A stretch of 64,000 nt of DNA, taken from assembly GCA_018263335.1 (NCBI GenBank), contig JADFCY010000010.1:1-64000 (forward strand), in the 5' to 3' direction. The notes below the pieces were generated by a model that saw only the letters and a list, made by a program, of their open reading frames with translations, was not told where the DNA came from and searched no databases. Positions 1 through 64,000 of this stretch are shown piece by piece; the stretch's first letter is position 1; every line of letters begins with the position of its first letter. Source of the DNA: Methanolinea sp. (lineage in GTDB: Archaea; Halobacteriota; Methanomicrobia; Methanomicrobiales; Methanospirillaceae). The translations under genes and the position numbers were made by a program.

Positions 1-207
1 CGTGACCAGACACCATTTCTCGAGAAGAGATCTCTTATCGAGGACGTATTCAAAGCGGCGAAGAATGCATTCGGTTTAAGGAGAATGCACAAATATACAA
101 CGAAATCTGTGAAAAAAACGGTCTGTTTGAATGTACTTTTACTCGGACTCGTCATTTCTCTTGGATTTGGTGAAAAGATTGGATTACAACGGCTTTCTGA
201 GTGGTGA
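1..207 (+). CDS. Transposase, C-terminal end (truncated by window edge)
   Basis: An open frame runs in frame 1 from the first base to a TGA at 205-207 and encodes 68 residues without a start. It contains an acidic/basic helix (FLEKRSLIEDVFKAAKNAFG) followed by a hydrophobic stretch with LNVLLLGLVISLGF near the end. This layout (IE..F..AK.AF.L.R.H.Y, then a hydrophobic end) resembles the C-terminal part of DDE transposases of archaeal insertion sequences; that is from memory of the family, not a search. The DNA is visibly more AT-rich than the genes that follow, which fits a mobile element. No terminal inverted repeat could be identified after the stop. It could instead be another small basic protein; only the upstream sequence would settle it. 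Confidence 0.55.
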   Translation, partial: RDQTPFLEKRSLIEDVFKAAKNAFGLRRMHKYTTKSVKKTVCLNVLLLGLVISLGFGEKIGLQRLSEW

Positions 208-344
208 TCCCGGGAGGGGGCTATAGGAGGATATAAGATATGAACGCAATGGATCGGCCTGGCTGATCCTCCCGTCTTACCACCATATGGGAAACTGGAG
301 GGCATTTCGCCCGATGGAAAAGAGAATACGTCTTCTGAGGTGAT

Positions 345-360
345 TGATAAAAAAGGAGGA
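345..360 (-). terminator. U-tract terminator after rpl12
   Basis: Read on the minus strand, a run of six T (complement of A at 349-354) lies 9-14 bases past the rpl12 stop. Archaeal termination commonly uses such U-tracts without a strong hairpin. The rest of 208-362 holds no convincing gene. Confidence 0.5.
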
Positions 361-362
361 GT

Positions 363-680
363 TCAGCCGAACAGGGCTCCGAGCCCTGCCATGCCGCTCT
401 CTTCTTCTTCCTTCTTCTCTTCCTTGCTCGGCTCTGCAGCGGCGGCTGCCGCAGGTGCAGCGGCAGCTGCAGGTGCGGCGGCGGCTGCGACTGCGACCGG
501 TGCGGCTGCAGCCTTGCTGATGGCATCCTCGATATTGATTCCTTCGAGTGCTGCAACCATGGCCTTCACCCGGGCGTCGTTCACGGCGATACCGGCAGCA
601 GTAAGGACTGCCTTCACGTTCTCTTCCTTGACCTCTTTGCCTGCCTTGTGCAGGAGGAGGGCTGCATAGATATACTCCAT
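363..680 (-). CDS. rpl12: Large ribosomal subunit protein P1/L12 (archaeal stalk)
   Basis: This 105-residue protein is the archaeal acidic stalk protein that dimerises and binds P0/L10 to recruit GTPase translation factors to the 50S subunit. The N-terminal helical dimerisation domain (about 1-60, starting [14 protein letters not shown]) is followed by an Ala/Pro-rich flexible linker (about 60-85), a charged EEKKEEEE segment and the conserved hydrophobic tail ending GLGALFG, which contacts elongation factors. Length and order are normal. It is the last gene of the ribosomal block, 21 bases after rpl10, and is followed by a U-tract terminator. Confidence 0.97.
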
Positions 681-701
681 CTCAATTACCTCTGGTTCCT
701 C

Positions 702-1556
702 TCATTTCCCGCCAACCATGCTCTGGAGGGCGGCACTTTCTCTATAGGCTTTACCAATAATCGCATCAATGACGTCTTTTGCATAGACATCGGCTTCGAT
801 TGCCAGTCCACGGGCCTCCCGTGCAGCCTTCTCCACCAGCGGGACAGCAGTATCCCTGGTGAAGATCACCGCGTTCACCGAGAGGTTGAAGGCCTGTGAC
901 GCTGCCAGTGTCAGCTGGCTGTATATCAGGTCTTCATCGATGGACAGCACCGACGGCTCGTACACGTCGCCCTCGAAGAGAGCTGCCTGCAGGATCAGTC
1001 CGACGTCCATCGGCTTGATGTCCAGTTTTGCAAGAACATCTGCAAGCTTGGGGCTGATGACCTCTCCCTTCTTGACGACGGTCCGGGTCTCCCGTATCTT
1101 GACCTTCCCGGCCTCGATGGCGGCAGGGATACCTGCCTGCTGGAGTTCGCCGACGATCGGACCCGGCTTGAAACTCGTCGGGCCCTTCTCCACGACGATG
1201 TCTTCCGGGGCAGTCTCTCCAGGCTTTGCAGCCATCTTTGTCTTGGTCTTCTCAAGGGTCTTGAAAAGCCTGAACGGATTTTCATTGGTGAAGATAAGCG
1301 CAGACTGCCCCGAGAGGTGACCGGAAAGTGCCGCGAGCGGCCCGCCCATCTCGTCAAATGCGTGACGGATAAGCGTGTTCCGTGTCATCTTGATCTTTGC
1401 GCGGGACTTCAGGTTCCGGCGGATCTGCTGCAGCTGGCTTGCGGGGATGCCGTACATGTCGACAAGGCCAACCAGGGCATATTTCCCGGCATCTGCCTTG
1501 ATCTCCTCAACCTCTCTCCTCTTCCATGCGGGTAGGTGATGAGTATACAGCGCCAT
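702..1556 (-). CDS. rpl10: Large ribosomal subunit protein P0/L10
   Basis: A 284-residue acidic stalk base protein that anchors P1/L12 dimers and binds 23S rRNA. The start MALYTHHLPAWKRREVEEI and the block KIKMTRNTLIRHAF match the L10 rRNA-binding domain; the middle part (about 110-180, GPTSFKPGPIVGELQQAGIP) is the archaeal/eukaryotic insertion domain. The C-terminal helical spine binds P1. Unlike many archaeal P0 proteins it ends without the Ala-rich GLGALFG-type tail (last residues QSMVGGK), so the factor-binding tail is probably carried only by rpl12 here. The ATG is directly adjacent to the rpl1 stop, which supports co-translation. Confidence 0.95.
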   Translation of the reverse strand: MALYTHHLPAWKRREVEEIKADAGKYALVGLVDMYGIPASQLQQIRRNLKSRAKIKMTRNTLIRHAFDEMGGPLAALSGHLSGQSALIFTNENPFRLFKTLEKTKTKMAAKPGETAPEDIVVEKGPTSFKPGPIVGELQQAGIPAAIEAGKVKIRETRTVVKKGEVISPKLADVLAKLDIKPMDVGLILQAALFEGDVYEPSVLSIDEDLIYSQLTLAASQAFNLSVNAVIFTRDTAVPLVEKAAREARGLAIEADVYAKDVIDAIIGKAYRESAALQSMVGGK

Positions 1557-2201
1557 CTACACCAGCCTCTCAGCAGGCCCCATCGTCGTCTTGACATAGA
1601 CCGACCTGATGTTCATGGAGCCCTGTTCCAGCACGGATTCAATCCTTCGCAGGACCGCATCGATATTCTCGGCGATCTGCTCGGGAGGCATCCCGGTGGA
1701 TCCCACCTTTACATGGAACGTCTTCTTGTCCTTTGTGCGTATCTTCACCGAATTGCGGAGACGTTCCACCATGGGCCTGATATCGGTCCCGGAAGGAATC
1801 GGTGTGGGCATCCTCCCGCGTGGCCCCAGGCGTGGACCGAGAAATCGTCCCACCTGTGGCATGACGCTGGTCTCGGCCAAAAAGAAGCGGTATGCGCTGG
1901 CAACACTGCGGGCCTCCCTTGGAGCCCCACCCAGCCGCTCTACCTCTTCGGGTCCGATCACCAGGTCCACGCCCGCTTCCCTGGCCTGGGTGGTAATGTC
2001 ACCCTTGCCAATGACCGCGATGCCAACCTTCCTGCCGGTACCATGGGGGAGGAGTATCGTCTCATCAATACGATTTTTGGGCTGCGCCATGTCAATATTC
2101 TTGAGATTGACGGTAATATCTACGCTCTCAGAGAAATTTCTTTTAGGCGCCTTCTCGATGGCCGTCTTCACGGCATCTACAATTTTTGCCCTTTCAACCA
2201 T
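1557..2201 (-). CDS. rpl1: Large ribosomal subunit protein L1
   Basis: A 214-residue L1 protein, which binds the mobile L1 stalk of 23S rRNA near the E site. Recognisable family segments are NFSESVDITVNLKNIDM near residues 21-37, the central GRFLGPRLGPRGRMPTPIP (about 115-135) and a C-terminal part with FHVKVGSTGMPPEQIAENI. Archaeal L1 is also known in Methanococcus as a translational repressor of its own operon by binding its mRNA. The gene lies between rpl11 (52-base gap) and rpl10 (no gap). A GGAGG-type ribosome binding site stands just before the ATG (complement of tcctcc at 2209-2214). Confidence 0.96.
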   Translation of the reverse strand: MVERAKIVDAVKTAIEKAPKRNFSESVDITVNLKNIDMAQPKNRIDETILLPHGTGRKVGIAVIGKGDITTQAREAGVDLVIGPEEVERLGGAPREARSVASAYRFFLAETSVMPQVGRFLGPRLGPRGRMPTPIPSGTDIRPMVERLRNSVKIRTKDKKTFHVKVGSTGMPPEQIAENIDAVLRRIESVLEQGSMNIRSVYVKTTMGPAERLV

Positions 2202-2253
2202 TCATTTCCTCCATAGTGCACGACCATACTGATCTTCTATGGTTCACTCTCGT

Positions 2254-2730
2254 CTATTCCACGAGGAGCTTGTCGTAGGTGCCAGCATCGATGGCGGAGA
2301 GTGCCTCTTTCGCCTTCTTTCCATCGACGGTGATACCCATACTCACGCAGGTGCCAACGACCTCCTTGACCCCGTGCTTGAGGTCATAAGAGAGCATGTC
2401 TCCCTGCTTCATACGGGCAATCCTGACAACGGCCTCGATAGGCATGTCACCAACAATCTTGATGTTGGGTTCCGGAGATCCTTTCTCGACATTGACCTCC
2501 TTCTTGATGAGGGCGGTGGTGGGTGGGATGCCCACGCTTACCGTGAAGTTCTTCTTGTCATCGACCTCGACCTTCACAGGGACCTGCATACCGTTGAAGC
2601 TTGCGGTCTTTGCGTTGATCTCGTCGACAACTGCCTTCACGTTGATGCCGAGTGGCCCGAGGGCCGGTCCCAGGGGTGGACCTGCGGTTGCCTTGCCTCC
2701 AGATACTAATACCTCGACCACTTCTGCCAT
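2254..2730 (-). CDS. rpl11: Large ribosomal subunit protein L11
   Basis: A 158-residue L11 protein that binds the GTPase-associated centre of 23S rRNA. The N-terminal domain carries the diagnostic proline-rich stretch GGKATAGPPLGPALGPLGIN (about 11-30); the C-terminal rRNA-binding domain includes the hydrophobic block around KQGDMLSYDLKHGVKEVVGT and IDAGTYDKLL at the end. It follows spt5 after a 102-base gap that may hold an internal promoter, so the ribosomal genes can be expressed both from the dtdA promoter and separately. Confidence 0.96.
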   Translation of the reverse strand: MAEVVEVLVSGGKATAGPPLGPALGPLGINVKAVVDEINAKTASFNGMQVPVKVEVDDKKNFTVSVGIPPTTALIKKEVNVEKGSPEPNIKIVGDMPIEAVVRIARMKQGDMLSYDLKHGVKEVVGTCVSMGITVDGKKAKEALSAIDAGTYDKLLVE

Positions 2731-2794
2731 GTCTGTACCACCATGCCGTCCCGGACGGGACCAAGCGTGGGTAAGAAAGGTTGACCTCAGCAGA

Positions 2795-2804
2795 CTTAAA
2801 GGTA
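2795..2804 (-). promoter_or_regulatory. Possible internal box A upstream of rpl11
   Basis: On the minus strand ACCTTTAAG-like sequence lies about 65-75 bases before the rpl11 ATG in the 102-base gap after spt5. It is AT-rich in an otherwise GC-rich gap and is preceded by purines, as a BRE would be. Weak match; inferred only from position and composition. Confidence 0.3.
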
Positions 2805-2832
2805 TACCAGGAATGGAGGGAGATTTCGGGGC

Positions 2833-3306
2833 CTAATTCCCATCCCCCTTGTCAACCACGCGCACATTGTCGCCCCTGACAGTGATGGGAATGGGAAGCA
2901 CGCTCTCGTAGAGCTCTACGGTGATCTCCTCTTTACCGGTGTCGATCCGCTTGACGACCGCCTTTTCCCCCTTGAAAGGCCCGGCGATCAGCTCGACGAT
3001 GGTCCCCTCCGAGATGCCGCTGACGACAGGTTTTGGCACCAGGAAGTGAGCGACCTCTGAGAGGGTGGTCTCACCCCTTACAACGGTGCGCGCGTGGGCG
3101 ACTTTTTCTGCCAGCTGCTCAATGCGGGGGAGGCTCTCGGGAGTTTCGACGAGGACGTAGCCTTTCAGCTCGTCCGGCACGATGATCGCGACCACCTGGA
3201 TATCTGTCGCTCCAGTCTCAATCGCTTTTTTGATGTTGTCGGCAACTGTCCTCTCCTGCTTTGAGGTCGTCTTGATCGCAAAAATACGGTTGGGGAACTC
3301 TTCCAT
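2833..3306 (-). CDS. spt5: Transcription elongation factor Spt5 (NusG family)
   Basis: A 157-residue archaeal Spt5. The N-terminal NGN domain (about 1-90; NRIFAIKTTSKQERTVADNI, then IVPDELKGYVLVETP) bridges the RNA polymerase clamp, and the C-terminal KOW domain (about 95-150; SEGTIVELIAGPFKGEKAVV) contacts the ribosome or other factors. The canonical archaeal neighbour secE lies 5 bases upstream in the same transcript, a conserved arrangement linking transcription, secretion and L11/L1 synthesis. Confidence 0.95.
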   Translation of the reverse strand: MEEFPNRIFAIKTTSKQERTVADNIKKAIETGATDIQVVAIIVPDELKGYVLVETPESLPRIEQLAEKVAHARTVVRGETTLSEVAHFLVPKPVVSGISEGTIVELIAGPFKGEKAVVKRIDTGKEEITVELYESVLPIPITVRGDNVRVVDKGDGN

Positions 3307-3311
3307 ATTGA

Positions 3312-3515
3312 TCAGGGGAGAAGGAGCATCAGCTCGTAGATCACAAATCCGATGAGGCCCACGATGAGGACGCCGACCGCGGCGACGAGCGCGATCTTCT
3401 GGAACTCCTCGCGCTTCGGGGTCCTCGCAAGTTTGAGGATCCTCCAGTACTTCCTGAAGAGCTCCTCGTTGATATTGAATTTCACATCCGGCTTGGCAAT
3501 TTCCATAGCACTCAC
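3312..3515 (-). CDS. secE: Preprotein translocase subunit SecE/Sec61-gamma
   Basis: A small single-span membrane protein that clamps the SecY channel. An amphipathic segment with [21 protein letters not shown] (about 20-42) precedes one C-terminal transmembrane helix (about 43-65), the usual archaeal SecE layout. The GTG at 3513-3515 overlaps the ftsZ stop as GTGA, giving 67 residues; an ATG three codons later (3504-3506) is an alternative. It sits between ftsZ and spt5. Confidence 0.92.
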
Positions 3516-4603
3516 TTCAAAAAGTCAATCTCAAATTGCTTCTGAACTTTTGGGGTAATTTTTTCATTCCTACCATATATTTGTGGCGACCGCACCCCAG
3601 TCACGACCAGCATCGTCCGCATTTTATTCTGCATATTGGGGTCCACCTGTGCGCCCCAGATGATCCGCGCATCCGGGGCGATGCGGTTGTAGACCTCCTG
3701 GAGCACGCCCTCCGCCTCTTCCATGGTCATGTCCGGGCCTCCTATGACGTTGACCAGGGCAGCGGTCGCACCAGAGATATCCACGTCAAGAAGCGGTGAA
3801 CGGATTGCCTTCTTCACCGAGTCGGCGGCTTTCTCCTCGCTCTCGCTCTCTCCCACCCCTATCATTGCGACTCCTCCACGCTCCATCACGGTGCGGACAT
3901 CGGCAAAGTCGAGGTTCACCAGTCCTGGAAGGGTGATCAGTTCCGTGATCCCCTTGACTGCCCGCATCAGCACCTCGTCAGCAACCTTGAATGCAGCATA
4001 CAGGGGGAGTTTTGGGACCACTTCGAGGAGCCTGTCGTTTGGGACCACGATGACGGTATCTGCCACGTCGCGGAGGCGCTCGAGCCCGGCCTCGGCATTC
4101 TCCATCCGTATCACGCCTTCTGCGGTGAAGGGGAGCGTGACCACCCCGATGGTAAGGGCCCCTTCTTCTCTTGCTGACTTGGCAACGATCGGAGCTGCCC
4201 CGGTGCCGGTTCCCCCTCCGAGTCCCACGGTGATGAATACCATGTCGCAACCGCTGACCGCCCGCTTGATCTCCTCCTCGTTCTCGAGTGCAGCCTCTTC
4301 GCCGATCTGGGGTATCGACCCGGCCCCGAGACCCCGGGTGCGCTGCCTCCCGATGAGGATGCGTTGATCCGCGACGGTGCGGGAGAGGTGCTGGGCATCT
4401 GTGTTGATGGCGACGAGGCGTGCGCCATGAATCCCCTCCTCCTTCATGCGGGTGATGGTGTTGGAGCCGCTCCCGCCGCAGCCGATCACGGCGATCTCTG
4501 TCCGCAACTCCTTGAGGATCTGGTCGAGATCCTCGTTGTTCTTCGAGATATCCGGTGAGTCCTCCCTCACCCTGGTCAGCGCTTCTTCGACAATAGACCT
4601 CAT
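3512..4603 (-). CDS. ftsZ: Cell division GTPase FtsZ
   Basis: A 363-residue tubulin-like GTPase that polymerises into the division ring. Visible motifs are the nucleotide-binding loop [10 protein letters not shown] (about 40-49), NTDAQHL (about 67-73) and the tubulin signature GGGTGTG (129-135) followed by AAPIVA. Catalytic T7-loop region [13 protein letters not shown] is intact. An N-terminal extension of about 35 residues is typical of archaeal FtsZ. It overlaps dtdA by 4 bases (ATGA) and secE by 4 bases (GTGA), so the three are translationally coupled. Confidence 0.97.
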
Positions 4604-5913
4604 AGGAATTTCTCCAGTCCCGGGATGTGGATCCTCTTTTCGCTGCGGGTCCTGACCATATCGGGTGTTACCTCCCGATCCCCCACCCGCACCGTGCAGC
4701 CGTTCATCAGCTGTCCGTACAGCGGGCCAGGGGGGATCCCAAGGCTTCGCGCCCGGCCGGGGTCGAACCTGTGCCTGAAGACGGTCAGGTGGTCACCCTC
4801 AACGAACGTAATTTCCCCTCTACGTATGATGTTTACGCATAAGCTTATTAAATCATGCAGTACATTCCCGCTATTTTCACCGATGGTGATAAAAGACGGC
4901 CATACGGGCTTTTTCTGGGTTGAAAGGCGGATCAGCGGGAGCGTATCCAGCCCATCGAGAAATTCATTCTGGCTGCACCTCCATGCCTCTTCAAGGAGCA
5001 GGGGGTCAAGGTCAATTTTCACCGGTTGTCCGTCCGGGCATTGCCCGTGGAGATTGACGCGGCATCCCGGGACGATCTGTTCGGCAAGGGACAGGACTCT
5101 CATGTAGGTCTCCCACGACATGTCGCCAAAGTGCATGAGATCACCCTCGTTGAGAGGTCTTATCCTGCGTTCAGAAAGAAGTCCCTCCAGCCGGGCAAGG
5201 TCTTTGCCTGGAATCGCCTTCCTGTCGATATAGGCGGCGACAGCCCCTGTTCTCTCCCTCATTTGGTCGATCATGGCGGCATCGAGGGATGTCACCTCCC
5301 TCGTATGGGAAATATGGCCGAAGGCTCCGCGTGTATTCAGCGCAATATGGGTCTGCCGGGCTGCATAATGCGTCCCGCCAAACCCGATAAGGGGGATGCA
5401 GTCTGCGGGTTCTGCTGAGAGGACGCTCCTTGCGACAGCCGCACCGGCCGCAGTGTCCCGCCACTCCTTTTCTGTGCTCCCCACCTCGGCGAAGAGCGAG
5501 GGGGTGGAGAGTTCTGAAGGGCCGTGGTGGGTGACTTCGTACGCGACACGGTACCCCGGGGGAGCGTTCGCTGACAACCCTCTCAATACCGCATGCATCC
5601 ATGCGGGGGCCGCCGGGGCGAGGGATCGCGCTCTCCCTCCGAAGTCAGCGCTCGTGATGTTCCCGGTGACGTGGACGGTCAGGACCGGGACCGGGTTGAC
5701 CGAGGAGTGCCTGGAGAGAAAGATGATGAGATCGGCGTCCATGTCCCGGTCGAGATGGTCCTGGTAGATCAGCCGTTCTCTTACCCTGTGGTGGGAGAGT
5801 TCGTGCATTTCCAGGGGATAGGGTTCGTGGGGTGTGGCAAGGAACGAAAGGAGTGCCTCGTGGATGGTGCAGCCGCCGGGGTCAGCAAGGGAACTGACAA
5901 GCGAGATCTTCAT
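4600..5913 (-). CDS. dtdA: D-aminoacyl-tRNA deacylase DtdA with RNase Z-like C-terminal tail
   Basis: The N-terminal about 265 residues match archaeal/plant DtdA (GEK1 type), which removes D-amino acids from mischarged t[23 protein letters not shown] (about 129-148) and [12 protein letters not shown] (about 176-187) are diagnostic. At 437 residues the protein is much longer than the minimal family. The last about 55 residues contain [20 protein letters not shown] then [11 protein letters not shown], which closely resembles the PGPLFxxLKxG...DGRxIxPxxV segment of RNase Z (see findings). No metal-binding HxHxDH motif is present, so RNase Z activity is not expected. The first gene of the ftsZ-secE-spt5-ribosomal operon, with a box A 30-42 bases before the ATG. 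Confidence 0.85.
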
Positions 5914-5942
5914 TGGGCACTTCCCATTCTATCCATCTCAAT

Positions 5943-5955
5943 TTTTATAAAAGGG
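5943..5955 (-). promoter_or_regulatory. Box A promoter of the dtdA-ftsZ-ribosomal operon
   Basis: On the minus strand the sequence CTTTTATAAAAA lies 30-42 bases before the dtdA ATG, an excellent archaeal TATA box. Transcription would start near 5920-5925 with a very short leader. Confidence 0.75.
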
Positions 5956-6203
5956 CGCGATCCCGGATATATGATTCCTGCAATCCACCAGCGTGACCGG
6001 ACATGTGTGTGGCAGCGGACACCAGGGCCGGCCCGCACTGATGGGTTTTGGAATCTGGACCTCTTTTTTGGGAGTAAAGAGGTGGGGGACACCTCACAAA
6101 GGGGAGGGCCTGTTCAATCCGTTGTCTTTTTAGGGATTCACGCATGAAAGGACATGACTCCTGGTAAGGGGATTTACGAGCACGGGATCTGTCGTCACAA
6201 TAT
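5956..6203. other. Intergenic region without recognised gene
   Basis: Divergent gap between dtdA and the beta-helix protein gene. Apart from the two promoters at its edges, no reading frame with protein-like composition, tRNA or clear repeat was seen. It is less GC-rich toward the right end. Confidence 0.5.
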
Positions 6204-6214
6204 ACTTTATATAT
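6204..6214 (+). promoter_or_regulatory. Box A promoter of the beta-helix/PKD protein gene
   Basis: ACTTTATATAT lies about 40-50 bases before the ATG at 6253; a purine-rich ribosome binding site (aaaggtgg, 6243-6250) follows. Good archaeal promoter fit. Confidence 0.7.
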
Positions 6215-6252
6215 CCAGGATAGTATCTCACATGTAAAAAGAAAGGTGGCAC

Positions 6253-8649
6253 ATGGGCATGAAAGTTGTTTCATTACTCCTAAAGTTTCTTCTTCTATCT
6301 GCGATCTGCACAACTATCGCTGGTATATGTATCGCCGATGAACCCGGGTGGACTCCGATCACGGGTCCCATTGAGATTTCGGAACCGGGTTCCTACTATC
6401 TGGCTGGAGACATCCTCGAATGCGGAGAACCCGTATGCATCAATATCACCTGCAGCGATGTGGTGCTTGACGGGAGAACGCACCTGATCTCGGGAGTCTT
6501 TGACGAGGACACGACAGGTGTCTTTGCCCAGGCCCCCATTGGGGATTTCCTCGAAAATGTCTCGGTGACGAACATTTCTGTCAGCGGTTTTGAGGACGGC
6601 GTCTCTTTCATGCGGGTTCACGGGGGAGCCATCAGCAGGAACATGCTGACAAAAAATGCCCGGGGAATCGCACTTCTTGAGGCTGAGGATCTGCTGGTGT
6701 ATGAAAACAATGCGAGCGGGCAGATCATGTATGGAAAGATGAACGGTGCCGGGCTCGTCCTTGCACAGAGTCACCGGAACACATTTACACAAAATACCCT
6801 GAATGAGAATGGCCTGGGTGCCGAATCTGAATTCGGTGGGCATGGGATCCTTGCCGGGGATTCTTCATCAGGGAATGTATTCACAGAGAATACTGTCCAT
6901 GGGAACCAGGAAAGCGGCATTAAACTCGAGATGTTCTGCATCGGCAACCTCATCTCCAAAAACACTGTTGCAGGCAACCAGGATGGGATTCTCCTTCTGA
7001 CCGGCTCTGGCGGCAATGAAGTCAGGGCGAATGTGATAAGGGAGAACAGGGAGTTCGGACTCGTCCTTGCCCAAACCTCTGGGAACATCCTCCGCACAAA
7101 CACCATTGAACAGAATCCTTACAATTTCTATGTCGACGGGTTGAGCAAGGACGAATATCTGCATGATGTCGACATCTCGAATACTGTTGATGGGAAGCCG
7201 ATCTATTATCTCATCGACGTGACAGGAAGGGTGATAGGAAAGGCTGAGGACCCGGGGACAGTCTACCTGATTGACTGCGAGGATGTCCAATTGAAAGACT
7301 CGACCCTGGAGAAGAACGGTGTGGGCGCCTTTTTCTGGGGGACATCCCGCCTTGTCCTGGAGAACCTGACCTGCCGTCAGAATGGGGCGGGTATCAATTT
7401 GGGCAATGAATGCGATTCGGTACATCTCTCCCGCGTGCACTGCATTGAAAACGATGGAATGGGAATTTTCATCTCAAATGGCAGGAATGTGACGATCGAA
7501 CACAGCAGTACGAGCTTCAATACGATCAGAGGGCTGCTTATTCATGAGAGCAGTGATGTCTTCATCACAAATACAAGCGCAAGCCACAATGAAGGCCCGG
7601 GGATCCTGCAGGGGACAGGTATCGATATTGAGGGCGGGAGGAATATCTCACTGGGAATGACCCGGACATCCCACAACCTCCATCACGGTATCTGGGTCAA
7701 TGGCATGGAAAACCTGGTCATCAGGGATGGGGTATCAGATGAGAACAACGAGCTTGGTATTGTGGGTATAAACAGTGAGCATATTCTCGTTCAGGGGATG
7801 CGGGTTGCGGGGAATGGCGAGGCAGGAATGGGCATCATGGGTTTGAATGACTGCACCATCGCCAATAATTATTTCAACAATACCGTAAACGTCGACATGG
7901 CCGATCCGGGGGCGACGGCCACGTCCTGGAACATGCCAAAGACTGCCGGGCCAAACATCGTCGGCGGCCCTTACCTTGGCGGCAACTACTGGGCAAAGCC
8001 TGATGGTACCGGGTGGTCGGAGGTGACCCCTGATCGCGGCGATGGGTTCTGCAACGCCCCGTTCGTGATCGATGACGACAATATCGATAACCTGCCGCTG
8101 CACATAAGGACCGAACCACCGTTCTATGCGGATTTCACTGCGAATCCTGTCTCCGGGAACCCGCCTCTCACCGTGCAGTTCACTGATGCCTCTGATGGGA
8201 ACATCATGCGTTATCTCTACAGGTTTGGCGACGGCTTCTCATCGATGAGTCCCAACCCCGCCCATACATACCGGAGGCCAGGCAACTATACTGTCAGCCT
8301 GACAATCTGGCAGATGGACGGGCGGACGCTGTCCTCAAAGACCATGGTAAAAGAGAATTACATCCGGGTGGAAGGGGCACCAGGACCAGATGTCAGGACG
8401 AATTTCTCGGCTACCCCGGTATCAGGTACTGCACCCCTGCAGGTAGCCTTCACGGGGACTTCGACGGGAAGCCCGATCCTCTGGAAGTACAGTTTCGGCG
8501 ATGGGTTCATGTCAACCCAGCAGAACCCGACCCACACGTACCGGAGACCGGGGAACTACACGGTGAAACTCACTGTCTGGATGATTGGCCCTGACAGCAA
8601 GCTTGCGACCGAGACCATTGAGCGGGTGAATTATATCACGGTGACGTGA
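6253..8649 (+). CDS. Secreted NosD-like beta-helix protein with two PKD domains
   Basis: A 798-residue exported protein. Residues about 1-28 form a signal peptide (hydrophobic LLLKFLLLSAICTTIAGICIA). Residues about 40-600 are a parallel right-handed beta-helix of NosD/CASH type, with repeated N-x-I/N-x-F steps (for example RNTFTQNTLNENGLG, GNVFTENTVHGNQESG, GNEVRANVIRENREFG). Two PKD domains follow (about 630-710 and 715-798), each with FGDGF...NP.HTYRRPGNYTV. Beta-helix plus PKD proteins of methanogens are usually surface proteins with carbohydrate or adhesion roles; no substrate can be named. No C-terminal membrane anchor is visible, so it may be released or held by the S-layer. Both PKD copies share HTYRRPGNYTV, suggesting recent duplication. 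Confidence 0.85.
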   Translation: MGMKVVSLLLKFLLLSAICTTIAGICIADEPGWTPITGPIEISEPGSYYLAGDILECGEPVCINITCSDVVLDGRTHLISGVFDEDTTGVFAQAPIGDFLENVSVTNISVSGFEDGVSFMRVHGGAISRNMLTKNARGIALLEAEDLLVYENNASGQIMYGKMNGAGLVLAQSHRNTFTQNTLNENGLGAESEFGGHGILAGDSSSGNVFTENTVHGNQESGIKLEMFCIGNLISKNTVAGNQDGILLLTGSGGNEVRANVIRENREFGLVLAQTSGNILRTNTIEQNPYNFYVDGLSKDEYLHDVDISNTVDGKPIYYLIDVTGRVIGKAEDPGTVYLIDCEDVQLKDSTLEKNGVGAFFWGTSRLVLENLTCRQNGAGINLGNECDSVHLSRVHCIENDGMGIFISNGRNVTIEHSSTSFNTIRGLLIHESSDVFITNTSASHNEGPGILQGTGIDIEGGRNISLGMTRTSHNLHHGIWVNGMENLVIRDGVSDENNELGIVGINSEHILVQGMRVAGNGEAGMGIMGLNDCTIANNYFNNTVNVDMADPGATATSWNMPKTAGPNIVGGPYLGGNYWAKPDGTGWSEVTPDRGDGFCNAPFVIDDDNIDNLPLHIRTEPPFYADFTANPVSGNPPLTVQFTDASDGNIMRYLYRFGDGFSSMSPNPAHTYRRPGNYTVSLTIWQMDGRTLSSKTMVKENYIRVEGAPGPDVRTNFSATPVSGTAPLQVAFTGTSTGSPILWKYSFGDGFMSTQQNPTHTYRRPGNYTVKLTVWMIGPDSKLATETIERVNYITVT

Positions 8650-8798
8650 ACTCCCATTCCCCCGTTTTTCTGGACAGGACTCCCTGGATTTTTCAATCGT
8701 CTGCAGAAGATCGTCACACTCTTTCCTGCATCCGTGGAGCGCATCCATTTTAAATGAAGGGATCGAATATTGCGGTGCAAATTCGAGAGGTGATGATG

Positions 8799-9485
8799 AT
8801 GAAGATCTCGTTACGTGTTCTCCTGTTATTCATGGTAACAGGATGCTGTATTGCTCTCCTGCCGGCTGGTGCTGAGGCGCCTATCGGAGGCGACCGCGCC
8901 TGGTACGCGGTGCACTGCAATGTGGACGGCGCAAGCGTCTTCTTTGACGGTGATTACAAGGGCGACATCCAGGGAGGAGTCCTGTATGTCGAGGCGTACA
9001 CTACCGGGACACCCTACCGCACGTACTCCGTCCAGAAGGAAGGATATACCACTTTCAGCGACTCTATCGACGGTGTTCCTGGAAAGGGGGAGACCTTTGA
9101 CCTTTACGCGACCCTCAACCCCACCCAGCCTACACAGCCCCCGGTCATCGGTGGCGACATTGGGTGGTACACCGTGCATGCCAACGTCAATGGCGCGAGC
9201 GTCATGTTTGACAACACATACCAGGGCGTCATCACGAACGGGATCCTGACGGTCCAGGTCTATACGACCGGGACGCCTTACAGCACCTACACGGTCACCA
9301 TGGATGGATACCTGCCCTATACCGCGCCGATCACCAGTTACCCGGCAAAGGGGCAGACTGTCGATTTGTACGCAACCCTGAACCCTGCGCCCACTCCAAC
9401 CCCGACCAAATCCCCTGTCTATCCTGGTATTGCACTCATTGCCCTGGCGGCAGTCGGGTTCCTTGCACTGGCAAGGAAGGAATAA
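8799..9485 (+). CDS. Membrane-anchored PEGA-domain surface protein
   Basis: About 228 residues from the third of three consecutive ATG codons, chosen because gagaggtg at 8785-8792 stands at normal spacing and the signal peptide (MKISLRVLLLFMVTG...AGAEA) then begins directly; in-frame starts at 8754 and 8793 are possible. Two tandem PEGA-like repeats (about 32-105 and 110-185) share WY.VH.NV.GASV.F and Y.TGTPY.TY, with PGKG/PAKGQT..LYATLNP at their ends. A Pro/Thr linker (TPTPTKSP) leads to a C-terminal transmembrane helix and ARKE, so the protein is anchored with the repeats outside. PEGA domains occur widely in archaeal surface proteins; a specific role is unknown. Confidence 0.82.
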   Translation: MKISLRVLLLFMVTGCCIALLPAGAEAPIGGDRAWYAVHCNVDGASVFFDGDYKGDIQGGVLYVEAYTTGTPYRTYSVQKEGYTTFSDSIDGVPGKGETFDLYATLNPTQPTQPPVIGGDIGWYTVHANVNGASVMFDNTYQGVITNGILTVQVYTTGTPYSTYTVTMDGYLPYTAPITSYPAKGQTVDLYATLNPAPTPTPTKSPVYPGIALIALAAVGFLALARKE

Positions 9486-9627
9486 CCCTCTTTTCTTCTC
9501 GTTTACGCGCATTCACCTGAATCCGGTCGAGACACTCGTAACATCGGCTGCCCTGATCCAATCCCCCAGCTTAACAACCGGGGGAAAGTCAACTCATTTA
9601 ATATCTTCACCGCGTATATCATCAGGT

Positions 9628-9804
9628 ATGGACGAAGAAAAGATCCGGAATGCGTTTGAGGCTGAAGGCATCACGAAGGACATAAAGTGCCCGCAGGCGT
9701 TTGCCATCTCAGAAAAATACGGGATCTCCAAGATGGATATCGCAAGGTACTGCAATACGCACGGGGTGAAGATCAGGGCCTGCCAACTCGGTTGCTTCAA
9801 ATGA
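9628..9804 (+). CDS. Small cysteine-containing protein coupled to moeA
   Basis: A 58-residue protein with four Cys (21, 42, 52, 56) and a helix-turn-helix-like middle (AFAISEKYGISKMDIARYC). The ATG at 9628 was chosen because the sequence becomes protein-like there and it fits the compact family of short methanogen proteins; the in-frame start upstream adds an unlikely stretch. Its TGA overlaps the moeA ATG as ATGA at 9801-9804, so the two are co-translated. The close coupling suggests a role in molybdopterin cofactor synthesis or its regulation, for example a metal-binding regulator, but this is inference. I do not recognise a named family. Confidence 0.75.
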   Translation: MDEEKIRNAFEAEGITKDIKCPQAFAISEKYGISKMDIARYCNTHGVKIRACQLGCFK

Positions 9805-11006
9805 GCATTTTTTTGCGTACAGTCACCGTCGAAGAGGCGATACGTGCGGCAAAGGGGATCGCGCCTCACCCCGGGAGAGAGGAAGTCCCCCTCGAAGAAG
9901 CAGCGGGACGGGTACTCGCAGAGGCCGTTTCTGCAGATGTCGATATCCCTGCCTTCGACCGATCTGTCGTCGACGGGTACGCATTGAGAGCCTCTGATAC
10001 CATTGGCGCCGGAGAGTCAATCCCCTCGCTGCTCACACTCTTGGGAACGGTGAGGATGGGGCAGGCCCCGGATCTGGTGATGAGGGCCGGGGAATGCGCA
10101 TACATACCCACCGGCGGAGCGCTCCCCCCAGGAGCTGACGCAGTGGTGATGATCGAGCATACCGAGATCATAGATGACCAGGTGCTGGTGAAGCGACCGG
10201 TCGCCCCGGGGGAGAACCTCATCATGAGGGGAGAGGACTTCGCCCGCGGAATCCCTGTGCTGTGTGTGGGCCGCCGCCTCACTCCGCCGGATATCGGCGT
10301 GCTTGCCGCCGCAGGTTGCCACACAGTGCCGGTCTTCACCTGTCCATCCATCGGTGTGATCTCTACCGGGAATGAGCTCATCCCGGTACGTGAAATCCCC
10401 ACGGGGAGCCAGATCAGGGACAGCAACAGTGCGATGATCGGGGCATACCTGAGGCACGCCGGCTGCACGGCCACGCTCTATGGAGTGATCCCCGATGAAC
10501 GCCGAACACTGCAGGATGCACTTGAGAAGGCCCTTTCCCGGAATGACGCGGTCGTTCTCTCGGGAGGAAGCTCAAAAGACGACCGCGATCTCTGCGCGGA
10601 TATCGTCGGACAGCTGGGCGAGGTGCTGGTCCACGGGGTGGCGATTGCACCCGGGAAGCCCACGATCATTGGGCGTTGTGAGGGAAAACCGGTGCTCGGT
10701 CTCCCCGGCCACCCGGCATCTGCCCTTGTCGTGCTTGACAGGATCGGCAGGCCGCTCCTTGCCGCAATGACCGGTGAGAAGGCCAGAACGGTATGCACAA
10801 GGCACGCCAAGCTTGCACAGAATATTCCATCCGTGCGCGGCCGGGAGGACTATATCAGGGTAAGGCTTGATGGCGGCATGGCGTTCCCGCTCTTTGGCAA
10901 ATCAGGCCTCCTGAACACCCTTGTCCAGAGCGATGGGCTGGTCTGCATCCCTGCGGGAAGAGAGGGGCTTGAGGCGGGGGAGAGCGTCGAGGTGATCATG
11001 TGGTGA
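9801..11006 (+). CDS. moeA: Molybdopterin molybdenumtransferase MoeA (first paralogue)
   Basis: A 401-residue MoeA that inserts molybdate or tungstate into adenylylated molybdopterin. The start ATG overlaps the upstream small gene's stop. Family signatures: FDRSVVDGYALRA (about 52-64), IPTGGALPPGADAVVMIEHT (about 102-121), the MogA-like core with ISTGNEL and SGGSSKDDRD, and GLPGHPASALVVL near the C-terminus. Domain IV follows. It overlaps the next moeA paralogue by 4 bases. In methanogens the Mo/W-pterin is needed for formylmethanofuran and formate dehydrogenases, in line with the formate channel gene elsewhere in the window. Confidence 0.95.
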   Translation: MSIFLRTVTVEEAIRAAKGIAPHPGREEVPLEEAAGRVLAEAVSADVDIPAFDRSVVDGYALRASDTIGAGESIPSLLTLLGTVRMGQAPDLVMRAGECAYIPTGGALPPGADAVVMIEHTEIIDDQVLVKRPVAPGENLIMRGEDFARGIPVLCVGRRLTPPDIGVLAAAGCHTVPVFTCPSIGVISTGNELIPVREIPTGSQIRDSNSAMIGAYLRHAGCTATLYGVIPDERRTLQDALEKALSRNDAVVLSGGSSKDDRDLCADIVGQLGEVLVHGVAIAPGKPTIIGRCEGKPVLGLPGHPASALVVLDRIGRPLLAAMTGEKARTVCTRHAKLAQNIPSVRGREDYIRVRLDGGMAFPLFGKSGLLNTLVQSDGLVCIPAGREGLEAGESVEVIMW

Positions 11007-12853
11007 AGCGCTATCTCTCGGTGATCTCTCTTGAGCAGGCACTCTCTCTTCTCGAGACGGTTCCTGTCTCCCTCACCCCCGAGACGATCCCGCTGGAAGT
11101 ATCGGCGGGAAGGATCACCGCACGCCCGGTTTTTGCCACTTACTCGGTGCCTGAAGTGCACCTTGCCGCAATGGACGGGATCGCGGTCCGGAGCATCGAT
11201 ACAACCGGTGCGAGCGAGCAGTCACCGGTCACGCTTCCCATCGCCCGCCGTGTCAATACCGGGAACGTGGTCCCGGCAGGGTATGACGCGGTGATCATGA
11301 TCGAGGACGTATGGGTCGATGGTGACCGGTTCACGGTCAGAAAGCCCGCAAGCCCATGGCAGCATGTCAGGCCGGCAGGAGAAGATATCGCCGAGTCCGA
11401 GATGGTCGTTCCCTCGTACCACCGCATCAGGCCCTCTGATATCGGTGCCCTTGCCGCATACGGGGTCGTTTCAATCGATGTCCTGGGGTTCAGGGCAGGA
11501 CTCGTCCCCACCGGGAGCGAGCTCGTCCCGCCGGGCACGAGGCCCGGTCCCGGACAGGTGGTCGAGAGCAATACCCGGATGGCTGCGGCGTGGCTCACAG
11601 GCCTCGGTGGAAGGTGCACGCGTTACCCACTCACTCCCGATGATCCCGAAAAGATCCGGGATGCGATGTTGCGGGCAGCAGAAGCAAACGACCTTGTCAT
11701 TGTCTCGGCAGGATCCTCTGCCGGGACAAAGGACTTTTCTGCCGATGCAATTGCCAGCCTTGGGGAGGTACTTGTCCACGGTGTTGCTATCAAGCCGGGA
11801 AAACCGGTCATCATCGGGAGGATTCTGGACAAACCGGTGATTGGAATGCCGGGATACCCGCTCTCAGCGCTGACTGTGCTCCGGGAGATCGTCACACCAC
11901 TCATCCGCCTCTCTGGGATGCCTGTCCCTGAACCTGTCATCATCCCTGCCAGGCTCACCGCGACTCTCCATTCCGAGGCCGGCAGCGACGAGTTCATTCT
12001 CCTCGCTGCAGGGCGAGTCGGGTCCTCGTGGGTGGCGACCCCCTTGTCACGAGGCTCCGGAGTACAGATGAGTGCAGTCCGGTCCAATGCGTATCTCCAG
12101 GTGATCTCCTCACTCGAGGGGTATGAGGCAGGCGAAGTGGTCCCGGTCAGTCTGACAGTCAGCCCTGCAGAAGCAGAAGAGGCCGTCCTTATTACCGGGA
12201 GCCATGACCCGGTCCTCGACCACCTTGCGGAACTGGCAAAGAAAGACCATGTTGAGATCCATTCCATCCACGTTGGCAGCATGGGAGGAATAATTGCACT
12301 GAAGCGAAACGATTGCCACGCTGCCACCATCCACCTGCTGGCGCCAGATGGAGATTATAACGTCCCTTACCTTGCGAAATACCTCCCCCGCGAAGAGATC
12401 GACCTCATCGGACTTGCCATGAGAGAACAGGGGATCGTCTCCCGGAGCGGGATCTCTATCGATGACCTTCCGGGGACTCCCTTCATCAACCGGCAGAAGG
12501 GATCGGGAACCCGGATGCTCCTCGATCACGAGCTTGGCTCCAGGGGCATATCCCCGGAAGATATCCCTGGGTACGACCGTGAAGCGACCACCCATATCGG
12601 CGTTGCACTTGCAGTGAAGACCGGCGAAGCAGAAGCGGGTATGTGCGTCTATTCGGCAGCGAAGGCTCTCGGCCTCTCCTTTGTCCCGGTTGCAAGTGAG
12701 CGGTACGAACTCGCCGTAAGACGGGAATTCAGCGAAGATCCCCGGATAAGGGCACTTCTTTTCGCCATCCGTTCACCGCGTTTTAAGGAGATCCTGCATG
12801 CCCTTGGAGGATACGACGACTCCATCACGGGCGTCCTGCGGAGAGTGCCTTAA
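11003..12853 (+). CDS. moeA: MoeA paralogue fused to a periplasmic-binding-protein-like domain
   Basis: About 616 residues from GTG 11003, which forms GTGA with the preceding stop (a GTG one codon earlier is possible). Residues about 1-400 are MoeA (VHLAAMDGIAV, VPAGYDAVIMIEDV, VPTGSELVPPGT, SAGSSAGTKDFSADAIASLG, GMPGYPLSALTVL). Residues about 405-616 form a COG1910-type PBP-like domain (ITGSHDPVLDHL, HVGSMGGIIALKRNDCH, INRQKGSGTRMLLD, GEAEAGMCVYSAAKALGLSF), which in this family is thought to bind the oxyanion or molybdopterin. This two-paralogue arrangement is common in archaea and may separate Mo from W. Its 3' end overlaps the convergent gene by 29 bases. Confidence 0.93.
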   Translation: MKRYLSVISLEQALSLLETVPVSLTPETIPLEVSAGRITARPVFATYSVPEVHLAAMDGIAVRSIDTTGASEQSPVTLPIARRVNTGNVVPAGYDAVIMIEDVWVDGDRFTVRKPASPWQHVRPAGEDIAESEMVVPSYHRIRPSDIGALAAYGVVSIDVLGFRAGLVPTGSELVPPGTRPGPGQVVESNTRMAAAWLTGLGGRCTRYPLTPDDPEKIRDAMLRAAEANDLVIVSAGSSAGTKDFSADAIASLGEVLVHGVAIKPGKPVIIGRILDKPVIGMPGYPLSALTVLREIVTPLIRLSGMPVPEPVIIPARLTATLHSEAGSDEFILLAAGRVGSSWVATPLSRGSGVQMSAVRSNAYLQVISSLEGYEAGEVVPVSLTVSPAEAEEAVLITGSHDPVLDHLAELAKKDHVEIHSIHVGSMGGIIALKRNDCHAATIHLLAPDGDYNVPYLAKYLPREEIDLIGLAMREQGIVSRSGISIDDLPGTPFINRQKGSGTRMLLDHELGSRGISPEDIPGYDREATTHIGVALAVKTGEAEAGMCVYSAAKALGLSFVPVASERYELAVRREFSEDPRIRALLFAIRSPRFKEILHALGGYDDSITGVLRRVP

Positions 12854-13283
12854 GCGCCGCCTCTTCCGGCATGGTACAGGGTGCCACACCCTCGATATCC
12901 CAGGTGTTCAGGCCAAATACAGGCTTTCCCTGCTTTAACGCAATGGCGATCTCAGAGAGGGTCCCATAGGCTCCCCCGACAGCCACGACCGAGTCTGCGC
13001 TTCCCACCACCAGGAAATTCCTCGTGTGAGAGAGGCCGGTGCGGACCGCAACTGAGAGGTACTGGTTTCCCTCACTCTGCCCTGGAAGGATCCCGACAAC
13101 AAGGCCCCCACGCACCCTCGCACCCCTGCAGGACGCTTCCATCACGCCGCCAAGGCCTCCCGAGACCAGGGTGGCGCCATGGGCTGCAAGCACGCTGCCG
13201 ATCTCTTCTGCGGCAGCGGCCTCTTCTTCAGAGCACTCTGAAGGGCCGATGACCGCAACCTGGATGGCACGACCCCGAATCAC
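12825..13283 (-). CDS. Moco-carrier/LOG-like Rossmann protein (TIGR00725 type)
   Basis: A 152-residue Rossmann-fold protein with the paired motifs SGGLGGVMEA (about 41-50) and VGGAYGTLSEIAIAL (about 101-115), typical of the SLOG/LOG superfamily branch that includes TIGR00725 proteins and the algal molybdenum cofactor carrier protein. The canonical LOG phosphoribohydrolase motif PGGxGTxxE is altered to GGAYGTLSE. Convergent with and overlapping the moeA fusion gene, and overlapping the aldehyde dehydrogenase stop (ATGA). The neighbourhood makes a Moco-binding role attractive, but nucleotide-binding functions are equally possible. Confidence 0.8.
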   Translation of the reverse strand: MIRGRAIQVAVIGPSECSEEEAAAAEEIGSVLAAHGATLVSGGLGGVMEASCRGARVRGGLVVGILPGQSEGNQYLSVAVRTGLSHTRNFLVVGSADSVVAVGGAYGTLSEIAIALKQGKPVFGLNTWDIEGVAPCTMPEEAALKALSAGRP

Positions 13284-14740
13284 GTGTCTTCACCGCCGGC
13301 AGGGTTGAAGGCAAGGACTCTTGGCACCGTCATCTCCTCGATGGCATACCTTGGCCCCTCCCTCCCGAGGCCAGACCCCTTCACTCCCCCGTAGGGCATG
13401 TGGTCAACGCGGAACGTGGGGATGTCATTGACCTGGACTCCCCCGTACTCTGCCATGGAATGGACTTTGAGTATCCGCTGGATGTTCTGGGTGAAGATAC
13501 CCATCTGGAGCCCGTATGGGACCTGGTTGGCGAGAGCGAGCGCCTGTTCAAGAGTCTCGTAAGGGGTAAGCGTGATGACCGGCGCAAAGATCTCGCAGGA
13601 ATTTACCCCGGTTTCGGGTGTTGCACCGGCTATCACGGTCGGGTAGAATATCGTCCCCTCTGCACGCCCCCCGGCAAGGATGCGTGCGCCCTTGGATTGC
13701 GCTTCGTGAACTATCGCAAGCGCACGGTCTGCCGCATCCTTCGAGATCATGGGTCCGACAACGGTCCTGGGATCCCTGGGGTCTCCGGTAACGAGTGCCT
13801 TTGTGCCCTCGCAGATCATCCGGCATGCGTTTTCGTATATCCTGTGGTGGATGTACACGCGCTGTACCGAGATGCAGACCTGCCCGGCATTCATGAACCC
13901 GCCCGTAATGATGCGAGAGACAGCATAAGGGAGATTTGCATCCTCGTGGACGATGACCGGGGCGATGCCTCCGAGTTCGAGTGAGACGGGCTTTCTCCCC
14001 GCACTCTCTCGAAGTCCCCATCCGACCTCGGGGCTCCCTGTGAACGAGACGAATGCGACCCTGGGATCGGCTGCGAGTCCGCCAGCGCGTCTTCCCGGAC
14101 AGGGCACGACGCTTATCGCCATCTTGGGGAAACCGGCCGAAACGAGCATCTTTCCAAGGAGGAGCGCCGATACGGGAGTTGCGGAGGCCGGTTTCAGCAC
14201 AAGGGAATTGCCAGAGGCGACCGCGGGCCCGGCTTTGTGGCATGCCAGGTTGAGGGGGAAGTTGAACGGGACGATCCCGAGCACGACTCCGACCGGCATC
14301 CGCCTGGTGATCGCAAACCTTCCCTCGTTTCCGGGAGTCCAGTCAAGGGCAATAACCTCCCCGCCGAGTCGTTTTGCCTCTTCGGCTGATACCCTCAAAG
14401 TCTCTGACGCCCGCTGCACCTCCGTCCGTGCAAAAGAGACCGTCTTTCCCCCCTCCATCACAATCGTCTCCGCGAGTTCCTCCGCACGAGACTCCACCAA
14501 CTCCGCAAGGCGGGACAGGATGCGGTAACGATCGCCTGAAGAGAGCGCCCTTGTCTTCTCAAACCCATCTTTTGCAGAGACGAGGGCGTCTTCGAGGTCA
14601 TCCGGAGTCGCCTGGTGAACCTTTGCGACAAGATCTCCGTTGTAGGGGAACCTGACCTCGAGGATCTCCCCTGAGAACCGCTCCTCCCCTCCGATAATGC
14701 AACCATATTCCGGGACTCCATCGTTCACATATGCCGGCAT
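13280..14740 (-). CDS. Aldehyde dehydrogenase (lactaldehyde/GAPN-like)
   Basis: A 486-residue NAD(P)-dependent aldehyde dehydrogenase. The start at 14740 (MPAYVNDGVPEY) is preferred to an in-frame ATG 17 codons earlier because it gives the family's usual N-terminus. Motifs: VPFNFPLNLACHKAGPAVASGN (cofactor region), FTGSPEVGW, catalytic Glu in LELGG and catalytic Cys in NAGQVCISVQRV. Methanogen homologues include CofA, lactaldehyde dehydrogenase for the lactyl unit of coenzyme F420, and non-phosphorylating GAPDH; sequence alone does not decide. A box A lies about 85-95 bases upstream. Confidence 0.88.
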   Translation of the reverse strand: MPAYVNDGVPEYGCIIGGEERFSGEILEVRFPYNGDLVAKVHQATPDDLEDALVSAKDGFEKTRALSSGDRYRILSRLAELVESRAEELAETIVMEGGKTVSFARTEVQRASETLRVSAEEAKRLGGEVIALDWTPGNEGRFAITRRMPVGVVLGIVPFNFPLNLACHKAGPAVASGNSLVLKPASATPVSALLLGKMLVSAGFPKMAISVVPCPGRRAGGLAADPRVAFVSFTGSPEVGWGLRESAGRKPVSLELGGIAPVIVHEDANLPYAVSRIITGGFMNAGQVCISVQRVYIHHRIYENACRMICEGTKALVTGDPRDPRTVVGPMISKDAADRALAIVHEAQSKGARILAGGRAEGTIFYPTVIAGATPETGVNSCEIFAPVITLTPYETLEQALALANQVPYGLQMGIFTQNIQRILKVHSMAEYGGVQVNDIPTFRVDHMPYGGVKGSGLGREGPRYAIEEMTVPRVLAFNPAGGEDT

Positions 14741-14823
14741 GCTGGTGTTCCTGATACATCTGTGTATCGCAGCCCTAGAAAAAGATCCCACATCTGTTCA
14801 CAGGGAGGAAGAGCAGACCGCCC

Positions 14824-14834
14824 ACTTTTTTATA
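14824..14834 (-). promoter_or_regulatory. Box A promoter of the aldehyde dehydrogenase gene
   Basis: Minus-strand GTATAAAAAAG about 85-95 bases before the chosen ATG. Strong TATA match; predicts a leader of roughly 60 bases. Confidence 0.6.
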
Positions 14835-14840
14835 CCATCC

Positions 14841-15086
14841 TCTCTTACCTATACCTGCGTGATGGGATATTCCATGACAGATCGTTTTATTCTCTGAACG
14901 TGAGCGCATTATGGCCCCCTGCGGCGTAATCCCAGGATGGCCGATAATTCAAAAGCAGGACGAAGGGGCGCAGCCACAAGGTCGTGCGTATCCGGGTGAT
15001 TCCCCAAACTACTTTGGAAGGTACAGCCCATATTACAGGACTGTCTATCTCTTTCCCTGCGGAAACGACAGCAACGGGGGATGTAA
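14841..15086. other. Intergenic region before ileS without recognised gene
   Basis: Divergent gap between the aldehyde dehydrogenase promoter and ileS. No protein-like frame, tRNA or clear hairpin array was found. A GGGGGAT ribosome binding site at about 15076-15082 precedes the GTG start of ileS. The ileS promoter is not obvious; CATATTACA near 15026 is a weak candidate. Confidence 0.4.
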
Positions 15087-18000
15087 GTGAAAGAAGTGAG
15101 CAGCAGTTATCAGGCAAAGGAGATCGAGGACTCGGTCCAGGCATACTGGAGAGAGGAGAATATCTATGAAAAAGTCAAGGTATTGCGCCAGGAGGGCAAG
15201 GACTTCTTCTTTGTGGACGGCCCCCCTTATACCACCGGACACATCCACCTCGGTACTGCCTGGAACAAGATCATCAAGGACTGCCTGCTCCGCTACCACC
15301 GCATGTGCGGCAGGAACGTGATCGCAAGGGCGGGGTATGACATGCACGGCCTCCCCATTGAGGTCCGCGTCGAGCAGACGCTCGGTTTTTCCTCGAAGAA
15401 GGATATCGAGCGTTTCGGGATAGGGGCGTTCATCGATCAATGCAGGACGTTCGCCGCAAGGAACAAGGACATCATGAGCGAACAGTTCATGCGCCTTGGC
15501 GTATGGCTCGACTTCAAAGATCCCTACCAGACAATGCACCCGGGGTATATCGAGGCCGCCTGGTGGACGCTGAAGCGGGCGGATGAAGAGGGGATGCTCG
15601 AACGTGGCTTCAGGGTGGTGAACTGGTGTCCACGGTGCGCCACTGCGATCGCCGATGCAGAGGTCGAATACTGGGACGAGCGCGATCCCTCGATCTTTGT
15701 GAAGTTCCCTGTTGAAGGGGCGAAGGGAGAGTTCCTCGTTATCTGGACCACCACTCCGTGGACACTGCCGGCAAACGTCGCCGTTGCGGTTCACCCGGAC
15801 TTCTCCTATGCCAGGGTGGAAGCGGTCAGGGCAGGGACAAAAGAGGTGCTCTGGATCGCAGAAGACCTCGTAGAGCCGGTCCTCCGGAAGGGCAGGTACC
15901 AGGACTACACAATTACGGAAAAACGCCTCGGGAAGGAGATGTGCGGCATGACGTACCTGTCCCCTCTCCGAGAACAGGTCCCTCTCCAGGAGACAGTCTC
16001 TCACCGCGTGGTAACCGCCGACTTCGTCGCCATGGAGAATACCGGGATGGTACATATCGCTCCAGGCCACGGCTGGGACGACTACCTCCTTGGATGCAGG
16101 GAGAACCTCCCCATCATCTGCCCTGTCGATGCCCAGGGGCACTTCTCCGGCGACGTGGGGATGCTCAACGCACTGTTCATAAAGGACGCTGACCCCGTCG
16201 TCCTCGACGCACTCGGGGACCACCTGCTTGCAAGCGACCATGTTGTCCACCGCTATGGTCACTGCTGGCGTTGCAAAACCCCGATCATATTCAGGGCAAC
16301 CTCGCAGTGGTTTTTGAAAGCTTCGCTCCTGAAGGATCGCATGCTTGAGGAGGTCGGGGAGGTCACCTGGTATCCGGACTGGGCAGGGAGCGCACGATTC
16401 TACGACTGGATCAAGGAGGCAAGGGACTGGTGTATCTCGCGCCAGCGTTACTGGGGCATTCCCATCCCGATCTGGACCTGCGGGTCCTGCGGGACACACC
16501 GGGTCATTGGCACGATCGCCGAACTCGAGGAGGCGAGTGGATCACCGGTCCCCGACCCCCACAGGCCGTGGGTGGACGAGCTTGCGATCACCTGCTCGTG
16601 CGGCGGAACCATGCGCAGGGTTGAGGATATCTTCGATGTATGGTTCGACTCGGCAGTTGCTTCCTGGGCCACCCTCGGGTTCCCCGCAGAGAAGGACGCG
16701 CTCCAGAGGCTCTGGCCTGCCGACTTTATCACGGAGGGCCAGGACCAGACCAGGGGATGGTTCTACAGCCAGCTTGGGGCGAGCACCATTGCGTTCGGCC
16801 GGGCCCCGTACAGGAGTGTCCTGATGCACGGCTTTGCCCTGGATGCAGAAGGCCGGAAGATGTCAAAGAGCCTTGGAAATGTCGTCACCCCTGAAGAGGT
16901 CATACAGAGCCAGGGCGTGGACGTCCTGCGTCTCTATGTGCTCTCCCAGAACGCCCCCTGGGACGATCTCCGGTTCAACTGGGACGGCGTGAAGAATGTT
17001 GCACGCGCGATGAACATCCTCTGGAATGTCTACCGGTTCCCCCTCCCCTACATGATCATGGACGGGTTTTTGCCAGAGTCACCTTCTGGGAGGTGGGACG
17101 ACAGGTTCATCAGGCGAAATTTCGCAACGCTCACGCCCGAGGACAAGTGGATCGTCTCACGCGTGCACTCCCTTGCTCGCCACGTGACCGCAGACCTCTC
17201 CGGGTGCCAGCTCCACAGGGCATCCCGTGCGGTCATCGCGTTCATCCTGGAAGACCTCTCGCGATGGTATGTACAGCTGGTCAGGGAGAGGATGTGGCTC
17301 GAGGGTGAGGCCCCGGAAAAGACCCGTGCATACGAGACCATTTACTACGCTCTGCGCACCCTCCTTGCAGTCGCATCCCCTTTCATCCCCCACATCGCCG
17401 ATGCGATGTACCGCAACCTCAGGCTCGAGGGGGACCCCGAGAGTGTGCACATGCTGGACTGGTTCCCGGGAGATGACGCGCTCAGGGACGAGTCGCTGGA
17501 ACGGGCGATGGACACGGTCAGGTCATTCGACGAGGCACAGGCAAATGCCCGACAGGCAGGGAAGAGAAAGCTCCGCTGGCCGGTCCGCGAGTGCGTGATC
17601 GTCGCGGACTCAAAGGAGGTCGCAGATGCCATCTCATCGCTGAACCACATCTGCAGGGAGAGAGCGAATGCAAAAGTGGTGCGCACAATTTGCGGGACAT
17701 GGGATCGGATCGGGTGGAAGGCCGAGCCAGTGATGAAGGCGCTCGGGCCTGCGTTCGGAAAGAAAGCCCCCATCGTGAGGGATCTCATCATCAGCGCCGA
17801 TGGGAATGCCATGAAATCTGCCATTGACGCGGGGGGAGCGTTTACGGTGGTAAAGGGAGATGAACGCTTCGAGGTCGTCCCGGGCCAGGTTACATTCGTG
17901 CAACAGCTCCCGGAGGGAGTCTTCTCGGCCCCCATGCAGGGAGGGACAGTATACGTGGATACAGGACTGGACCCCGGCCTCGAGGCCGAAGGGTATGCCC

Positions 18001-18272
18001 GGGAGATTATCCGGCGGTTCCAGGAGATGCGAAGGCAGCGCAACCTCAGGGTTGAGGAATTCATCACTGCCCGCGCATTCATCGCGGATCCGAGGATCTG
18101 CCGGATGGTAGCCGAGTCATGGGAGGATACCATCAGGGCAGAGATCAGGGCTGTCTCTTTCGAAGTCTCTGATCGCAATTCCCCTGCAGCCACATCGTAC
18201 GAGATATCGAAAGATTGGGACGTGGAGGGTGTGGGGATGACCCTCTCGCTGTCACGGGCTCCGGAGAAGTGA
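15087..18272 (+). CDS. ileS: Isoleucyl-tRNA synthetase
   Basis: A 1061-residue class I synthetase that charges tRNA-Ile in the cytoplasm. The class signatures are HIHLG at 52-56 and KMSKS at 591-595. The CP1 editing domain lies between them (WTTTPWTLPANVAV, about 217-230) with zinc-binding Cys clusters (for example CGSCG and CSCGG before VEDIFDVWFDSAVASW). The C-terminal part holds the anticodon-binding helices and the eukaryote/archaea-type extension. The GTG start at 15087 follows a strong GGGGG ribosome binding site; a second GTG at 15096 is possible. Its end overlaps the convergent thg1 gene by 21 bases. Confidence 0.97.
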   Translation: MKEVSSSYQAKEIEDSVQAYWREENIYEKVKVLRQEGKDFFFVDGPPYTTGHIHLGTAWNKIIKDCLLRYHRMCGRNVIARAGYDMHGLPIEVRVEQTLGFSSKKDIERFGIGAFIDQCRTFAARNKDIMSEQFMRLGVWLDFKDPYQTMHPGYIEAAWWTLKRADEEGMLERGFRVVNWCPRCATAIADAEVEYWDERDPSIFVKFPVEGAKGEFLVIWTTTPWTLPANVAVAVHPDFSYARVEAVRAGTKEVLWIAEDLVEPVLRKGRYQDYTITEKRLGKEMCGMTYLSPLREQVPLQETVSHRVVTADFVAMENTGMVHIAPGHGWDDYLLGCRENLPIICPVDAQGHFSGDVGMLNALFIKDADPVVLDALGDHLLASDHVVHRYGHCWRCKTPIIFRATSQWFLKASLLKDRMLEEVGEVTWYPDWAGSARFYDWIKEARDWCISRQRYWGIPIPIWTCGSCGTHRVIGTIAELEEASGSPVPDPHRPWVDELAITCSCGGTMRRVEDIFDVWFDSAVASWATLGFPAEKDALQRLWPADFITEGQDQTRGWFYSQLGASTIAFGRAPYRSVLMHGFALDAEGRKMSKSLGNVVTPEEVIQSQGVDVLRLYVLSQNAPWDDLRFNWDGVKNVARAMNILWNVYRFPLPYMIMDGFLPESPSGRWDDRFIRRNFATLTPEDKWIVSRVHSLARHVTADLSGCQLHRASRAVIAFILEDLSRWYVQLVRERMWLEGEAPEKTRAYETIYYALRTLLAVASPFIPHIADAMYRNLRLEGDPESVHMLDWFPGDDALRDESLERAMDTVRSFDEAQANARQAGKRKLRWPVRECVIVADSKEVADAISSLNHICRERANAKVVRTICGTWDRIGWKAEPVMKALGPAFGKKAPIVRDLIISADGNAMKSAIDAGGAFTVVKGDERFEVVPGQVTFVQQLPEGVFSAPMQGGTVYVDTGLDPGLEAEGYAREIIRRFQEMRRQRNLRVEEFITARAFIADPRICRMVAESWEDTIRAEIRAVSFEVSDRNSPAATSYEISKDWDVEGVGMTLSLSRAPEK

Positions 18273-18983
18273 GGCGAGCAGGGCCCGGCCTTCAGGCGAA
18301 GCGAAGACGGGGAGGTCTCGGCCAGTGACCACTTCGCTTCGCACGCTCTCTGCCATCTTCCCCAATTTTGGATTGAATCCCCTGACCATGTAGGTTCTCT
18401 TCTGGACGAGGATCCCGCGTCTCTGCCATGCAGGCGTCAGGGCGAGGTTGATGCCCCTCTTGAATGCAAGTTCGTGCATCTCGCGCGATGGACGCCCCTT
18501 CAGGAACGATGCCGCCTCCTTCCTGCTCATCCCATCCTTCATCAGGGCATACTGGCAGTAGGCGTTGAGATGGTTCCTCCAGGCCTCCCCCTGCCTCTGG
18601 ATAAGGTACTCGGGGGCCATTTCCGGGATGACGTGGATGATGCGGGCATCAAAAGAGATCGGCTCGGTACTCTCCATCTCGATTGAAAGGGCGCTTGCGG
18701 CAAACGATGCGCAGACAGAGTCGAGCTTCTCCACACGCCCGTTGAAGGGGAGATGGGAGAAGTAGAGGTTTATCTCGTCTGAGAAAGTGTACGCGGCATC
18801 AGGGGAGAGCCCGCTGTCTGAGATGAGTCGGGCGCAGACGCGGGCCATGGCATCGGCAAACCGGGCATCAAAGGGCCGCTCGAGGTGCCAGGTCTCTGCG
18901 ACCCGGTGGAAGGTCCGGCCGTCAAGGCGCAGGAAAATTGGGGGGAGGGCCACCAGGTTGCTGAAAAGCTCTCTGTGTCTCAT
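18252..18983 (-). CDS. tRNA(His) guanylyltransferase-like protein (Thg1 family)
   Basis: A 243-residue Thg1/TLP protein, which adds nucleotides in the 3'-5' direction to tRNA 5' ends (G-1 of tRNA-His or repair). The two-metal carboxylates are present: D21 in FLRLDGRTFH and D69-E70 in TFSDEINLYF. Further Thg1 landmarks are FDARIIHVIPEM and EAWRNHLNAYCQYAL. Archaeal members often act in tRNA 5'-end repair rather than strict G-1 addition. Convergent with ileS, sharing 21 bases. Confidence 0.88.
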   Translation of the reverse strand: MRHRELFSNLVALPPIFLRLDGRTFHRVAETWHLERPFDARFADAMARVCARLISDSGLSPDAAYTFSDEINLYFSHLPFNGRVEKLDSVCASFAASALSIEMESTEPISFDARIIHVIPEMAPEYLIQRQGEAWRNHLNAYCQYALMKDGMSRKEAASFLKGRPSREMHELAFKRGINLALTPAWQRRGILVQKRTYMVRGFNPKLGKMAESVRSEVVTGRDLPVFASPEGRALLASLLRSP

Positions 18984-18984
18984 G

Positions 18985-19010
18985 AAAAAAATCAGGAAAA
19001 ACCCGGGTTT
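18985..19010 (-). terminator. Palindrome and U-tracts after the PRC-barrel gene
   Basis: Downstream of the PRC-barrel stop, the minus strand reads through the perfect 12-base palindrome AAACCCGGGTTT (18999-19010) directly followed by T-runs, including seven T (complement of 18985-18991). A likely transcription terminator between the PRC-barrel gene and the Thg1-like gene. Confidence 0.5.
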
Positions 19011-19039
19011 CAGGGAGACCCTGCCAGGAAAACCGGTCG

Positions 19040-19321
19040 CTACTTTCCGGCCTCTCCAAAGTCACCCGACTTGAAGGCGCCGGGAAGGTGGCGGATGATG
19101 ACAATGTCCCCTATGCTGCGGATGATGCGGAAGGGAACTTTCAATCCCTTGTAATTCTTGATGTCCACAAGCTCCTGGTTCAGCTTTCCGACCACGAGGG
19201 ACTCCATCTTCTTGCCCTCGATATCGAGGATAACGTCTTCAACCTCACCCACGAACACGCTCTTCTCCGTGTAAATATTCAGCCCGAAAAGTTCCGTTAT
19301 CTGCGTTTTCATCGTGATCAT
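19040..19321 (-). CDS. PRC-barrel domain protein
   Basis: A 93-residue protein that is almost entirely one PRC-barrel: ITELFGLNIYTEKSVFVGEV then VILDIEGKKMESLVVG and VPFRIIRSIGDIVII. Small stand-alone PRC-barrel proteins are abundant in methanogens; family members elsewhere bind RNA or act in photosynthetic centres or division. Two ATG codons are possible (19321 and 19312). The first lies inside an inverted repeat (19317-19340) in the 40-base divergent promoter shared with the site-2 protease gene, so the transcript is either leaderless or starts at the second ATG. Confidence 0.85.
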   Translation of the reverse strand: MITMKTQITELFGLNIYTEKSVFVGEVEDVILDIEGKKMESLVVGKLNQELVDIKNYKGLKVPFRIIRSIGDIVIIRHLPGAFKSGDFGEAGK

Positions 19322-19351
19322 GGAAGATATATACCATGATAGTTAAAAAGA
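19317..19351. promoter_or_regulatory. Overlapping divergent promoters with inverted repeat
   Basis: The 40-base gap contains ATCATGG (19317-19323), ten bases, then CCATGAT (19334-19340): a perfect 7-base inverted repeat. The centre GATATATA (19326-19333) can serve as box A for the rightward protease gene, and on the other strand CTTTTTAACTAT (19341-19351) can serve the PRC-barrel gene. A protein bound at the repeat would cover both promoters. Confidence 0.55.
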
Positions 19352-19361
19352 TACTCTTTGA

Positions 19362-20495
19362 ATGAACGGGTCGTTCAAAATTGGTTCCATATTCGGCATT
19401 CCCATACTGCTGCACTGGACGTTTCTCGTGATCATCCCCCTCTTTGCATGGATCATAGGGAGCCAGATCGTCCTCACTGCAGAGCTCCTCTCGGATCTCT
19501 TCGGCGTCGCGATCGACCTGACGTACCTCACATCTGGATACAACCCCTACATCCTGGGAATCTTCGTCGCGCTCGCGCTCTTTGGTGGCGTCCTCGTCCA
19601 CGAGATCGCCCACTGCCTGGTTGCAAAAAGGATGGGAGTCCCCATCAACAGCATCACCCTCCTCATCTTCGGGGGAGTCTCGTCAATGGAAGAGAGCACT
19701 CCGGATCCAAAGGTGGAACTTCCGATGGCGCTCGTGGGACCGCTTACAAGCCTTGCGGTGGGGCTGATATGCACCGCACTCCTTTACCTGTCAAAAGCGA
19801 CTGTCACGGACCCGCCTCTTGCAGGGTTGCTCGTCTTCATCTTCGCGTACCTCGGGCTCCTCAACATATTCCTGTTCGCCTTCAACCTCCTGCCCGCCTT
19901 CCCTATGGACGGGGGAAGGGTGCTCCGGGCATACCTTGCAGGCAGGATGCCCCTTCACCGTGCCACCCGCATCGCGGCTGATGTCGGGAAAGTGTTTGCG
20001 GTGATCTTCGGCATATTCGGCGTCATATTCTTCTCTCCAATCCTGATCCTGATCGCGTTCTTCATTTACATCGGGGCAGGGCAGGAGTCCGCGGCGATCA
20101 AGTACAACTTCCTCTTAAAAGACGTGAACGTGGGGGATATCATGGCCAGGTCGGTAATGACCGTTCCTCCCACCATGCCGATCAGGGAGGTAATCGATCT
20201 CATGTACTCGACCAAGCACCTCGGGTTCCCGGTAATGGACCGAGGTTTCGTGGTGGGGATGATCACCCTTGCTGACGTGCACAAGATCCCGACTCTTGAC
20301 AGGGAAGCGATGCAGGTCCGGGACATCATGACGCGTGAAGTGATCGCGCTCTCTCCCCGATCACCGGTCATTGACGGGTTGCGGCTGATGTCGCGCTACA
20401 ATATCGGGCGGATACCCGTCATGGAAAACGATACCCTCGTCGGAATCATCACCCGGACGGATATCCTGAAGGTCATCGAGTTGAAGGAGATATAG
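19362..20495 (+). CDS. Site-2 protease family M50 metalloprotease with CBS pair
   Basis: A 377-residue membrane protein. The zinc-binding site is HEIAH at 80-84 within a transmembrane helix, and the third ligand is the Asp of NLLPAFPMDGG (175-185), as in SpoIVFB-type intramembrane proteases. About six hydrophobic helices fill residues 10-240. Two CBS domains follow (about 255-377; VMTVPPTMPIREVIDLM and VIALSPRSPVIDGLRLMSRY), which usually sense adenine nucleotides and gate the protease. Substrates are unknown. The 3' end overlaps the convergent radical SAM gene by 23 bases. Confidence 0.92.
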   Translation: MNGSFKIGSIFGIPILLHWTFLVIIPLFAWIIGSQIVLTAELLSDLFGVAIDLTYLTSGYNPYILGIFVALALFGGVLVHEIAHCLVAKRMGVPINSITLLIFGGVSSMEESTPDPKVELPMALVGPLTSLAVGLICTALLYLSKATVTDPPLAGLLVFIFAYLGLLNIFLFAFNLLPAFPMDGGRVLRAYLAGRMPLHRATRIAADVGKVFAVIFGIFGVIFFSPILILIAFFIYIGAGQESAAIKYNFLLKDVNVGDIMARSVMTVPPTMPIREVIDLMYSTKHLGFPVMDRGFVVGMITLADVHKIPTLDREAMQVRDIMTREVIALSPRSPVIDGLRLMSRYNIGRIPVMENDTLVGIITRTDILKVIELKEI

Positions 20496-22143
20496 AGAAC
20501 GAGAGCCAGGCATCGATGGGGGTTGGCCCGACGAAGGCCCGGAATTCATGCAGGTTCGAAAACGGTCTCCTTGCTGCAATCTTCCCCGCCATCTTTCTCC
20601 CCACGCCGGGTATCCAGGAGAGCGTCGTTACCGGGAGCATGTTGACGTCAACCGGAACAGGAAGCCCGGTCACTGATCTCATCCCATGGTCCACCACCAC
20701 GACGTCAATGACGGTTATCGGCCTCACAGGGGAGGGCACACCGACGAGCACCGGGTATGAACCCATCTGCCGGCCAAACGAGGGGACTCCCTGCTCCTCA
20801 ATTACCACCGAACGAAGGAGTGTTCCGAGAGGATACACCCTGCGGAGCATGGGGAGGTCAAATTCCTTCCTCACCTGCTCCTTGAAGGCGCGGAACTGCG
20901 CCTGGTGAACGCCGAGTGTGTTCTCCAGGAATGCCCTTGTCCCGTCAAACGGCATCAGCTGCCGGATATTCACCCTTCGGACCAGATTTCCTGATGCAAG
21001 CACCCCTGCAAGGAATTCCTGGTTCATCTCATACGTCCGGGTGGTCTCACCTGCAAGCCCCGCGATGAAGTTGAGGCCGGGAAGGAGGTGGGGGATGCCT
21101 TCCATTCGCGTCCCACCAGTTTCGTTGACAATCCGAATAGCCTCCATCACCTGCGATGGGCTGGCCTTCAGGTTGTTCTTCCGGATCACTTCGGGGTCCG
21201 CGGTCTCCATCCCGAACGCAGCGACGTCACCTGGCGTATGGTGTGCGACGATTGCACAAAGAGCGGCCCTGCTCTCGTCGGGGTGGCGCGCAATGGTGCC
21301 AGGATTGACGTTGTCTATGTGGAGCGTGTGAAGCCCGGGAGCAGCATCCCTTACTGAAGAGAAGAGCTCATCGATTCTCTCCGGGACTGGCGCCGGGTAT
21401 TCCTCTGCCATCGATGATCCATACACCAGTATGTCGGGCTGCCTGCCGAGGCGGAAGTGCCGTGCGCCGGCCGCGTAAAGCGATTCGACTTCGCTGGCAA
21501 TCCCCTCAACAGAACGGAATACGGGCGGACCGTAGAACGGTTCTGTGCAGAAAGAGCACCCCCCGGAATGTGCCCTCGAGCACCCTCGTGCCGTCTCGAT
21601 CTCGCACATTACCCATGGGAAGGATGGATGGTCGCGTATGACCGACGCCCCGGCAGCGGCCCAGGGGTCTTCCCGGCGATAATCGTGTGTCCCATGGGTC
21701 TTTCCTTCCCGGAGGAACGCATCGAGCGCGGACGCAGGAGATCCCGAGAGGAGGTGATCGAACCCGGAGACTTCTCCCTTTACTGCCTTCCGGCCGCCGC
21801 CAGGGGCATAGCCAAAGCCGATTGGCCCGGCAAGAAATGTTTCGGGGCGTCGGAGCTGCGCACCTATCAGGCGGATCTCGGTGAGTGATGCAGGGGTTCC
21901 TCCCAGATACTTCCCCGGAACAGTCACGCCCGCTATCATCACCACAAGGTCTGAGGCGTTCATCGCGGAGATGAGCCCGGCATCCTTCCTCACCTGGTCG
22001 ATTGTGAGGTACCCTGGTGAATAGCCATGGGATAAGAGGGCGCCTGTCACAGTCCTGATATAGGGTGAGATATACGGGGGGACGCCGAGACATGCAGGCT
22101 CGTCGACGTAGCCGTCCAGGACAAACGCGGACTTCCCGGTCAT
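20473..22143 (-). CDS. Radical SAM protein with C-terminal helix-hairpin-helix (COG1031 type)
   Basis: A 556-residue enzyme matching the archaeal COG1031 family: an N-terminal region with a B12-binding-like Rossmann character (about 1-120), then the radical SAM core. The Fe-S cluster Cys lie at 188, 196 and 199 (GCSRAHSGGCSFC), a CX7CX2C spacing instead of the common CX3CX2C. Later core blocks are HIDNVNPGTIARHPDES and FGMETADPEVIRKNN. The last about 60 residues form an HhH motif (TLSWIPGVGRKMAGKIAARRP), which suggests contact with nucleic acid. Substrate unknown; tRNA or DNA modification is the natural guess. It overlaps mptE by 4 bases. Confidence 0.87.
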   Translation of the reverse strand: MTGKSAFVLDGYVDEPACLGVPPYISPYIRTVTGALLSHGYSPGYLTIDQVRKDAGLISAMNASDLVVMIAGVTVPGKYLGGTPASLTEIRLIGAQLRRPETFLAGPIGFGYAPGGGRKAVKGEVSGFDHLLSGSPASALDAFLREGKTHGTHDYRREDPWAAAGASVIRDHPSFPWVMCEIETARGCSRAHSGGCSFCTEPFYGPPVFRSVEGIASEVESLYAAGARHFRLGRQPDILVYGSSMAEEYPAPVPERIDELFSSVRDAAPGLHTLHIDNVNPGTIARHPDESRAALCAIVAHHTPGDVAAFGMETADPEVIRKNNLKASPSQVMEAIRIVNETGGTRMEGIPHLLPGLNFIAGLAGETTRTYEMNQEFLAGVLASGNLVRRVNIRQLMPFDGTRAFLENTLGVHQAQFRAFKEQVRKEFDLPMLRRVYPLGTLLRSVVIEEQGVPSFGRQMGSYPVLVGVPSPVRPITVIDVVVVDHGMRSVTGLPVPVDVNMLPVTTLSWIPGVGRKMAGKIAARRPFSNLHEFRAFVGPTPIDAWLSFSISPSTR

Positions 22144-22754
22144 GGTTCAAGGAGAGAGAGGAGCTTTTTTGCCCAGAGGAGCTTGCCCCGCTTCATGTGA
22201 TCGACACGGGAATCCTCGAGGTCAAACCCAAGGATTGCAATAGAGGTGGCTCCAAGCGCATGTGCCGCGAAGACCGCGCGGTCCCCGTCGGTGAACCCGC
22301 CGAAGTTATGCACGTGGGGGAGAGGCCGACTCTGTGTCGTCCCCACGATGGGACCCGGGAACTTCGGGACCCAGTGCCGGAGCAGCGGGATGTTGTCCCC
22401 GTGCGCATGCACGACGACGATCGTCCCGTCCCTGTTCATCTCGATGAACTCATCGGTAGCCCCGTCAAGGTCCGTGAAGATGGCGTCAGGCCGTATGCCA
22501 TGTGAGAGGAGGACGAGAGAAGCCGCGTCAGCCGCAAAGACAGTCCCCTTCACACGCGAGATCTCGTTTTTGAGGCAGGGGGCATTCCCGCATACGCAGA
22601 TCTCATGGCCCCTGCAGGCCTCTTCGAGTAGGATGATATCGTCCCCAGGCAGCAGGTCTGAAAGGACTGCGGCCGCACGCTCGTCCTCCTCGCGGTCGAA
22701 CCCGAAATACTCGATAATCTCCTGGTAGACCGGTTCCCAGTCCTCAAAGTTCAT
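22140..22754 (-). CDS. mptE: 6-hydroxymethylpterin diphosphokinase MptE-like protein
   Basis: About 204 residues from ATG 22754 (MNFEDWEPVYQEI), preferred to an upstream in-frame ATG because this is the family start; it overlaps the upstream DHH gene by 11 bases. MptE transfers pyrophosphate to 6-hydroxymethyl-7,8-dihydropterin in tetrahydromethanopterin synthesis. Landmarks are CGNAPCLKNEI, AADAASLVLLSHGIRPDAIFTDLDG and VVHAHGDNIPLLRHWVP, then a sugar-kinase-like FGGFTDGDRAVFAAHALGA. The DLDG motif is the family's DUF115/MptE signature. Middle gene of a three-gene operon. Confidence 0.88.
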   Translation of the reverse strand: MNFEDWEPVYQEIIEYFGFDREEDERAAAVLSDLLPGDDIILLEEACRGHEICVCGNAPCLKNEISRVKGTVFAADAASLVLLSHGIRPDAIFTDLDGATDEFIEMNRDGTIVVVHAHGDNIPLLRHWVPKFPGPIVGTTQSRPLPHVHNFGGFTDGDRAVFAAHALGATSIAILGFDLEDSRVDHMKRGKLLWAKKLLSLLEP

Positions 22755-24207
22755 TCCCGGCCTCGGTGTCCAGGCCCACAAGGCCAGTGAACTTCTTGAG
22801 CAGCGGGTCCATGACAAGCGAGAGGAGCTCCTCCTTGTTCTTCACCCTGCGGAAATACAAAAGAGGGATGGTTGCGGCAGCCATGTTGGGGTGGCCTCCG
22901 GCATCGCCGATATCGCCGAATGCCTCCTCGAGGACGTTGCCGATGTGCAGCCGTATGTCCCGGTTCCTTGATGAAATGATGATGGCATCGTCAGATATGC
23001 CATAGACAAGCGCGGTATTCACACCCTCGAGAGATATGAGGAGGTCGGCCGCCTGGGGGAGAGAGTCGCGATTCCGGACAAAGCCGACATTTGCGAAGAG
23101 GTACCCGCTCTGGATGCGCCGGTTGCGGATGGCATTGCCGAGCACGTCAAGGGTCTCCTGCGAGAGGGAGGGGGACATGATCTGGTCGAGGAGATCAGAA
23201 TCAGTGAGAGGGAGGAGAAATGCAGCATTCGAGAGATCCTGAGGAGTGACGTTTCTTCGGAAGTCCCTCGTGTCAGAACGGATGCCGTAGAGGAGGCCGG
23301 TCGCGACGTTCTTGTCAACAGGGATATCGAGCTCCTGGAGATACTGGGAGAGGATGCTAGCAGTGGCGCCGATCCCGGGGCGGACGTCTACGAATGCCGC
23401 ACCTTCCAGGCCGTGCCCGTCCTGGTGGTGATCGATCACGATGTGAACCCGGGTTCTCGGCGAGAGTGTGTTATTCATTCCTGGCGCAGGGCAGTCGACG
23501 AGGGCGAGGTACGTGCAGTCCTGGATGGTCTGAGGCTCCATCTTCTCCATCCTGATATCCAGGAGATTCACCATGGTCCGGTTCTCCTGGTGACCGATGA
23601 TGCCGTCGTAGAATATCCTGCAGGTGAGTTTCTGTGGATTTGCATTCCCTGCGATTGCTGCGAGGGCCATGGCGCTTCCGATTGCGTCCGGGTCAGGGTT
23701 CTTGTGAGTGATGATGCCGAGCGTCCCCTCCCAGCTGGCGAGGAGATCGTGGAGCCTCTGCGAGAGCCTGCTGACGTGGAGACGGTTGACCTGGTTGATG
23801 GCGGCCCTCGCCACCACCTGCTGGGGATAGAGGACAAAGTCAGCCCCGGCGGCCTCGAGCATTCCTGCGCCAATGGGATCGAGCGCCCTTGCCACGATAT
23901 GCATCTGAGGGAGTTTCTGGCGGAGCGTCCGGACTGCAGCGAGGTTTGCCTGGTGATTCCCGGTGAGGACAAACGCAATCTCACATGTGGGAAGCCCAGA
24001 GAGGAATCCCGGGTCGCTGATGTCTCTGATCATGGCATCAAGGTTCTGGTCCCGGAGCTCCTTCACGCGTCCCTCGTCCCGGTCCAGCACGAGGACCCGT
24101 CCCTCTTTTCGCGACAACTCCGTGGCCACGTGATATCCGGTGCTCCCGCACCCGAGGACCGCGTATTTTACCCTCTCTCCGGTTCCATATCCGCCCGCCT
24201 CTGGCAT
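22744..24207 (-). CDS. DHH-DHHA1 phosphoesterase with N-terminal TrkA-N domain
   Basis: A 487-residue fusion. Residues about 14-140 are an NAD-binding RCK/TrkA-N Rossmann domain (VLGCGSTGYHVA, GxGxxG at 19-24; VLDRDEGRV). Residues about 155-480 are a DHH phosphoesterase: HKNPDPDAIGSAMAL, VDCPA, IDHHQDG and a C-terminal DHHA1 with GDAGGHPNMAAATIPL. Archaeal enzymes of this fold degrade nanoRNA or cyclic dinucleotides, and the Rossmann domain may sense NAD(H). The true start may lie a few codons further in (ERVKYAVLGCG). It heads the operon with mptE and the HhH radical SAM gene. Confidence 0.87.
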   Translation of the reverse strand: MPEAGGYGTGERVKYAVLGCGSTGYHVATELSRKEGRVLVLDRDEGRVKELRDQNLDAMIRDISDPGFLSGLPTCEIAFVLTGNHQANLAAVRTLRQKLPQMHIVARALDPIGAGMLEAAGADFVLYPQQVVARAAINQVNRLHVSRLSQRLHDLLASWEGTLGIITHKNPDPDAIGSAMALAAIAGNANPQKLTCRIFYDGIIGHQENRTMVNLLDIRMEKMEPQTIQDCTYLALVDCPAPGMNNTLSPRTRVHIVIDHHQDGHGLEGAAFVDVRPGIGATASILSQYLQELDIPVDKNVATGLLYGIRSDTRDFRRNVTPQDLSNAAFLLPLTDSDLLDQIMSPSLSQETLDVLGNAIRNRRIQSGYLFANVGFVRNRDSLPQAADLLISLEGVNTALVYGISDDAIIISSRNRDIRLHIGNVLEEAFGDIGDAGGHPNMAAATIPLLYFRRVKNKEELLSLVMDPLLKKFTGLVGLDTEAGNEL

Positions 24208-24306
24208 GCTACAATGTCACTCCGGGATAATATTAAGGTTACAACCCGTATCGCGAGATTACACGTTGGAAACCGCCGCAGGGGAGTGACTGGCAGAAAA
24301 ACAATA

Positions 24307-24316
24307 ACATTTATGC
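24307..24316 (+). promoter_or_regulatory. Box A of the tRNA-Lys gene
   Basis: ACATTTATGC lies about 37-46 bases before the mature tRNA 5' end, leaving a short 5' leader for RNase P. It is the best TATA-like element in an AT-rich stretch. Confidence 0.5.
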
Positions 24317-24352
24317 TCAATTCGGAACCATGAATATAGGCCGATCAGGCAT

Positions 24353-24426
24353 GGGCTTGTAGCTTAGTTCGGAAGAGCGACGGACTCTTAATCCGTAGGT
24401 CAAGGGTTCAAATCCCTTCAGGCCCG
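24353..24426 (+). tRNA. tRNA-Lys (anticodon CTT)
   Basis: A complete cloverleaf can be folded: acceptor GGGCTTG (24353-24359) pairs with CAGGCCC (24419-24425, one G-T), a D arm GCTT/GAGC, an anticodon arm ACGGA/TCCGT with loop CTCTTAA giving anticodon CTT, and a T arm AAGGG/CCCTT with loop TTCAAAT. Discriminator G at 24426; CCA is not encoded. No intron. A T-rich stretch follows (ctctttt). Confidence 0.95.
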
Positions 24427-24531
24427 CTCTCTTTTCAGGTCGCGTTCGCACACAGGAATGAACGATTTTGGCCGGGGCATTCCCTGATATCCCGAGATAT
24501 TTCTATAAGCGAATCGATTCCTTTATACTGT

Positions 24532-25359
24532 ATGAAGCGTTGTCCAGCCTCTCATCAGGCAAGGCGAAAGACCATTTTTCTGGCTGTGATTCTCATTGTG
24601 TGTAGTTATTTTTCCCTGGTGGGTCCGGCTGCGGGTGCCCCCATCACTGCATCCATCTCCACCAGCCCGTCAGATCACCTCCCAAAGACCGCCTCGGAAT
24701 ACGAGGAGGAGGGCAAGGCGCTGATGGCTCTCCATGACTGGGACGGACTCATCACGCTCGCAGGCGATGGTCTCTCTATTTATCCTGATGAAGCCGAACT
24801 GATGTGCCTGGAGGCGTATGCGCTCAGGAAGACCGGGCATTTCCAGGAGGCCGTGGACCTTCTCAACGTGGCGATACCTCTTGACCCGCGGCCGGCACGG
24901 TTTGCGAACAGGGGGTATGCATTCCTGGCGATGGGAAAGACTGACGATGCACTGGCTGACGCGGAGCAGGCAATCCAGCTCAATTCATCCTATTCTCCCG
25001 GAGAGGGATTAAAAGCCGAGACACTCCTTGCGATGGGGGACTATCCCGGGGCACACGCAGCGGCCGATGCCGCACTCGCCCTTGAGCCTGGGAACGCACA
25101 TTACTGGCACGTGAAAGGAAAAGTGCTGGCCGGGATGGGAGACTGCAGCGGGGCAATTGAATCGCTTCGGCGTTCCCTCTCAATTACGTCCGAGTATGAC
25201 ATGCCGTGGCCAGGGTTACCGAATGCGAGTGTGGACCTTGCGAAGGTGCAATCCGACTGCATGATACCGCAAGAATCAACCGCCCCGACTCAGGCGGCAC
25301 TCCCCTTCTTCTTGGTGACTGCCGCTTTATTGGTCGCGGCTGCAGTGAAGCGAAGATAG
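24532..25359 (+). CDS. Exported TPR-repeat protein with C-terminal membrane anchor
   Basis: A 275-residue protein. Residues about 10-38 form a signal peptide (KTIFLAVILIVCSYFSLVG...AGA), residues about 55-235 hold four to five tetratricopeptide repeats (for example EAELMCLEAYALRKTGHFQEA, ARFANRGYAFLAMGKTDDA, AHYWHVKGKVLAGMGDCSGA), and a C-terminal helix with KRR anchors it, placing the TPR domain outside. Such proteins mediate protein-protein contacts at the surface. TTTCTATAAG at about 24500-24509 is a box A about 25 bases before the ATG, so the mRNA is probably leaderless. Confidence 0.85.
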   Translation: MKRCPASHQARRKTIFLAVILIVCSYFSLVGPAAGAPITASISTSPSDHLPKTASEYEEEGKALMALHDWDGLITLAGDGLSIYPDEAELMCLEAYALRKTGHFQEAVDLLNVAIPLDPRPARFANRGYAFLAMGKTDDALADAEQAIQLNSSYSPGEGLKAETLLAMGDYPGAHAAADAALALEPGNAHYWHVKGKVLAGMGDCSGAIESLRRSLSITSEYDMPWPGLPNASVDLAKVQSDCMIPQESTAPTQAALPFFLVTAALLVAAAVKRR

Positions 25360-25479
25360 GAAAGGCCCAATATACAACCAATTTCACTTCAATTTGAAAG
25401 AATGAAAATTGCATCTCTCTCTTTCCCGGGACTTACGGGATATATCCCCTCAAGGAAAAAGAGAGGACACCGAAAGATA

Positions 25480-25500
25480 GGCCGGAAAAAAGGTCCGGCC
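25480..25500 (-). terminator. Hairpin terminator after the ABC ATPase gene
   Basis: Six bases past the ATPase stop the minus strand forms GGCCGGA, a loop CCTTTTT, and TCCGGCC: a perfect 7-base stem with five T in the loop. It can act in the convergent gap with the TPR gene. Confidence 0.6.
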
Positions 25501-25506
25501 GACTTC

Positions 25507-26394
25507 TTATGCCCCTATCTTCACCAGCATCTCTTCGAGGCTCGGATAGTGGGACTCGATCCGTTCCACGGCCCCTCCGGAGGTAACGATGGCATTCGAG
25601 ATCCTCCCCATCTCCTCGACGCTCGTCGCCTTTGCCCGGAAATACCCCCCATCCTTGACGTATGACGCAAGCCCTTCCACTTTTGTGATATCCCCTATTG
25701 TGAAATATATGAAATAGAATATCGAGCCGAACATCTCCCGAAGCTCCTGCATGCTGCCGAATGCGACACGCGCTCCCCTGCGGAGGATGAGGATCCTGTC
25801 ACAGATCGCCTCAACCTGGTAGAGGTTGTGGGCAGAGAGGACGATTGTCTTGCCGCGTTCCCGGAGATCTTTCAGGAAGTCGACGATGTGCCGAGAGGTC
25901 ATCGGGTCCAGTCCCGATGTCGCCTCGTCATAGATGAGGAGGGAGGGGTCGTGCATCAGGGACCGGGCGATCGCGGCCTTCCGTTTCATCCCCTTTGAAA
26001 ATTCGCCCATCTTCTTTCCGTTCGGCTCGAGTGCGAGCCATTCAAGAAGTTCCCTGCTCCTTGCTTTGATGGTCAACCGGTCCATCCCGTATATCTCTCC
26101 GAAGAACGCGAGGTATTCGTCCACCTTCATCGCTTCATAGAGGCGGGACTCCTCGGGGAGGTAGCCGGTCATCTGCTTCATCCCATCAGGATTCCGCAGG
26201 ATATCGACCCCGTCCACGACAAGTTCTCCGCTGGAGGGCTCAACGAGGCCCGCAAGGATCTTGAGAAGCGTGGTCTTTCCCGCCCCGTTGTGACCAATGA
26301 TCCCGAATATCTGCCCGCGGTCAAGATCGAAACTGACGTGGTCGAGGGCAGTGGTGGTGCCGTAGCACTTGGTGATATTGCGGGCAGCGATCAT
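25507..26394 (-). CDS. ABC transporter ATP-binding protein
   Basis: A 295-residue ATPase energising the two divergently transcribed permeases. Start at 26394 (MIAARNITKCYG) as expected for the family; upstream in-frame ATGs add non-homologous sequence. Motifs: Walker A GHNGAGKTT (about 37-45), Q-loop GYLPEESRLYEAM, an ABC signature read as EFSKGMKRKAAIAR, Walker B LLIYDEATSGLD and switch His in SAHNLYQVEAICD. It belongs to the NatA/CcmA-like exporter class. About 70 C-terminal residues form a regulatory extension. Shares a divergent promoter region with the fusion permease gene. Confidence 0.93.
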   Translation of the reverse strand: MIAARNITKCYGTTTALDHVSFDLDRGQIFGIIGHNGAGKTTLLKILAGLVEPSSGELVVDGVDILRNPDGMKQMTGYLPEESRLYEAMKVDEYLAFFGEIYGMDRLTIKARSRELLEWLALEPNGKKMGEFSKGMKRKAAIARSLMHDPSLLIYDEATSGLDPMTSRHIVDFLKDLRERGKTIVLSAHNLYQVEAICDRILILRRGARVAFGSMQELREMFGSIFYFIYFTIGDITKVEGLASYVKDGGYFRAKATSVEEMGRISNAIVTSGGAVERIESHYPSLEEMLVKIGA

Positions 26395-26433
26395 GGGTTT
26401 CTCGTCCGATTCCTCACAATTCCTCGACCTGCA

Positions 26434-26456
26434 AGATATTATAGGTACCGAACCTA
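26434..26456. promoter_or_regulatory. Divergent promoter and inverted repeat of the ABC operon
   Basis: AGATATTATAGG (26435-26444 region) reads as a TATA box on both strands and sits about 35-45 bases from each start codon. It overlaps TAGGT (26442-26446), five bases, ACCTA (26452-26456), an inverted repeat suitable for a dimeric regulator that would control ATPase and permeases together. Confidence 0.5.
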
Positions 26457-26476
26457 CCATAAAAGAGACACAAGGC

Positions 26477-28294
26477 GTGAACTTTTTGCTATTTCTCTCC
26501 CGGATTGGGACGCTTGCGCGGTGGGAGGTGAAGCGGGCCTTCGGAGTCATGGGAAAGGGGATGCTCCCCATGGCAGTCGTCCTCTTCGTCCTTCTCGTGG
26601 CTGCGACCGGCTTTGCCGCCGAGAGGGGCCTCCATCTGCAGGACGGCATCTATCGCCTGGGAGTCGATGACCGGGTCGTCGGGGAGATCTTCTCCGGGGA
26701 CGAACGGTTCACCATCACCATTGGCGATGGGAGGGATCTCTTCAGGGAGAGGGCCGCATACGATATCATTGTCATCGGCGGGCAGGTCTATGTCCATGAT
26801 ACCGAGCGCGGAAGGTCAGCGCTCAAGGCTCTTCAGAGGGATTACCAGCAGTACCTCGACTCCCTTTACAGCCTTCAGCAGGACCTTTTTGCCGCTTATC
26901 CCCTCTGGATAGACCTGCAGGAGGTAAAGAGCGAGCTCGACTTCTCTGCCACCCAGTCGGGGATGCAGATCTCGGTTGCCCCCTCATCCACTGCCCCACC
27001 GGTCCCAGAACGGCCCGTGGTTGAGATTGCCGAACCCGAACCTGGCGTGGCATTTTCAACTGAAGAACTCCGTCAGGGGCTCATCGAGTCATCGGTGCCG
27101 CAGAGCCAGCTTGCACGGTATTCCGACCTCGTAGGACCCGAAAGCCCGTTCGGGTCGTTCAGGACCCCGTCTCAACTCTCACCCCCGCTGCCATTTGACT
27201 CTATCATCCTTGTCTTCCTATTCATATTCCCCCTTTACTTCATGTCCCAGTTTTCCATGATGAGCATCATGCATGAACGACTGGAGAGGAAAGGCGAAAT
27301 ACTCCTCTCAACGCCTGCGGGGGCACCGGCGATCATTGTTGGAAAGGCACTCCCGTACTTCATCGGGATGGTGGCAATATCCGCCGGGATTGCGCTCTGG
27401 CTCTCCGCCCCCCTCATTATCCTCCTTCCCCTCCTCCCCGTCATCCTCTTCTTCCTCGCAAACGCCCTTATCATCGGGATGATCGCAAGGAGCTTCAAAG
27501 AGCTCTCCTTCATCTCAATCTTCTTTTCAACAGTCGCTACCTCGTACCTCTTCTTTCCAAGCATCTTTGCAAACGTCCATGTCATCAGCCTCGTCTCACC
27601 CCTGACCCTGATCGTCCTTTCACTCCAGGGAGAGACTTACACGATCAGCCAGTACTTCTTCTCCACTTCGCTCTTCTTCCTCACAAGCGCCGTACTCTTC
27701 TATGTCGGGATCGCAAACTTCCGCGAAGAGAGGCTCTTTTCACAGGCCGGCATCTTTCGCAGAGTGCGAGAGTTCGTCTCGACCTCGCTCTCTTCCCGGC
27801 ACCCCTGGGCCTCCCTTTTTGTCGTCAATGCACTTGTCGTGCCGTTTGTATTTATGGTCCAGATGCTCCTCCTCGTCCTCTTCTTCAACCTGCCCATGCC
27901 TCTCTCGCTGATCCTTTTGATTGTCTCCGCCGCGCTCGTCGAGGAGCTCGCAAAGTCTGTCGGTATCTGCACCTTTCTCCTCGATACACCCTCCCGGTGG
28001 TCCTGGGCGAAGGTGGTAATCGGGTCTGCTGTCACCGCTGCTGCCTTCCTCTTTGCCGAGAAACTTCTCCTCCTGGTCACACTGACACAGGTCACAGAGA
28101 GTGTGTTTGGAAGTATCCTCTTTCTCTCCTCCGGAGTCCTTGTCTTCCCCTTCCTCCTCCACTTCACGGGCGTGCTCTGCGTGGCTGCTCTCGTGCGGCA
28201 CAACGGTGCGAAGGGGTATATTCCCGGCATCCTGATTGCAACTCTCGTCCACTGCATCTATAACGGATATTTCTTCCTGGGGTGGCTGTCGTGA
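26477..28294 (+). CDS. ABC-2 permease fused to a PrsW-like intramembrane protease domain
   Basis: About 605 residues from GTG 26477, chosen because the N-terminal permease helix starts there and the earlier in-frame ATG lies inside the divergent ATPase gene. Residues 1-440 are an ABC-2 permease: one N-terminal helix, a long extracytoplasmic loop (about 50-235), then about six helices with PLYFMSQFSMMSIMHERLERKGEILLSTPAG. Residues 455-605 are a PrsW-like domain with all polar motifs: EExxK at 489-493 (EELAK), FxxxE at 524-528, His562 and HxxxN at 592-596 (HCIYN), in separate helices. Fusion of exporter and protease in one chain is unusual; processing of a precursor or signalling factor coupled to export is a hypothesis. 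Confidence 0.82.
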   Translation: MNFLLFLSRIGTLARWEVKRAFGVMGKGMLPMAVVLFVLLVAATGFAAERGLHLQDGIYRLGVDDRVVGEIFSGDERFTITIGDGRDLFRERAAYDIIVIGGQVYVHDTERGRSALKALQRDYQQYLDSLYSLQQDLFAAYPLWIDLQEVKSELDFSATQSGMQISVAPSSTAPPVPERPVVEIAEPEPGVAFSTEELRQGLIESSVPQSQLARYSDLVGPESPFGSFRTPSQLSPPLPFDSIILVFLFIFPLYFMSQFSMMSIMHERLERKGEILLSTPAGAPAIIVGKALPYFIGMVAISAGIALWLSAPLIILLPLLPVILFFLANALIIGMIARSFKELSFISIFFSTVATSYLFFPSIFANVHVISLVSPLTLIVLSLQGETYTISQYFFSTSLFFLTSAVLFYVGIANFREERLFSQAGIFRRVREFVSTSLSSRHPWASLFVVNALVVPFVFMVQMLLLVLFFNLPMPLSLILLIVSAALVEELAKSVGICTFLLDTPSRWSWAKVVIGSAVTAAAFLFAEKLLLLVTLTQVTESVFGSILFLSSGVLVFPFLLHFTGVLCVAALVRHNGAKGYIPGILIATLVHCIYNGYFFLGWLS

Positions 28295-29370
28295 AGGCAA
28301 GGAACATTGCACTTGTGATGAAGAAGGATCTCCGGGGGCTTGGAAGAGAGAGGACGATAGTCCTTGCCATCCTGCTTCAGCTCTTTGTTGCCCTCTTCTC
28401 CTCGTTTTTGATGGTCGGCCTCACCTCGATGTACGACCCCTCATCCCTTGCCAGGTTCTCGGGGGTGAAATACCAGGTCGCATACGTTGGCGAGCCATCT
28501 GATCTCGAGGAACTCCTGAATAACAGCGGCCAGTTCCGGGTCTACCCTATGGACCTCTCGACCGCGGTCGCCGCGCTCGGAGAACGAAAACTCTCTGCAG
28601 TGATCTACATACCCCCCACACCGAAGGATGCCGGGGACCCGGTCAAGATCACCCTTTACAGCATTCAGAACGATATCCAGTCCACCATCGTCAACGTGAA
28701 GTTAAAGGAGGTCTTCCTGGACTACGAAGAGGAGCTTCGCCGTGTCCGCTCGGAGAGACTCGATCTCCTCCCAGTCTCCCTGGAATTCCCGGAAAGCCGG
28801 TCAGGCCCGGGCTTCTATGAATTCATCTATGGCCTGCTAATCCCGCTCCTCCTCTTCATGCCGGCTATCATCTCCGCCGCGCTCATCATCGATCTTGTCA
28901 CCGAAGAGTACCAGCACCACACCCTTGAGACACTTCTCTCCACCCCGATGACCATGGCTGAGGTGGTGTGGGGAAAGATCGCCGCCTGCATCATCATTGT
29001 CCCTCTCCAGGCAGGATCCTGGCTTCTCCTCCTGACACTCAACCGCATCCCCATCGCACACATCCCGCACATTCTTGCCCAGGTTCTCTCATTCTCACTT
29101 ATCCTGGTGCTGATCGGTGCCCTCACCGCCCTCTACTACAGGGAGAGGACTGCGGCGCAGTTCATCTTCTCTACTGCCGTCGTGGTGTTGATGCTGATCG
29201 TGCTCGCATTTCCCTACAACCCACTGAACCTCATTGCACTGCTTGCAACAGGCTTGCCAGTGCCCGAACAATGGGGCATCCTTGGGGGGACACTTATTCT
29301 CTGCGGCGGGCTTGGCATCCTCACCCACCTGTATTCGGGGAGGGTCTCCACTCGGGCACCGGGAGAGTAG
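28291..29370 (+). CDS. ABC-2 type transporter permease (second subunit)
   Basis: About 359 residues from GTG 28291, which overlaps the previous stop as GTGA. NatB-like layout: one N-terminal helix (about 22-45), a large outer loop (about 50-175), then five to six helices. Helix-loop PAIISAALIIDLVTEEYQHHTLETLLSTPMTMAEVVWGK is the diagnostic ABC-2 segment that touches the ATPase. It forms the heterodimeric channel with the fusion permease. Ends AG-rich with RVSTRAPGE in the cytoplasm. Substrate unknown. Confidence 0.9.
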   Translation: MKARNIALVMKKDLRGLGRERTIVLAILLQLFVALFSSFLMVGLTSMYDPSSLARFSGVKYQVAYVGEPSDLEELLNNSGQFRVYPMDLSTAVAALGERKLSAVIYIPPTPKDAGDPVKITLYSIQNDIQSTIVNVKLKEVFLDYEEELRRVRSERLDLLPVSLEFPESRSGPGFYEFIYGLLIPLLLFMPAIISAALIIDLVTEEYQHHTLETLLSTPMTMAEVVWGKIAACIIIVPLQAGSWLLLLTLNRIPIAHIPHILAQVLSFSLILVLIGALTALYYRERTAAQFIFSTAVVVLMLIVLAFPYNPLNLIALLATGLPVPEQWGILGGTLILCGGLGILTHLYSGRVSTRAPGE

Positions 29371-29523
29371 GCACCATATGGTTTTTCCCACCGATTCCGG
29401 GTCGCGAACCAAAAAACGATAAAATGCACTTTATTTTCCTATTCTTCCCTCTTGAGACAGAGTATTTCGATACATTGAAGTCACTCGCATCGATTATTAC
29501 CATACGAAGAAGGAGCGGGAAGG

Positions 29524-30162
29524 ATGTACTGTCCCAAGTGCGGAAGGGAGACGGAGAGCGGGGGGAGATTCTGCCAGTGGTGCGGGGCGGATACGCGCGT
29601 CGCGCCGCCAAGAGCGGTCCTCCGAAAGAGAGTGGGAGATATCAGCACTGAGAAATACGCGGGTCTGGGGAGAAGGATTGGTTCCGGTCTTGTCGATATC
29701 CTTTTTCTTATCCTGTTTGACTTGATTGCGGTCGGCATAATCTCTTCCATATCGTCATTCCTGCAGAGGCCGAGTCCAGTCTCCGAGTCCATCGTGATGC
29801 TCTATCAGTATTACCGCCATGTCCCGCGCACGGATGCGTATGGAAATGTCGTGAACGCTGCCATACCCTCCCAGATTATTTTTTCCGCTGGACTGCTATT
29901 CCTTTTGATTCCCTGGATTTACTTCGCGTGGCTTGAAAGCTCCACGAACCAGGCAACGCTTGGAAAACTCGTGGCACGAATCGCCGTTACGGATATGCAG
30001 GGGAGCCGTATCACATTTGCACGGGGAACGCTCCGTTTCTTTGCGATGTCGCTCTCTTTCCTCACTCTCTGCGTGGGGTTCATCATCCCGGCCTTCACCC
30101 GCTACAAGCAGGGGCTGCACGACATTATCGCAGGGACACTGATGTTCCGGCAAGACCCATAA
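29524..30162 (+). CDS. Zinc-ribbon and RDD-family membrane protein
   Basis: A 212-residue protein. Residues 1-25 form a zinc ribbon (CPKCG...FCQWCGA, two CxxC pairs). From about residue 45 an RDD domain begins (AGLGRRIGSGLVDILFLILFDLIAVG) with the conserved Arg, then Asp, and three to four membrane helices, the last part containing LGKLVARIAVTDMQGSRITFARGTLRFFA. RDD proteins are small integral membrane proteins, some linked to ion exchange; the function here is unknown. GGAGCGGGAAGG precedes the ATG. Confidence 0.88.
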   Translation: MYCPKCGRETESGGRFCQWCGADTRVAPPRAVLRKRVGDISTEKYAGLGRRIGSGLVDILFLILFDLIAVGIISSISSFLQRPSPVSESIVMLYQYYRHVPRTDAYGNVVNAAIPSQIIFSAGLLFLLIPWIYFAWLESSTNQATLGKLVARIAVTDMQGSRITFARGTLRFFAMSLSFLTLCVGFIIPAFTRYKQGLHDIIAGTLMFRQDP

Positions 30163-30331
30163 CATGCCCGGGTCACCTCAACGATACCCTCCCTGAACCC
30201 AGTGTGGGATTCATGCCATCATGTCTGCTCCCAGAAACACAATTTTTTCGGGGTTCCACGCGACAGCGCCAGTACAAAGGCCGTTTGGAATGAAACGAGG
30301 GTGGTTCTGCATGGCATTCCGGTGATACCAC

Positions 30332-32245
30332 ATGGCTGCGTCCTCCCCTCTCTCAAGACTCTCCCTTCGTTCTTCTCTCATACTGTGTATCACCGCCATC
30401 ATCCTCATTGTGATCATGTTCCTGATGGCCGCCGCGTATGCACAGGCCCATTCATGGACTGTCCGGCAGGACCACGAGCAGGCGCTCTTCACAGAGATGT
30501 ACCTCAAAGAGTCGATCCTTCTCGCTGACAGGGGGTTGAGCCTCTACGACAGCACGCTTGATTCCCGGATGGAGGAGGCATTCTCAGGATACCTCTCGGC
30601 ATATCGTGCATCAGGAGGTGACATCAGCCGAATGGACCTGCCTACGGTGCGGGACGCCCTTGGTGCCGACTTTCGGGGCCAGCTCGACCTCTACATCATT
30701 AACGAGAGCGGGGTTATTGTCGCGTCGACGGTCCCCGAAGTAATGTACCTCGATTTCAAGAATTACCCCGAATTTTTCCGTTCCATCACACGTATCCGGG
30801 AAGGCGATGAATTCGTGGCTGACAGGGTTGTCCGCTCTGTCATGAATACGTCGGAAGGTACCGTCTCCGGGCAGCTCCGGAAATTTGCCTTTTTCCCGAC
30901 TCCCGATCACCGCTACCTCCTTGAGATGGGACTTGTCATGGAGGGATTCGAGAACCAGCGGTCGGAACTCTCCTACGTCGAGGTGACAAGACGCATACAG
31001 GAGATGAACCCCTCAATCGAACTGATACGGATCTTTGACGTGAATGGAAATCTCCTCCTGGAACGCGGGGTCAACCCCCACACGGGCGTAAACCAGACCC
31101 TCATTGGAGAGATCTTTACGACCGGCAGAGACATGGAGATCCCGGGGCAGGATGGGAACAGGCGCCTCCACTACATCTTTATCGACCTTCGCGAGTCATC
31201 TACCGCGTCTGATATGAGCCTGGTCGCGGAGATAACATACACTCAGGAACCATTGCGCAGGGTGCTCTCACAGATACTCATCTATTACACTCTCATTGGA
31301 TTCATTGCCGTGGTGATGGGCATCACCATGGCGTACGTCATCGCCCGGTTTCTCACCACCCCTATCACTGAGATCCTCGAAGACGTCAGTAAAATTGCAG
31401 AGGGGGACCTTGGGCATACCATCCGAAGCATGCCTAACCCAGAATTCCGGCGGCTGGAAGAGAGCATCAACATGATGATCGGCAAGATACAGCAGTTCTC
31501 CCAGGAGATCGAACGGGAAAAGGCAGAGATCAGGATCGCCGCCGAGATACAGAGGACTTTTTTACCAAGAGAAATTCCGGAATCTGCAAGGTTCGAAATT
31601 GCTGCCATGAATATCCCTGCGCAGGAGGTGGGTGGCGACTTCTATGACTTCATCTCTTTAGACGAGCGGAGCCTTGGGCTGGTCATCGCAGATGTTGCGG
31701 GGAAAGGGATCCCCGCCGCACTCTTCATGGCCCTCTCCCGCTCCATACTCCGTGCAATCGCGACTGCCGACCAGCGCGTGGAAGAGACGATAGAGGAATC
31801 AAACAGCCTGATCGCAGCCGATGCTGCCGCAGGGATGTTCGTGACACTCTTTTACTGCATCCTTGACAGGGAGACCGGAGAAGCCATGTATGTGAATGCC
31901 GGCCACAACCCCCCGCTGCATTACTCCTGGAAGGAGAACAGGCTGCGCACCCTCCTCCCAACCGGGATGGCAATGGGTGTGATGCCGGATTTGAGTTACT
32001 CGGTCGGACACTTCACCCTTGACACGGGGGACTTGCTCGTTCTCTATACCGACGGGGTGACAGAGGCATTCAACCAGAATGGCGAAGAGTTTGGAGAAGA
32101 GAGGCTCATGAATGCAGTGTATGCATCAAGGGACATGAGTGCCGGGGAGATCCTCGATGCCATTTTCAGGCAGGTGACGGGGTTTACCGGGGGTGCGATG
32201 CAGTCCGACGACATCACGCTGGTAATCGTCAGGTGCAGGAAATGA
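30332..32245 (+). CDS. Membrane sensor phosphatase: Cache-like domain, HAMP, SpoIIE/PP2C
   Basis: A 637-residue receptor-type phosphatase. A transmembrane helix (about 16-37), an extracytoplasmic sensor of about 270 residues of Cache type, a second helix (about 311-333), a HAMP region (ARFLTTPITEILEDVSKIAEGDLG, about 337-360), a linker coiled coil with EIEREKAEIRIAAEIQRTFLP, and a SpoIIE-like PP2C domain (about 405-637). Catalytic Asp pairs are seen in GGDFYDFI, VIADVAGKGIPAALFMA and YTDGVTEAFN. In bacteria these enzymes dephosphorylate STAS antagonist proteins; archaea lack sigma factors, so the output is unknown. No STAS partner lies nearby. Confidence 0.9.
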   Translation: MAASSPLSRLSLRSSLILCITAIILIVIMFLMAAAYAQAHSWTVRQDHEQALFTEMYLKESILLADRGLSLYDSTLDSRMEEAFSGYLSAYRASGGDISRMDLPTVRDALGADFRGQLDLYIINESGVIVASTVPEVMYLDFKNYPEFFRSITRIREGDEFVADRVVRSVMNTSEGTVSGQLRKFAFFPTPDHRYLLEMGLVMEGFENQRSELSYVEVTRRIQEMNPSIELIRIFDVNGNLLLERGVNPHTGVNQTLIGEIFTTGRDMEIPGQDGNRRLHYIFIDLRESSTASDMSLVAEITYTQEPLRRVLSQILIYYTLIGFIAVVMGITMAYVIARFLTTPITEILEDVSKIAEGDLGHTIRSMPNPEFRRLEESINMMIGKIQQFSQEIEREKAEIRIAAEIQRTFLPREIPESARFEIAAMNIPAQEVGGDFYDFISLDERSLGLVIADVAGKGIPAALFMALSRSILRAIATADQRVEETIEESNSLIAADAAAGMFVTLFYCILDRETGEAMYVNAGHNPPLHYSWKENRLRTLLPTGMAMGVMPDLSYSVGHFTLDTGDLLVLYTDGVTEAFNQNGEEFGEERLMNAVYASRDMSAGEILDAIFRQVTGFTGGAMQSDDITLVIVRCRK

Positions 32246-32304
32246 TATCTCCGAATCGAGGATGCAATAGTTGAAAGCTGCCCTGTTTCCTGCCGTTTCA
32301 GATT

Positions 32305-32312
32305 AAAAAAAA
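32305..32312 (-). terminator. U-tract downstream of the zinc-finger miniprotein gene
   Basis: Eight T on the minus strand (complement of A at 32305-32312), about 107 bases past the miniprotein stop, in the gap convergent with the phosphatase gene. A plausible archaeal terminator. Confidence 0.35.
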
Positions 32313-32419
32313 GATCACATGATATTCAACGGGATGCACGCATATAAAATGCGGAGCCTGTGTTCTTTTAGAAGGATTCATACGGCGTTCAGCCGGAATC
32401 GACAGGTGTATCTGAGTAT

Positions 32420-32617
32420 TTACTCGTCGTATTTTCCTTTCAGACCGGCCCAGCCTGTGAACCCGCAGTAGATACAGCCTGCCCCGCCACAATGCCTGCA
32501 GAGGCAGGAGGGTGCTTTCACCAGCACGTAGCCGGTCTTGTCGCAGTAGATGCAGCCGGCCCCTTCGCAGTGGCAGCAACGGGCCTTCTCGTATCGCGGG
32601 TGTTCCTGATCAGTCAT
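32420..32617 (-). CDS. DnaJ-zinc-finger-like Cys-rich miniprotein
   Basis: A 65-residue protein made of two repeats of C-x-x-C-x-G-A-G-C-I-Y-C: CCHCEGAGCIYCDKTGYV and CRHCGGAGCIYCGFTGW. The CxxCxGxG pattern is the signature of DnaJ-type zinc fingers, here in minimal form with an internal duplication and no J domain. It probably binds two zinc ions and could act as a thiol or protein-binding module; this is inference. A basic N-terminus and a short acidic tail flank the repeats. AT-rich promoter-like sequence lies upstream (32640-32660). Confidence 0.8.
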   Translation of the reverse strand: MTDQEHPRYEKARCCHCEGAGCIYCDKTGYVLVKAPSCLCRHCGGAGCIYCGFTGWAGLKGKYDE

Positions 32618-32752
32618 TCAATTCATGGTAATTTCGACAGGTACAAAATTAAAGCATTTGCAAATGTCTCCCGGAACTGGATGAGCCATTCCCATCTGGA
32701 ATACCTTATTTTTTTAAGAGACCCGAAACAGGACAAAAAAGCCCCTGGTATT

Positions 32753-34291
32753 TCATTCAGGTGAACATGACCTGTTTGCAAGGCAGCGATCGATCGCATC
32801 GACGATGACCTGGAGCGTCTTTACCCGGGAATAGTACTTATCATTCGCTTCCACCACGACCCAGGGGGCTTCAGGCGTGCTTGTACACTGGATCACCTGT
32901 TCAACCGCTTCTTCATACTCGTCCCAGCGTCCGCGGTTCCTCCAGTCCTCTTCGGTTATCTTCCACTGCTTGGAAGGGTCGGCCTCACGCTCACGGAACC
33001 GACGGAGCTGCTCATCCCGGTCGATGTGCAGCCAGAACTTCCTGATAATTGCACCGTCTTTTACAAGAGACCCCTCGAACTCCCTGATCTCACGGTATGC
33101 CCTTGTCCATTCGTCATCGGTGCAGAGGCCTTCGATACGCTCGACGAGTACCCGTCCGTACCAGCTGCGGTCGAAGATGGTGATGTGACCCCTGGCGGGG
33201 AGCGCAGGGAAGAACCGCCACAGGTAATGGTGGGCTCGTTCGCCTGCATCCGGTGGCCCGACAGGCATCACTGCATATCCTCTCGGGTTGAGCGAGCGGG
33301 TCACCCTCATGATGTTTCCGCCCTTTCCTGCTGCATCCCACCCTTCGAAGACGAGGATGAGAGGGATCTTCTCCTGGTAAAGCTTTATCTGGCATTCCGC
33401 GAGCGCCTTTCCAAGCGAGTTCATGCGGAGATCGTATTCTGTCCTGTCAAGCGAGAGGGTGAGGTCGGCCTTCCCAAGCGCGGAGGATTCTTTCTGGGAT
33501 TGATATTTGCCGCGGTGTGTCTGGAGTTTTCCGGTATAGGTATTGATCTTTGCAGATTCTCCGATCGCCTCCTCCAGCCGCCGGGTTATCGTGTCAAATA
33601 CGGTCACTGCGATGTACTTCTTCTCTGCCGCGTCGATCACATGCCAGGGCGAGAAGTCGGTACTGGTGCGGGTGAGGAGGTCCTCAACCAGGCGATGATA
33701 CTCGCGATATTTGATGTACCGGTCCAGGTCACCCTCAAGATACCCCATCGTCAGAGGGTCTTTTTTGAGTCCCTTCAGTCTCTGCTTCTGCTCTTTTTTG
33801 CTGATGTGCAGAAAAATCTTCACCAGCGCGACTCCGCTGTCTGCAAGGGCGCGCTCGAAACCGAGGATCTCATCCACATGCGGGCCCGATACACGACTCT
33901 CGCTCCTGGGGTCCATGCGGTCGAGGATGGTCCGCGCGTACCAGCCCCTGTCAAAGATGGCAATGCGTCCCTTGGCAGGAGTCCGTATCCAGAACCGCCA
34001 GAGAAAGTGGTGGTCCCTTGCAAGTGGACCAGGAGCAGCGATGGGATGATATGAGAAACCCCGCGGGTCAAGCGTCCGGTTGAGGTCACGGACCATCATT
34101 GAGATCCCTGATCCGTACCATCCCTCAAAGAGGATGACGACCGGAAGGGCCAGGTTATGTGCCTTCCGCTGGAGCTCCCCGAGCCTGGTCCGCTGGGAAT
34201 CGTGAATTGCATGGTACTGGTCATCGTCCAGCTCGCGGGATGAAACATGGTCAGGGAGAGTGATGCCGGAAGGCCTGTCTTCCTGCGGCAT
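32753..34291 (-). CDS. Polyphosphate:nucleotide phosphotransferase, tandem PPK2 domains
   Basis: A 512-residue two-domain PPK2 protein like polyphosphate:AMP phosphotransferase. In the N-terminal domain the P-loop is degenerate (FEGWYGSGIS at about 55-64, no Lys), whereas the C-terminal domain keeps FEGWDAAGKGG and the second Walker-like block ITIFDRSWYGRVLVERIEG. This is the usual division of labour in class II PPK2, with only the C-terminal half catalytic. It transfers phosphate from polyphosphate to AMP (or the reverse). The ATG at 34291 shares its A with the TGA of the ilvD remnant (TGATG); an ATG at 34312 is possible. PPK2 tandems are commoner in bacteria, so transfer is plausible. Confidence 0.9.
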   Translation of the reverse strand: MPQEDRPSGITLPDHVSSRELDDDQYHAIHDSQRTRLGELQRKAHNLALPVVILFEGWYGSGISMMVRDLNRTLDPRGFSYHPIAAPGPLARDHHFLWRFWIRTPAKGRIAIFDRGWYARTILDRMDPRSESRVSGPHVDEILGFERALADSGVALVKIFLHISKKEQKQRLKGLKKDPLTMGYLEGDLDRYIKYREYHRLVEDLLTRTSTDFSPWHVIDAAEKKYIAVTVFDTITRRLEEAIGESAKINTYTGKLQTHRGKYQSQKESSALGKADLTLSLDRTEYDLRMNSLGKALAECQIKLYQEKIPLILVFEGWDAAGKGGNIMRVTRSLNPRGYAVMPVGPPDAGERAHHYLWRFFPALPARGHITIFDRSWYGRVLVERIEGLCTDDEWTRAYREIREFEGSLVKDGAIIRKFWLHIDRDEQLRRFREREADPSKQWKITEEDWRNRGRWDEYEEAVEQVIQCTSTPEAPWVVVEANDKYYSRVKTLQVIVDAIDRCLANRSCSPE

Positions 34292-34864
34292 CAGACCACC
34301 CCCGCGGCACATTCCGGGACCACCAGGTCTTTCTCGCTCAGGCTCCCGGAAGCCCGCGTTCCCACGTCATCGAAGAGAACGATGGGTAAGAAGTCGCGGC
34401 ATTCCTGTGAGCCGGGGATATTGGCTTCTCCGGTCACTGCATTTGCAGGGATATTGCAGCGGGCAGCCTCCATCCGCATGCCAGGCATCTTTTCGTCGCA
34501 TCTTCCAGGCAGGAGAATCCCGCAAAACCGATGCGATTCCACGATCAGTTCAATGGCACCCGTCATACTCTCGCGCGAGGTGAGGGAGTGCCGCATCCAC
34601 TTGTCGCCCATCGCCTCCCCGTCACACATCCCGGGCATCCCGAAAACCAAACGGCACCCTGCCGGCAGGGATGATCTCCTCGCCTCTCTTTCCGGCCAGA
34701 AACCAGGGAGCGGTTTGGCCGGGGCCGGTATTGTTCCAGTCATTCTGGACCCCCCTGCCGCGAAGTTCAGTCTCACTGTCAGTGAGACCGATGGACCACG
34801 AGAGCACGGTGTCCGGCGCCCTGTGGAACTCTCTCTTCATCGCGTCAATTCTGGATGGCTGCAT
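34291..34864 (-). pseudogene. ilvD: Remnant of dihydroxy-acid dehydratase, N-terminal third, frameshifted
   Basis: Two minus-strand frames together give an IlvD N-terminus. First frame from ATG 34864: RIDAMKREFHRAPDTVLSW, then GVQNDWNNTGPGQ and RVPFGF (family: ANSWNEIVPGH and GGVPFEF). Near 34641-34647 one extra base shifts the frame; the second frame continues GMCDGEAMGDKWMRHSLTSR, ESHRFCGILLPGRCDEKMPG, MRMEAARCNIP and FDDVGTRASGSLSEKDL, matching IlvD (VCDGIAMGHEGMRYSL, NCDKIVPGM, VFEAVGAYAAGKISEEEL). The frame ends at 34291, after only about 190 of the usual 550 or so residues. Several conserved residues have changed (NCDK to RCDE). The cluster Cys is kept. It is therefore a decayed fragment; a functional copy must lie elsewhere if the cell makes branched-chain amino acids. 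Confidence 0.8.
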
Positions 34865-34986
34865 CTTCCTATTCCCCCTGTGCATGAGTTCTCTTCCTCT
34901 TGCATAATCAAATGCGCACCCGGGATCCGTGCCATTTGGAAGGTTCCGATAGGAGAAAAGAGCAGTTACCAAAGGAAATTGAGGGA

Positions 34987-36327
34987 TCAGGTCCTGCGAT
35001 AAGCGGATGCGGCATCCACAATCGACATGGCAAATGATGGCGGGAAGTAGGCGTGCATGTAGGCTGCGAGGCTTTCCCCGGAATACATGCCGTCCTTTCC
35101 GTTCGCAATTCCCCTGCCGCGTGTCAGAGTGATGGAAAACCTTGCGTCCTGCCTGCAGTCGACCTGTGAATAATGGAACTCGTGACCGATGATCCGGCCA
35201 GACGGGGGTGCGAGTGCCGGTCCGCCCGACCAGGTGCCTTCCGAGTATCCCAGGGCCACAACCCTCTCAGTCATCCTGGCATCCGCCGGCAGAATCCCTG
35301 CCATCCTGTATGTCATGTCGGTTTCAAGTGATTCGCAGAGGTAGAGGAGCCCGCCGCACTCGGCATACACTGGCATTCCATCAGATGCGGCCTGCGCAAT
35401 GCGTTTCTTGCAGGGCGAGGATTCGAGCGCGGCTGCATGAAGCTCCGGGTACCCTCCACCGATATATACCGCATCGAGGTCAGGGAACTCGTCCCTGGAC
35501 AAAGAGAAAAAGACGAGCCTTGCCCCGGAGCGTTCAAGGAGGTCAAGGTTGTCCTGGTAATAAAAACAGAATGCCTCGTCCATTGCAACGCCAATTCTTG
35601 CCCGGGCACTCCTCTTCTGCTGATCTGTGCTGCCGGCCGGAAGAGGTGGAGCTTCCCCTGCAATCCTTATCACCTGGTCGATATCGCAATGCTCCTCCAT
35701 CAACTCTCCGAGACCTGCGGTCGGTGCAGTCTCGTGGGCCATCGCAAGGCCCAGGTGGCGGCTCTCTATCTCAAGGCCGGGTGTCCTTGGGAGATACCCG
35801 ACGGCAGGAACTGTCCGGCCGTATTCGATCAATTCCCGGTGCCGCGGGCTTCCGATCCTGTTGAAGACGACACCCCCGATCTTTATTCCCGGCTCGAACT
35901 CGAGGAACCCTTTCACCAGGGCATGGACGCTCCGGGACATCCCCCGGGCGTCTGCGACCAGGAGGGCTGGTGCAGAGAGGATGCGCATCACGTGGGCGGT
36001 GCTCGCGAGGTCGCACCCGTCCACGCCGTCGTACATCCCCATCACCCCCTCGATGACCGCGATGTCGGCGCCGGCCGATGCACGTCTGAAAGCCTCCGTG
36101 ACGCCGTCCTCGCCCATCATGAATGCATCAAGGTTGCGTGAAACCCTGCGGCATATCGCCGAGTGGTGTGTCGGGTCGATGAAGTCAGGCCCCACTTTGA
36201 ATGGCTGGACCGTGTATCCCCTTCGGGTCAGCGCCTCCATGATCCCGCGAGCGACCGTGGTCTTGCCGCATCCGCTGTGGGTCCCCGCTATAACAATTCT
36301 CGGGATTGATGGTTTTTGGATCATCAC
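34987..36327 (-). CDS. cfbB: Ni-sirohydrochlorin / cobyrinate a,c-diamide synthase
   Basis: A 446-residue ATP- and glutamine-dependent amidase. The N-terminal dethiobiotin-synthetase-like domain carries the P-loop GTHSGCGKTT (15-24), FKVGPDFIDPTHH and VIEGVMGMYDG; the C-terminal class I-like glutaminase domain has AVYIGGGYPELHA and the nucleophile Cys in YAECGGLLYL, then GHEFHYSQV. In methanogens the CbiA homologue CfbB amidates Ni-sirohydrochlorin on the way to coenzyme F430; it may also serve cobamide synthesis. GGGTGAG just before the ATG is a good ribosome binding site. Confidence 0.92.
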   Translation of the reverse strand: MMIQKPSIPRIVIAGTHSGCGKTTVARGIMEALTRRGYTVQPFKVGPDFIDPTHHSAICRRVSRNLDAFMMGEDGVTEAFRRASAGADIAVIEGVMGMYDGVDGCDLASTAHVMRILSAPALLVADARGMSRSVHALVKGFLEFEPGIKIGGVVFNRIGSPRHRELIEYGRTVPAVGYLPRTPGLEIESRHLGLAMAHETAPTAGLGELMEEHCDIDQVIRIAGEAPPLPAGSTDQQKRSARARIGVAMDEAFCFYYQDNLDLLERSGARLVFFSLSRDEFPDLDAVYIGGGYPELHAAALESSPCKKRIAQAASDGMPVYAECGGLLYLCESLETDMTYRMAGILPADARMTERVVALGYSEGTWSGGPALAPPSGRIIGHEFHYSQVDCRQDARFSITLTRGRGIANGKDGMYSGESLAAYMHAYFPPSFAMSIVDAASAYRRT

Positions 36328-36449
36328 TCACCCTTTAGGTAGCCGTATTGAGTATTGAAAGGTGTCCTTCCCACCGCAAAGCCCCGACAGGTGCGAAAAT
36401 ATTGACAATCTTGGTAAATTTCTTCTTTTTTCATGCCGATTCCTGGAGT

Positions 36450-36860
36450 ATGACACCGATGCAAAAGGCGATACTGACAATGGCTGCCATACTTGCTGCC
36501 GGAGGTATCGCATTCCTTGCCGCAGGCGTTCATGCACCCGGCATTCAGCATCTGGTCTCGCCCGGCCAGGATGTCTTTTTCCGGAGCGTTGCGGAGGGTT
36601 TCGAGGATCGCATCATCATCCATTTCATCCCTGTCGGCGGAAACGTGGAGACCTGTATTGCGAGCTGGAGCGTGGCTGAGGATGGCAATGTCCTGATCGA
36701 TAGGAAAGACCAGAGGATCTCCCACATCACGACAGGAGACCATATCATCTTCGAGGTTCCCCGGAAAGCACAATCTGAATATACCGTCACCATGGTCATC
36801 CGGTCACCTGATGGCAGGGAACTGAATAACAGTACACTGAGACTCGGGCCGGTTGGATAG
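36450..36860 (+). CDS. Small membrane-anchored exported protein, unknown
   Basis: About 136 residues from ATG 36450 (tggag just upstream); an ATG three codons later is also possible and an earlier in-frame ATG adds unlikely sequence. An N-terminal hydrophobic helix (about 5-28, AILTMAAILAAGGIAFLAAG) serves as signal or anchor. The rest is a compact beta-rich domain (FEDRIIIHFIPVGGNVETC, WSVAEDGNVLI, IIFEVPRKAQSEYTVTMVIRSPDG) with an immunoglobulin-like alternation. Not recognised as a named family. Transcribed away from cfbB and toward polB. Confidence 0.72.
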   Translation: MTPMQKAILTMAAILAAGGIAFLAAGVHAPGIQHLVSPGQDVFFRSVAEGFEDRIIIHFIPVGGNVETCIASWSVAEDGNVLIDRKDQRISHITTGDHIIFEVPRKAQSEYTVTMVIRSPDGRELNNSTLRLGPVG

Positions 36861-36895
36861 ACCACTCATGAGACTCCGGCAGGCGCATAGCGACC

Positions 36896-39367
36896 TCACC
36901 CGATCCCCCACTGTGCGAGTGTCGTCCGCGAGGGGTCGATATCGGCCCATTCCCAGCCAAGCGCCTCGATGATCCGTGAGATCGGCTGCTTCACAGTCTT
37001 TTCCATCATCATCTCCCAGTCCACCTGGAACTCCGGGGGTACCTGGTCCCCGTACTCAAAGCAGAGGACGTCGGTCTTCTGGTACTTCGAGGTGACGTTT
37101 TTGATATACACTCTCTTTGGCTTGCTGCCCTTGGCAAACTCCATTCCAAGGTGCTGGTTTGCATACTTTGCGCCCCTAACGTGGGCGTCGTCCGTCTGGT
37201 AATCCGAAAGGTCTTTTCCGATCCCTCCGGGGATGCCGATCTCGTCGAGGGTATACTTCCCTGCCCGGAAGTCCCGGATCACCGCCCCCAGGTATTTCTT
37301 GACTGCGTCGTACCCTTCACCGCGGAGGATCAACTCCATCACCTTGCGCTGCACGACCTTCGTGACAAGGGGGTAGTCGCTTCTCCGTATCTCGAAGCCC
37401 ACGATATCGATCTCGTCAACCTTTGCGCCTTCCTTCCAGACAAGATGCCCTGCGTACCGTTTCTTCTTCCCGGCCTGGAAGAACCTCTTGTAGACCTTCT
37501 CGAACTTGATGGAGAAGTAATGGGTCTCGGCGTTCAGTTCTTCCCGCGCAAATTCCGCATAACTTGCGTTCAGTGCCGCCTCTATCTCCTTTGCCTTCTT
37601 GATGGTCTCCTCGCGGTCAAGGCCGGGAAGCGCCACCATGCAGGAATCGGTGTCACCGTAGATGACGTGCGAGCCGAGGGACTCGATCACCCTTCTCGTG
37701 TGCTCGATGATGGCACGCCCGACAGAAGTGATGGCAGCCCCGATCTCCCGGTCAAAGAGGCGGAACCGGGTATATCCACTGACCCCGTAGTACGTGTTCA
37801 TGATCACCTTGAGGACGTTCTGCTGCATGTCGTAGAGGACATACTCAGCTGACCCGAAGGGATACCGGTTGCGTGTTGCCTTCTTCTCGTCCCGTTCGAC
37901 GAGCAAGTCGCTGATGATGCTCCTGGTGAGGCCATCCGGGGCCTTTTTAAACCTCACCCCATTCGGAGCGCGGAGCTCCCCCTGCGGGTCCTTTGTCTCG
38001 GGAGACGCATTTATTGTCATCATCGCCATCGGGTAGAGGGACTTGAGGTCCAGGACCACTACGTTCTCCTTTACACCGCGGCTCGGGTCAAAGACTGTGG
38101 CTCCCTCGAACTCCTCCGCGGGGGCATACCCCTTTGAGGGGAGGACATACCTTCCATGGGCTTTCCGGAGCACGAAGATGTCGATCACATTCGACGAGTT
38201 CAGGGTCTTTTCAAGCGGGCACCCGAGGTATCTTGCGATCTCTTGGTAAAACTCGATGATCCTGTTCTTCTCGTTGATTGCGACACAGAGCTCAACATCT
38301 TTGTGGTTGTATTCCACCAGGAGACAGGGATCGCGCTTCCAGAGGTCCGATATCGTACCTGTATACCGTATCTTCGTCTCCCCCAGCTCAGCCTCCGCGA
38401 CCGCGTCGAGCCGGTAAGACTCCTTCTGCGTGGCGTGCATCTTCCTGTACGCGGGGAGGAGGTCAAAGGTTGCCCTGCCGCGGATCGCAAGCCGCTCCAC
38501 ATCTCCTTCGAGCCTTGCAAGCATTGCAGGGGAGAGAGAGAGCGCCTCCATTCTCCGCTTGATATAAGGGAGGTCAAACTCGAGGAAGTTCCAGCCCGAG
38601 AGGATATCCGGGTCGGTCTCTCTGATATAGGACACAAACCCCTTCAGCATCTCTGTCTCGGTGGAATAGACCTTCACTTCGTGGCGCGACGGATCGAAAC
38701 AGCCCGATGCTTTCGGCGTCGCCGATTCCAATTGCGTTGCGCCCTCCTCCTGCCCGGGGAAGGGAGAGAAGAAGGTCACATACCTGTCAATGTACGAGTC
38801 CCAGCATGTGATGCAGATGATTGCATCCCGCGTGGGCTCCGGGAACCCCCGCTGGTCCTCGCACTCGATGTCAAGCATGCACACACGCGCAGGGGCGTAG
38901 ATTACTGCGGGCCGGATCTCGCGGTAATCCGCATTCACTCCAGGAGCGATCACTCCCCCCGTGAGGCCGCAGTCGATCATGAAACGGGTCGCAAACGGGA
39001 TGTCGGCCTCAAAGTGCTGGTACTGCTCCCTCGCCTCGCGAACATCAGTCGGCCGCTGCGTGTAGATCCGGACCACGCGGTCCCCCTTGATCGAAGTGTG
39101 CACCGACTCCCAGTCGGGGACAGCGTTTGATGCCGGGGGCCTCGCCCTCACCTGGTCGACCGGGGCATAGAAATATGGCCGAAAACCGGTCACCTGCAGG
39201 TGCCGTGCGGCACCGCCAGGCTCCCTCCCGAATATGTGGATGAGTGGACCGTCCGGGGTGTTCGAATACTCGACCTGGGTGACGGAGATCGCCACCTCTC
39301 CAGCAGGAAGACTCGTCAGGGTGGGTCCACTCTCAGTCGGTTTCGTGCTCCACCCCCCCGGATCCAT
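36896..39367 (-). CDS. polB: Family B DNA polymerase (replicative/repair)
   Basis: An 823-residue archaeal PolB. Proofreading motifs: Exo I CMLDIECEDQRG, Exo II SGWNFLEFDLPYI and Exo III in YNHKDVELC. Polymerase motifs: A in VVLDLKSLYPMAMMTINASP, B in RNRYPFGSAEYVLYDMQQNVLKVIMN and C YGDTDSC. The palm-thumb block KKRYAGHLVWKEG follows. No intein interrupts motifs A, B or C, although these are common intein sites in archaea. It lies 6 bases after mdh in the same direction, so both share the promoter before mdh. Confidence 0.96.
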   Translation of the reverse strand: MDPGGWSTKPTESGPTLTSLPAGEVAISVTQVEYSNTPDGPLIHIFGREPGGAARHLQVTGFRPYFYAPVDQVRARPPASNAVPDWESVHTSIKGDRVVRIYTQRPTDVREAREQYQHFEADIPFATRFMIDCGLTGGVIAPGVNADYREIRPAVIYAPARVCMLDIECEDQRGFPEPTRDAIICITCWDSYIDRYVTFFSPFPGQEEGATQLESATPKASGCFDPSRHEVKVYSTETEMLKGFVSYIRETDPDILSGWNFLEFDLPYIKRRMEALSLSPAMLARLEGDVERLAIRGRATFDLLPAYRKMHATQKESYRLDAVAEAELGETKIRYTGTISDLWKRDPCLLVEYNHKDVELCVAINEKNRIIEFYQEIARYLGCPLEKTLNSSNVIDIFVLRKAHGRYVLPSKGYAPAEEFEGATVFDPSRGVKENVVVLDLKSLYPMAMMTINASPETKDPQGELRAPNGVRFKKAPDGLTRSIISDLLVERDEKKATRNRYPFGSAEYVLYDMQQNVLKVIMNTYYGVSGYTRFRLFDREIGAAITSVGRAIIEHTRRVIESLGSHVIYGDTDSCMVALPGLDREETIKKAKEIEAALNASYAEFAREELNAETHYFSIKFEKVYKRFFQAGKKKRYAGHLVWKEGAKVDEIDIVGFEIRRSDYPLVTKVVQRKVMELILRGEGYDAVKKYLGAVIRDFRAGKYTLDEIGIPGGIGKDLSDYQTDDAHVRGAKYANQHLGMEFAKGSKPKRVYIKNVTSKYQKTDVLCFEYGDQVPPEFQVDWEMMMEKTVKQPISRIIEALGWEWADIDPSRTTLAQWGIG

Positions 39368-39373
39368 GGCAGG

Positions 39374-40240
39374 TCAGACTCCAAGTTCCCTGCAGAGGCC
39401 GGTCACGAACTCGCCCGCGCTCTGGAAATGCGACTGCTCCCATGCGTCCATCTTCCACTCAAGGATCTCGCAGATCCCTTCCCTCCCGACAATGGCGGGG
39501 ACACCGATTGAGCAGTGGTCAAGCCCGTATTCACCTTCAACGATGCATGAGCATGCGATGGGGGCCTTTCGGTCCTCAACCACCGCCTGTATCAGCCCGG
39601 CAAGGTGGTACGCGGGCCCAAAGACTGTCCCCCCTTTCCCCTTGATGATCTCCATGCTTGCCCCGCGCAGTTTTTGGAGGATCTCCTCACGAACAGGATT
39701 CCTGACCTGGTCCTTGAGGTGGCTGAAGAGTGGCACCTGGAACTCCCCGTGGTCACCGATCACCCACGGGTCTCCGCGTATGCCCCGTGATTTCAGTTCA
39801 AGGCCGAACCGCGCGGAGTCGAGCTGGCCCCCGAACCCGATGCAGCGGGAAGGCTCGAGGTGGTTCTTCCTGCACAGGTAGTAGTTGTTTGCATCCATGG
39901 GGTTCGTGACGGTGATGAGCACGCCGTCGAAATGACGGAGCGCCTGGCTGCACTCGAATGCAACCGGCAGATTCGCCTGGAGGAGGTCTGCCCTCGTCTT
40001 CACATCGGGGTTTCGGGGAAGGCCCGCAGAAAAGACGCATATGTCGCTTTGCTTTACGTCCTTCCAATCGGTGCTCACGGGGATCTCAAGCCCGGTATGT
40101 TTGAGGTCCAGGACCTGGGAATGAAGGAACGCAGGGACCGCGTCGTACATGACCAGTTCATCCGCAAGACCCAGAATTGCCGAGAGGTACGCAATCTCCC
40201 CCCCAATCCTGCCCACTCCCAGCACCGATAGTGTCGTCAT
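39374..40240 (-). CDS. mdh: Malate dehydrogenase (lactate/malate dehydrogenase family)
   Basis: A 288-residue NAD(P)-dependent enzyme interconverting malate and oxaloacetate. The Rossmann start VLGVGRIGGEIA (GxGxxG), SAGLPRNPDVKTRADLL with the substrate Arg pair, VTNPMDA, GFGGQLDSARF and the catalytic His in GDHGEFQVPLF are in order. The TVLD of most members is replaced by GGQLD. Methanogen MDH serves the incomplete reductive tricarboxylic acid branch. Promoter lies in the palindromic gap facing pyrD. Confidence 0.93.
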   Translation of the reverse strand: MTTLSVLGVGRIGGEIAYLSAILGLADELVMYDAVPAFLHSQVLDLKHTGLEIPVSTDWKDVKQSDICVFSAGLPRNPDVKTRADLLQANLPVAFECSQALRHFDGVLITVTNPMDANNYYLCRKNHLEPSRCIGFGGQLDSARFGLELKSRGIRGDPWVIGDHGEFQVPLFSHLKDQVRNPVREEILQKLRGASMEIIKGKGGTVFGPAYHLAGLIQAVVEDRKAPIACSCIVEGEYGLDHCSIGVPAIVGREGICEILEWKMDAWEQSHFQSAGEFVTGLCRELGV

Positions 40241-40251
40241 ACTCTTCTATC

Positions 40252-40279
40252 ATTCTCCGTCCGGAGAATAAATAATTAC
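40252..40279. promoter_or_regulatory. Perfect palindrome and divergent promoters between mdh and pyrD
   Basis: The 62-base gap holds ATTCTCCG-tc-CGGAGAAT (40252-40269), a perfect 8-base inverted repeat. The AT-rich AATAAATAATTA (40267-40278) just beside it can act as box A for pyrD, and TTATTTATT on the other strand for mdh. A dimeric repressor at this site could control both operons. Confidence 0.65.
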
Positions 40280-40302
40280 AATTACTGTGATCTTTTCTTT
40301 AC

Positions 40303-41190
40303 ATGCTCAGACTTGCACCCGCCCCTGTCAGAGTCGGGGGGGTTACGCTCGGAAATCACCTCGTGCTCGCCGCAGGTATCCTCGGCACCACGGGGGCCTC
40401 TCTCGGCCGGGTCCTCTCACAGGGTGCAGGGGGGGTCGTCACCAAGTCCATCGGGCCAGTCCCATTCGAGGGTCATCCCGGCCCGTGCCTGGTCCAGGTC
40501 AGCGGGGGTCTCCTGAATGCGATGGGCCTCCCGAACCCTTCGATGGAATTCCTGGACGAACTGGTTCCACTCGCCGGAAAACCCGTGATTGTCAGCATAT
40601 TCGGGGGAAGCGCTTCCGAATTTGCGGATGTTGCAGGGTGGTTTGCGGGAAAGGTGGGTGGCTTTGAACTGAACCTCTCCTGCCCCCATGCCCAGGGGTA
40701 TGGCGCGGCGCTTGGGAGTGACCCGGAACTGGTGGAAGAGTGCACCCGCGCGGTTGCGGCACACGGGACTCCCACCTGGGTCAAGCTCACCCCGAACGTG
40801 ACTGACATTGCCGAGATTGGAAGGGCTGCCGAGCGCGGGGGGGCGAGCGCGCTTGTGGCCATCAACACCTTGAAAGCGATGCGCATCTCGGTCGGACTCC
40901 GAAGGCCTGTACTTGGGAACCGCGTGGGAGGCCTCTCGGGAAAGGCAATTTTCCCGGTCGCGGTGCGGTGTGTGTACGATCTCTATGAGGCCTGCTCAAT
41001 TCCCATCATCGGGTGCGGCGGCATCTCAAATGCCGAGGATGTGCTGGAGATGATGATGGCAGGCGCCTCAGCGGTCGAGATTGGGACGGCGGTCCAGGAA
41101 GATATCTCGATATTCCGAAGGATTGCGCAGGAACTCTATGACAAAAGAGGAGAGCCCTCCGATTCCATCGTGGGGTGTGCCCATGAATGA
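40303..41190 (+). CDS. pyrD: Dihydroorotate dehydrogenase B, catalytic subunit
   Basis: A 295-residue FMN-binding TIM barrel that oxidises dihydroorotate to orotate in pyrimidine synthesis. Family blocks: VLAAGILGTTGAS (about 26-38), VTKSIGPVPFEGHPGP, NAMGLPNPS, ELNLSCPHAQG with the catalytic Cys of type 1B enzymes, VKLTPNVTDI, and GCGGISNAEDVLEMMMAGASAVEIGTA at the FMN phosphate site. Partnered with pyrK, whose start overlaps its end by 8 bases. Confidence 0.95.
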   Translation: MLRLAPAPVRVGGVTLGNHLVLAAGILGTTGASLGRVLSQGAGGVVTKSIGPVPFEGHPGPCLVQVSGGLLNAMGLPNPSMEFLDELVPLAGKPVIVSIFGGSASEFADVAGWFAGKVGGFELNLSCPHAQGYGAALGSDPELVEECTRAVAAHGTPTWVKLTPNVTDIAEIGRAAERGGASALVAINTLKAMRISVGLRRPVLGNRVGGLSGKAIFPVAVRCVYDLYEACSIPIIGCGGISNAEDVLEMMMAGASAVEIGTAVQEDISIFRRIAQELYDKRGEPSDSIVGCAHE

Positions 41191-41947
41191 GCGCCTGCCC
41201 GTTCCGGTACGCATCACGGCTGTTACCGCAGAGACCCCATCGGTCAGGACATTCACGTTTGACAGGGATTTTTCTTTCATCCCGGGGCAGTTTGTCATGG
41301 TCTGGATTCCCGGTGTGGATGAAGTCCCGATGGCGCTCTCTTCGGCATCGTCCATCACCGTTCAGAGAGTGGGGGAGGCGACTTCTGCGCTCTTTTCCCT
41401 GCAGGAAGGGGATGTGATAGGGATACGCGGGCCGTTCGGCAACGGGTTCCCTGAGGCGCATCGCGTGCTCGCGATTGCGGGCGGCGTGGGGGCGGCTCCA
41501 CTCCTGCCCGTAATCCGTTCCGGTGGCGTCAAAAAGTGTCTCCTTGGTGCGCGGTCGGCTGAAGAACTCCTCTTTCCCCGCATCCTTGAATCCTTCACGC
41601 AACTTGCCGTTTCCACCGACGACGGGACGTGCGGTCACCGGGGATTCGTGGTCGATCTCCTTATATCCGAGGATCTCAGCCAGTATGACAGCATCTTCTG
41701 CTGCGGGCCCGAGCGGATGATGAAGGCGGTCCTCGATCTCCTCGTTCGGGAAGGGTGTCCGGAGAGGGGGTATTTCAGCCTGCACCGGTATATGAAATGC
41801 GGGATCGGGGTATGCGGATCTTGCGCAATTGACCCGGAAGGCCTCAGAGTCTGCAGGGACGGGCCTGTATTCCGTGGCGATATCCTGCAAAGAAGCGAGT
41901 TCGGGGATTATTCCCGCGACGCGAGCGGGCGGCGCCGCCCTGTATAG
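41183..41947 (+). CDS. pyrK: Dihydroorotate dehydrogenase electron transfer subunit
   Basis: About 254 residues from ATG 41183 (MNERLPVPVRI), inside the end of pyrD. A ferredoxin-reductase-like FAD/NAD module (IPGQFVMVWIPGVDEVPMALSSA; LAIAGGVGAAPLLP) followed by the [2Fe-2S] Cys cluster CGIGVCGSC plus a later VCRDGPVF near the C-terminus. It passes electrons from PyrD to NAD-like acceptors or other carriers. The short arginine-rich tail is slightly longer than usual. Confidence 0.93.
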   Translation: MNERLPVPVRITAVTAETPSVRTFTFDRDFSFIPGQFVMVWIPGVDEVPMALSSASSITVQRVGEATSALFSLQEGDVIGIRGPFGNGFPEAHRVLAIAGGVGAAPLLPVIRSGGVKKCLLGARSAEELLFPRILESFTQLAVSTDDGTCGHRGFVVDLLISEDLSQYDSIFCCGPERMMKAVLDLLVREGCPERGYFSLHRYMKCGIGVCGSCAIDPEGLRVCRDGPVFRGDILQRSEFGDYSRDASGRRRPV

Positions 41948-42012
41948 GTAATCACAGAAGATAAGTTTTTGTGTAATGAATTTTCCCTTCTTTTTGATGC
42001 TATATTACTTTT

Positions 42013-42049
42013 AATGATTGCAAACTGCCAATGCAGTGCAAAAATCATT
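42013..42049 (+). promoter_or_regulatory. Long imperfect palindrome upstream of the formate channel gene
   Basis: AATGATTGCAAACTG, six bases, then CAGTGCAAAAATCATT: both arms begin/end with AATGATT and share GCA and CTG, giving an about 37-base dyad. It lies in an AT-rich 209-base gap, more than 100 bases before the ATG, as an activator or repressor site would. Confidence 0.5.
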
Positions 42050-42090
42050 TAGAAAGGTATTAATAACACCAGAAAGGATTTTAATTTTGA

Positions 42091-42129
42091 ACCTATACGC
42101 GAAGTGAACTAGTGGGTTATGGTATAGGT
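42091..42129 (+). promoter_or_regulatory. Inverted repeat near the fdhC transcription start
   Basis: ACCTATAC (42091-42098) and GTATAGGT (42122-42129) are perfect 8-base arms separated by 23 bases. The AT-rich TTTTAATTTT at about 42078-42088 just upstream is a likely box A, so the repeat would overlap the transcription start and the 5' leader; it could be an operator or an mRNA hairpin. Confidence 0.5.
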
Positions 42130-42156
42130 AGGACATTCGAAAGAGGTGTGTAACAA

Positions 42157-43035
42157 ATGGTGTTTCATCCCCCGGTAGCAATCGTCGCGAAAGCTGGCGA
42201 TGCTGGGAAGTACAAGGTAGGTCTGCCTGCCTGGAACATGATCATGCGTGGATTCATGTCCGGTGCATACATCGCCATGGGTGGCGGACTTGCCACAGTG
42301 TGCAGCACTGGTATCCTCGCAACCGATGCAGCGATGCGCTATGGCACTGCGAGTGCCGGGTTTTCCCAGCTCATCACGGGAGCGGTGTTCCCTGTTGGGC
42401 TTATCATCACCGTCCTGACCGGCGCAGAGCTGTTCACCGGTGACGCGATGCTGGCCCCGATGGCAGCGTTCATCCACAAGATCTCATGGGCCCAGGTGCT
42501 CAACCTCTGGGTCTGGGTGTACATTGGAAACCTGATCGGGTCCATCGTATATGCGTACATTATGGCAAATGGACCGTTCGTGACGTTTGACGCTGCAGGA
42601 GCTGCAACGGTGACCGCGTTCGGAACGAGGGCTATAGCGATCGCGTCTGCGAAAGTGAGTTATGTCGGCACCATGGGTATGTGGTCGGCGTTCCTCAAGG
42701 GTATAGGTTGTAACTGGCTCGTGAACCTGGCAATCCTGCTCGGTATCTGTGCAGATGACGCGGTAGGCAAGTTCTTCGGGATCTGGTTCCCGATCATGGC
42801 CTTCGTCTCCACCGGATTCGAACACTCCATTGCCAACCAGTACTTCATCTCCGCGGGCATCCTGACACAGGGCTTCATCACTGACCCGGCGAAGATCAAT
42901 GCCGGGCTGAACTGGGTGACCTTCTGGACCAACAACATGATCATCGTTACCATAGGCAACATCGTGGGAGGTCTCTTCTTCGTAGGAGTCATCTACTGGG
43001 TTGCCTTCAGGAAAGAGATCGCGGCCCTGAAGTAA
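42157..43035 (+). CDS. fdhC: Formate/nitrite transporter family protein, formate channel
   Basis: A 292-residue pentameric channel protein of the FNT family with six membrane helices. Landmarks: N-terminal YKVGLPAWNMIMRGFMSGAYIAMGGG, TGAELFTGDAMLA (the omega-loop region) and WLVNLAILLG, then FVSTGFEHSIANQYFISAG near the end. In formate-using methanogens FdhC imports formate for formate dehydrogenase, and the Mo/W-cofactor genes in this window fit that growth mode. fdhA/fdhB are not next to it. AAAGAGGTGTG is the ribosome binding site. Confidence 0.92.
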   Translation: MVFHPPVAIVAKAGDAGKYKVGLPAWNMIMRGFMSGAYIAMGGGLATVCSTGILATDAAMRYGTASAGFSQLITGAVFPVGLIITVLTGAELFTGDAMLAPMAAFIHKISWAQVLNLWVWVYIGNLIGSIVYAYIMANGPFVTFDAAGAATVTAFGTRAIAIASAKVSYVGTMGMWSAFLKGIGCNWLVNLAILLGICADDAVGKFFGIWFPIMAFVSTGFEHSIANQYFISAGILTQGFITDPAKINAGLNWVTFWTNNMIIVTIGNIVGGLFFVGVIYWVAFRKEIAALK

Positions 43036-43045
43036 ACGTGACCTG

Positions 43046-43585
43046 ATGAAGATCGGAGAAGTTAATGCGAAGATCTCAATCGTCGCAATCGCGGTGGTTG
43101 TGATCTTCTCTATTCTTTTAATTTACACGTATTTTCTCACCGGCGATCAGGTGTATCTCGTCTGGGGCATCCCAACGATCCTGTTCCTGTTCTTTATACC
43201 GATGGCGCTCAATTACATGAGCCAGAGCCAGTATGCCGAACTCGAACCGATGTACCGGGCAAGAGCCAGGCCGGTCCGCATCAAGATGATCAACGAGCAC
43301 ATGCTCGGCGACGTCGTGAAGATCGAAGGCCTCGTCGAAAGGGTCTACTTCCAGTTCCTGAACCGCCCCCAGTTCCTGGTTGCCGACAGGAGCGGAGAGA
43401 TCTCTGTCAAGATGTTCACTTCCCCCAGGGAGAAGATAAGGAAGGGGGACGTGGTGGAGGTCTATGGGCAGGTCATGAAGCGGTACATCATGGGGGGAGA
43501 CCCCGTGGTCAACGCCGTTGCCATAACAAAGATCGACAAGGTCATCGAGACAAAATCCAAATCAAAGGAAAAATCAGGCGATTAG
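43046..43585 (+). CDS. Membrane protein with OB-fold domain
   Basis: A 179-residue protein starting 10 bases after fdhC and probably in its operon. Two N-terminal membrane helices (about 9-31 and 36-57) precede a soluble OB-fold-like domain (about 80-165; MLGDVVKIEGLVERVYFQFL, FLVADRSGEISVKMFTSP, KGDVVEVYGQVMKRYI) and a Lys-rich tail. OB folds of this NfeD-like or nucleic-acid-binding kind give no clear function. Conserved position beside the formate channel would suggest a membrane accessory role. Confidence 0.8.
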   Translation: MKIGEVNAKISIVAIAVVVIFSILLIYTYFLTGDQVYLVWGIPTILFLFFIPMALNYMSQSQYAELEPMYRARARPVRIKMINEHMLGDVVKIEGLVERVYFQFLNRPQFLVADRSGEISVKMFTSPREKIRKGDVVEVYGQVMKRYIMGGDPVVNAVAITKIDKVIETKSKSKEKSGD

Positions 43586-44060
43586 CCCCTTGTTCAGAAG
43601 GACTTGAGTTCTTCGGAAGGGGATCCTCTTCTTCTCCCACAAGAAACCGCTTCCTCTTGGTATTGTGAAAAGAACGCATGAGATCTCACAAGCACCAAAG
43701 GATCCAAGTCATCCCTGCATGCACGTATCCTGGTCGTGGGAAGAGAAGGTCCGGGGGACCGAAGATGGGACCCCCCATACGAAGAGGATTCTATCGCATG
43801 CGAATATGTGAGGTGCAGAGCGCACCCACAAATAGCCTGATGATTCGCCAATCCTGCATGGAACAGATTGGAAAGACCCGGACTTGTGCATTGATTCCAG
43901 CCGGAAAAGCTGAACGCCGTGTTCGAAATATTTTTTAAAATTCTTGACTGTATCTCCCCTCCCGGTCTCTCTCCGGGAGTCCATGGGAGTGCCACATCCT
44001 GAAGATATCTGCATATATCCCCACTGCCCACCCCCACGGCAACATTACTTTCACCCCACC
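43586..44060. other. Long intergenic region, no confident gene
   Basis: Over 470 bases between the OB-fold gene and mre11 with no frame of protein-like composition on either strand. A perfect stem CTCCCGG (43959-43965), loop TCTCTCT, CCGGGAG (43973-43979) lies just after AT-rich ATTTTTTAAAATT (43929-43942), and GGTCCGGGGGACC (about 43754-43766) is another short dyad. A non-coding RNA is possible but no known RNA family was recognised. Confidence 0.4.
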
Positions 44061-44067
44061 CCCCTTT

Positions 44068-44077
44068 CACTTATAAC
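44068..44077 (+). promoter_or_regulatory. Box A of the mre11-rad50-nurA-herA operon
   Basis: CACTTATAAC about 30-39 bases before the mre11 ATG. Good TATA match with a short predicted leader of about 10 bases. Confidence 0.6.
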
Positions 44078-44106
44078 CCCGGCCGTCCAAACAGACAGAA
44101 GAACAG

Positions 44107-45249
44107 ATGAAGCTGATCCACATCGCCGACACCCACCTCGGCCTTTCGCAGTTCAACCGCCTCGACCCCGAATCAGGCCTGAACCTGCGGGAGAAGCAGA
44201 TTTATGAGAATTTTTTATCGTCGGTCGATCGGATCATCGCAGCAAGGCCTGATGTCCTGGTTCATGCAGGGGACCTCTTTGACCAGGTAAAACCAAAGAC
44301 CAGGGCTTACACGACTGTCCTTGAATCACTCGAACGTCTCCATGATGCGGGAATCCCCATGGTCGTCATCGCGGGAAACCACAGCATGGTGAAGACGCGA
44401 TACACGACATCCCCCTTCGAAGTGCTTGTCTACCACCCCGGGGATATCGTTGCCGCCTACTCGTTCCGGTACGAGAGAGAAGAGATCGGAGACTGCATGT
44501 TTCACCTCATCCCAAACATGCTTCGCGCAGAAGATTACCGGAGTGCCTACGACGCAGTCGACCTTTCGAATACCCACCATAACGTGCTGGTGACCCACGG
44601 GCTTGCAACCCAGGTCAGGGACCGGAGACTGGCAACCGTCGCAGAGCATGAACTGGACAGCACCATCCTCTCTGACTCGTTCGATTACATCGCTCTCGGC
44701 CACTACCATTGCCAGTCCCAGATAACCGACAATGCCTGGTATTCCGGGTCTCTCGAGTATCTCACCTACGGGGAGATCTCTGACTCAAAGGGAGGCCTCC
44801 TGGCCAGCCTCGACTCACATTGCGTCACGCGGTTTTTGCTTCCTCACACACCCATGTTCGATCTCGGGACGATACCCTGCGAAGGAGTTACTCCCGGTGA
44901 GATCACTGGCGAGATCGTCAGCCGGGTGGAAAAGAGAGATATCCCTCTTTTTTCCATGGCGCAGGTGACCCTCGACGGCCTCTCCCGTGAACATGGAAAG
45001 GGGCCGGATACGCGGGAGCTGATTCCCATCAGGGAGAGACTGCTGGACCTGAAGATACGGGTAAGGGCATCTGATACAGGCCAGGCCGTCCCCCTCCAGC
45101 AGGATGTGAGGAGCGTCGACTACCTAAAGGAGTTCTCCACCTTTCTTGAGAGGCAGGAGATCCCTCCCGGCCAGAAGGAGTATGTCGGACGGTGCGGTCT
45201 TACAGTCCTCGGGTTGGTGATGGAGCGTCACAGGGAGGAGGCGGAGTGA
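44107..45249 (+). CDS. mre11: DNA double-strand break repair nuclease Mre11
   Basis: A 380-residue manganese-dependent nuclease of the Mre11-Rad50 complex. Phosphoesterase motifs are ordered: HIADTHLG (5-12), HAGDLFDQVKP, GNHSMVKTRYTTS (the usual GNHD read here as GNHS), VTHGLA, and LGHYHCQ. The C-terminal part holds capping and Rad50-binding segments. It overlaps rad50 by 4 bases (GTGA), so the subunits are co-translated; nurA and herA follow. Confidence 0.95.
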   Translation: MKLIHIADTHLGLSQFNRLDPESGLNLREKQIYENFLSSVDRIIAARPDVLVHAGDLFDQVKPKTRAYTTVLESLERLHDAGIPMVVIAGNHSMVKTRYTTSPFEVLVYHPGDIVAAYSFRYEREEIGDCMFHLIPNMLRAEDYRSAYDAVDLSNTHHNVLVTHGLATQVRDRRLATVAEHELDSTILSDSFDYIALGHYHCQSQITDNAWYSGSLEYLTYGEISDSKGGLLASLDSHCVTRFLLPHTPMFDLGTIPCEGVTPGEITGEIVSRVEKRDIPLFSMAQVTLDGLSREHGKGPDTRELIPIRERLLDLKIRVRASDTGQAVPLQQDVRSVDYLKEFSTFLERQEIPPGQKEYVGRCGLTVLGLVMERHREEAE

Positions 45250-47684
45250 TCATCGACCGCCTCATCATGAAGAATTTCAAGCGATTCCGACAGCAGGAGA
45301 TCCGTTTCAGGGACGGCATCACCGGGATCCTCGGAAACAACGGAGCCGGGAAGAGCAGCATCGTTGAGGCCATCTTCTTTGCCCTGTACGGTGTCCAGGC
45401 AACGGGTATTCTCTCTGAATATATCGTCTCCTCGTTTGCCAGCCCGAGGGGAAAGTGCGAGGTCCGGCTCGATTTCAGGGTTGGCGGTGACGAGTACACG
45501 GTCCTCCGCACGTTCAGGAAGGCAAAGACTGTCCAGCATGATGCGTCATTCTACCGGGCAGGAAAACTTCGTGCAGCTGGTGTGAGCCAGGTCGAGACGG
45601 AGGTCAGGAGAACCCTTGGCATGGGGCCGGTAGATTTCCGGAACACCGTCTATGCAGCCCAGAAGGATCTCCTCACCCTGCTCGAACACACTCCGGGCAA
45701 ACGCAAGGAGTGGTTCCTTCGCGCACTGGGTATCGATTACCTCAAGAACGAGAGTGACCGAGTCCTGAAGGAGCGGATCGATTTAAAGGAACGGGAACTC
45801 CGGTTACGGGAGGGCGAGCTCAAAGGCCTTGTCGATCGGCACGATCCGGACGCCGGGCGAAACCTGGAGGTTACCGCCGACGAATGCAGAGTCACCCTCC
45901 GGGATCTCGCACGCGAGCGTGATGACCTTGCGACCCGAAGACAGGCTGTAGTCCGGGAAATACAGGATTTTTCCGAGAAGAAGACTGAGCATACCCGGCT
46001 TGTTGAACGGCAGCGTTCACTTCTCGCTGAAGTTACTGGACTCAAGCATCAGAAAGACCTGGTCATCGCACAGGTTGCCGCAATAGCCGGACAGGAACGG
46101 GAATACAGGCAGCTCGAGCATGACCTCTCCGGGTTTGAGGCGAAGGTTCAGCAGCTCTCTTTGTTACGTGAACAGAGGAGGGAATTCGATCGCCTCCTCT
46201 CTGACCTGAGGTTTGCACAGCAGGAATGCAGGGATATCGAGGCAAGGATCGAAAAAGAGCGAGCGAAGAGAGAAGCACTCGATCGTGAGGCGGAAAGGCT
46301 TTCATCCCTCCGGAGGGGTATCCGTGAACACCTCGGAATCGGGGCCGATGTGCCTGATCATACCCTTGAGGAGGAGGTTGCGTCGAGAGAGGCCCGCATC
46401 ATCCATGCCATTGGAAATATCTCGGCGAGGCTTGAGCACCTGGTCACCGAAAGAAAAGCGATCGTATCAGACTGGAACGTGATCGAGTCTGCCGGCCCTG
46501 ACGGCGTCTGCCCGCTCTGCCGACAGAAACTCGGCGACCATTTCTCCCGGATAGAGGATGAATTCTCATCCCGGCTCGAACAGGTCGAGGAGGCTGCGCT
46601 CCGGGCCTGCGGCGAGGAGGACCGCCTCAACAGGGAGAAGGAGCTTCTCATCCGGCAGAGGCCAGTCCTGCGGGAGATCCGTGAGGTCACCGAAAGGCTC
46701 AAAAGCCGGGATTCCATTGATGCTGATATCCGTGAACTTTCCGTCGTGCTGCAGGAGAAAAAGGCGTCCCTTTCCACCATCGGGGAACGAATCGAGAGGA
46801 TGGGGTTCGATGAGGCCCGCCATGCAGCCGCCGAGAAGGAAGTCGCAGAACTCGAACGCCTCCACCGGCGCTTCGTTGAGATTGGCAGGATCATTGCACG
46901 TGCAGATGCCCTGAAGACCCAGGTGACCGATCTCGAACTCCGGATTGGAGAAAAGGAGGAAGAACTGACCGCCGTCAGGGGAAAGATTGACCAGTCCGGA
47001 TTCAACCCGGACGAGGGGATACGGCTCGAAGAGGCCCTTTTTGCTGTAGATTCTGCAATCCGTGCATCAGAAGCCGAAATTGCACGTATCACCGAGCGGA
47101 TCAGATATCTTGAGGAGTTGATCGAGAGGCACAGGAGCGAGGAGGACGCCATCGCACGCCTGAAAGAGCAGACCTCCGCACTTGGTGAGGAGACCGCACT
47201 CCTCCGCCTCACACGAACCGTGATCGGGGAGTATGTGCTCTACCTGATGCAGGTCGTCCGGAGCCGTATAGAGGCTGAAGTCAGCCTCGTACTCGCCGAG
47301 ATCACGGGAGGGCGTTACGAGCAGGTGCTGCTTGACGAGGACTTCAACCTTCTCGTCAGGGATATTGACAATGATTATCCCATCGAGCGATTCAGCGGCG
47401 GAGAGCAGGACGACATCGCCGTCGCGCTCAGGATCGCCCTCTCAAGGTATCTAGCAGGCCTTCATCAGGTTCACGAGAGCACCCTGCTCATATTTGACGA
47501 GATCTTCGGGAGCCAGGACGAGGAACGCCGGAACAACCTGCTTTCCGCGCTTCGGACACAGGAATCGAGGTTTCCCCAGATCATCCTGATATCCCATATC
47601 CCTGACATCCAGGGCGAGTTCTCGAACACGCTGATGGTGGAGATAGGGAGCGATCTCTCAAGCAGGGTACAGGAGGTGGCGTGA
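45246..47684 (+). CDS. rad50: DNA repair ATPase Rad50
   Basis: An 812-residue SMC-like ATPase starting at GTG 45246. Walker A GNNGAGKSS (about 33-41), a long coiled coil broken by the zinc hook C422-P-L-C425, signature RFSGGEQDDIAVALRIAL and Walker B LLIFDEIFGSQDEERR near the end. It dimerises through the hook and ATP heads and, with Mre11, opens and resects DNA ends. The coiled coil length is typical for archaeal Rad50. A ribosome binding site AGGAGG at its 3' end serves nurA. Confidence 0.97.
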   Translation: MIIDRLIMKNFKRFRQQEIRFRDGITGILGNNGAGKSSIVEAIFFALYGVQATGILSEYIVSSFASPRGKCEVRLDFRVGGDEYTVLRTFRKAKTVQHDASFYRAGKLRAAGVSQVETEVRRTLGMGPVDFRNTVYAAQKDLLTLLEHTPGKRKEWFLRALGIDYLKNESDRVLKERIDLKERELRLREGELKGLVDRHDPDAGRNLEVTADECRVTLRDLARERDDLATRRQAVVREIQDFSEKKTEHTRLVERQRSLLAEVTGLKHQKDLVIAQVAAIAGQEREYRQLEHDLSGFEAKVQQLSLLREQRREFDRLLSDLRFAQQECRDIEARIEKERAKREALDREAERLSSLRRGIREHLGIGADVPDHTLEEEVASREARIIHAIGNISARLEHLVTERKAIVSDWNVIESAGPDGVCPLCRQKLGDHFSRIEDEFSSRLEQVEEAALRACGEEDRLNREKELLIRQRPVLREIREVTERLKSRDSIDADIRELSVVLQEKKASLSTIGERIERMGFDEARHAAAEKEVAELERLHRRFVEIGRIIARADALKTQVTDLELRIGEKEEELTAVRGKIDQSGFNPDEGIRLEEALFAVDSAIRASEAEIARITERIRYLEELIERHRSEEDAIARLKEQTSALGEETALLRLTRTVIGEYVLYLMQVVRSRIEAEVSLVLAEITGGRYEQVLLDEDFNLLVRDIDNDYPIERFSGGEQDDIAVALRIALSRYLAGLHQVHESTLLIFDEIFGSQDEERRNNLLSALRTQESRFPQIILISHIPDIQGEFSNTLMVEIGSDLSSRVQEVA

Positions 47685-48712
47685 TGCCAAAGGACCACCC
47701 CCCAAAGAGTTTCGCAGAGGCAACCGCTGGGCGTATCCGGGCAATCGTCCCGGAAGACCTCGCCGATCGCTTCTGCCGGGAAGAGGGGATCACAAAAGAT
47801 GATTTCCATTCCTGCGCCCCCATCCCGAGCCGGGAGGTGTGTGCGGTGGACGGGAGCAATGCACTCCTGCTTGAGACGGGGAGCATGGGGGTCGCGGTAT
47901 ACCGTGCAGCGCAGAGCACCTTCTTTGACCGGGAGCGGGTCAAAAGATCCCTCTCGCCGCTCTACTTCTCTCTTATCGGTCCCGCTGAGATAAACGAGGA
48001 CTTTCCCGGGCTGTACAAGGAATGCTTCGGCCAGGCGCCGGGGTCGCAGCTGAAAAACGATGACCGCATACGAGTTGCGGGTATACTTCGTGATACTCTG
48101 GAGTTCTGGATCACACAGCAGATGGCATATTCCCTCTCGCCGGGGGCCATACTCCTCCGCGATGGGCCGCTGCGGGTCTCCCACGCGAGCCATGACCCGG
48201 TTCTCTCCGGGATTGCCAGGGCGTGCCGGGACCAAAAGATCGATCTTGCGGGAGTGAGCAAGAGGACATCGGCAACCTGGGGAGGGGGGTATCCACTTCT
48301 CCCATCGATTGCGGGGATTGCAGATATATTCGGGATCCCAGCCCCCTGGTGGATGCGGGTCGACCCGGACATGCTTGACCACACCCAGTACACACAGTGG
48401 CAGCATGGCCATCCATATGTCGTGTGTCTTCACCGGAAGGCACGATCGCTCCTCAAGGTTGACCTGTTTCCCGGTATCCATGACACGCATGTTACCGAGA
48501 TCATGGGCCGCCTTGCAGGGTGCTCAGGGGATGGGAGGATTCCGGGTTACCCCTATCCCCTGCTTGACGCCCACAGGACGGTGGTGCTGACCGATGAGAT
48601 CGTGGAGGTGGCAAGGTCTGACCTCATGAGACGCCTTGCCGCTTCCGGAATAAAAAGACGAACATATGAGATCCTGTTCGGAGATTATCATGATGAATTT
48701 GCGCGATATTGA
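47684..48712 (+). CDS. nurA: NurA nuclease (5'-3' end resection)
   Basis: About 342 residues. ATG 47684 was chosen over GTG 47681 because AGGAGGTG at 47671-47678 is better spaced; both overlap the rad50 stop. The RNase H-like fold carries metal-binding Asp56 in AVDGSN and a later RDGPL block (LRDGPLRVS) plus HRKARSLLKVDLFPG and VLTDEIVEVARSDLMRRL. NurA works with HerA to resect ends into 3' tails for RadA. Overlaps herA by 23 bases. Confidence 0.92.
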   Translation: MPKDHPPKSFAEATAGRIRAIVPEDLADRFCREEGITKDDFHSCAPIPSREVCAVDGSNALLLETGSMGVAVYRAAQSTFFDRERVKRSLSPLYFSLIGPAEINEDFPGLYKECFGQAPGSQLKNDDRIRVAGILRDTLEFWITQQMAYSLSPGAILLRDGPLRVSHASHDPVLSGIARACRDQKIDLAGVSKRTSATWGGGYPLLPSIAGIADIFGIPAPWWMRVDPDMLDHTQYTQWQHGHPYVVCLHRKARSLLKVDLFPGIHDTHVTEIMGRLAGCSGDGRIPGYPYPLLDAHRTVVLTDEIVEVARSDLMRRLAASGIKRRTYEILFGDYHDEFARY

Positions 48713-50312
48713 CGCGGGTGACCCATCGAAATACCGGTTGATAGGGCGATCTGTCCTCTCGTATAAGTTCATTGCACCCTATGATTCTGCACTCTACATC
48801 GGCCAGATCAAGAAGATCACCGATACCACGAAGAATGTGACATTTTTTGCAAAGATCACCGATCTCTCCCACGACAGCAACTTTGCAGATTCCCGATGGG
48901 ACACGCGGGTCTATGCCGAGGAGTTCTACGGCCTCGGGGAGGACGTCTTCCTCGCGGTGGACGCAGTCCCCCTGGGATACGTTGAGAATTCGGGCGGCAC
49001 ATTCCATAAGCCGCGGACGATCCCCTCGAAGTTCTCCCTGGTCGATGATCCTGACGGTGAGGACTTTTCTTTCCTGACCGATCTCATGGGAGAGATAGAG
49101 GTGGGCCTCATGCGAAGCGGACAGGACGTGATTCGCGACGTAGCCGTCTGTATCCCGAGTCGAATTCTCCCACAGCACATGGGTGTTTTTGCAACGACAG
49201 GGATGGGCAAGAGTAACTTCATGAGGGTATTCTGTGCTTCCTGCATGAAGGAGAGGAAATTCGGCCTGCTCGTCGTGGACCCCCATGGGGAGTACGTGCG
49301 CGGCGGCAGATCATCCATCGGCGAGCCAACATCAGGCCTGGTCCATTACACTGCGGGCAGGGAAGGGCTCTCAATCTTTACCATACGTTCCGAGGATGAC
49401 CGCAGGAAGTATGGGTTGAACCGGCTCTCCATCGAGTACGACGATTTCAGGATGGGAGACCTCGCCATCCTCTACGATCTCTCCCCGGCTCAGGCTGAGA
49501 TAGTGGAGGCGTTCTCCGGCGTTCCCGGAAGCGAGGTTATCGGGTTCTTCAAGTCGATTGACCCTGAGATCTTCCCTGTCAGGGACCCGGCCGCATCAGG
49601 TGTCAGCGAGGGGAGCCTCGCATGGAAGATACGAAACTCCATGGGCGGCCCTGTCCGTGTGCTCAAGAGCCATATCGAGAACATCGTCAATGGCAACAGG
49701 GCATTCTTCAAGCCAAAGGGGTCGTCCATCCCCGAGATAATCGCCCATCTGCATGACAACCGCGTGGTTCTGGTCGACATCCCGGATATGAGCGAGCGGA
49801 GCGAGCTCTTCGTCCTCTCGATCATCACCCGCACGATCATGGAGCGCCACCGCTCTGATGCACGGACATTCGGGATCGACGAGCGGCAGGAGTCCGCTCA
49901 CCAGGTCCTTATCACAATCGAGGAGGCCCAGCGGGTGCTCGCAAGTGGCGGCGCCTCAACCCAGGTCTTCCGCGAGTGTGCAATGGAAGGGAGAAAATTC
50001 GGCGTCGGGCTCTGTGTCATCACCCAGCAACCGAAAAATATCGATCCAAAGGTACTCGCGCAGATCAACACCTTCGTTGTCATGGGCCTAGGTGACCGGG
50101 GAGACCGCGACATCATCATGGGGAGTGCCAAGCAGGACCTCTCGCGGATGGAGATCGAGATCCAGACCCTCGACCGGGGGGAGGCGATCATCAGCACCAT
50201 CGGCATCCCGTTCCCGGTCAGCACCCGGATCCACAGGTTCGAGGACTATATAGGCGTATTGAACAGGAGCCATGCCCCACCCATATCTGATGGGCTGGAA
50301 AGGGGTTTCTGA
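48690..50312 (+). CDS. herA: HerA bipolar DNA helicase
   Basis: About 540 residues from ATG 48690 or 48693. An N-terminal HAS-barrel (about 10-100; KYRLIGRSVLSYKFIAP) and an FtsK/VirB4-like RecA core. Walker A TTGMGKSN (about 170-177), Walker B VVDPHGEYVR with the DPHG family motif, sensor block ITIEEAQRVLASGG and arginine-finger region CVITQQPKNIDPKVLAQINTF. The hexamer drives NurA. It ends the four-gene repair operon; in many archaea herA comes first instead. Confidence 0.95.
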   Translation: MMNLRDIDAGDPSKYRLIGRSVLSYKFIAPYDSALYIGQIKKITDTTKNVTFFAKITDLSHDSNFADSRWDTRVYAEEFYGLGEDVFLAVDAVPLGYVENSGGTFHKPRTIPSKFSLVDDPDGEDFSFLTDLMGEIEVGLMRSGQDVIRDVAVCIPSRILPQHMGVFATTGMGKSNFMRVFCASCMKERKFGLLVVDPHGEYVRGGRSSIGEPTSGLVHYTAGREGLSIFTIRSEDDRRKYGLNRLSIEYDDFRMGDLAILYDLSPAQAEIVEAFSGVPGSEVIGFFKSIDPEIFPVRDPAASGVSEGSLAWKIRNSMGGPVRVLKSHIENIVNGNRAFFKPKGSSIPEIIAHLHDNRVVLVDIPDMSERSELFVLSIITRTIMERHRSDARTFGIDERQESAHQVLITIEEAQRVLASGGASTQVFRECAMEGRKFGVGLCVITQQPKNIDPKVLAQINTFVVMGLGDRGDRDIIMGSAKQDLSRMEIEIQTLDRGEAIISTIGIPFPVSTRIHRFEDYIGVLNRSHAPPISDGLERGF

Positions 50313-50468
50313 GAGGAATTCTCCGCGGCACCTGAACGATCATGACGAATCCACTCCAGAATGCTCGATGTGATCCATGTGAAAGTGCCGCCTGTGTGAG
50401 AGGGCCTCCCTCTGATACGCTCCTGACCGGGTATCTTAAAGTCGGATCCTTCATATTGATATGGTGAT

Positions 50469-50654
50469 ATGGTGTCCAGACCGGCAATCGATGCGGTATT
50501 CGAGGCGATGTTCATCCTCACAGACATTCGGGTGATGCTTCGCCAGACAGCGCCTGCCCACGTCCTCTCGCCTGCCCAGCGTGAGGAAGCGCTCGCACTG
50601 CTTGACGGCCTCGAGGAGAGAGTAAAGACCCTGCGCCGGGAGCTCCTTCCATGA
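50469..50654 (+). CDS. Small helical protein coupled to SepCysS
   Basis: A 61-residue, mostly helical protein (MVSRPAIDAVFEAMFILTDI then RVMLRQTAPAHVLSPAQREE and a C-terminal Leu/Glu-rich helix). Its TGA overlaps the SepCysS ATG (ATGA at 50651-50654), so translation is coupled. No family is recognised. AT-rich ATCTTAAAG about 35 bases upstream may be the promoter. In class I methanogens a separate protein, SepCysE, tethers SepRS to SepCysS; this small partner could play a comparable bridging part, but sequence similarity to SepCysE has not been shown. Confidence 0.78.
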   Translation: MVSRPAIDAVFEAMFILTDIRVMLRQTAPAHVLSPAQREEALALLDGLEERVKTLRRELLP

Positions 50655-51829
50655 AGTGCGCGGGCGCAATCGATGTCCGGGACCTTGATGAGTCATGCAT
50701 CAACATCGATCCTATCCAGGTCGGAGGGCGGCTCACCCCGGAAGCGATGAAAGCGGTCATCGCGTACGGGGACGGATACTCGGTCTGCGATCATTGTCGA
50801 AAACCCTTCCGGCTCGACTTTATCAAGACTCCTCCGGTCGATGTCTTCTTCAGGGACCTTGCGGCGTTCCTGCACATGGATGTCGCACGGGTCGTCCCCG
50901 GTGCACGCCGCGGGTTCCAGGCAGTGGCAGACACATGCGTTGAGAAGGGGGACCCTGTACTGATCACGGCCCTCTCTCATTACACCGAAGTGCTTGCCAT
51001 CGAGGCAAGGGGGGGTCTTATCAGGGAGATACCAACGAGCCCCGGAAACCTCATCACTCCCGATGCGGCGGCCGAGAAGATAGAGTCTGTAAAGAGGGAG
51101 ACGGGAAAGGCACCATCTCTCCTCTTCATCGACCAGGTGGATTACCAGTACGGAAACCTCCATCCCGTCAGGGAGGTTGCGAAAGTCGCACACCAGTACG
51201 ATATCCCGGTCCTCGTCAACGGGGCCTACACGGTCGGGATCATGGATGTGAACGGGAAGGATCTCGGCGCCGACTTTGTCGTGGGTTCGGGGCACAAGAG
51301 CATGGCTTCCCCGGCGCCCTCGGGCGTGCTGGCCACAACCGCCGAGTGGGCGGACCGGGTCTTTCGCACCACCTCGGTCAAGACAGACGTGACCTCCCGG
51401 ACGTTTGGGATCAAGGAAGTGGAGATGATGGGCTGCACGCTCATGGGAGTCACGCTCGTTGGGATGATGGCATCGTTTCCACGCGTGCGCGAGCGGGTGA
51501 AGCGCTGGGATGAAGAACTTACAAACGGTGCCCTGGTCGTGGATGCATTGAGGCGAATCGAGGGGACCGAGATCCGGAGCGAATATCCGAGAAAGCATAC
51601 CCTCACCCGCGTGGACACGACGGGATCCTTTGACATGGCTGCAAAGACCCACAAGAAGCGCGGGTATTTTCTCTCGAGCGCCCTCATGGCCAGGGGTATC
51701 GCCGGCACGATCCCGGGTGCGACCAAAGTGTGGAAGTTCAACACCTATGGCATGACCCGGGCACAGGCCGGCCATGTCGCCTCCTCGCTTATCGAGATTG
51801 CAGAAGAAAACGGTCTCATTGTGAGGTGA
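50651..51829 (+). CDS. pscS: O-phospho-L-seryl-tRNA:Cys-tRNA synthase (SepCysS)
   Basis: A 392-residue PLP enzyme that turns phosphoseryl-tRNA(Cys) into cysteinyl-tRNA(Cys) with a sulfur donor, the second step of tRNA-dependent cysteine formation in methanogens. Signatures: CINIDPIQVGGRLTPEAM (about 17-34), YSVCDHC with two of the conserved catalytic Cys, VVPGARRGFQAV, the PLP-binding Lys in GSGHKSMASPAPSG (about 215-228) and FNTYGMTRAQAGHV at the end. SepRS is not in the window. Strongly indicates a methanogen or close relative. Confidence 0.96.
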   Translation: MKCAGAIDVRDLDESCINIDPIQVGGRLTPEAMKAVIAYGDGYSVCDHCRKPFRLDFIKTPPVDVFFRDLAAFLHMDVARVVPGARRGFQAVADTCVEKGDPVLITALSHYTEVLAIEARGGLIREIPTSPGNLITPDAAAEKIESVKRETGKAPSLLFIDQVDYQYGNLHPVREVAKVAHQYDIPVLVNGAYTVGIMDVNGKDLGADFVVGSGHKSMASPAPSGVLATTAEWADRVFRTTSVKTDVTSRTFGIKEVEMMGCTLMGVTLVGMMASFPRVRERVKRWDEELTNGALVVDALRRIEGTEIRSEYPRKHTLTRVDTTGSFDMAAKTHKKRGYFLSSALMARGIAGTIPGATKVWKFNTYGMTRAQAGHVASSLIEIAEENGLIVR

Positions 51830-51870
51830 TACGTCCCCTGTGCCGGCAGGGGCAGGACTTTTACCTCCAC

Positions 51871-52431
51871 CTACCCGACGCACATCTCCAGGAACGCCTC
51901 CACCACGCAATCGTTGCGCACTTCAGGGTGGAACATCACTCCATAACGCGGGTGATGGGGGTCGCGTATCGCCTGCACGCACGCAGACGAGACAGCAAGT
52001 GTCTCCCATGCCGGGGGCGGCTCGCATGAGTGGGAATGGAGCTCGTATGCCTGGAATGAGGGGGGCGGAGGGAGGAGTGGATGCGGGAGGATCACATGGA
52101 CCTCTGTCATCCCTATCTCGGATCCCTCACCCACCGTTCCTCCAAAGGCAAGGCAGAGGACCTGCATCCCCGCGCAGATGCCGAGCACCGGAATTTCTGT
52201 CGCTTTCAGCCAGTCGAACCGGTCAACAGCAGAAAGGAAACTGTTATCCTTCAGCGCAGTCCCGCAGATGATGACGCCTTCAGTTTCTTCCGGGATTTCC
52301 CTCCCAATGTCTGCATAGTGGCGGTATCTCCAGGTCCTTTCGCTCCGCTCCACGATTCTCCCGACAGGGAGCACGAATTCGTCCATAGATAGGGACCCTG
52401 CCCGAAAGGCGGGGTCCACAAGAAGGATCAT
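51871..52431 (-). CDS. Class I glutamine amidotransferase-like protein
   Basis: A 186-residue triad glutaminase. The nucleophile Cys lies in LGICAGMQVL (about 83-92) and the His-Glu pair in MFHPEVRND (about 165-173). Stand-alone size and HPEVR resemble archaeal GuaA subunit A-like proteins, but the short C-terminus and neighbours do not link it to GMP synthase. It overlaps the following Dph6-like gene by 4 bases (ATGA), so glutamine-derived ammonia could feed that ATP-dependent amidation: an inference from coupling. Confidence 0.82.
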   Translation of the reverse strand: MILLVDPAFRAGSLSMDEFVLPVGRIVERSERTWRYRHYADIGREIPEETEGVIICGTALKDNSFLSAVDRFDWLKATEIPVLGICAGMQVLCLAFGGTVGEGSEIGMTEVHVILPHPLLPPPPSFQAYELHSHSCEPPPAWETLAVSSACVQAIRDPHHPRYGVMFHPEVRNDCVVEAFLEMCVG

Positions 52432-53108
52432 CGCTCCTCCAGGCGTGCACGCTTCACGTCAAGGACACCTCTGTAGTTCCGGTACCAGGGCTCTGATTCC
52501 TCGATCACGATTCTCCTGTGAAAAAAAGGTGCGTCCAGGACCAGTGTCTCATACTCTCCGCCTTCGCCCGTGAGGGTGATTCGAAAGTCCCGTGCATACT
52601 GCATCAGGAGAGAGAGCGCGTCCCTGTCCAGTTCGCGTCCGAGCCAGGAGGCATCGAACGGAGCAGAGAAGACCCCGGATACAATCACGCGGAAGCCGGA
52701 TGCGATCAGCCGTTCCATGTAAGTGCCCGGATCGCGGTACCAGAGGGGGTTGAAGCACCAGAGGTCGAGGTCGTGGCAGACACGCTGTATCCGGGTGGAC
52801 TGGTATACCGACATAAGTGCGCCGGTCACCACGCCCTCGATACCATGACGCTCGGCGGCAATCGCGAGCGCCCGGGAGAGGTCATCGACCTCCTTCTCCT
52901 CGATCCCGGTCGTCATCTCCGAGACGAGCGGAAGTCCTGCGGCCTTCGCCTGGAGCGGGACCATGTGCAGGTTCGGGGTATGAAAAAGATAACTCTCTGG
53001 ATTCTTGGGGACCAGGGTGACAAGGCAGGCGACCTCCTCCTCCTGCATTGCGCGGTAGCAGGCAAAGAGCGAGTCTTTCCCGCCTGAACAGAGCACGCCG
53101 AGTCTCAC
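52428..53108 (-). CDS. Diphthamide synthase-like PP-loop ATPase (Dph6 family)
   Basis: About 226 residues from GTG 53108, chosen because GGGGGAGAGGAG lies just upstream and the protein then starts with the PP-loop sheet (RLGVLCSGGKDSLFACYRA, SGGKDS about 8-13). Family landmarks: GIEGVVTGALMSVYQSTRIQ and the C-terminal GEGGEYETLVLDAPFF. Dph6 amidates diphthine on elongation factor 2, the last step of diphthamide formation. Coupled to a glutaminase gene. Confidence 0.88.
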   Translation of the reverse strand: MRLGVLCSGGKDSLFACYRAMQEEEVACLVTLVPKNPESYLFHTPNLHMVPLQAKAAGLPLVSEMTTGIEEKEVDDLSRALAIAAERHGIEGVVTGALMSVYQSTRIQRVCHDLDLWCFNPLWYRDPGTYMERLIASGFRVIVSGVFSAPFDASWLGRELDRDALSLLMQYARDFRITLTGEGGEYETLVLDAPFFHRRIVIEESEPWYRNYRGVLDVKRARLEER

Positions 53109-53299
53109 CGGGTCTCCTCTCCCCCTCACATTCTGGCGTGTGAGCAGAAGAAGGTCACGGGAACCTGGCAAGACAAGGTAGCCCGGTAATTCCAGGTGAG
53201 GGGGGTGACCTTTCCGAAGTCCCCTGCCGAAATCAAACTCAAAATACTCATCAGGTTTCGGCGCACACCTCTCTGCAACCTGACCGGTGATGATACCGC

Positions 53300-54724
53300 A
53301 TGGGAAAGAGTGCCAGTCAAGGGACTATCACCCCCACGATGCAGAGAGTCATCCTCTTGATCGCGGTCATCAGCAGCTTCATCACTCCTTTTGATGGATC
53401 GGCGGTCAACATCGCGCTCCCTGCCATTGGGGAAGAGTTCTCCCTCGATGCAGTGACTCTCTCGTGGATCACCACTTCGTATCTCCTCTCCATCACCATT
53501 CTCCTCGTCCCGTTTGGAAAATTCGCCGACATGAGGGGGAGGAAGCGGATATTCCTCATCGGGATCAGCACCTTCTCTGCGGCGTCGATCCTGCTGGCAT
53601 TCTCGGGCAATGCCGGCGTTCTTATTGGTCTGCGCCTCCTCCAGGGCGCCGGATGCGCGATGATATTCGGGACGAGTCTTGCCATCCTTTCCGCGGCATA
53701 TCCCCCAGGAGAGCGCGGAAAAGTGCTCGGGATCACCATTGCCGCAGTTTACCTCGGTCTCTCGCTCGGTCCGTCTTTAGGAGGAATCATGACCGAGAGG
53801 CTCGGGTGGAGGAGCATCTTTCTCGTCAATGCCCCGCTTGGCATACTCTGTATCCTTTTAACCGTCTGGAAACTCCCGCTTGAATGGAGGGATGAGCCGG
53901 GTGAGAAGTTCGATATTGCGGGATCGCTTCTCTGGGCAGTATCTCTTATCGCAACAATATACGGCTTGTCGATCCTCCCTTCCCTTGCAGGAGCGGCCCT
54001 GATAGGCACAGGAATCGTCCTCCTTGTTGCCTTTGGGATCCTTGAACTCCGCGTCCCCTCGCCTGTACTCAACATGCAGCTGTTCCTTGGAAACCGGGTC
54101 TTTGCCTTCTCGAACTTCGCTGCGTTGATCAACTACAGCGCAACTTACGCAGTCACCTTCCTCCTCTCTCTTTATCTCCAGGTCGCGAAGGGGTTTTCTG
54201 CCGAGTATGCCGGGCTGATCCTCGTTGCCCAGCCTGCGATGCAGGCGCTCTTCTCTCCACTGGCAGGAAAGCTCTCCGATAAAATAGACCCTGGATTCGT
54301 TGCCTCTGCAGGGATGGCTGTCACGGTTGCGGGCCTCTTTCTCCTCACGTTCCTCGATGCAGACTCCTCTATCCCCTTTGTGCTGGGCTGCCTTCTCTTA
54401 CTCGGAGTGGGTTTTGGGTTCTTCTCGTCGCCGAACACGAATGCCATCCTCGGATCGGTGGGCCGGGGGGCCTACGGTGTCGCATCCGGCATGGTGGGCA
54501 CAATGCGCCTTCTCGGGCAGATGCTCTCGATGGGGCTTGCAATGACCATCTTTGCGGTGATAATTGGCAAAGAGGAGATAGGGGAGGGAAACATCCCTGA
54601 ATTGATCGAGAGCATCCACCTCGCGTTCCTGCTCTTCCTTGCCCTCTGCGTCATTGGGCTTTCCTTCTCCCTGGTGCGGGGAAAAAAACGCGGTGATGGG
54701 AACGAAGAGGTCCGTGATCCCTGA
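53300..54724 (+). CDS. MFS drug-efflux-type transporter (DHA2/EmrB-like, 14 helices)
   Basis: A 474-residue major facilitator with about 14 hydrophobic helices, starting with IAVISSFITPFDGSAVNIALPAIGEEFSLD. Motif A-like GKFADMRGRKRIFLIG (about 69-84) and the motif C-like proline/glycine stretch LGLSLGPSLGGIMTERLGWR (about 147-166) are the DHA2 signatures. It probably exports amphipathic compounds by proton antiport. Ends with a Lys/Arg-rich tail. No regulator lies beside it. Confidence 0.9.
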   Translation: MGKSASQGTITPTMQRVILLIAVISSFITPFDGSAVNIALPAIGEEFSLDAVTLSWITTSYLLSITILLVPFGKFADMRGRKRIFLIGISTFSAASILLAFSGNAGVLIGLRLLQGAGCAMIFGTSLAILSAAYPPGERGKVLGITIAAVYLGLSLGPSLGGIMTERLGWRSIFLVNAPLGILCILLTVWKLPLEWRDEPGEKFDIAGSLLWAVSLIATIYGLSILPSLAGAALIGTGIVLLVAFGILELRVPSPVLNMQLFLGNRVFAFSNFAALINYSATYAVTFLLSLYLQVAKGFSAEYAGLILVAQPAMQALFSPLAGKLSDKIDPGFVASAGMAVTVAGLFLLTFLDADSSIPFVLGCLLLLGVGFGFFSSPNTNAILGSVGRGAYGVASGMVGTMRLLGQMLSMGLAMTIFAVIIGKEEIGEGNIPELIESIHLAFLLFLALCVIGLSFSLVRGKKRGDGNEEVRDP

Positions 54725-54780
54725 AGTGCGGGAAGACGGGGAAATGGCCGTTGCCAGGAGGACCGGGGCAGGAACAAGGT

Positions 54781-55299
54781 TCAGCGGGAGTCGTCCTTCT
54801 CTGCATCCTCGCGTTTCATGATTTTGAGTTCGCAGGTGCGGTCCCCGGTGCACATGCTCCTCACGAACCGCAGAGTGTATGCAGGGTTCAGTGCCTCCAC
54901 GGTCGCAATGGAGAACGAGAGGCAACGGGAGAGCAGATGCTCGGAGCCACTTCTCGATTCCCTCTCACAAAAAAGAAACGGGCAGCGCTTGATCATCAGG
55001 ACTGCCCTTTCCGGGCTGATAGCAACCTCCTCTGTACGGAGATCGGGGCCGAAGAAGACCCCGAGTATCACCCGGAGAGTCTCCATCAGGTCGCGGGCAT
55101 CGCGGGTGGGAAGGCTTGCGCTGCCTGCAAGGGCTTTTGCCTCGCGTGCGAGGTGTACCCAAATCTGCTGCTCGAGCGTATCATAGCGATCTCCCACCAC
55201 ATCCCTGAAGGTGATGTCATACATCAGAGGGAGGCTCGTGACCAGCCGGGACGTGACCTGCCACTTCATCTCCGGAGTAAGAGGGTCCCTTCTTGTCAT
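54781..55299 (-). CDS. Conserved-type methanogen protein with C-terminal Cys motif, unknown
   Basis: A 172-residue soluble protein. The first half is helical (QIWVHLAREAKALAGSASLP). The second half has regularly placed Cys (CPFLFCERE, later CLSFSIATVEAL, then FVRSMCTGDRTCELKI), a pattern seen in V4R/hydrolase-like small-molecule or metal-binding domains such as those ending in a GDxxCEF strand. No certain family. It stands between the MFS gene (convergent) and the DUF1848 gene on the same strand. Function not assigned. Confidence 0.65.
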   Translation of the reverse strand: MTRRDPLTPEMKWQVTSRLVTSLPLMYDITFRDVVGDRYDTLEQQIWVHLAREAKALAGSASLPTRDARDLMETLRVILGVFFGPDLRTEEVAISPERAVLMIKRCPFLFCERESRSGSEHLLSRCLSFSIATVEALNPAYTLRFVRSMCTGDRTCELKIMKREDAEKDDSR

Positions 55300-55322
55300 G
55301 CGGTGGTGTTGCCGGGCGGAAG

Positions 55323-56372
55323 TTATATGCTTTTTTGGTTCCCGCAGATCGATTCTGGGAAGATTCCCCTTTGGGACAGGGCATGATGCTTCCGGGCATT
55401 CTCCTCAACGGTTGGGGCGGAGGCATTCGCGTAACAGTAGCGGCAGAGGTGCATGCAGGTCGAGTACTGTCCGATATCTTTGCTCGCGATACACCCGCAT
55501 GACCCCCTCTGGCCGGGATCCTTGAGGTGCCAAAACGGCATGCGGCCGGGCCGCTCTACCCTTTTATTGTCTGGTTCGCCAAGGAACTGCATGAGTGCCT
55601 GATCGTGCCCGAACTCATCTCTCATCAGGTCCCCGCTGATACACTGCCCCCTGCTGATACCATAGGGCGAGAGATCACGCGGCTCCCCGCAGGCAGAGAG
55701 GGAGAGCCGCCACTTCGCATTCATCTCGGCCAGACCGCTGCAGAAGAGGCCGATCTCCCGGTCCGAAAACTCCCTGATATCAGAAAAACCGCTCTTTTCG
55801 AGATTCCTGCGAACAGTCGGATATTTGTGTATGTCAATGAAACTGATCACCAGCCTTTGGGTATGCCCGGCGAGGCGAAACCCTATCTTCTCGACTCTCG
55901 AGAGCAGGTCGTCGACGCCAAGAGAATCCGAGAGGAGAAGTGGGTCGTAGCGCCAGACCACCCTTCCGGGCCCGATCATCCGGGAGAGGTCCAAAAAAGT
56001 CTTCACCCGTTCGGCCAACTCAGGAATGCCAGGCTCGAGGCCTTCTGTTTCGTAGTCGTTCAGGGTAAAGAGAAAATAATACGAGTAGCCCATCTCCCCG
56101 ATCCTGGAGAGGGACGTCATGAAAGGCCGCGGGTTCTTGGACCAGAACACGAATACCCGGGTATGCGCAAATGAAACGAAAATGCCCTGCCTATTCCAGG
56201 GGTTGTTCCATACCACGTGTCCCCGCATGAGCCGATGGAGAAACCATTCTCCGAAGAAGGCAGGGATATCGGTCGATCTGCTGGCAGAGACGATCACCGG
56301 GGCAATTGCATCACGGCGGATCCCCTCGTCGTCAACGATCTCCACGTGTTTCCAGCCTCCAAATCGTCCCAT
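55323..56372 (-). CDS. DUF1848 family protein (radical-SAM-like Cys motif)
   Basis: A 349-residue DUF1848 protein: VIVSASRSTDIPAFFGEWF near the N-terminus, FWSKNPRPF, FTLNDYETEGLEPGIP, WRYDPLLLSD and RLVISFIDIHKYPTVRRNLE in the TIM-barrel-like core. The C-terminal Cys series LKDPGQRGSCGCIASKDIGQ and STCMHLCRYCYANAS contains CxxCxYCYAN, suggesting an Fe-S cluster, placed at the C-terminus rather than the N-terminus of the barrel. Function unknown. Starts with MGRFGGWKHVEIVDDEG and is divergent from the NERD-CAP gene. Confidence 0.88.
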   Translation of the reverse strand: MGRFGGWKHVEIVDDEGIRRDAIAPVIVSASRSTDIPAFFGEWFLHRLMRGHVVWNNPWNRQGIFVSFAHTRVFVFWSKNPRPFMTSLSRIGEMGYSYYFLFTLNDYETEGLEPGIPELAERVKTFLDLSRMIGPGRVVWRYDPLLLSDSLGVDDLLSRVEKIGFRLAGHTQRLVISFIDIHKYPTVRRNLEKSGFSDIREFSDREIGLFCSGLAEMNAKWRLSLSACGEPRDLSPYGISRGQCISGDLMRDEFGHDQALMQFLGEPDNKRVERPGRMPFWHLKDPGQRGSCGCIASKDIGQYSTCMHLCRYCYANASAPTVEENARKHHALSQRGIFPESICGNQKSI

Positions 56373-56526
56373 GTGACTCCTATCATGTGCGTAGGCGCGA
56401 CAGGGTTATCAAATCCCCGACTATCCCCCCCTGGTCCGGCAACACATTCTGGCAAGCTATATCAAAAATGAGGGTCAATATCAGTGATTAGAATAATCTA
56501 TACCATATCTGGACCAGGGGCGGGCT

Positions 56527-57777
56527 ATGGGCATCCGGTTTTTCCAGGGGCAGAAGATCAAGTACGAGCATGAATTTTCCCAACTTCGCGAGATCGTTGA
56601 GATCCTCCGAAAGGAGTACCCCGCGGAGCCCGTGTATCTTCTCACTGGCGTACTCGTGGCAAACGGCCAGATAGACTGTGTCATCCTCACAAAGAACGGA
56701 CCGCTCATCCTTGACCTGAAGGCATTCAGGGGCGAGATTGCCGGGGTCGAGAATGGGAACTGGGTAGTAACGACCAAGGATGGCCCGATTCCCCTCCCGA
56801 ATCTCTTTCTCCAGGCCAAGATACACCGCCAGGACTTCATTGACAGGCTGATACCAATCTGCAGGCAGCATTTTCCGCACATCGGCGAGAAGAACCTGCG
56901 AAAGATTGGTTCCTGGCTCTACTTCTGCCGGGGGAGCACCTTTGCGGAGGGGCAGATCGACTTTCGAAAAGTGAAGTGGTTCCGCATCGTCACTGCGGAT
57001 GATCTCATCCAGAAGATGCGCTTCCTTGATTCAGGCTACACGTTGCGTATCCAGGACATGGATGCCATCGTAAACGGGCTTGGGCTCAGGGAATACTCCT
57101 TTGAGGATGGGAGCGCGCGTGTCCCTGCTTCCCGGAGGATAAGAAGGCCGCTCGTCTCCCGGACCACCCTCATTATCCTGCTTGCCATTTTCGGCCTCTT
57201 CACTGTCGGCATATTCATCGTGGTCACGTTTCCTGGTGTCAAAGTGGCGGCAGCGAATGCCCTCCAGGGGCTGATCACGATGGCAGGCGGGTGGATGCAC
57301 CTTCTCGCCCAGGAGACAGTCAAGAAAAATTCCACCCCAGAAGACAGCCAGCAGGCGATAATCTACCTGAACCGCTTCCGTGTCGCGGAAGGGATACTTC
57401 CCATCGCCTACGACGGCCGTGCCTATTCACTTGCGCTTGCCCGGGCAGAGGACATGGCAGATTACAAGTACCTCAACTACACCAATCCCCAGACGGGCTC
57501 CTCGGCGCTGGCGCTGAAGCGGTGGCATGGGTTCTCCGAGAACGAGACCCTGCTTGAGACACTCTACGGGCAATGGACAGGGTATACTCCGGGGATCGAG
57601 CGCCAGGCAATCGATGCCTGGATCACAGACCCGGGGAACCGTCAGCGCCTCTTCTTTGCCCAGGTCTCGGGGGCAATCGCCTGTTCCGAGGGGTACTGTT
57701 CATATATCGGGGTCCGCCCGGCCCCAATCGCCGTCAACGAGACAGCCAACACGACAGGAACCCTCGCGGCTGCGTGA
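56527..57777 (+). CDS. NERD nuclease-like domain, membrane helix and CAP domain protein
   Basis: A 416-residue protein with an unusual order. Residues about 10-130 form a NERD (nuclease-related) domain: VYLLTGVLVANGQIDCVIL then GPLILDLKAFRGEIAG, with the restriction-fold Asp and Lys in I-D-C...LDLKAF. A linker (130-205) leads to a single membrane helix (TLIILLAIFGLFTVGIFIVV, about 217-236). Residues about 275-405 are a CAP/SCP-like domain (AIIYLNRFRVAEGILPIAYD, LALARAEDMADYKYLNYT, AWITDPGNRQRLFFA, CSEGYCSYIGVR). The nuclease part is expected inside and the CAP part outside. No related gene cluster surrounds it. Confidence 0.82.
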   Translation: MGIRFFQGQKIKYEHEFSQLREIVEILRKEYPAEPVYLLTGVLVANGQIDCVILTKNGPLILDLKAFRGEIAGVENGNWVVTTKDGPIPLPNLFLQAKIHRQDFIDRLIPICRQHFPHIGEKNLRKIGSWLYFCRGSTFAEGQIDFRKVKWFRIVTADDLIQKMRFLDSGYTLRIQDMDAIVNGLGLREYSFEDGSARVPASRRIRRPLVSRTTLIILLAIFGLFTVGIFIVVTFPGVKVAAANALQGLITMAGGWMHLLAQETVKKNSTPEDSQQAIIYLNRFRVAEGILPIAYDGRAYSLALARAEDMADYKYLNYTNPQTGSSALALKRWHGFSENETLLETLYGQWTGYTPGIERQAIDAWITDPGNRQRLFFAQVSGAIACSEGYCSYIGVRPAPIAVNETANTTGTLAAA

Positions 57778-57791
57778 GCATGCGGGGCTCT

Positions 57792-58994
57792 TCAATCCTC
57801 CACAATGGTCCCATTGAGTGCACGGAATACCTGCATACTGCCCAGGACCGACGAGATATGGGCATCCATGCCTATCTCTTTCTCCATTGCGATTATCTCC
57901 TCGAGTCGCGAGACAGTGGCAGGAACCCTCGGTACCGCCGCACACGAGAGGTCACCTGGCTTCCGCTCGAACGTGCCGATCTTCTTTGCGAGGTCAACTG
58001 CCTCCTGCTTGTCGAAGGCTACCAGCGGTCTGATGAGCGGGACCCTCGCTGCCTCCGAGACAACCGCAAGGTTGGCCATGGTCTGGGACGCAACCTGGCC
58101 GATGCTGTCTCCTGTGCAGAGCGCAAGATACCCGTCACGACCCGCAAGCCTGCTGCCAAGGTGCACCATGAACCGCTTGCAGAGCACGCAGCGAAAACGC
58201 GGTTCTGCCTGCTGCACCAGCGTTTCGTAGAAATCGCCGGCATCCGCAAGATGGAGGGTGACGAAAAACCCGGCACACCATGATGAGAGCACAGAGAGGT
58301 GGCGAAGGGTCGCTGCGCGCACGTCAGAACCGGCGAACTTCCCGGAATCCACATGCAACGCGTCCACTTCGCACCCCCTCCGCATCATCAGCCAGATCGC
58401 AACCGGCGAATCGATGCCAGACGAGAGCAGCGCGAGAACCCTGCCCTGCGTTCCCCACGGGAGGCCGCCGGGTGCGGGGATGCGGGTGTCATAGACGAGT
58501 CCACCGAATTCCCGGAGTTCAGTGAATATCTCGTACTCGGGGCAATCGAGATCAACTTTCGCTGAAGGAACCGCGTCAAGAATAGACGCTCCGACCGAAG
58601 CCCCGAGTTCCTGGCTGCTCATCCCTTCGACTCCCTGCCGCCTCGCACGGACCGCAAAACGTTTCCCTGGCCCGAGTTTTCCGCTCGCGAGTGCAACCGC
58701 CGCATCTCTCACCGCAGAAGGTTCCGGGATTGTCAGGGTGCAGACCGACACGTCCACCACTCCGAAGAGGCGGGACACCACCGATGCAATCTCTTCCGGC
58801 TGCGCACCATGAATGAGAATCCGCCCTCGATGAACCTCGGCCCGGTGAGAGAGTCCCGCGGCATCGAGCGCTCTTGCACAGTTCCTGATGAGTGTCCCCA
58901 CGAAGTGCCGCTTGACCGGCTCGCTCTTGAGAAATAATTCGCCGTAACGGAGCATGACTACCTGCTCCTTCTGGGATGACACAGGGGAATCCAT
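57792..58994 (-). CDS. thiI: tRNA 4-thiouridine synthase ThiI (no rhodanese domain)
   Basis: About 400 residues from ATG 58994 (MDSPVSSQKEQVVMLRYGEL). Ferredoxin-like domain and THUMP (LRYGELFLKSEPVKRHFVGTL; about 12-170), then the PP-loop adenylation domain with LLSSGIDSPVAIW. It activates U8 of tRNA for sulfur insertion and may also support thiamine. As in many archaea, the C-terminal rhodanese domain of bacterial ThiI is missing, and extra Cys (CVLCKRF; DLSCAAVPRVPATV) may carry sulfur instead. Convergent with the NERD-CAP gene, with a 14-base gap. Confidence 0.92.
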   Translation of the reverse strand: MDSPVSSQKEQVVMLRYGELFLKSEPVKRHFVGTLIRNCARALDAAGLSHRAEVHRGRILIHGAQPEEIASVVSRLFGVVDVSVCTLTIPEPSAVRDAAVALASGKLGPGKRFAVRARRQGVEGMSSQELGASVGASILDAVPSAKVDLDCPEYEIFTELREFGGLVYDTRIPAPGGLPWGTQGRVLALLSSGIDSPVAIWLMMRRGCEVDALHVDSGKFAGSDVRAATLRHLSVLSSWCAGFFVTLHLADAGDFYETLVQQAEPRFRCVLCKRFMVHLGSRLAGRDGYLALCTGDSIGQVASQTMANLAVVSEAARVPLIRPLVAFDKQEAVDLAKKIGTFERKPGDLSCAAVPRVPATVSRLEEIIAMEKEIGMDAHISSVLGSMQVFRALNGTIVED

Positions 58995-59020
58995 TCTTCC
59001 TGAATATTGGACGTGCGGGT

Positions 59021-59031
59021 TCTTATAAAAG
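59021..59031 (-). promoter_or_regulatory. Box A of thiI
   Basis: Minus-strand CTTTTATAAG-like sequence (complement of tcttataaaag) about 27-37 bases before the thiI ATG. Strong TATA match; predicts a near-leaderless mRNA. Confidence 0.65.
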
Positions 59032-59132
59032 GGAGATGCGTGCAGTGAATCCCAAGGCTTGAGCAATGATGCCAGAGGTCTCTTTTCGCTATCCCTTGAT
59101 CGTGCTCAAAGAAACCCTTCCCCTTCACCGCG

Positions 59133-59160
59133 TACCGGTCAACCGGTAAATGTTAAATCC
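59133..59160 (+). promoter_or_regulatory. Inverted repeat and box A before the USP gene
   Basis: TACCGGT-ca-ACCGGTA (59133-59148) is a perfect 7-base inverted repeat directly followed by AATGTTAAATCC, which may act as box A. A regulator bound there would overlap the BRE. The gene start is about 125 bases further on, so the promoter assignment is uncertain. Confidence 0.45.
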
Positions 59161-59284
59161 ACCAAAAACCCAAGGAATACAAAATTGAAAGGGCCATGAG
59201 AAGGAGATCCCGAAAAGAGAGCGCGACTCTCCGGGTGGAGTCAGAAGCCGTTTGACCTTTCAGGGTATTCAGGGAGTCTCAGAT

Positions 59285-60154
59285 ATGTATGAAAAAGTCC
59301 TCGTCCCATTTGACTTCTCCGCCGATTCCCGGCATGCGATAGAGCACCTCACACAGATCCCGGGACTTTCCCGCGTAGTCCTCCTCCACGTCATCTACAC
59401 CAAGTACCCAAAACCTGATGCCGGAACAATGGATCCCTCGGCCGATTATGCCCGCCTGCGTCTTGAAGAGTATGCGAGGTCAATCGACTGGGAAGGAATA
59501 TCGGTACGCACCCGGATCGAGGCGATCTCCGGTGGCGATATCTCTGCCGTGGTGAACCGCGTCGCGGCAGAAGAGAGCGCATCGCTTGTCGTGATGGGAA
59601 AAAGGGGGATGGGTGTCATCGAGACACTCCTCCTCGGAAGTGTCGCATCAGAAGTACTTCGGAACGGCGACCGCGACCTCCTCCTTTTACATGCCCCTCA
59701 GGCAAAAAAATCTGATAAACAGGAACAGAGAGAAGTGCTCCCCCTTTTCTCACACCTGTTGGTCTGCACGGACTTCTCCGCACCAGACATTGTTGCGCTC
59801 TGCAAGGAGGAGCTTCCCTTTGCATCCCGGGTGACCCTCCTCCACGTGGTCAGCACGCAGGACTCCGGCGAGAGAGGGCACCTCCATTCGAGTGATGCCT
59901 GGACGAGGCTCAAGGCACTCCGTGACGAATATTCGAGCCTCCAGATCCCTGTCCGGGCAACGGTCTGCGAGGGAGATGCGGCAGAAGAGATCATCAGGCA
60001 TGCGCGGGAGAATAAAGTCTCCCTCATAGTGCTGAAATCCGCAGGAAAGAGAGGGTTTATCAGAAATTTCCTGGGAAGCACCGCCATGAACGTGACGCGG
60101 AACGCCGATATTCCTGTGTTAGTACTGAAACGTTTCGAACCCGGAACGGAATGA
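59285..60154 (+). CDS. Tandem universal stress protein
   Basis: About 289 residues with two USP domains (1-140 and 150-289), starting at ATG 59285 (MYEKVLVPFDFS). The ATP-binding pattern G-x2-G-x9-G-S is present in both: GKRGMGVIETLLLGSVASEV and SAGKRGFIRNFLGSTAMNV. The N-terminal aspartates (VPFDFS; VCTDFS) are also kept. Universal stress proteins bind ATP and help cells survive stress; a tandem form may act as an intramolecular dimer. A TTG-initiated longer form cannot be excluded. Confidence 0.9.
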   Translation: MYEKVLVPFDFSADSRHAIEHLTQIPGLSRVVLLHVIYTKYPKPDAGTMDPSADYARLRLEEYARSIDWEGISVRTRIEAISGGDISAVVNRVAAEESASLVVMGKRGMGVIETLLLGSVASEVLRNGDRDLLLLHAPQAKKSDKQEQREVLPLFSHLLVCTDFSAPDIVALCKEELPFASRVTLLHVVSTQDSGERGHLHSSDAWTRLKALRDEYSSLQIPVRATVCEGDAAEEIIRHARENKVSLIVLKSAGKRGFIRNFLGSTAMNVTRNADIPVLVLKRFEPGTE

Positions 60155-60288
60155 AGCGTCATGGACCGGCTCTTGCACCCTGCACAAGGCCGATCTCTGT
60201 TGTTCCCTCCTCTTTTTCGCCGGGATAGGGCCCTCGCAACGACACCATTCCGCTCCCCCGTTCGTGACCCTGTCGTGAGGCAGCACCG

Positions 60289-61884
60289 ATGATCTCCTGG
60301 GAACTCATCTTTGCCATCATCCCCGGCATCATCCTGTTCCTGTATGGGATCGAGCAGTTCTCGCGAGAGTTCCAGGTTGCCGCGGGAGAAAAGTTCCGCG
60401 CCCTGATCCAGAAGTTCACCAGCACCCCTCTCCGGGGAACAATCGCCGGCGCGATCGTGACCGCGCTGGTCCAGTCGAGCACTGCAACTACGGTTATCAC
60501 GGTCGGGCTCGTGAATGCCGGCATTATCTCATTTGCTGCCTCTCTTGGGATCATCATCGGGTCAAACATCGGGACCACATTCACTACCCAGCTGATCGCC
60601 CTCAACCTGACCGCCTTTGCCCCGGTCTTCATCCTCGCGGGGTTTCTCATCGGGATAGTCGGGGGAAGATACAGGGTGTTCGGTCGTCCTGTCTTTTACT
60701 TTGGGCTGGTCTTCTTCAGCCTCTCCATGATTTCAACCATCATGGAACCCTACCGGTTCGACCCGCAGCTCATCTCGCTCCTCTCATTCCTCGACAATGT
60801 CTTCCTCGAGATCGCATTCGGTTTTCTTGTCACCACCATCTTCCAGTCAAGTGCCGTCACAACTGGCCTTGTCATCGTCCTGACTCAGAACGGGCTCGTC
60901 ACACCTGACATGGCGATCCCCATCCTTCTCGGGGCAAACCTCGGGACGCCAACCACCTCGCTCCTTGTCGCCTGGCGGATGAACACGGCGGCAAAGAGGG
61001 CCGCGATGGCCCATTTCCTCTTCAACTTCCTCGGTGTCCTCATCTTTCTCCCAATACTCGGGCCGTTCACTGATCTCGTGGTTGACCTGGGAGGGTCTCC
61101 TGGCCAACAGGTGGCAAACGCCCACCTTATATTCAACCTCAGCTGCGCAGGAATATTCCTCCTCGCGATCAGGCCGTTCTCATTTCTCGTGCAGCGGGTC
61201 GTGCCGGGCAGGGATGACGATATCGTTTTCCTCCCCCGTTTTCTTAAAAAGCCGCTCCCTGATGGCGCAGAAGCTGCCGTCGGAATGGTCGAGAAGGAGA
61301 TTGTCCACCTCCTGGAGACGGGAGGGGAGATGCTCAGAGAGTGCAACCACCTCCTTGATACGCCAGGTACATCGTTCCAGCGGGTGCAGCAGCTCCGGGA
61401 GTACGCCCATTACCTGGACGACCAGATCGCTGATGCAATCCTTGAGATGTCCGGGAGGGACCTGGAGAGGGGCGATGCCGCCTACTACGCAGTCCTTCTC
61501 CGGATCTCGAGCCATGGACGAGTGTTGGCAGATGAAGCGGGGGACTTTTCTGATATCCTGCTCCAGAGCAGGGAGCGCGGACTGGAGTTCCCCCCGGATT
61601 CCATACTGATCCAAAAGGACCTCCTGTCATCTTGCGAGCGGAATGTCGGGATCCTCCGTGATGCATTTCCCGATATGTCCGACAAGGTCGATGCTGCAAT
61701 GCGGTCCATCGATGAGACGCTCCGGGTTGAGATCACACGGCACTACCACCAGCACGTCATCAGTTTATCCAGCGGGAAGAGCACTGCCGGCAGCACGATC
61801 TCCCGGATGCTCTTTCATATTCAGGGGATGGCCGCGACCATCCGCGAGATGCGAAAGTCGACACGCCTGCTGCGGGTGGTCTGA
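60289..61884 (+). CDS. Na+/phosphate cotransporter family protein with PhoU-like tail
   Basis: A 531-residue membrane protein of the NptA/SLC34-like family. Two inverted repeats carry the QSS motifs: VQSSTATTVITVGLVN (about 64-79) and FQSSAVTTGLVIVLTQNG (about 185-202), each with a following GSNIGTT or GANLGTP element. About eight to ten membrane helices fill residues 5-320. The C-terminal about 190 residues form helical PhoU-like repeats in the cytoplasm. Imports phosphate with sodium; PhoU may gate it. 134 bases after the USP gene. Confidence 0.92.
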   Translation: MISWELIFAIIPGIILFLYGIEQFSREFQVAAGEKFRALIQKFTSTPLRGTIAGAIVTALVQSSTATTVITVGLVNAGIISFAASLGIIIGSNIGTTFTTQLIALNLTAFAPVFILAGFLIGIVGGRYRVFGRPVFYFGLVFFSLSMISTIMEPYRFDPQLISLLSFLDNVFLEIAFGFLVTTIFQSSAVTTGLVIVLTQNGLVTPDMAIPILLGANLGTPTTSLLVAWRMNTAAKRAAMAHFLFNFLGVLIFLPILGPFTDLVVDLGGSPGQQVANAHLIFNLSCAGIFLLAIRPFSFLVQRVVPGRDDDIVFLPRFLKKPLPDGAEAAVGMVEKEIVHLLETGGEMLRECNHLLDTPGTSFQRVQQLREYAHYLDDQIADAILEMSGRDLERGDAAYYAVLLRISSHGRVLADEAGDFSDILLQSRERGLEFPPDSILIQKDLLSSCERNVGILRDAFPDMSDKVDAAMRSIDETLRVEITRHYHQHVISLSSGKSTAGSTISRMLFHIQGMAATIREMRKSTRLLRVV

Positions 61885-62047
61885 TATCCTCCTGCGGTGA
61901 AGGGAGATAACCGGCCTCTTCCCCGAGATCCACATGGCAGAAGATTGCACACCTCCATTCCGACTTCCCAAAACTTCCTCGGGCAATTCGTGGGGAGAGG
62001 TTCCTGCATTATTCCGATACACCTTTAAGATACAGGAGAAAACCTGT

Positions 62048-62686
62048 ATGACAATGGCGAAAAAGAAGGAGAAAGCGGCAAGTGCCGAAGAGCCGCTCAA
62101 ATTGTTCTATATCTTCTATAATCAGGAGCGGTGGGACAACTGGATCAATACCCTGAGAGAGGCGAATTTCGATGCGGGTCCGGACAGCGAGGAGATGCCG
62201 GATGGATACACAACCCTCTATAACTTCTCGATGGACATCACCCTCTCGGTCTTAAAGATAATCAGGCTCTTCCAGAACGGCCGTTACACGAAGGACGAGG
62301 CGCTCGAAAAGCTCAACGCGGTCGAGGCCATCGTGATGGGGGAGTGCCCGAAGGATGACCTGGAGGAGTACATCGAGTCCCTGCAGCTCTCGCTCCTGGT
62401 CCTCTTTGCAGGATGCCGGAAGTTCCTGGAAGGCGAGTATAAGACTGATATCAAGGCGCTCGTAAAAGACGGGAAGAAGTGCATCGAATCCGACATGGAG
62501 AAGGCGCTTGACATCGCTGCCGACATCGCGGCAAACGTGATCAATGGGGCCTCCTGCTGTGCGAAATACGTAAAAGACGACATCGAGCAGCCCTCGCTCT
62601 TTGACGAGTGGCTGATCGAGGTCGAGAGCATGGCAGAGGCAGTCTCTTCCCTGAAGAACTTTGACGAAGAGGCCGGAGAGACGTGA
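62048..62686 (+). CDS. DUF2150 family protein
   Basis: About 212 residues from ATG 62048 (a second ATG at 62054). After a Lys-rich start the family pattern begins (LFYIFYNQERWDNWINTLRE), then ECPKDDLEEYIESLQLSLL and DIAADIAANVINGASCCAKY. DUF2150 proteins are confined to archaea, mainly methanogens, and have no known role. CTTTAAGATAC (about 62025-62035) near the start suggests a leaderless mRNA. The TGA overlaps the next gene's GTG. Confidence 0.88.
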   Translation: MTMAKKKEKAASAEEPLKLFYIFYNQERWDNWINTLREANFDAGPDSEEMPDGYTTLYNFSMDITLSVLKIIRLFQNGRYTKDEALEKLNAVEAIVMGECPKDDLEEYIESLQLSLLVLFAGCRKFLEGEYKTDIKALVKDGKKCIESDMEKALDIAADIAANVINGASCCAKYVKDDIEQPSLFDEWLIEVESMAEAVSSLKNFDEEAGET

Positions 62687-63135
62687 TCGCCCAGAAAGCC
62701 CGGTTCCGTCATTCCCGGAAACTGGAACGCCTGGCAGGCTATCGGCTTCCCGACCAGGCATTCCATGGCGCCACCCTTGAGGCGATCTCTTCCCGCCTCG
62801 ACTTCGGCCGTCTTGACCACACGCTCCACCAGCAGATCCTCAACTTCATCCACTCCTTCCTGCGTTGCACCTGCCGTGACGCCCCCATGTGTGGCTGCCC
62901 GGAGAAGAAGTTCTCACGGGAGATCCTGGAACTCCGTGAGAATGGACTCGACCACCGGCAGATCGCCCAGTACCTCCAGGAGGAGTACGGAATCGACCTC
63001 TACCCTGCAGATATCCTCTCCTTTCTTGAGGATTCGGTCCATGTCCTCGAAGCGATCAGGGACATCGCGAACCTCCAGGGAATGCACGATCTCTGCAAGA
63101 AGGCAGACGCCCACATCGAGCTCCTGGAGAGGTGA
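62683..63135 (+). CDS. Archaeal Cys-rich helical protein (DUF5814-like)
   Basis: A 150-residue protein beginning at GTG 62683, which overlaps the DUF2150 stop (GTGA). Conserved-looking blocks: a cluster FLRCTCRDAPMCGCPEKKF (about 60-78) with four Cys that may bind zinc, and a helix-turn-helix-like part (ILELRENGLDHRQIAQYLQE). This combination resembles the DUF5814 domain associated with archaeal superfamily 2 helicases; identification is from memory and moderate. Coupled to DUF2150, so both probably act together. Confidence 0.75.
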   Translation: MIAQKARFRHSRKLERLAGYRLPDQAFHGATLEAISSRLDFGRLDHTLHQQILNFIHSFLRCTCRDAPMCGCPEKKFSREILELRENGLDHRQIAQYLQEEYGIDLYPADILSFLEDSVHVLEAIRDIANLQGMHDLCKKADAHIELLER

Positions 63136-63333
63136 GGACGAGGATCATCCTCTCTTTTTACTCGCAACCTTGATATTCGATGGCCCGCTCATTTCTGATA
63201 TCATGCCTGGGCTCCATAGCCCACGACACCCTGGCGAAAGGAGGACTTCTCCCTTCGAGAGGTCAATGGCGCTCCTGAAGGGGGTTGTTCGGCCCAAATC
63301 CCGGGTTGATCAGATGGGCGAGGGGTTTTCCTG

Positions 63334-63714
63334 ATGCGACGGACACTCACGGTGACATGGCGGCCCCGTACAAGTGACCCCCCACCCTGCGCAGTCTGCA
63401 GCGATTCGGGCCTTGCGTTTCTCGAACTCCTCTCTTCGGTCATCCCTGTTCTGGAACGCGATGGCATCGGGGTAGTATTCGGCAAGGAGCTTTCCGGCCC
63501 GGATATCTCCACGGATGACAGGGGGTTCTTTCTCAACGACCGCCCCCTCGAAGACCTGCTCCGCGAGTGCGACCGGGCGCAGTTCATCTGCCACTCATCA
63601 AGGTGCCAGGCCTTTGTCCCTGCCGTGGAGATAGTGAGGGACGAACAGGGAGCACGCTGCATAAGGGCCCCCGAGATGCTCTTTCGAAAAGCGATCCTCC
63701 TGTCACTCGAGTGA
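63334..63714 (+). CDS. DUF2703-like protein
   Basis: A 126-residue protein. The N-terminal part RRTLTVTWRPRTSDPPPCAV with CAVCSDSGLAFLELLSSV has the W-R...C-x-x-C-x-D-T/S-G arrangement of DUF2703 and related thioredoxin-like proteins, followed by FLNDRPLEDLLREC. Two further Cys (CHSSRC) may bind metal. Function unknown. A ribosome binding site is weak (GGTTTTCCTG precedes ATG). The 200-base stretch before it has no recognised gene. Confidence 0.65.
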   Translation: MRRTLTVTWRPRTSDPPPCAVCSDSGLAFLELLSSVIPVLERDGIGVVFGKELSGPDISTDDRGFFLNDRPLEDLLRECDRAQFICHSSRCQAFVPAVEIVRDEQGARCIRAPEMLFRKAILLSLE

Positions 63715-63823
63715 GAGCACCATTGTCTGCGACAGAAGAGTGAGTTGGCACGCCATTACACACCCTGATGTGAATAGCAGGAATCGAGAGAAAAGGGACG
63801 ATACCCAGGTGAAGAGTGGGTGC

Positions 63824-64000
63824 TTATTGCACCCATTCAACAGTCTTGTCCTTCTCTTCCGGTTTTTTTTCGCCACGCTCGCGCCCCTTTTCCCTCTGGC
63901 CTCTTACGATGGCCTGGTCCTGGAGCTGCCGCGAGAGAGAGATGATTCCCGACGTGTCCCCGAGGGTCATGGTATCAAGGACAGATGCCGGCACGATGAC
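63824..64000 (-). CDS. Truncated gene at right edge, C-terminal 58 residues
   Basis: Reading the minus strand from base 64000 gives an uninterrupted frame to TAA at 63824-63826: VIVPASVLDTMTLGDTSGI, then SLSRQLQDQAIVRGQREKGR and a highly charged tail with EKKPEEKDKTVEWVQ. GC-rich third positions and a lack of stops support coding. No family is recognised from this end. The tail looks unstructured. Confidence 0.6.
   Translation of the reverse strand, partial: VIVPASVLDTMTLGDTSGIISLSRQLQDQAIVRGQREKGRERGEKKPEEKDKTVEWVQ

Follow-up and report, generated by a model that had tools for sequence, protein, structure and literature searches.

An archaeal ABC-2 exporter module in which one permease is fused to a predicted PrsW-type intramembrane protease domain

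Results

Gene content of the module

The window, that is, the whole stretch of DNA that was analysed (64,000 nucleotides of a Methanolinea sp. contig), contains a three-gene module at positions 25507-29370. On the minus strand, 25507-26394 encodes a 295-aa ABC-2 exporter ATPase of the DrrA/GldA/NatA type (PF00005, E 2.6e-30), whose translation displays the Walker A GHNGAGKTT, the signature FSKGMKRK, the Walker B LLIYDEAT and the H-loop SAHN. Its best partial NCBIfam matches, TIGR01188 and TIGR03522, are both under cut-off. Reading frames and start codons place this gene in divergent orientation to 26477-28294 on the plus strand, which starts with GTG and codes for a protein of 605 aa. This protein comprises a permease part (residues 1-413, 26477-27715), made of one helix, an outside domain of about 190 residues and five helices, and a predicted PrsW-type protease domain (residues ~444-600, 27806-28276). 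The latter contains, on the same strand, EELAK (residues 489-493, 27941-27955), FLFAE (residues 524-528, 28046-28060), H562 (28160-28162) and HCIYN (residues 592-596, 28250-28264). The second ABC-2 permease gene occupies 28291-29370 of the plus strand (PF12698, E 9.1e-15). Its most likely predicted start is the GTG at 28291, which agrees with the N-terminus consensus of the relatives of this permease and shares GTGA (28291-28294) with the stop of the fused gene.

Downstream of the module lie genes for an RDD protein (PF06271, 29524-30162) and for a HAMP and SpoIIE-type phosphatase (30332-32245). A previous sequence-only reading of this DNA had pointed to the four motifs, the divergent ATPase gene, the GTGA overlap and the RDD and receptor phosphatase genes just downstream. 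The motifs are exact in the translation of the fused protein, the strand and the overlap are as described, and both downstream products match the respective Pfam domains.

The association of PF00005 with PF12698, that is, an ATPase and ABC-2 permeases in one module, is that of an ABC-2 exporter. For the permease part of the fused protein, this notion is supported by its relatives, 42 of 52 of which match PF12698 (ABC2_membrane_3). Moreover, a weak alignment that covers the E..LLSTP segment links its core (residues 263-387) to the ABC-2 core of the second permease. No relative of the fused protein was found by sequence among PDB sequences, and the best solved-structure match of its full-length model is a mycobacterial ABC-2 efflux pump (E 0.13, probability 0.97).

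The C-terminal domain belongs to the PrsW branch

By itself, the fused protein of the window matches no Pfam and no NCBIfam model, PF13367 included, which stays below its cut-off. Its assignment to PrsW depends on its relatives, which do match profiles. The Pfam comparison proposed in the sequence-only reading thus gave a positive answer for the relatives and a negative one for the window protein alone. PF13367 passes the gathering cut-off in fused proteins of the order and of the phylum, and 17 of 42 isolated C-terminal domains match it (best E 2.9e-9), with a single weak Rce1-like match in the same set. In searches of whole genomes, PF13367 exceeds its cut-off at the fused-gene locus in several of them, such as G001, G006, G012, G013, G182, G202, G216 and G225.

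Profile-profile comparison by hhalign gave 81% (P 1.2e-5) for the C-terminal domain against stand-alone PrsW proteins of the same phylum, with EExxK, FxxxE, the His and HxxxN superposed. The comparison with CPBP yielded 1.4%, and the control against the second permease, an ABC-2 protein, 0.2%. The predicted model of the domain (pLDDT 92, pTM 0.87) retrieves the gamma-secretase subunit APH-1 first (probability 0.85, TM 0.55) and an archaeal Rce1 in fifth place, with weak E-values of 0.9 and 1.8, respectively. PrsW, APH-1 and the CAAX proteases form one superfamily (PMC4602095), and Rce1 / CPBP proteins (PF02517) share its fold core. However, the EExxxR and FxxxH motifs of this last group are absent from the domain, which has EExxK and FxxxE instead. 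An assignment to CPBP is ruled out by these motif types and by the hhalign value. Hence, of the "PrsW/CPBP class" proposed earlier, the PrsW half is borne out by profiles, motifs and fold, and the CPBP half has to be dropped. At the family level, comparative sequence analysis makes it clear that the 605-aa protein is an ABC-2 permease fused to a PrsW-type domain.

Conservation of the motif set

The near homologues considered here are 75 distinct sequences from loci fetched within the order, and in all of them E489, E490, K493, F524, E528, H562, H592 and N596 are invariant. The 34 distant homologues retain E489, E490, K493, E528, H562 and H592 without exception; F524 is replaced once by Y, and N596 is N in 31 and D in three, D being the classical PrsW letter at this position. 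The features of the PrsW family (PF13367, MEROPS M82) are thereby found in order on four consecutive helices: EExxK within a membrane helix (75/75 near and 34/34 distant sequences), FxxxE on the next helix (E528 always, F524 in all but one), an additional His on the helix preceding the last core helix (H562, 109/109), and HxxxN/D on the last core helix (H592 in 109/109; N596 in 106 and D in three). PrsW proteins have the lone His, whereas type II CAAX proteases lack it (PMC4602095). In comparison with the known family, the domain described here is highly divergent in sequence and sits behind an ABC-2 permease, and its proteolytic activity is a prediction.

Shuffling the C-terminal 166 residues 200,000 times never produced the ordered motif set, and none of the 1,159 open frames of related loci carries it outside the fused permease family. 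Both results indicate that the order of the motifs is beyond chance. The sequence-only reading had named a lack of profile matches and unconserved motifs as grounds for abandoning it; instead, relatives match PF13367 and the motifs are kept in 109 homologues. The view that the C-terminal part consists of ordinary ABC-2 helices with accidental motifs can draw on the failure of the window protein alone to match a PrsW profile. It is contradicted by the conservation, profile and shuffle tests, which refute it, and we regard it as extremely improbable.

Distribution and gene neighborhood

The three-gene module is present in 121 of 149 genomes of the class. A profile built from 52 members detects the fused protein in 146 of 295 genomes of the phylum, the one phylum within which distant relatives were sought. 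The closest relatives found belong to Methanolinea-like MAGs of Methanoregulaceae, and the ATPase, the fused permease and the second permease occur together in nearly all of the 34 distant loci. The ATPase gene is divergent in methanogens and co-directional in most GC-rich loci. One of these GC-rich loci is haloarchaeal, as judged by a 51.6% match to Haladaptatus. A Haladaptatus salinisoli plasmid carries the entire module (L215, 7108-10887) under the annotation of plain ABC transporter genes, the fused protein being labelled only 'ABC transporter permease subunit'. Among 72,556 plasmids searched in translation, this haloarchaeal copy was the only one found. On the other hand, the module is missing from several genera, including all sampled members of g23 and most of g4, which indicates that it is dispensable.

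Besides the three module genes, no gene is conserved beside the module across families, and no cargo or substrate gene shared across lineages was found there. The earlier suggestion that the RDD and phosphatase genes belong with the module is not upheld by the neighborhood comparison: a single family has the RDD gene next to it, and the phosphatase gene is a neighbor in the closest relatives alone. The RDD, phosphatase and TPR genes are therefore ruled out as module parts, since their neighborhood is not conserved. A link to archaeosortase-type anchoring of surface proteins is not favoured either, because archaeosortase A is encoded in 148 of 149 genomes, including genera without the module, and its presence does not track that of the module.

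Four of the five Methanosarcinales-like loci have a gene for a DUF11/BatD surface protein within 5-23 nt behind the module. At L152 (11065-13329), and with matching genes at L153, L155 and L156, this DUF11/BatD-type gene and one for a small membrane protein come after the second permease gene with hardly a gap. The surface protein is a possible clade-specific partner or substrate of the module.

Predicted topology of the protease domain

In near and distant relatives, K and R are abundant in the linker 414-443 and in the loops 501-513 and 574-580, and almost lacking from the loops 471-476 and 537-555. Under the positive-inside rule, this pattern predicts that the protease domain enters the membrane from the cytosol and ends outside. 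From the same counts we infer that E528 and H562 occupy the outer membrane half, with E489, E490 and H592 near the middle, so that proteolysis should take place on the exit side. Such a position would agree with the site-1 role of PrsW.

Discussion

In this study, we describe an archaeal module whose ATPase, two permeases and complete PrsW motif set, conserved across a phylum, can be read directly in the sequence. We propose, with a probability of roughly 0.55, that it is an ABC-2 exporter encoded by three genes, with a PrsW-type metalloprotease domain on the first permease, and that cutting and ATP-driven release are coupled in it. In this model, two ATPase subunits would drive a heterodimer of the two permeases, and the complex would take up hydrophobic peptides from the membrane. 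Candidate substrates are left-over signal peptides, lipoprotein leaders and stubs of membrane proteins. Their cleavage and ATP-driven outward release would be joined in one machine.

The coupling of export to processing has a good functional precedent. In Staphylococcus aureus, Eep and EcsAB make and export leader-derived peptides, and both are needed for release (PMC7157817). Moreover, loss or inactivation of Ecs is reported to inhibit intramembrane proteolysis (PMC2996298). The EcsAB/PptAB exporters and the Eep/RasP proteases thus resemble the module in that an ABC exporter and an intramembrane protease are jointly required for peptide processing and export (PMC7157817). However, they are separate proteins of Gram-positive bacteria, and Eep is a site-2 (M50) protease rather than a PrsW protein. 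We liken EcsAB to the module as a functional analogue only; by this analogy, one archaeal protein may do the work of a separate Eep/RasP protease and, as part of the complex, of an EcsAB/PptAB exporter.

One form of ABC-2 permease with a C-terminal intramembrane protease is already on record in NCBIfam: the family NF041647, named ABC transporter permease subunit/CPBP intramembrane protease. In this family, a CPBP-branch protease is attached to the other type of permease. Indeed, the NF041647 permease half resembles the second permease of the window, residues 7-240 of which match it with 53.5 bits, below the curated cut-off (435 bits). The fused protein does not match this model (ABC_perm_CPBP), and none of 41 genomes of the phylum has an NF041647 match over the cut-off. 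The PrsW version is a separate form of permease-protease fusion, and literature searches retrieved no description of it.

The known role of PrsW suggests a different function. In Bacillus subtilis, PrsW cuts the anti-sigma factor RsiW at site 1 (PMC4602095, PMC3498285), and the fused domain may likewise cut a membrane regulator or a surface protein, with the ABC part as a sensor or gate instead of an exporter. The predicted active site in the outer half of the membrane would suit such a regulated protease, but the module retains all of its exporter parts and has no conserved regulator gene next to it. To our knowledge, moreover, ECF sigma/anti-sigma pairs are absent from Archaea. We consider this explanation unlikely. 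A somewhat lower likelihood is given to the original proposal of the sequence-only reading, a dedicated exporter whose single type of peptide cargo (bacteriocin-like, signal or surface) is matured by the PrsW domain. The DUF11/BatD gene in the Methanosarcinales-like loci speaks for it, as does the proposal that PrsW domains of polymorphic toxin systems cut polypeptides and pass them through the membrane (PMC3482391). Those PrsW domains are fused to toxins, and the accessible part of that work describes no ABC permease or ATPase in the release system (PMC3482391). The lack of a cargo gene common to the lineages argues against a dedicated exporter, and so does the single copy that most genomes of the order have, a pattern not expected of a strain-specific peptide system.

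Improbable, although less so than accidental motifs in ordinary helices, is a non-catalytic role of the C-terminal domain in structure or substrate binding. Its best fold match, APH-1, belongs to the superfamily without being the catalytic subunit of gamma-secretase. Nevertheless, all 109 homologues of the fused protein keep the two glutamates, the lysine, E528 and the two histidines. APH-1 has lost the glutamates, which sets it apart from the domain described here.

Returning to the coupled exporter, its single-copy state, wide occurrence and lack of a conserved neighbor gene favor a housekeeping role in the clearance or maturation of peptides, which on these genomic grounds appears more likely than the export of one dedicated peptide. 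We tentatively extend this notion, at slightly less than even odds, to an ancient, phylum-wide housekeeping machine that would cut and export, uniting an ABC-2 subunit and an exit-side PrsW domain in one polypeptide and clearing or maturing membrane peptides. In the same guarded terms, such a machine may have been overlooked because public annotation calls the fused protein a plain permease. The recurrence of the combined protein across an archaeal phylum suggests, at the level of sequence comparison, that the cutting and exporting of small membrane peptides are physically coupled. If true, the fusion would provide direct evidence for a single process that comprises both export and intramembrane proteolysis; so far, this unity has been deduced from mutants of separate Gram-positive proteins (PMC7157817, PMC2996298). 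Most archaeal membrane proteases, including PrsW-like and CAAX-type enzymes, are described as having unknown functions and targets (PMC9263693, PMC4343526), and the module offers a possible explanation for the removal of signal-peptide remnants and membrane stubs in archaea. A genetic test is tractable, given that the haloarchaeal record holds a copy and model haloarchaea can be mutated.

Additional observations concern the same genome. Outside the window, contig 22 of the genome (G000, 161298-161831, L113) encodes a PrsW protein that stands alone, is about 230 aa long and matches PF13367 strongly; the fused copy is thus not the sole PrsW of the organism. Within the window, 24532-25359 encodes a TPR protein with a C-terminal hydrophobic stretch, present only in the closest relatives. 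This protein evolves fast, with 62-76% identity where neighboring genes show about 90% or more. Further upstream, a block of minus-strand genes (20473-24207) adjoins a tRNA-Lys gene, and in many genomes of the order one gene of this region (22744-24207) keeps its place close to the module, an association of synteny only.
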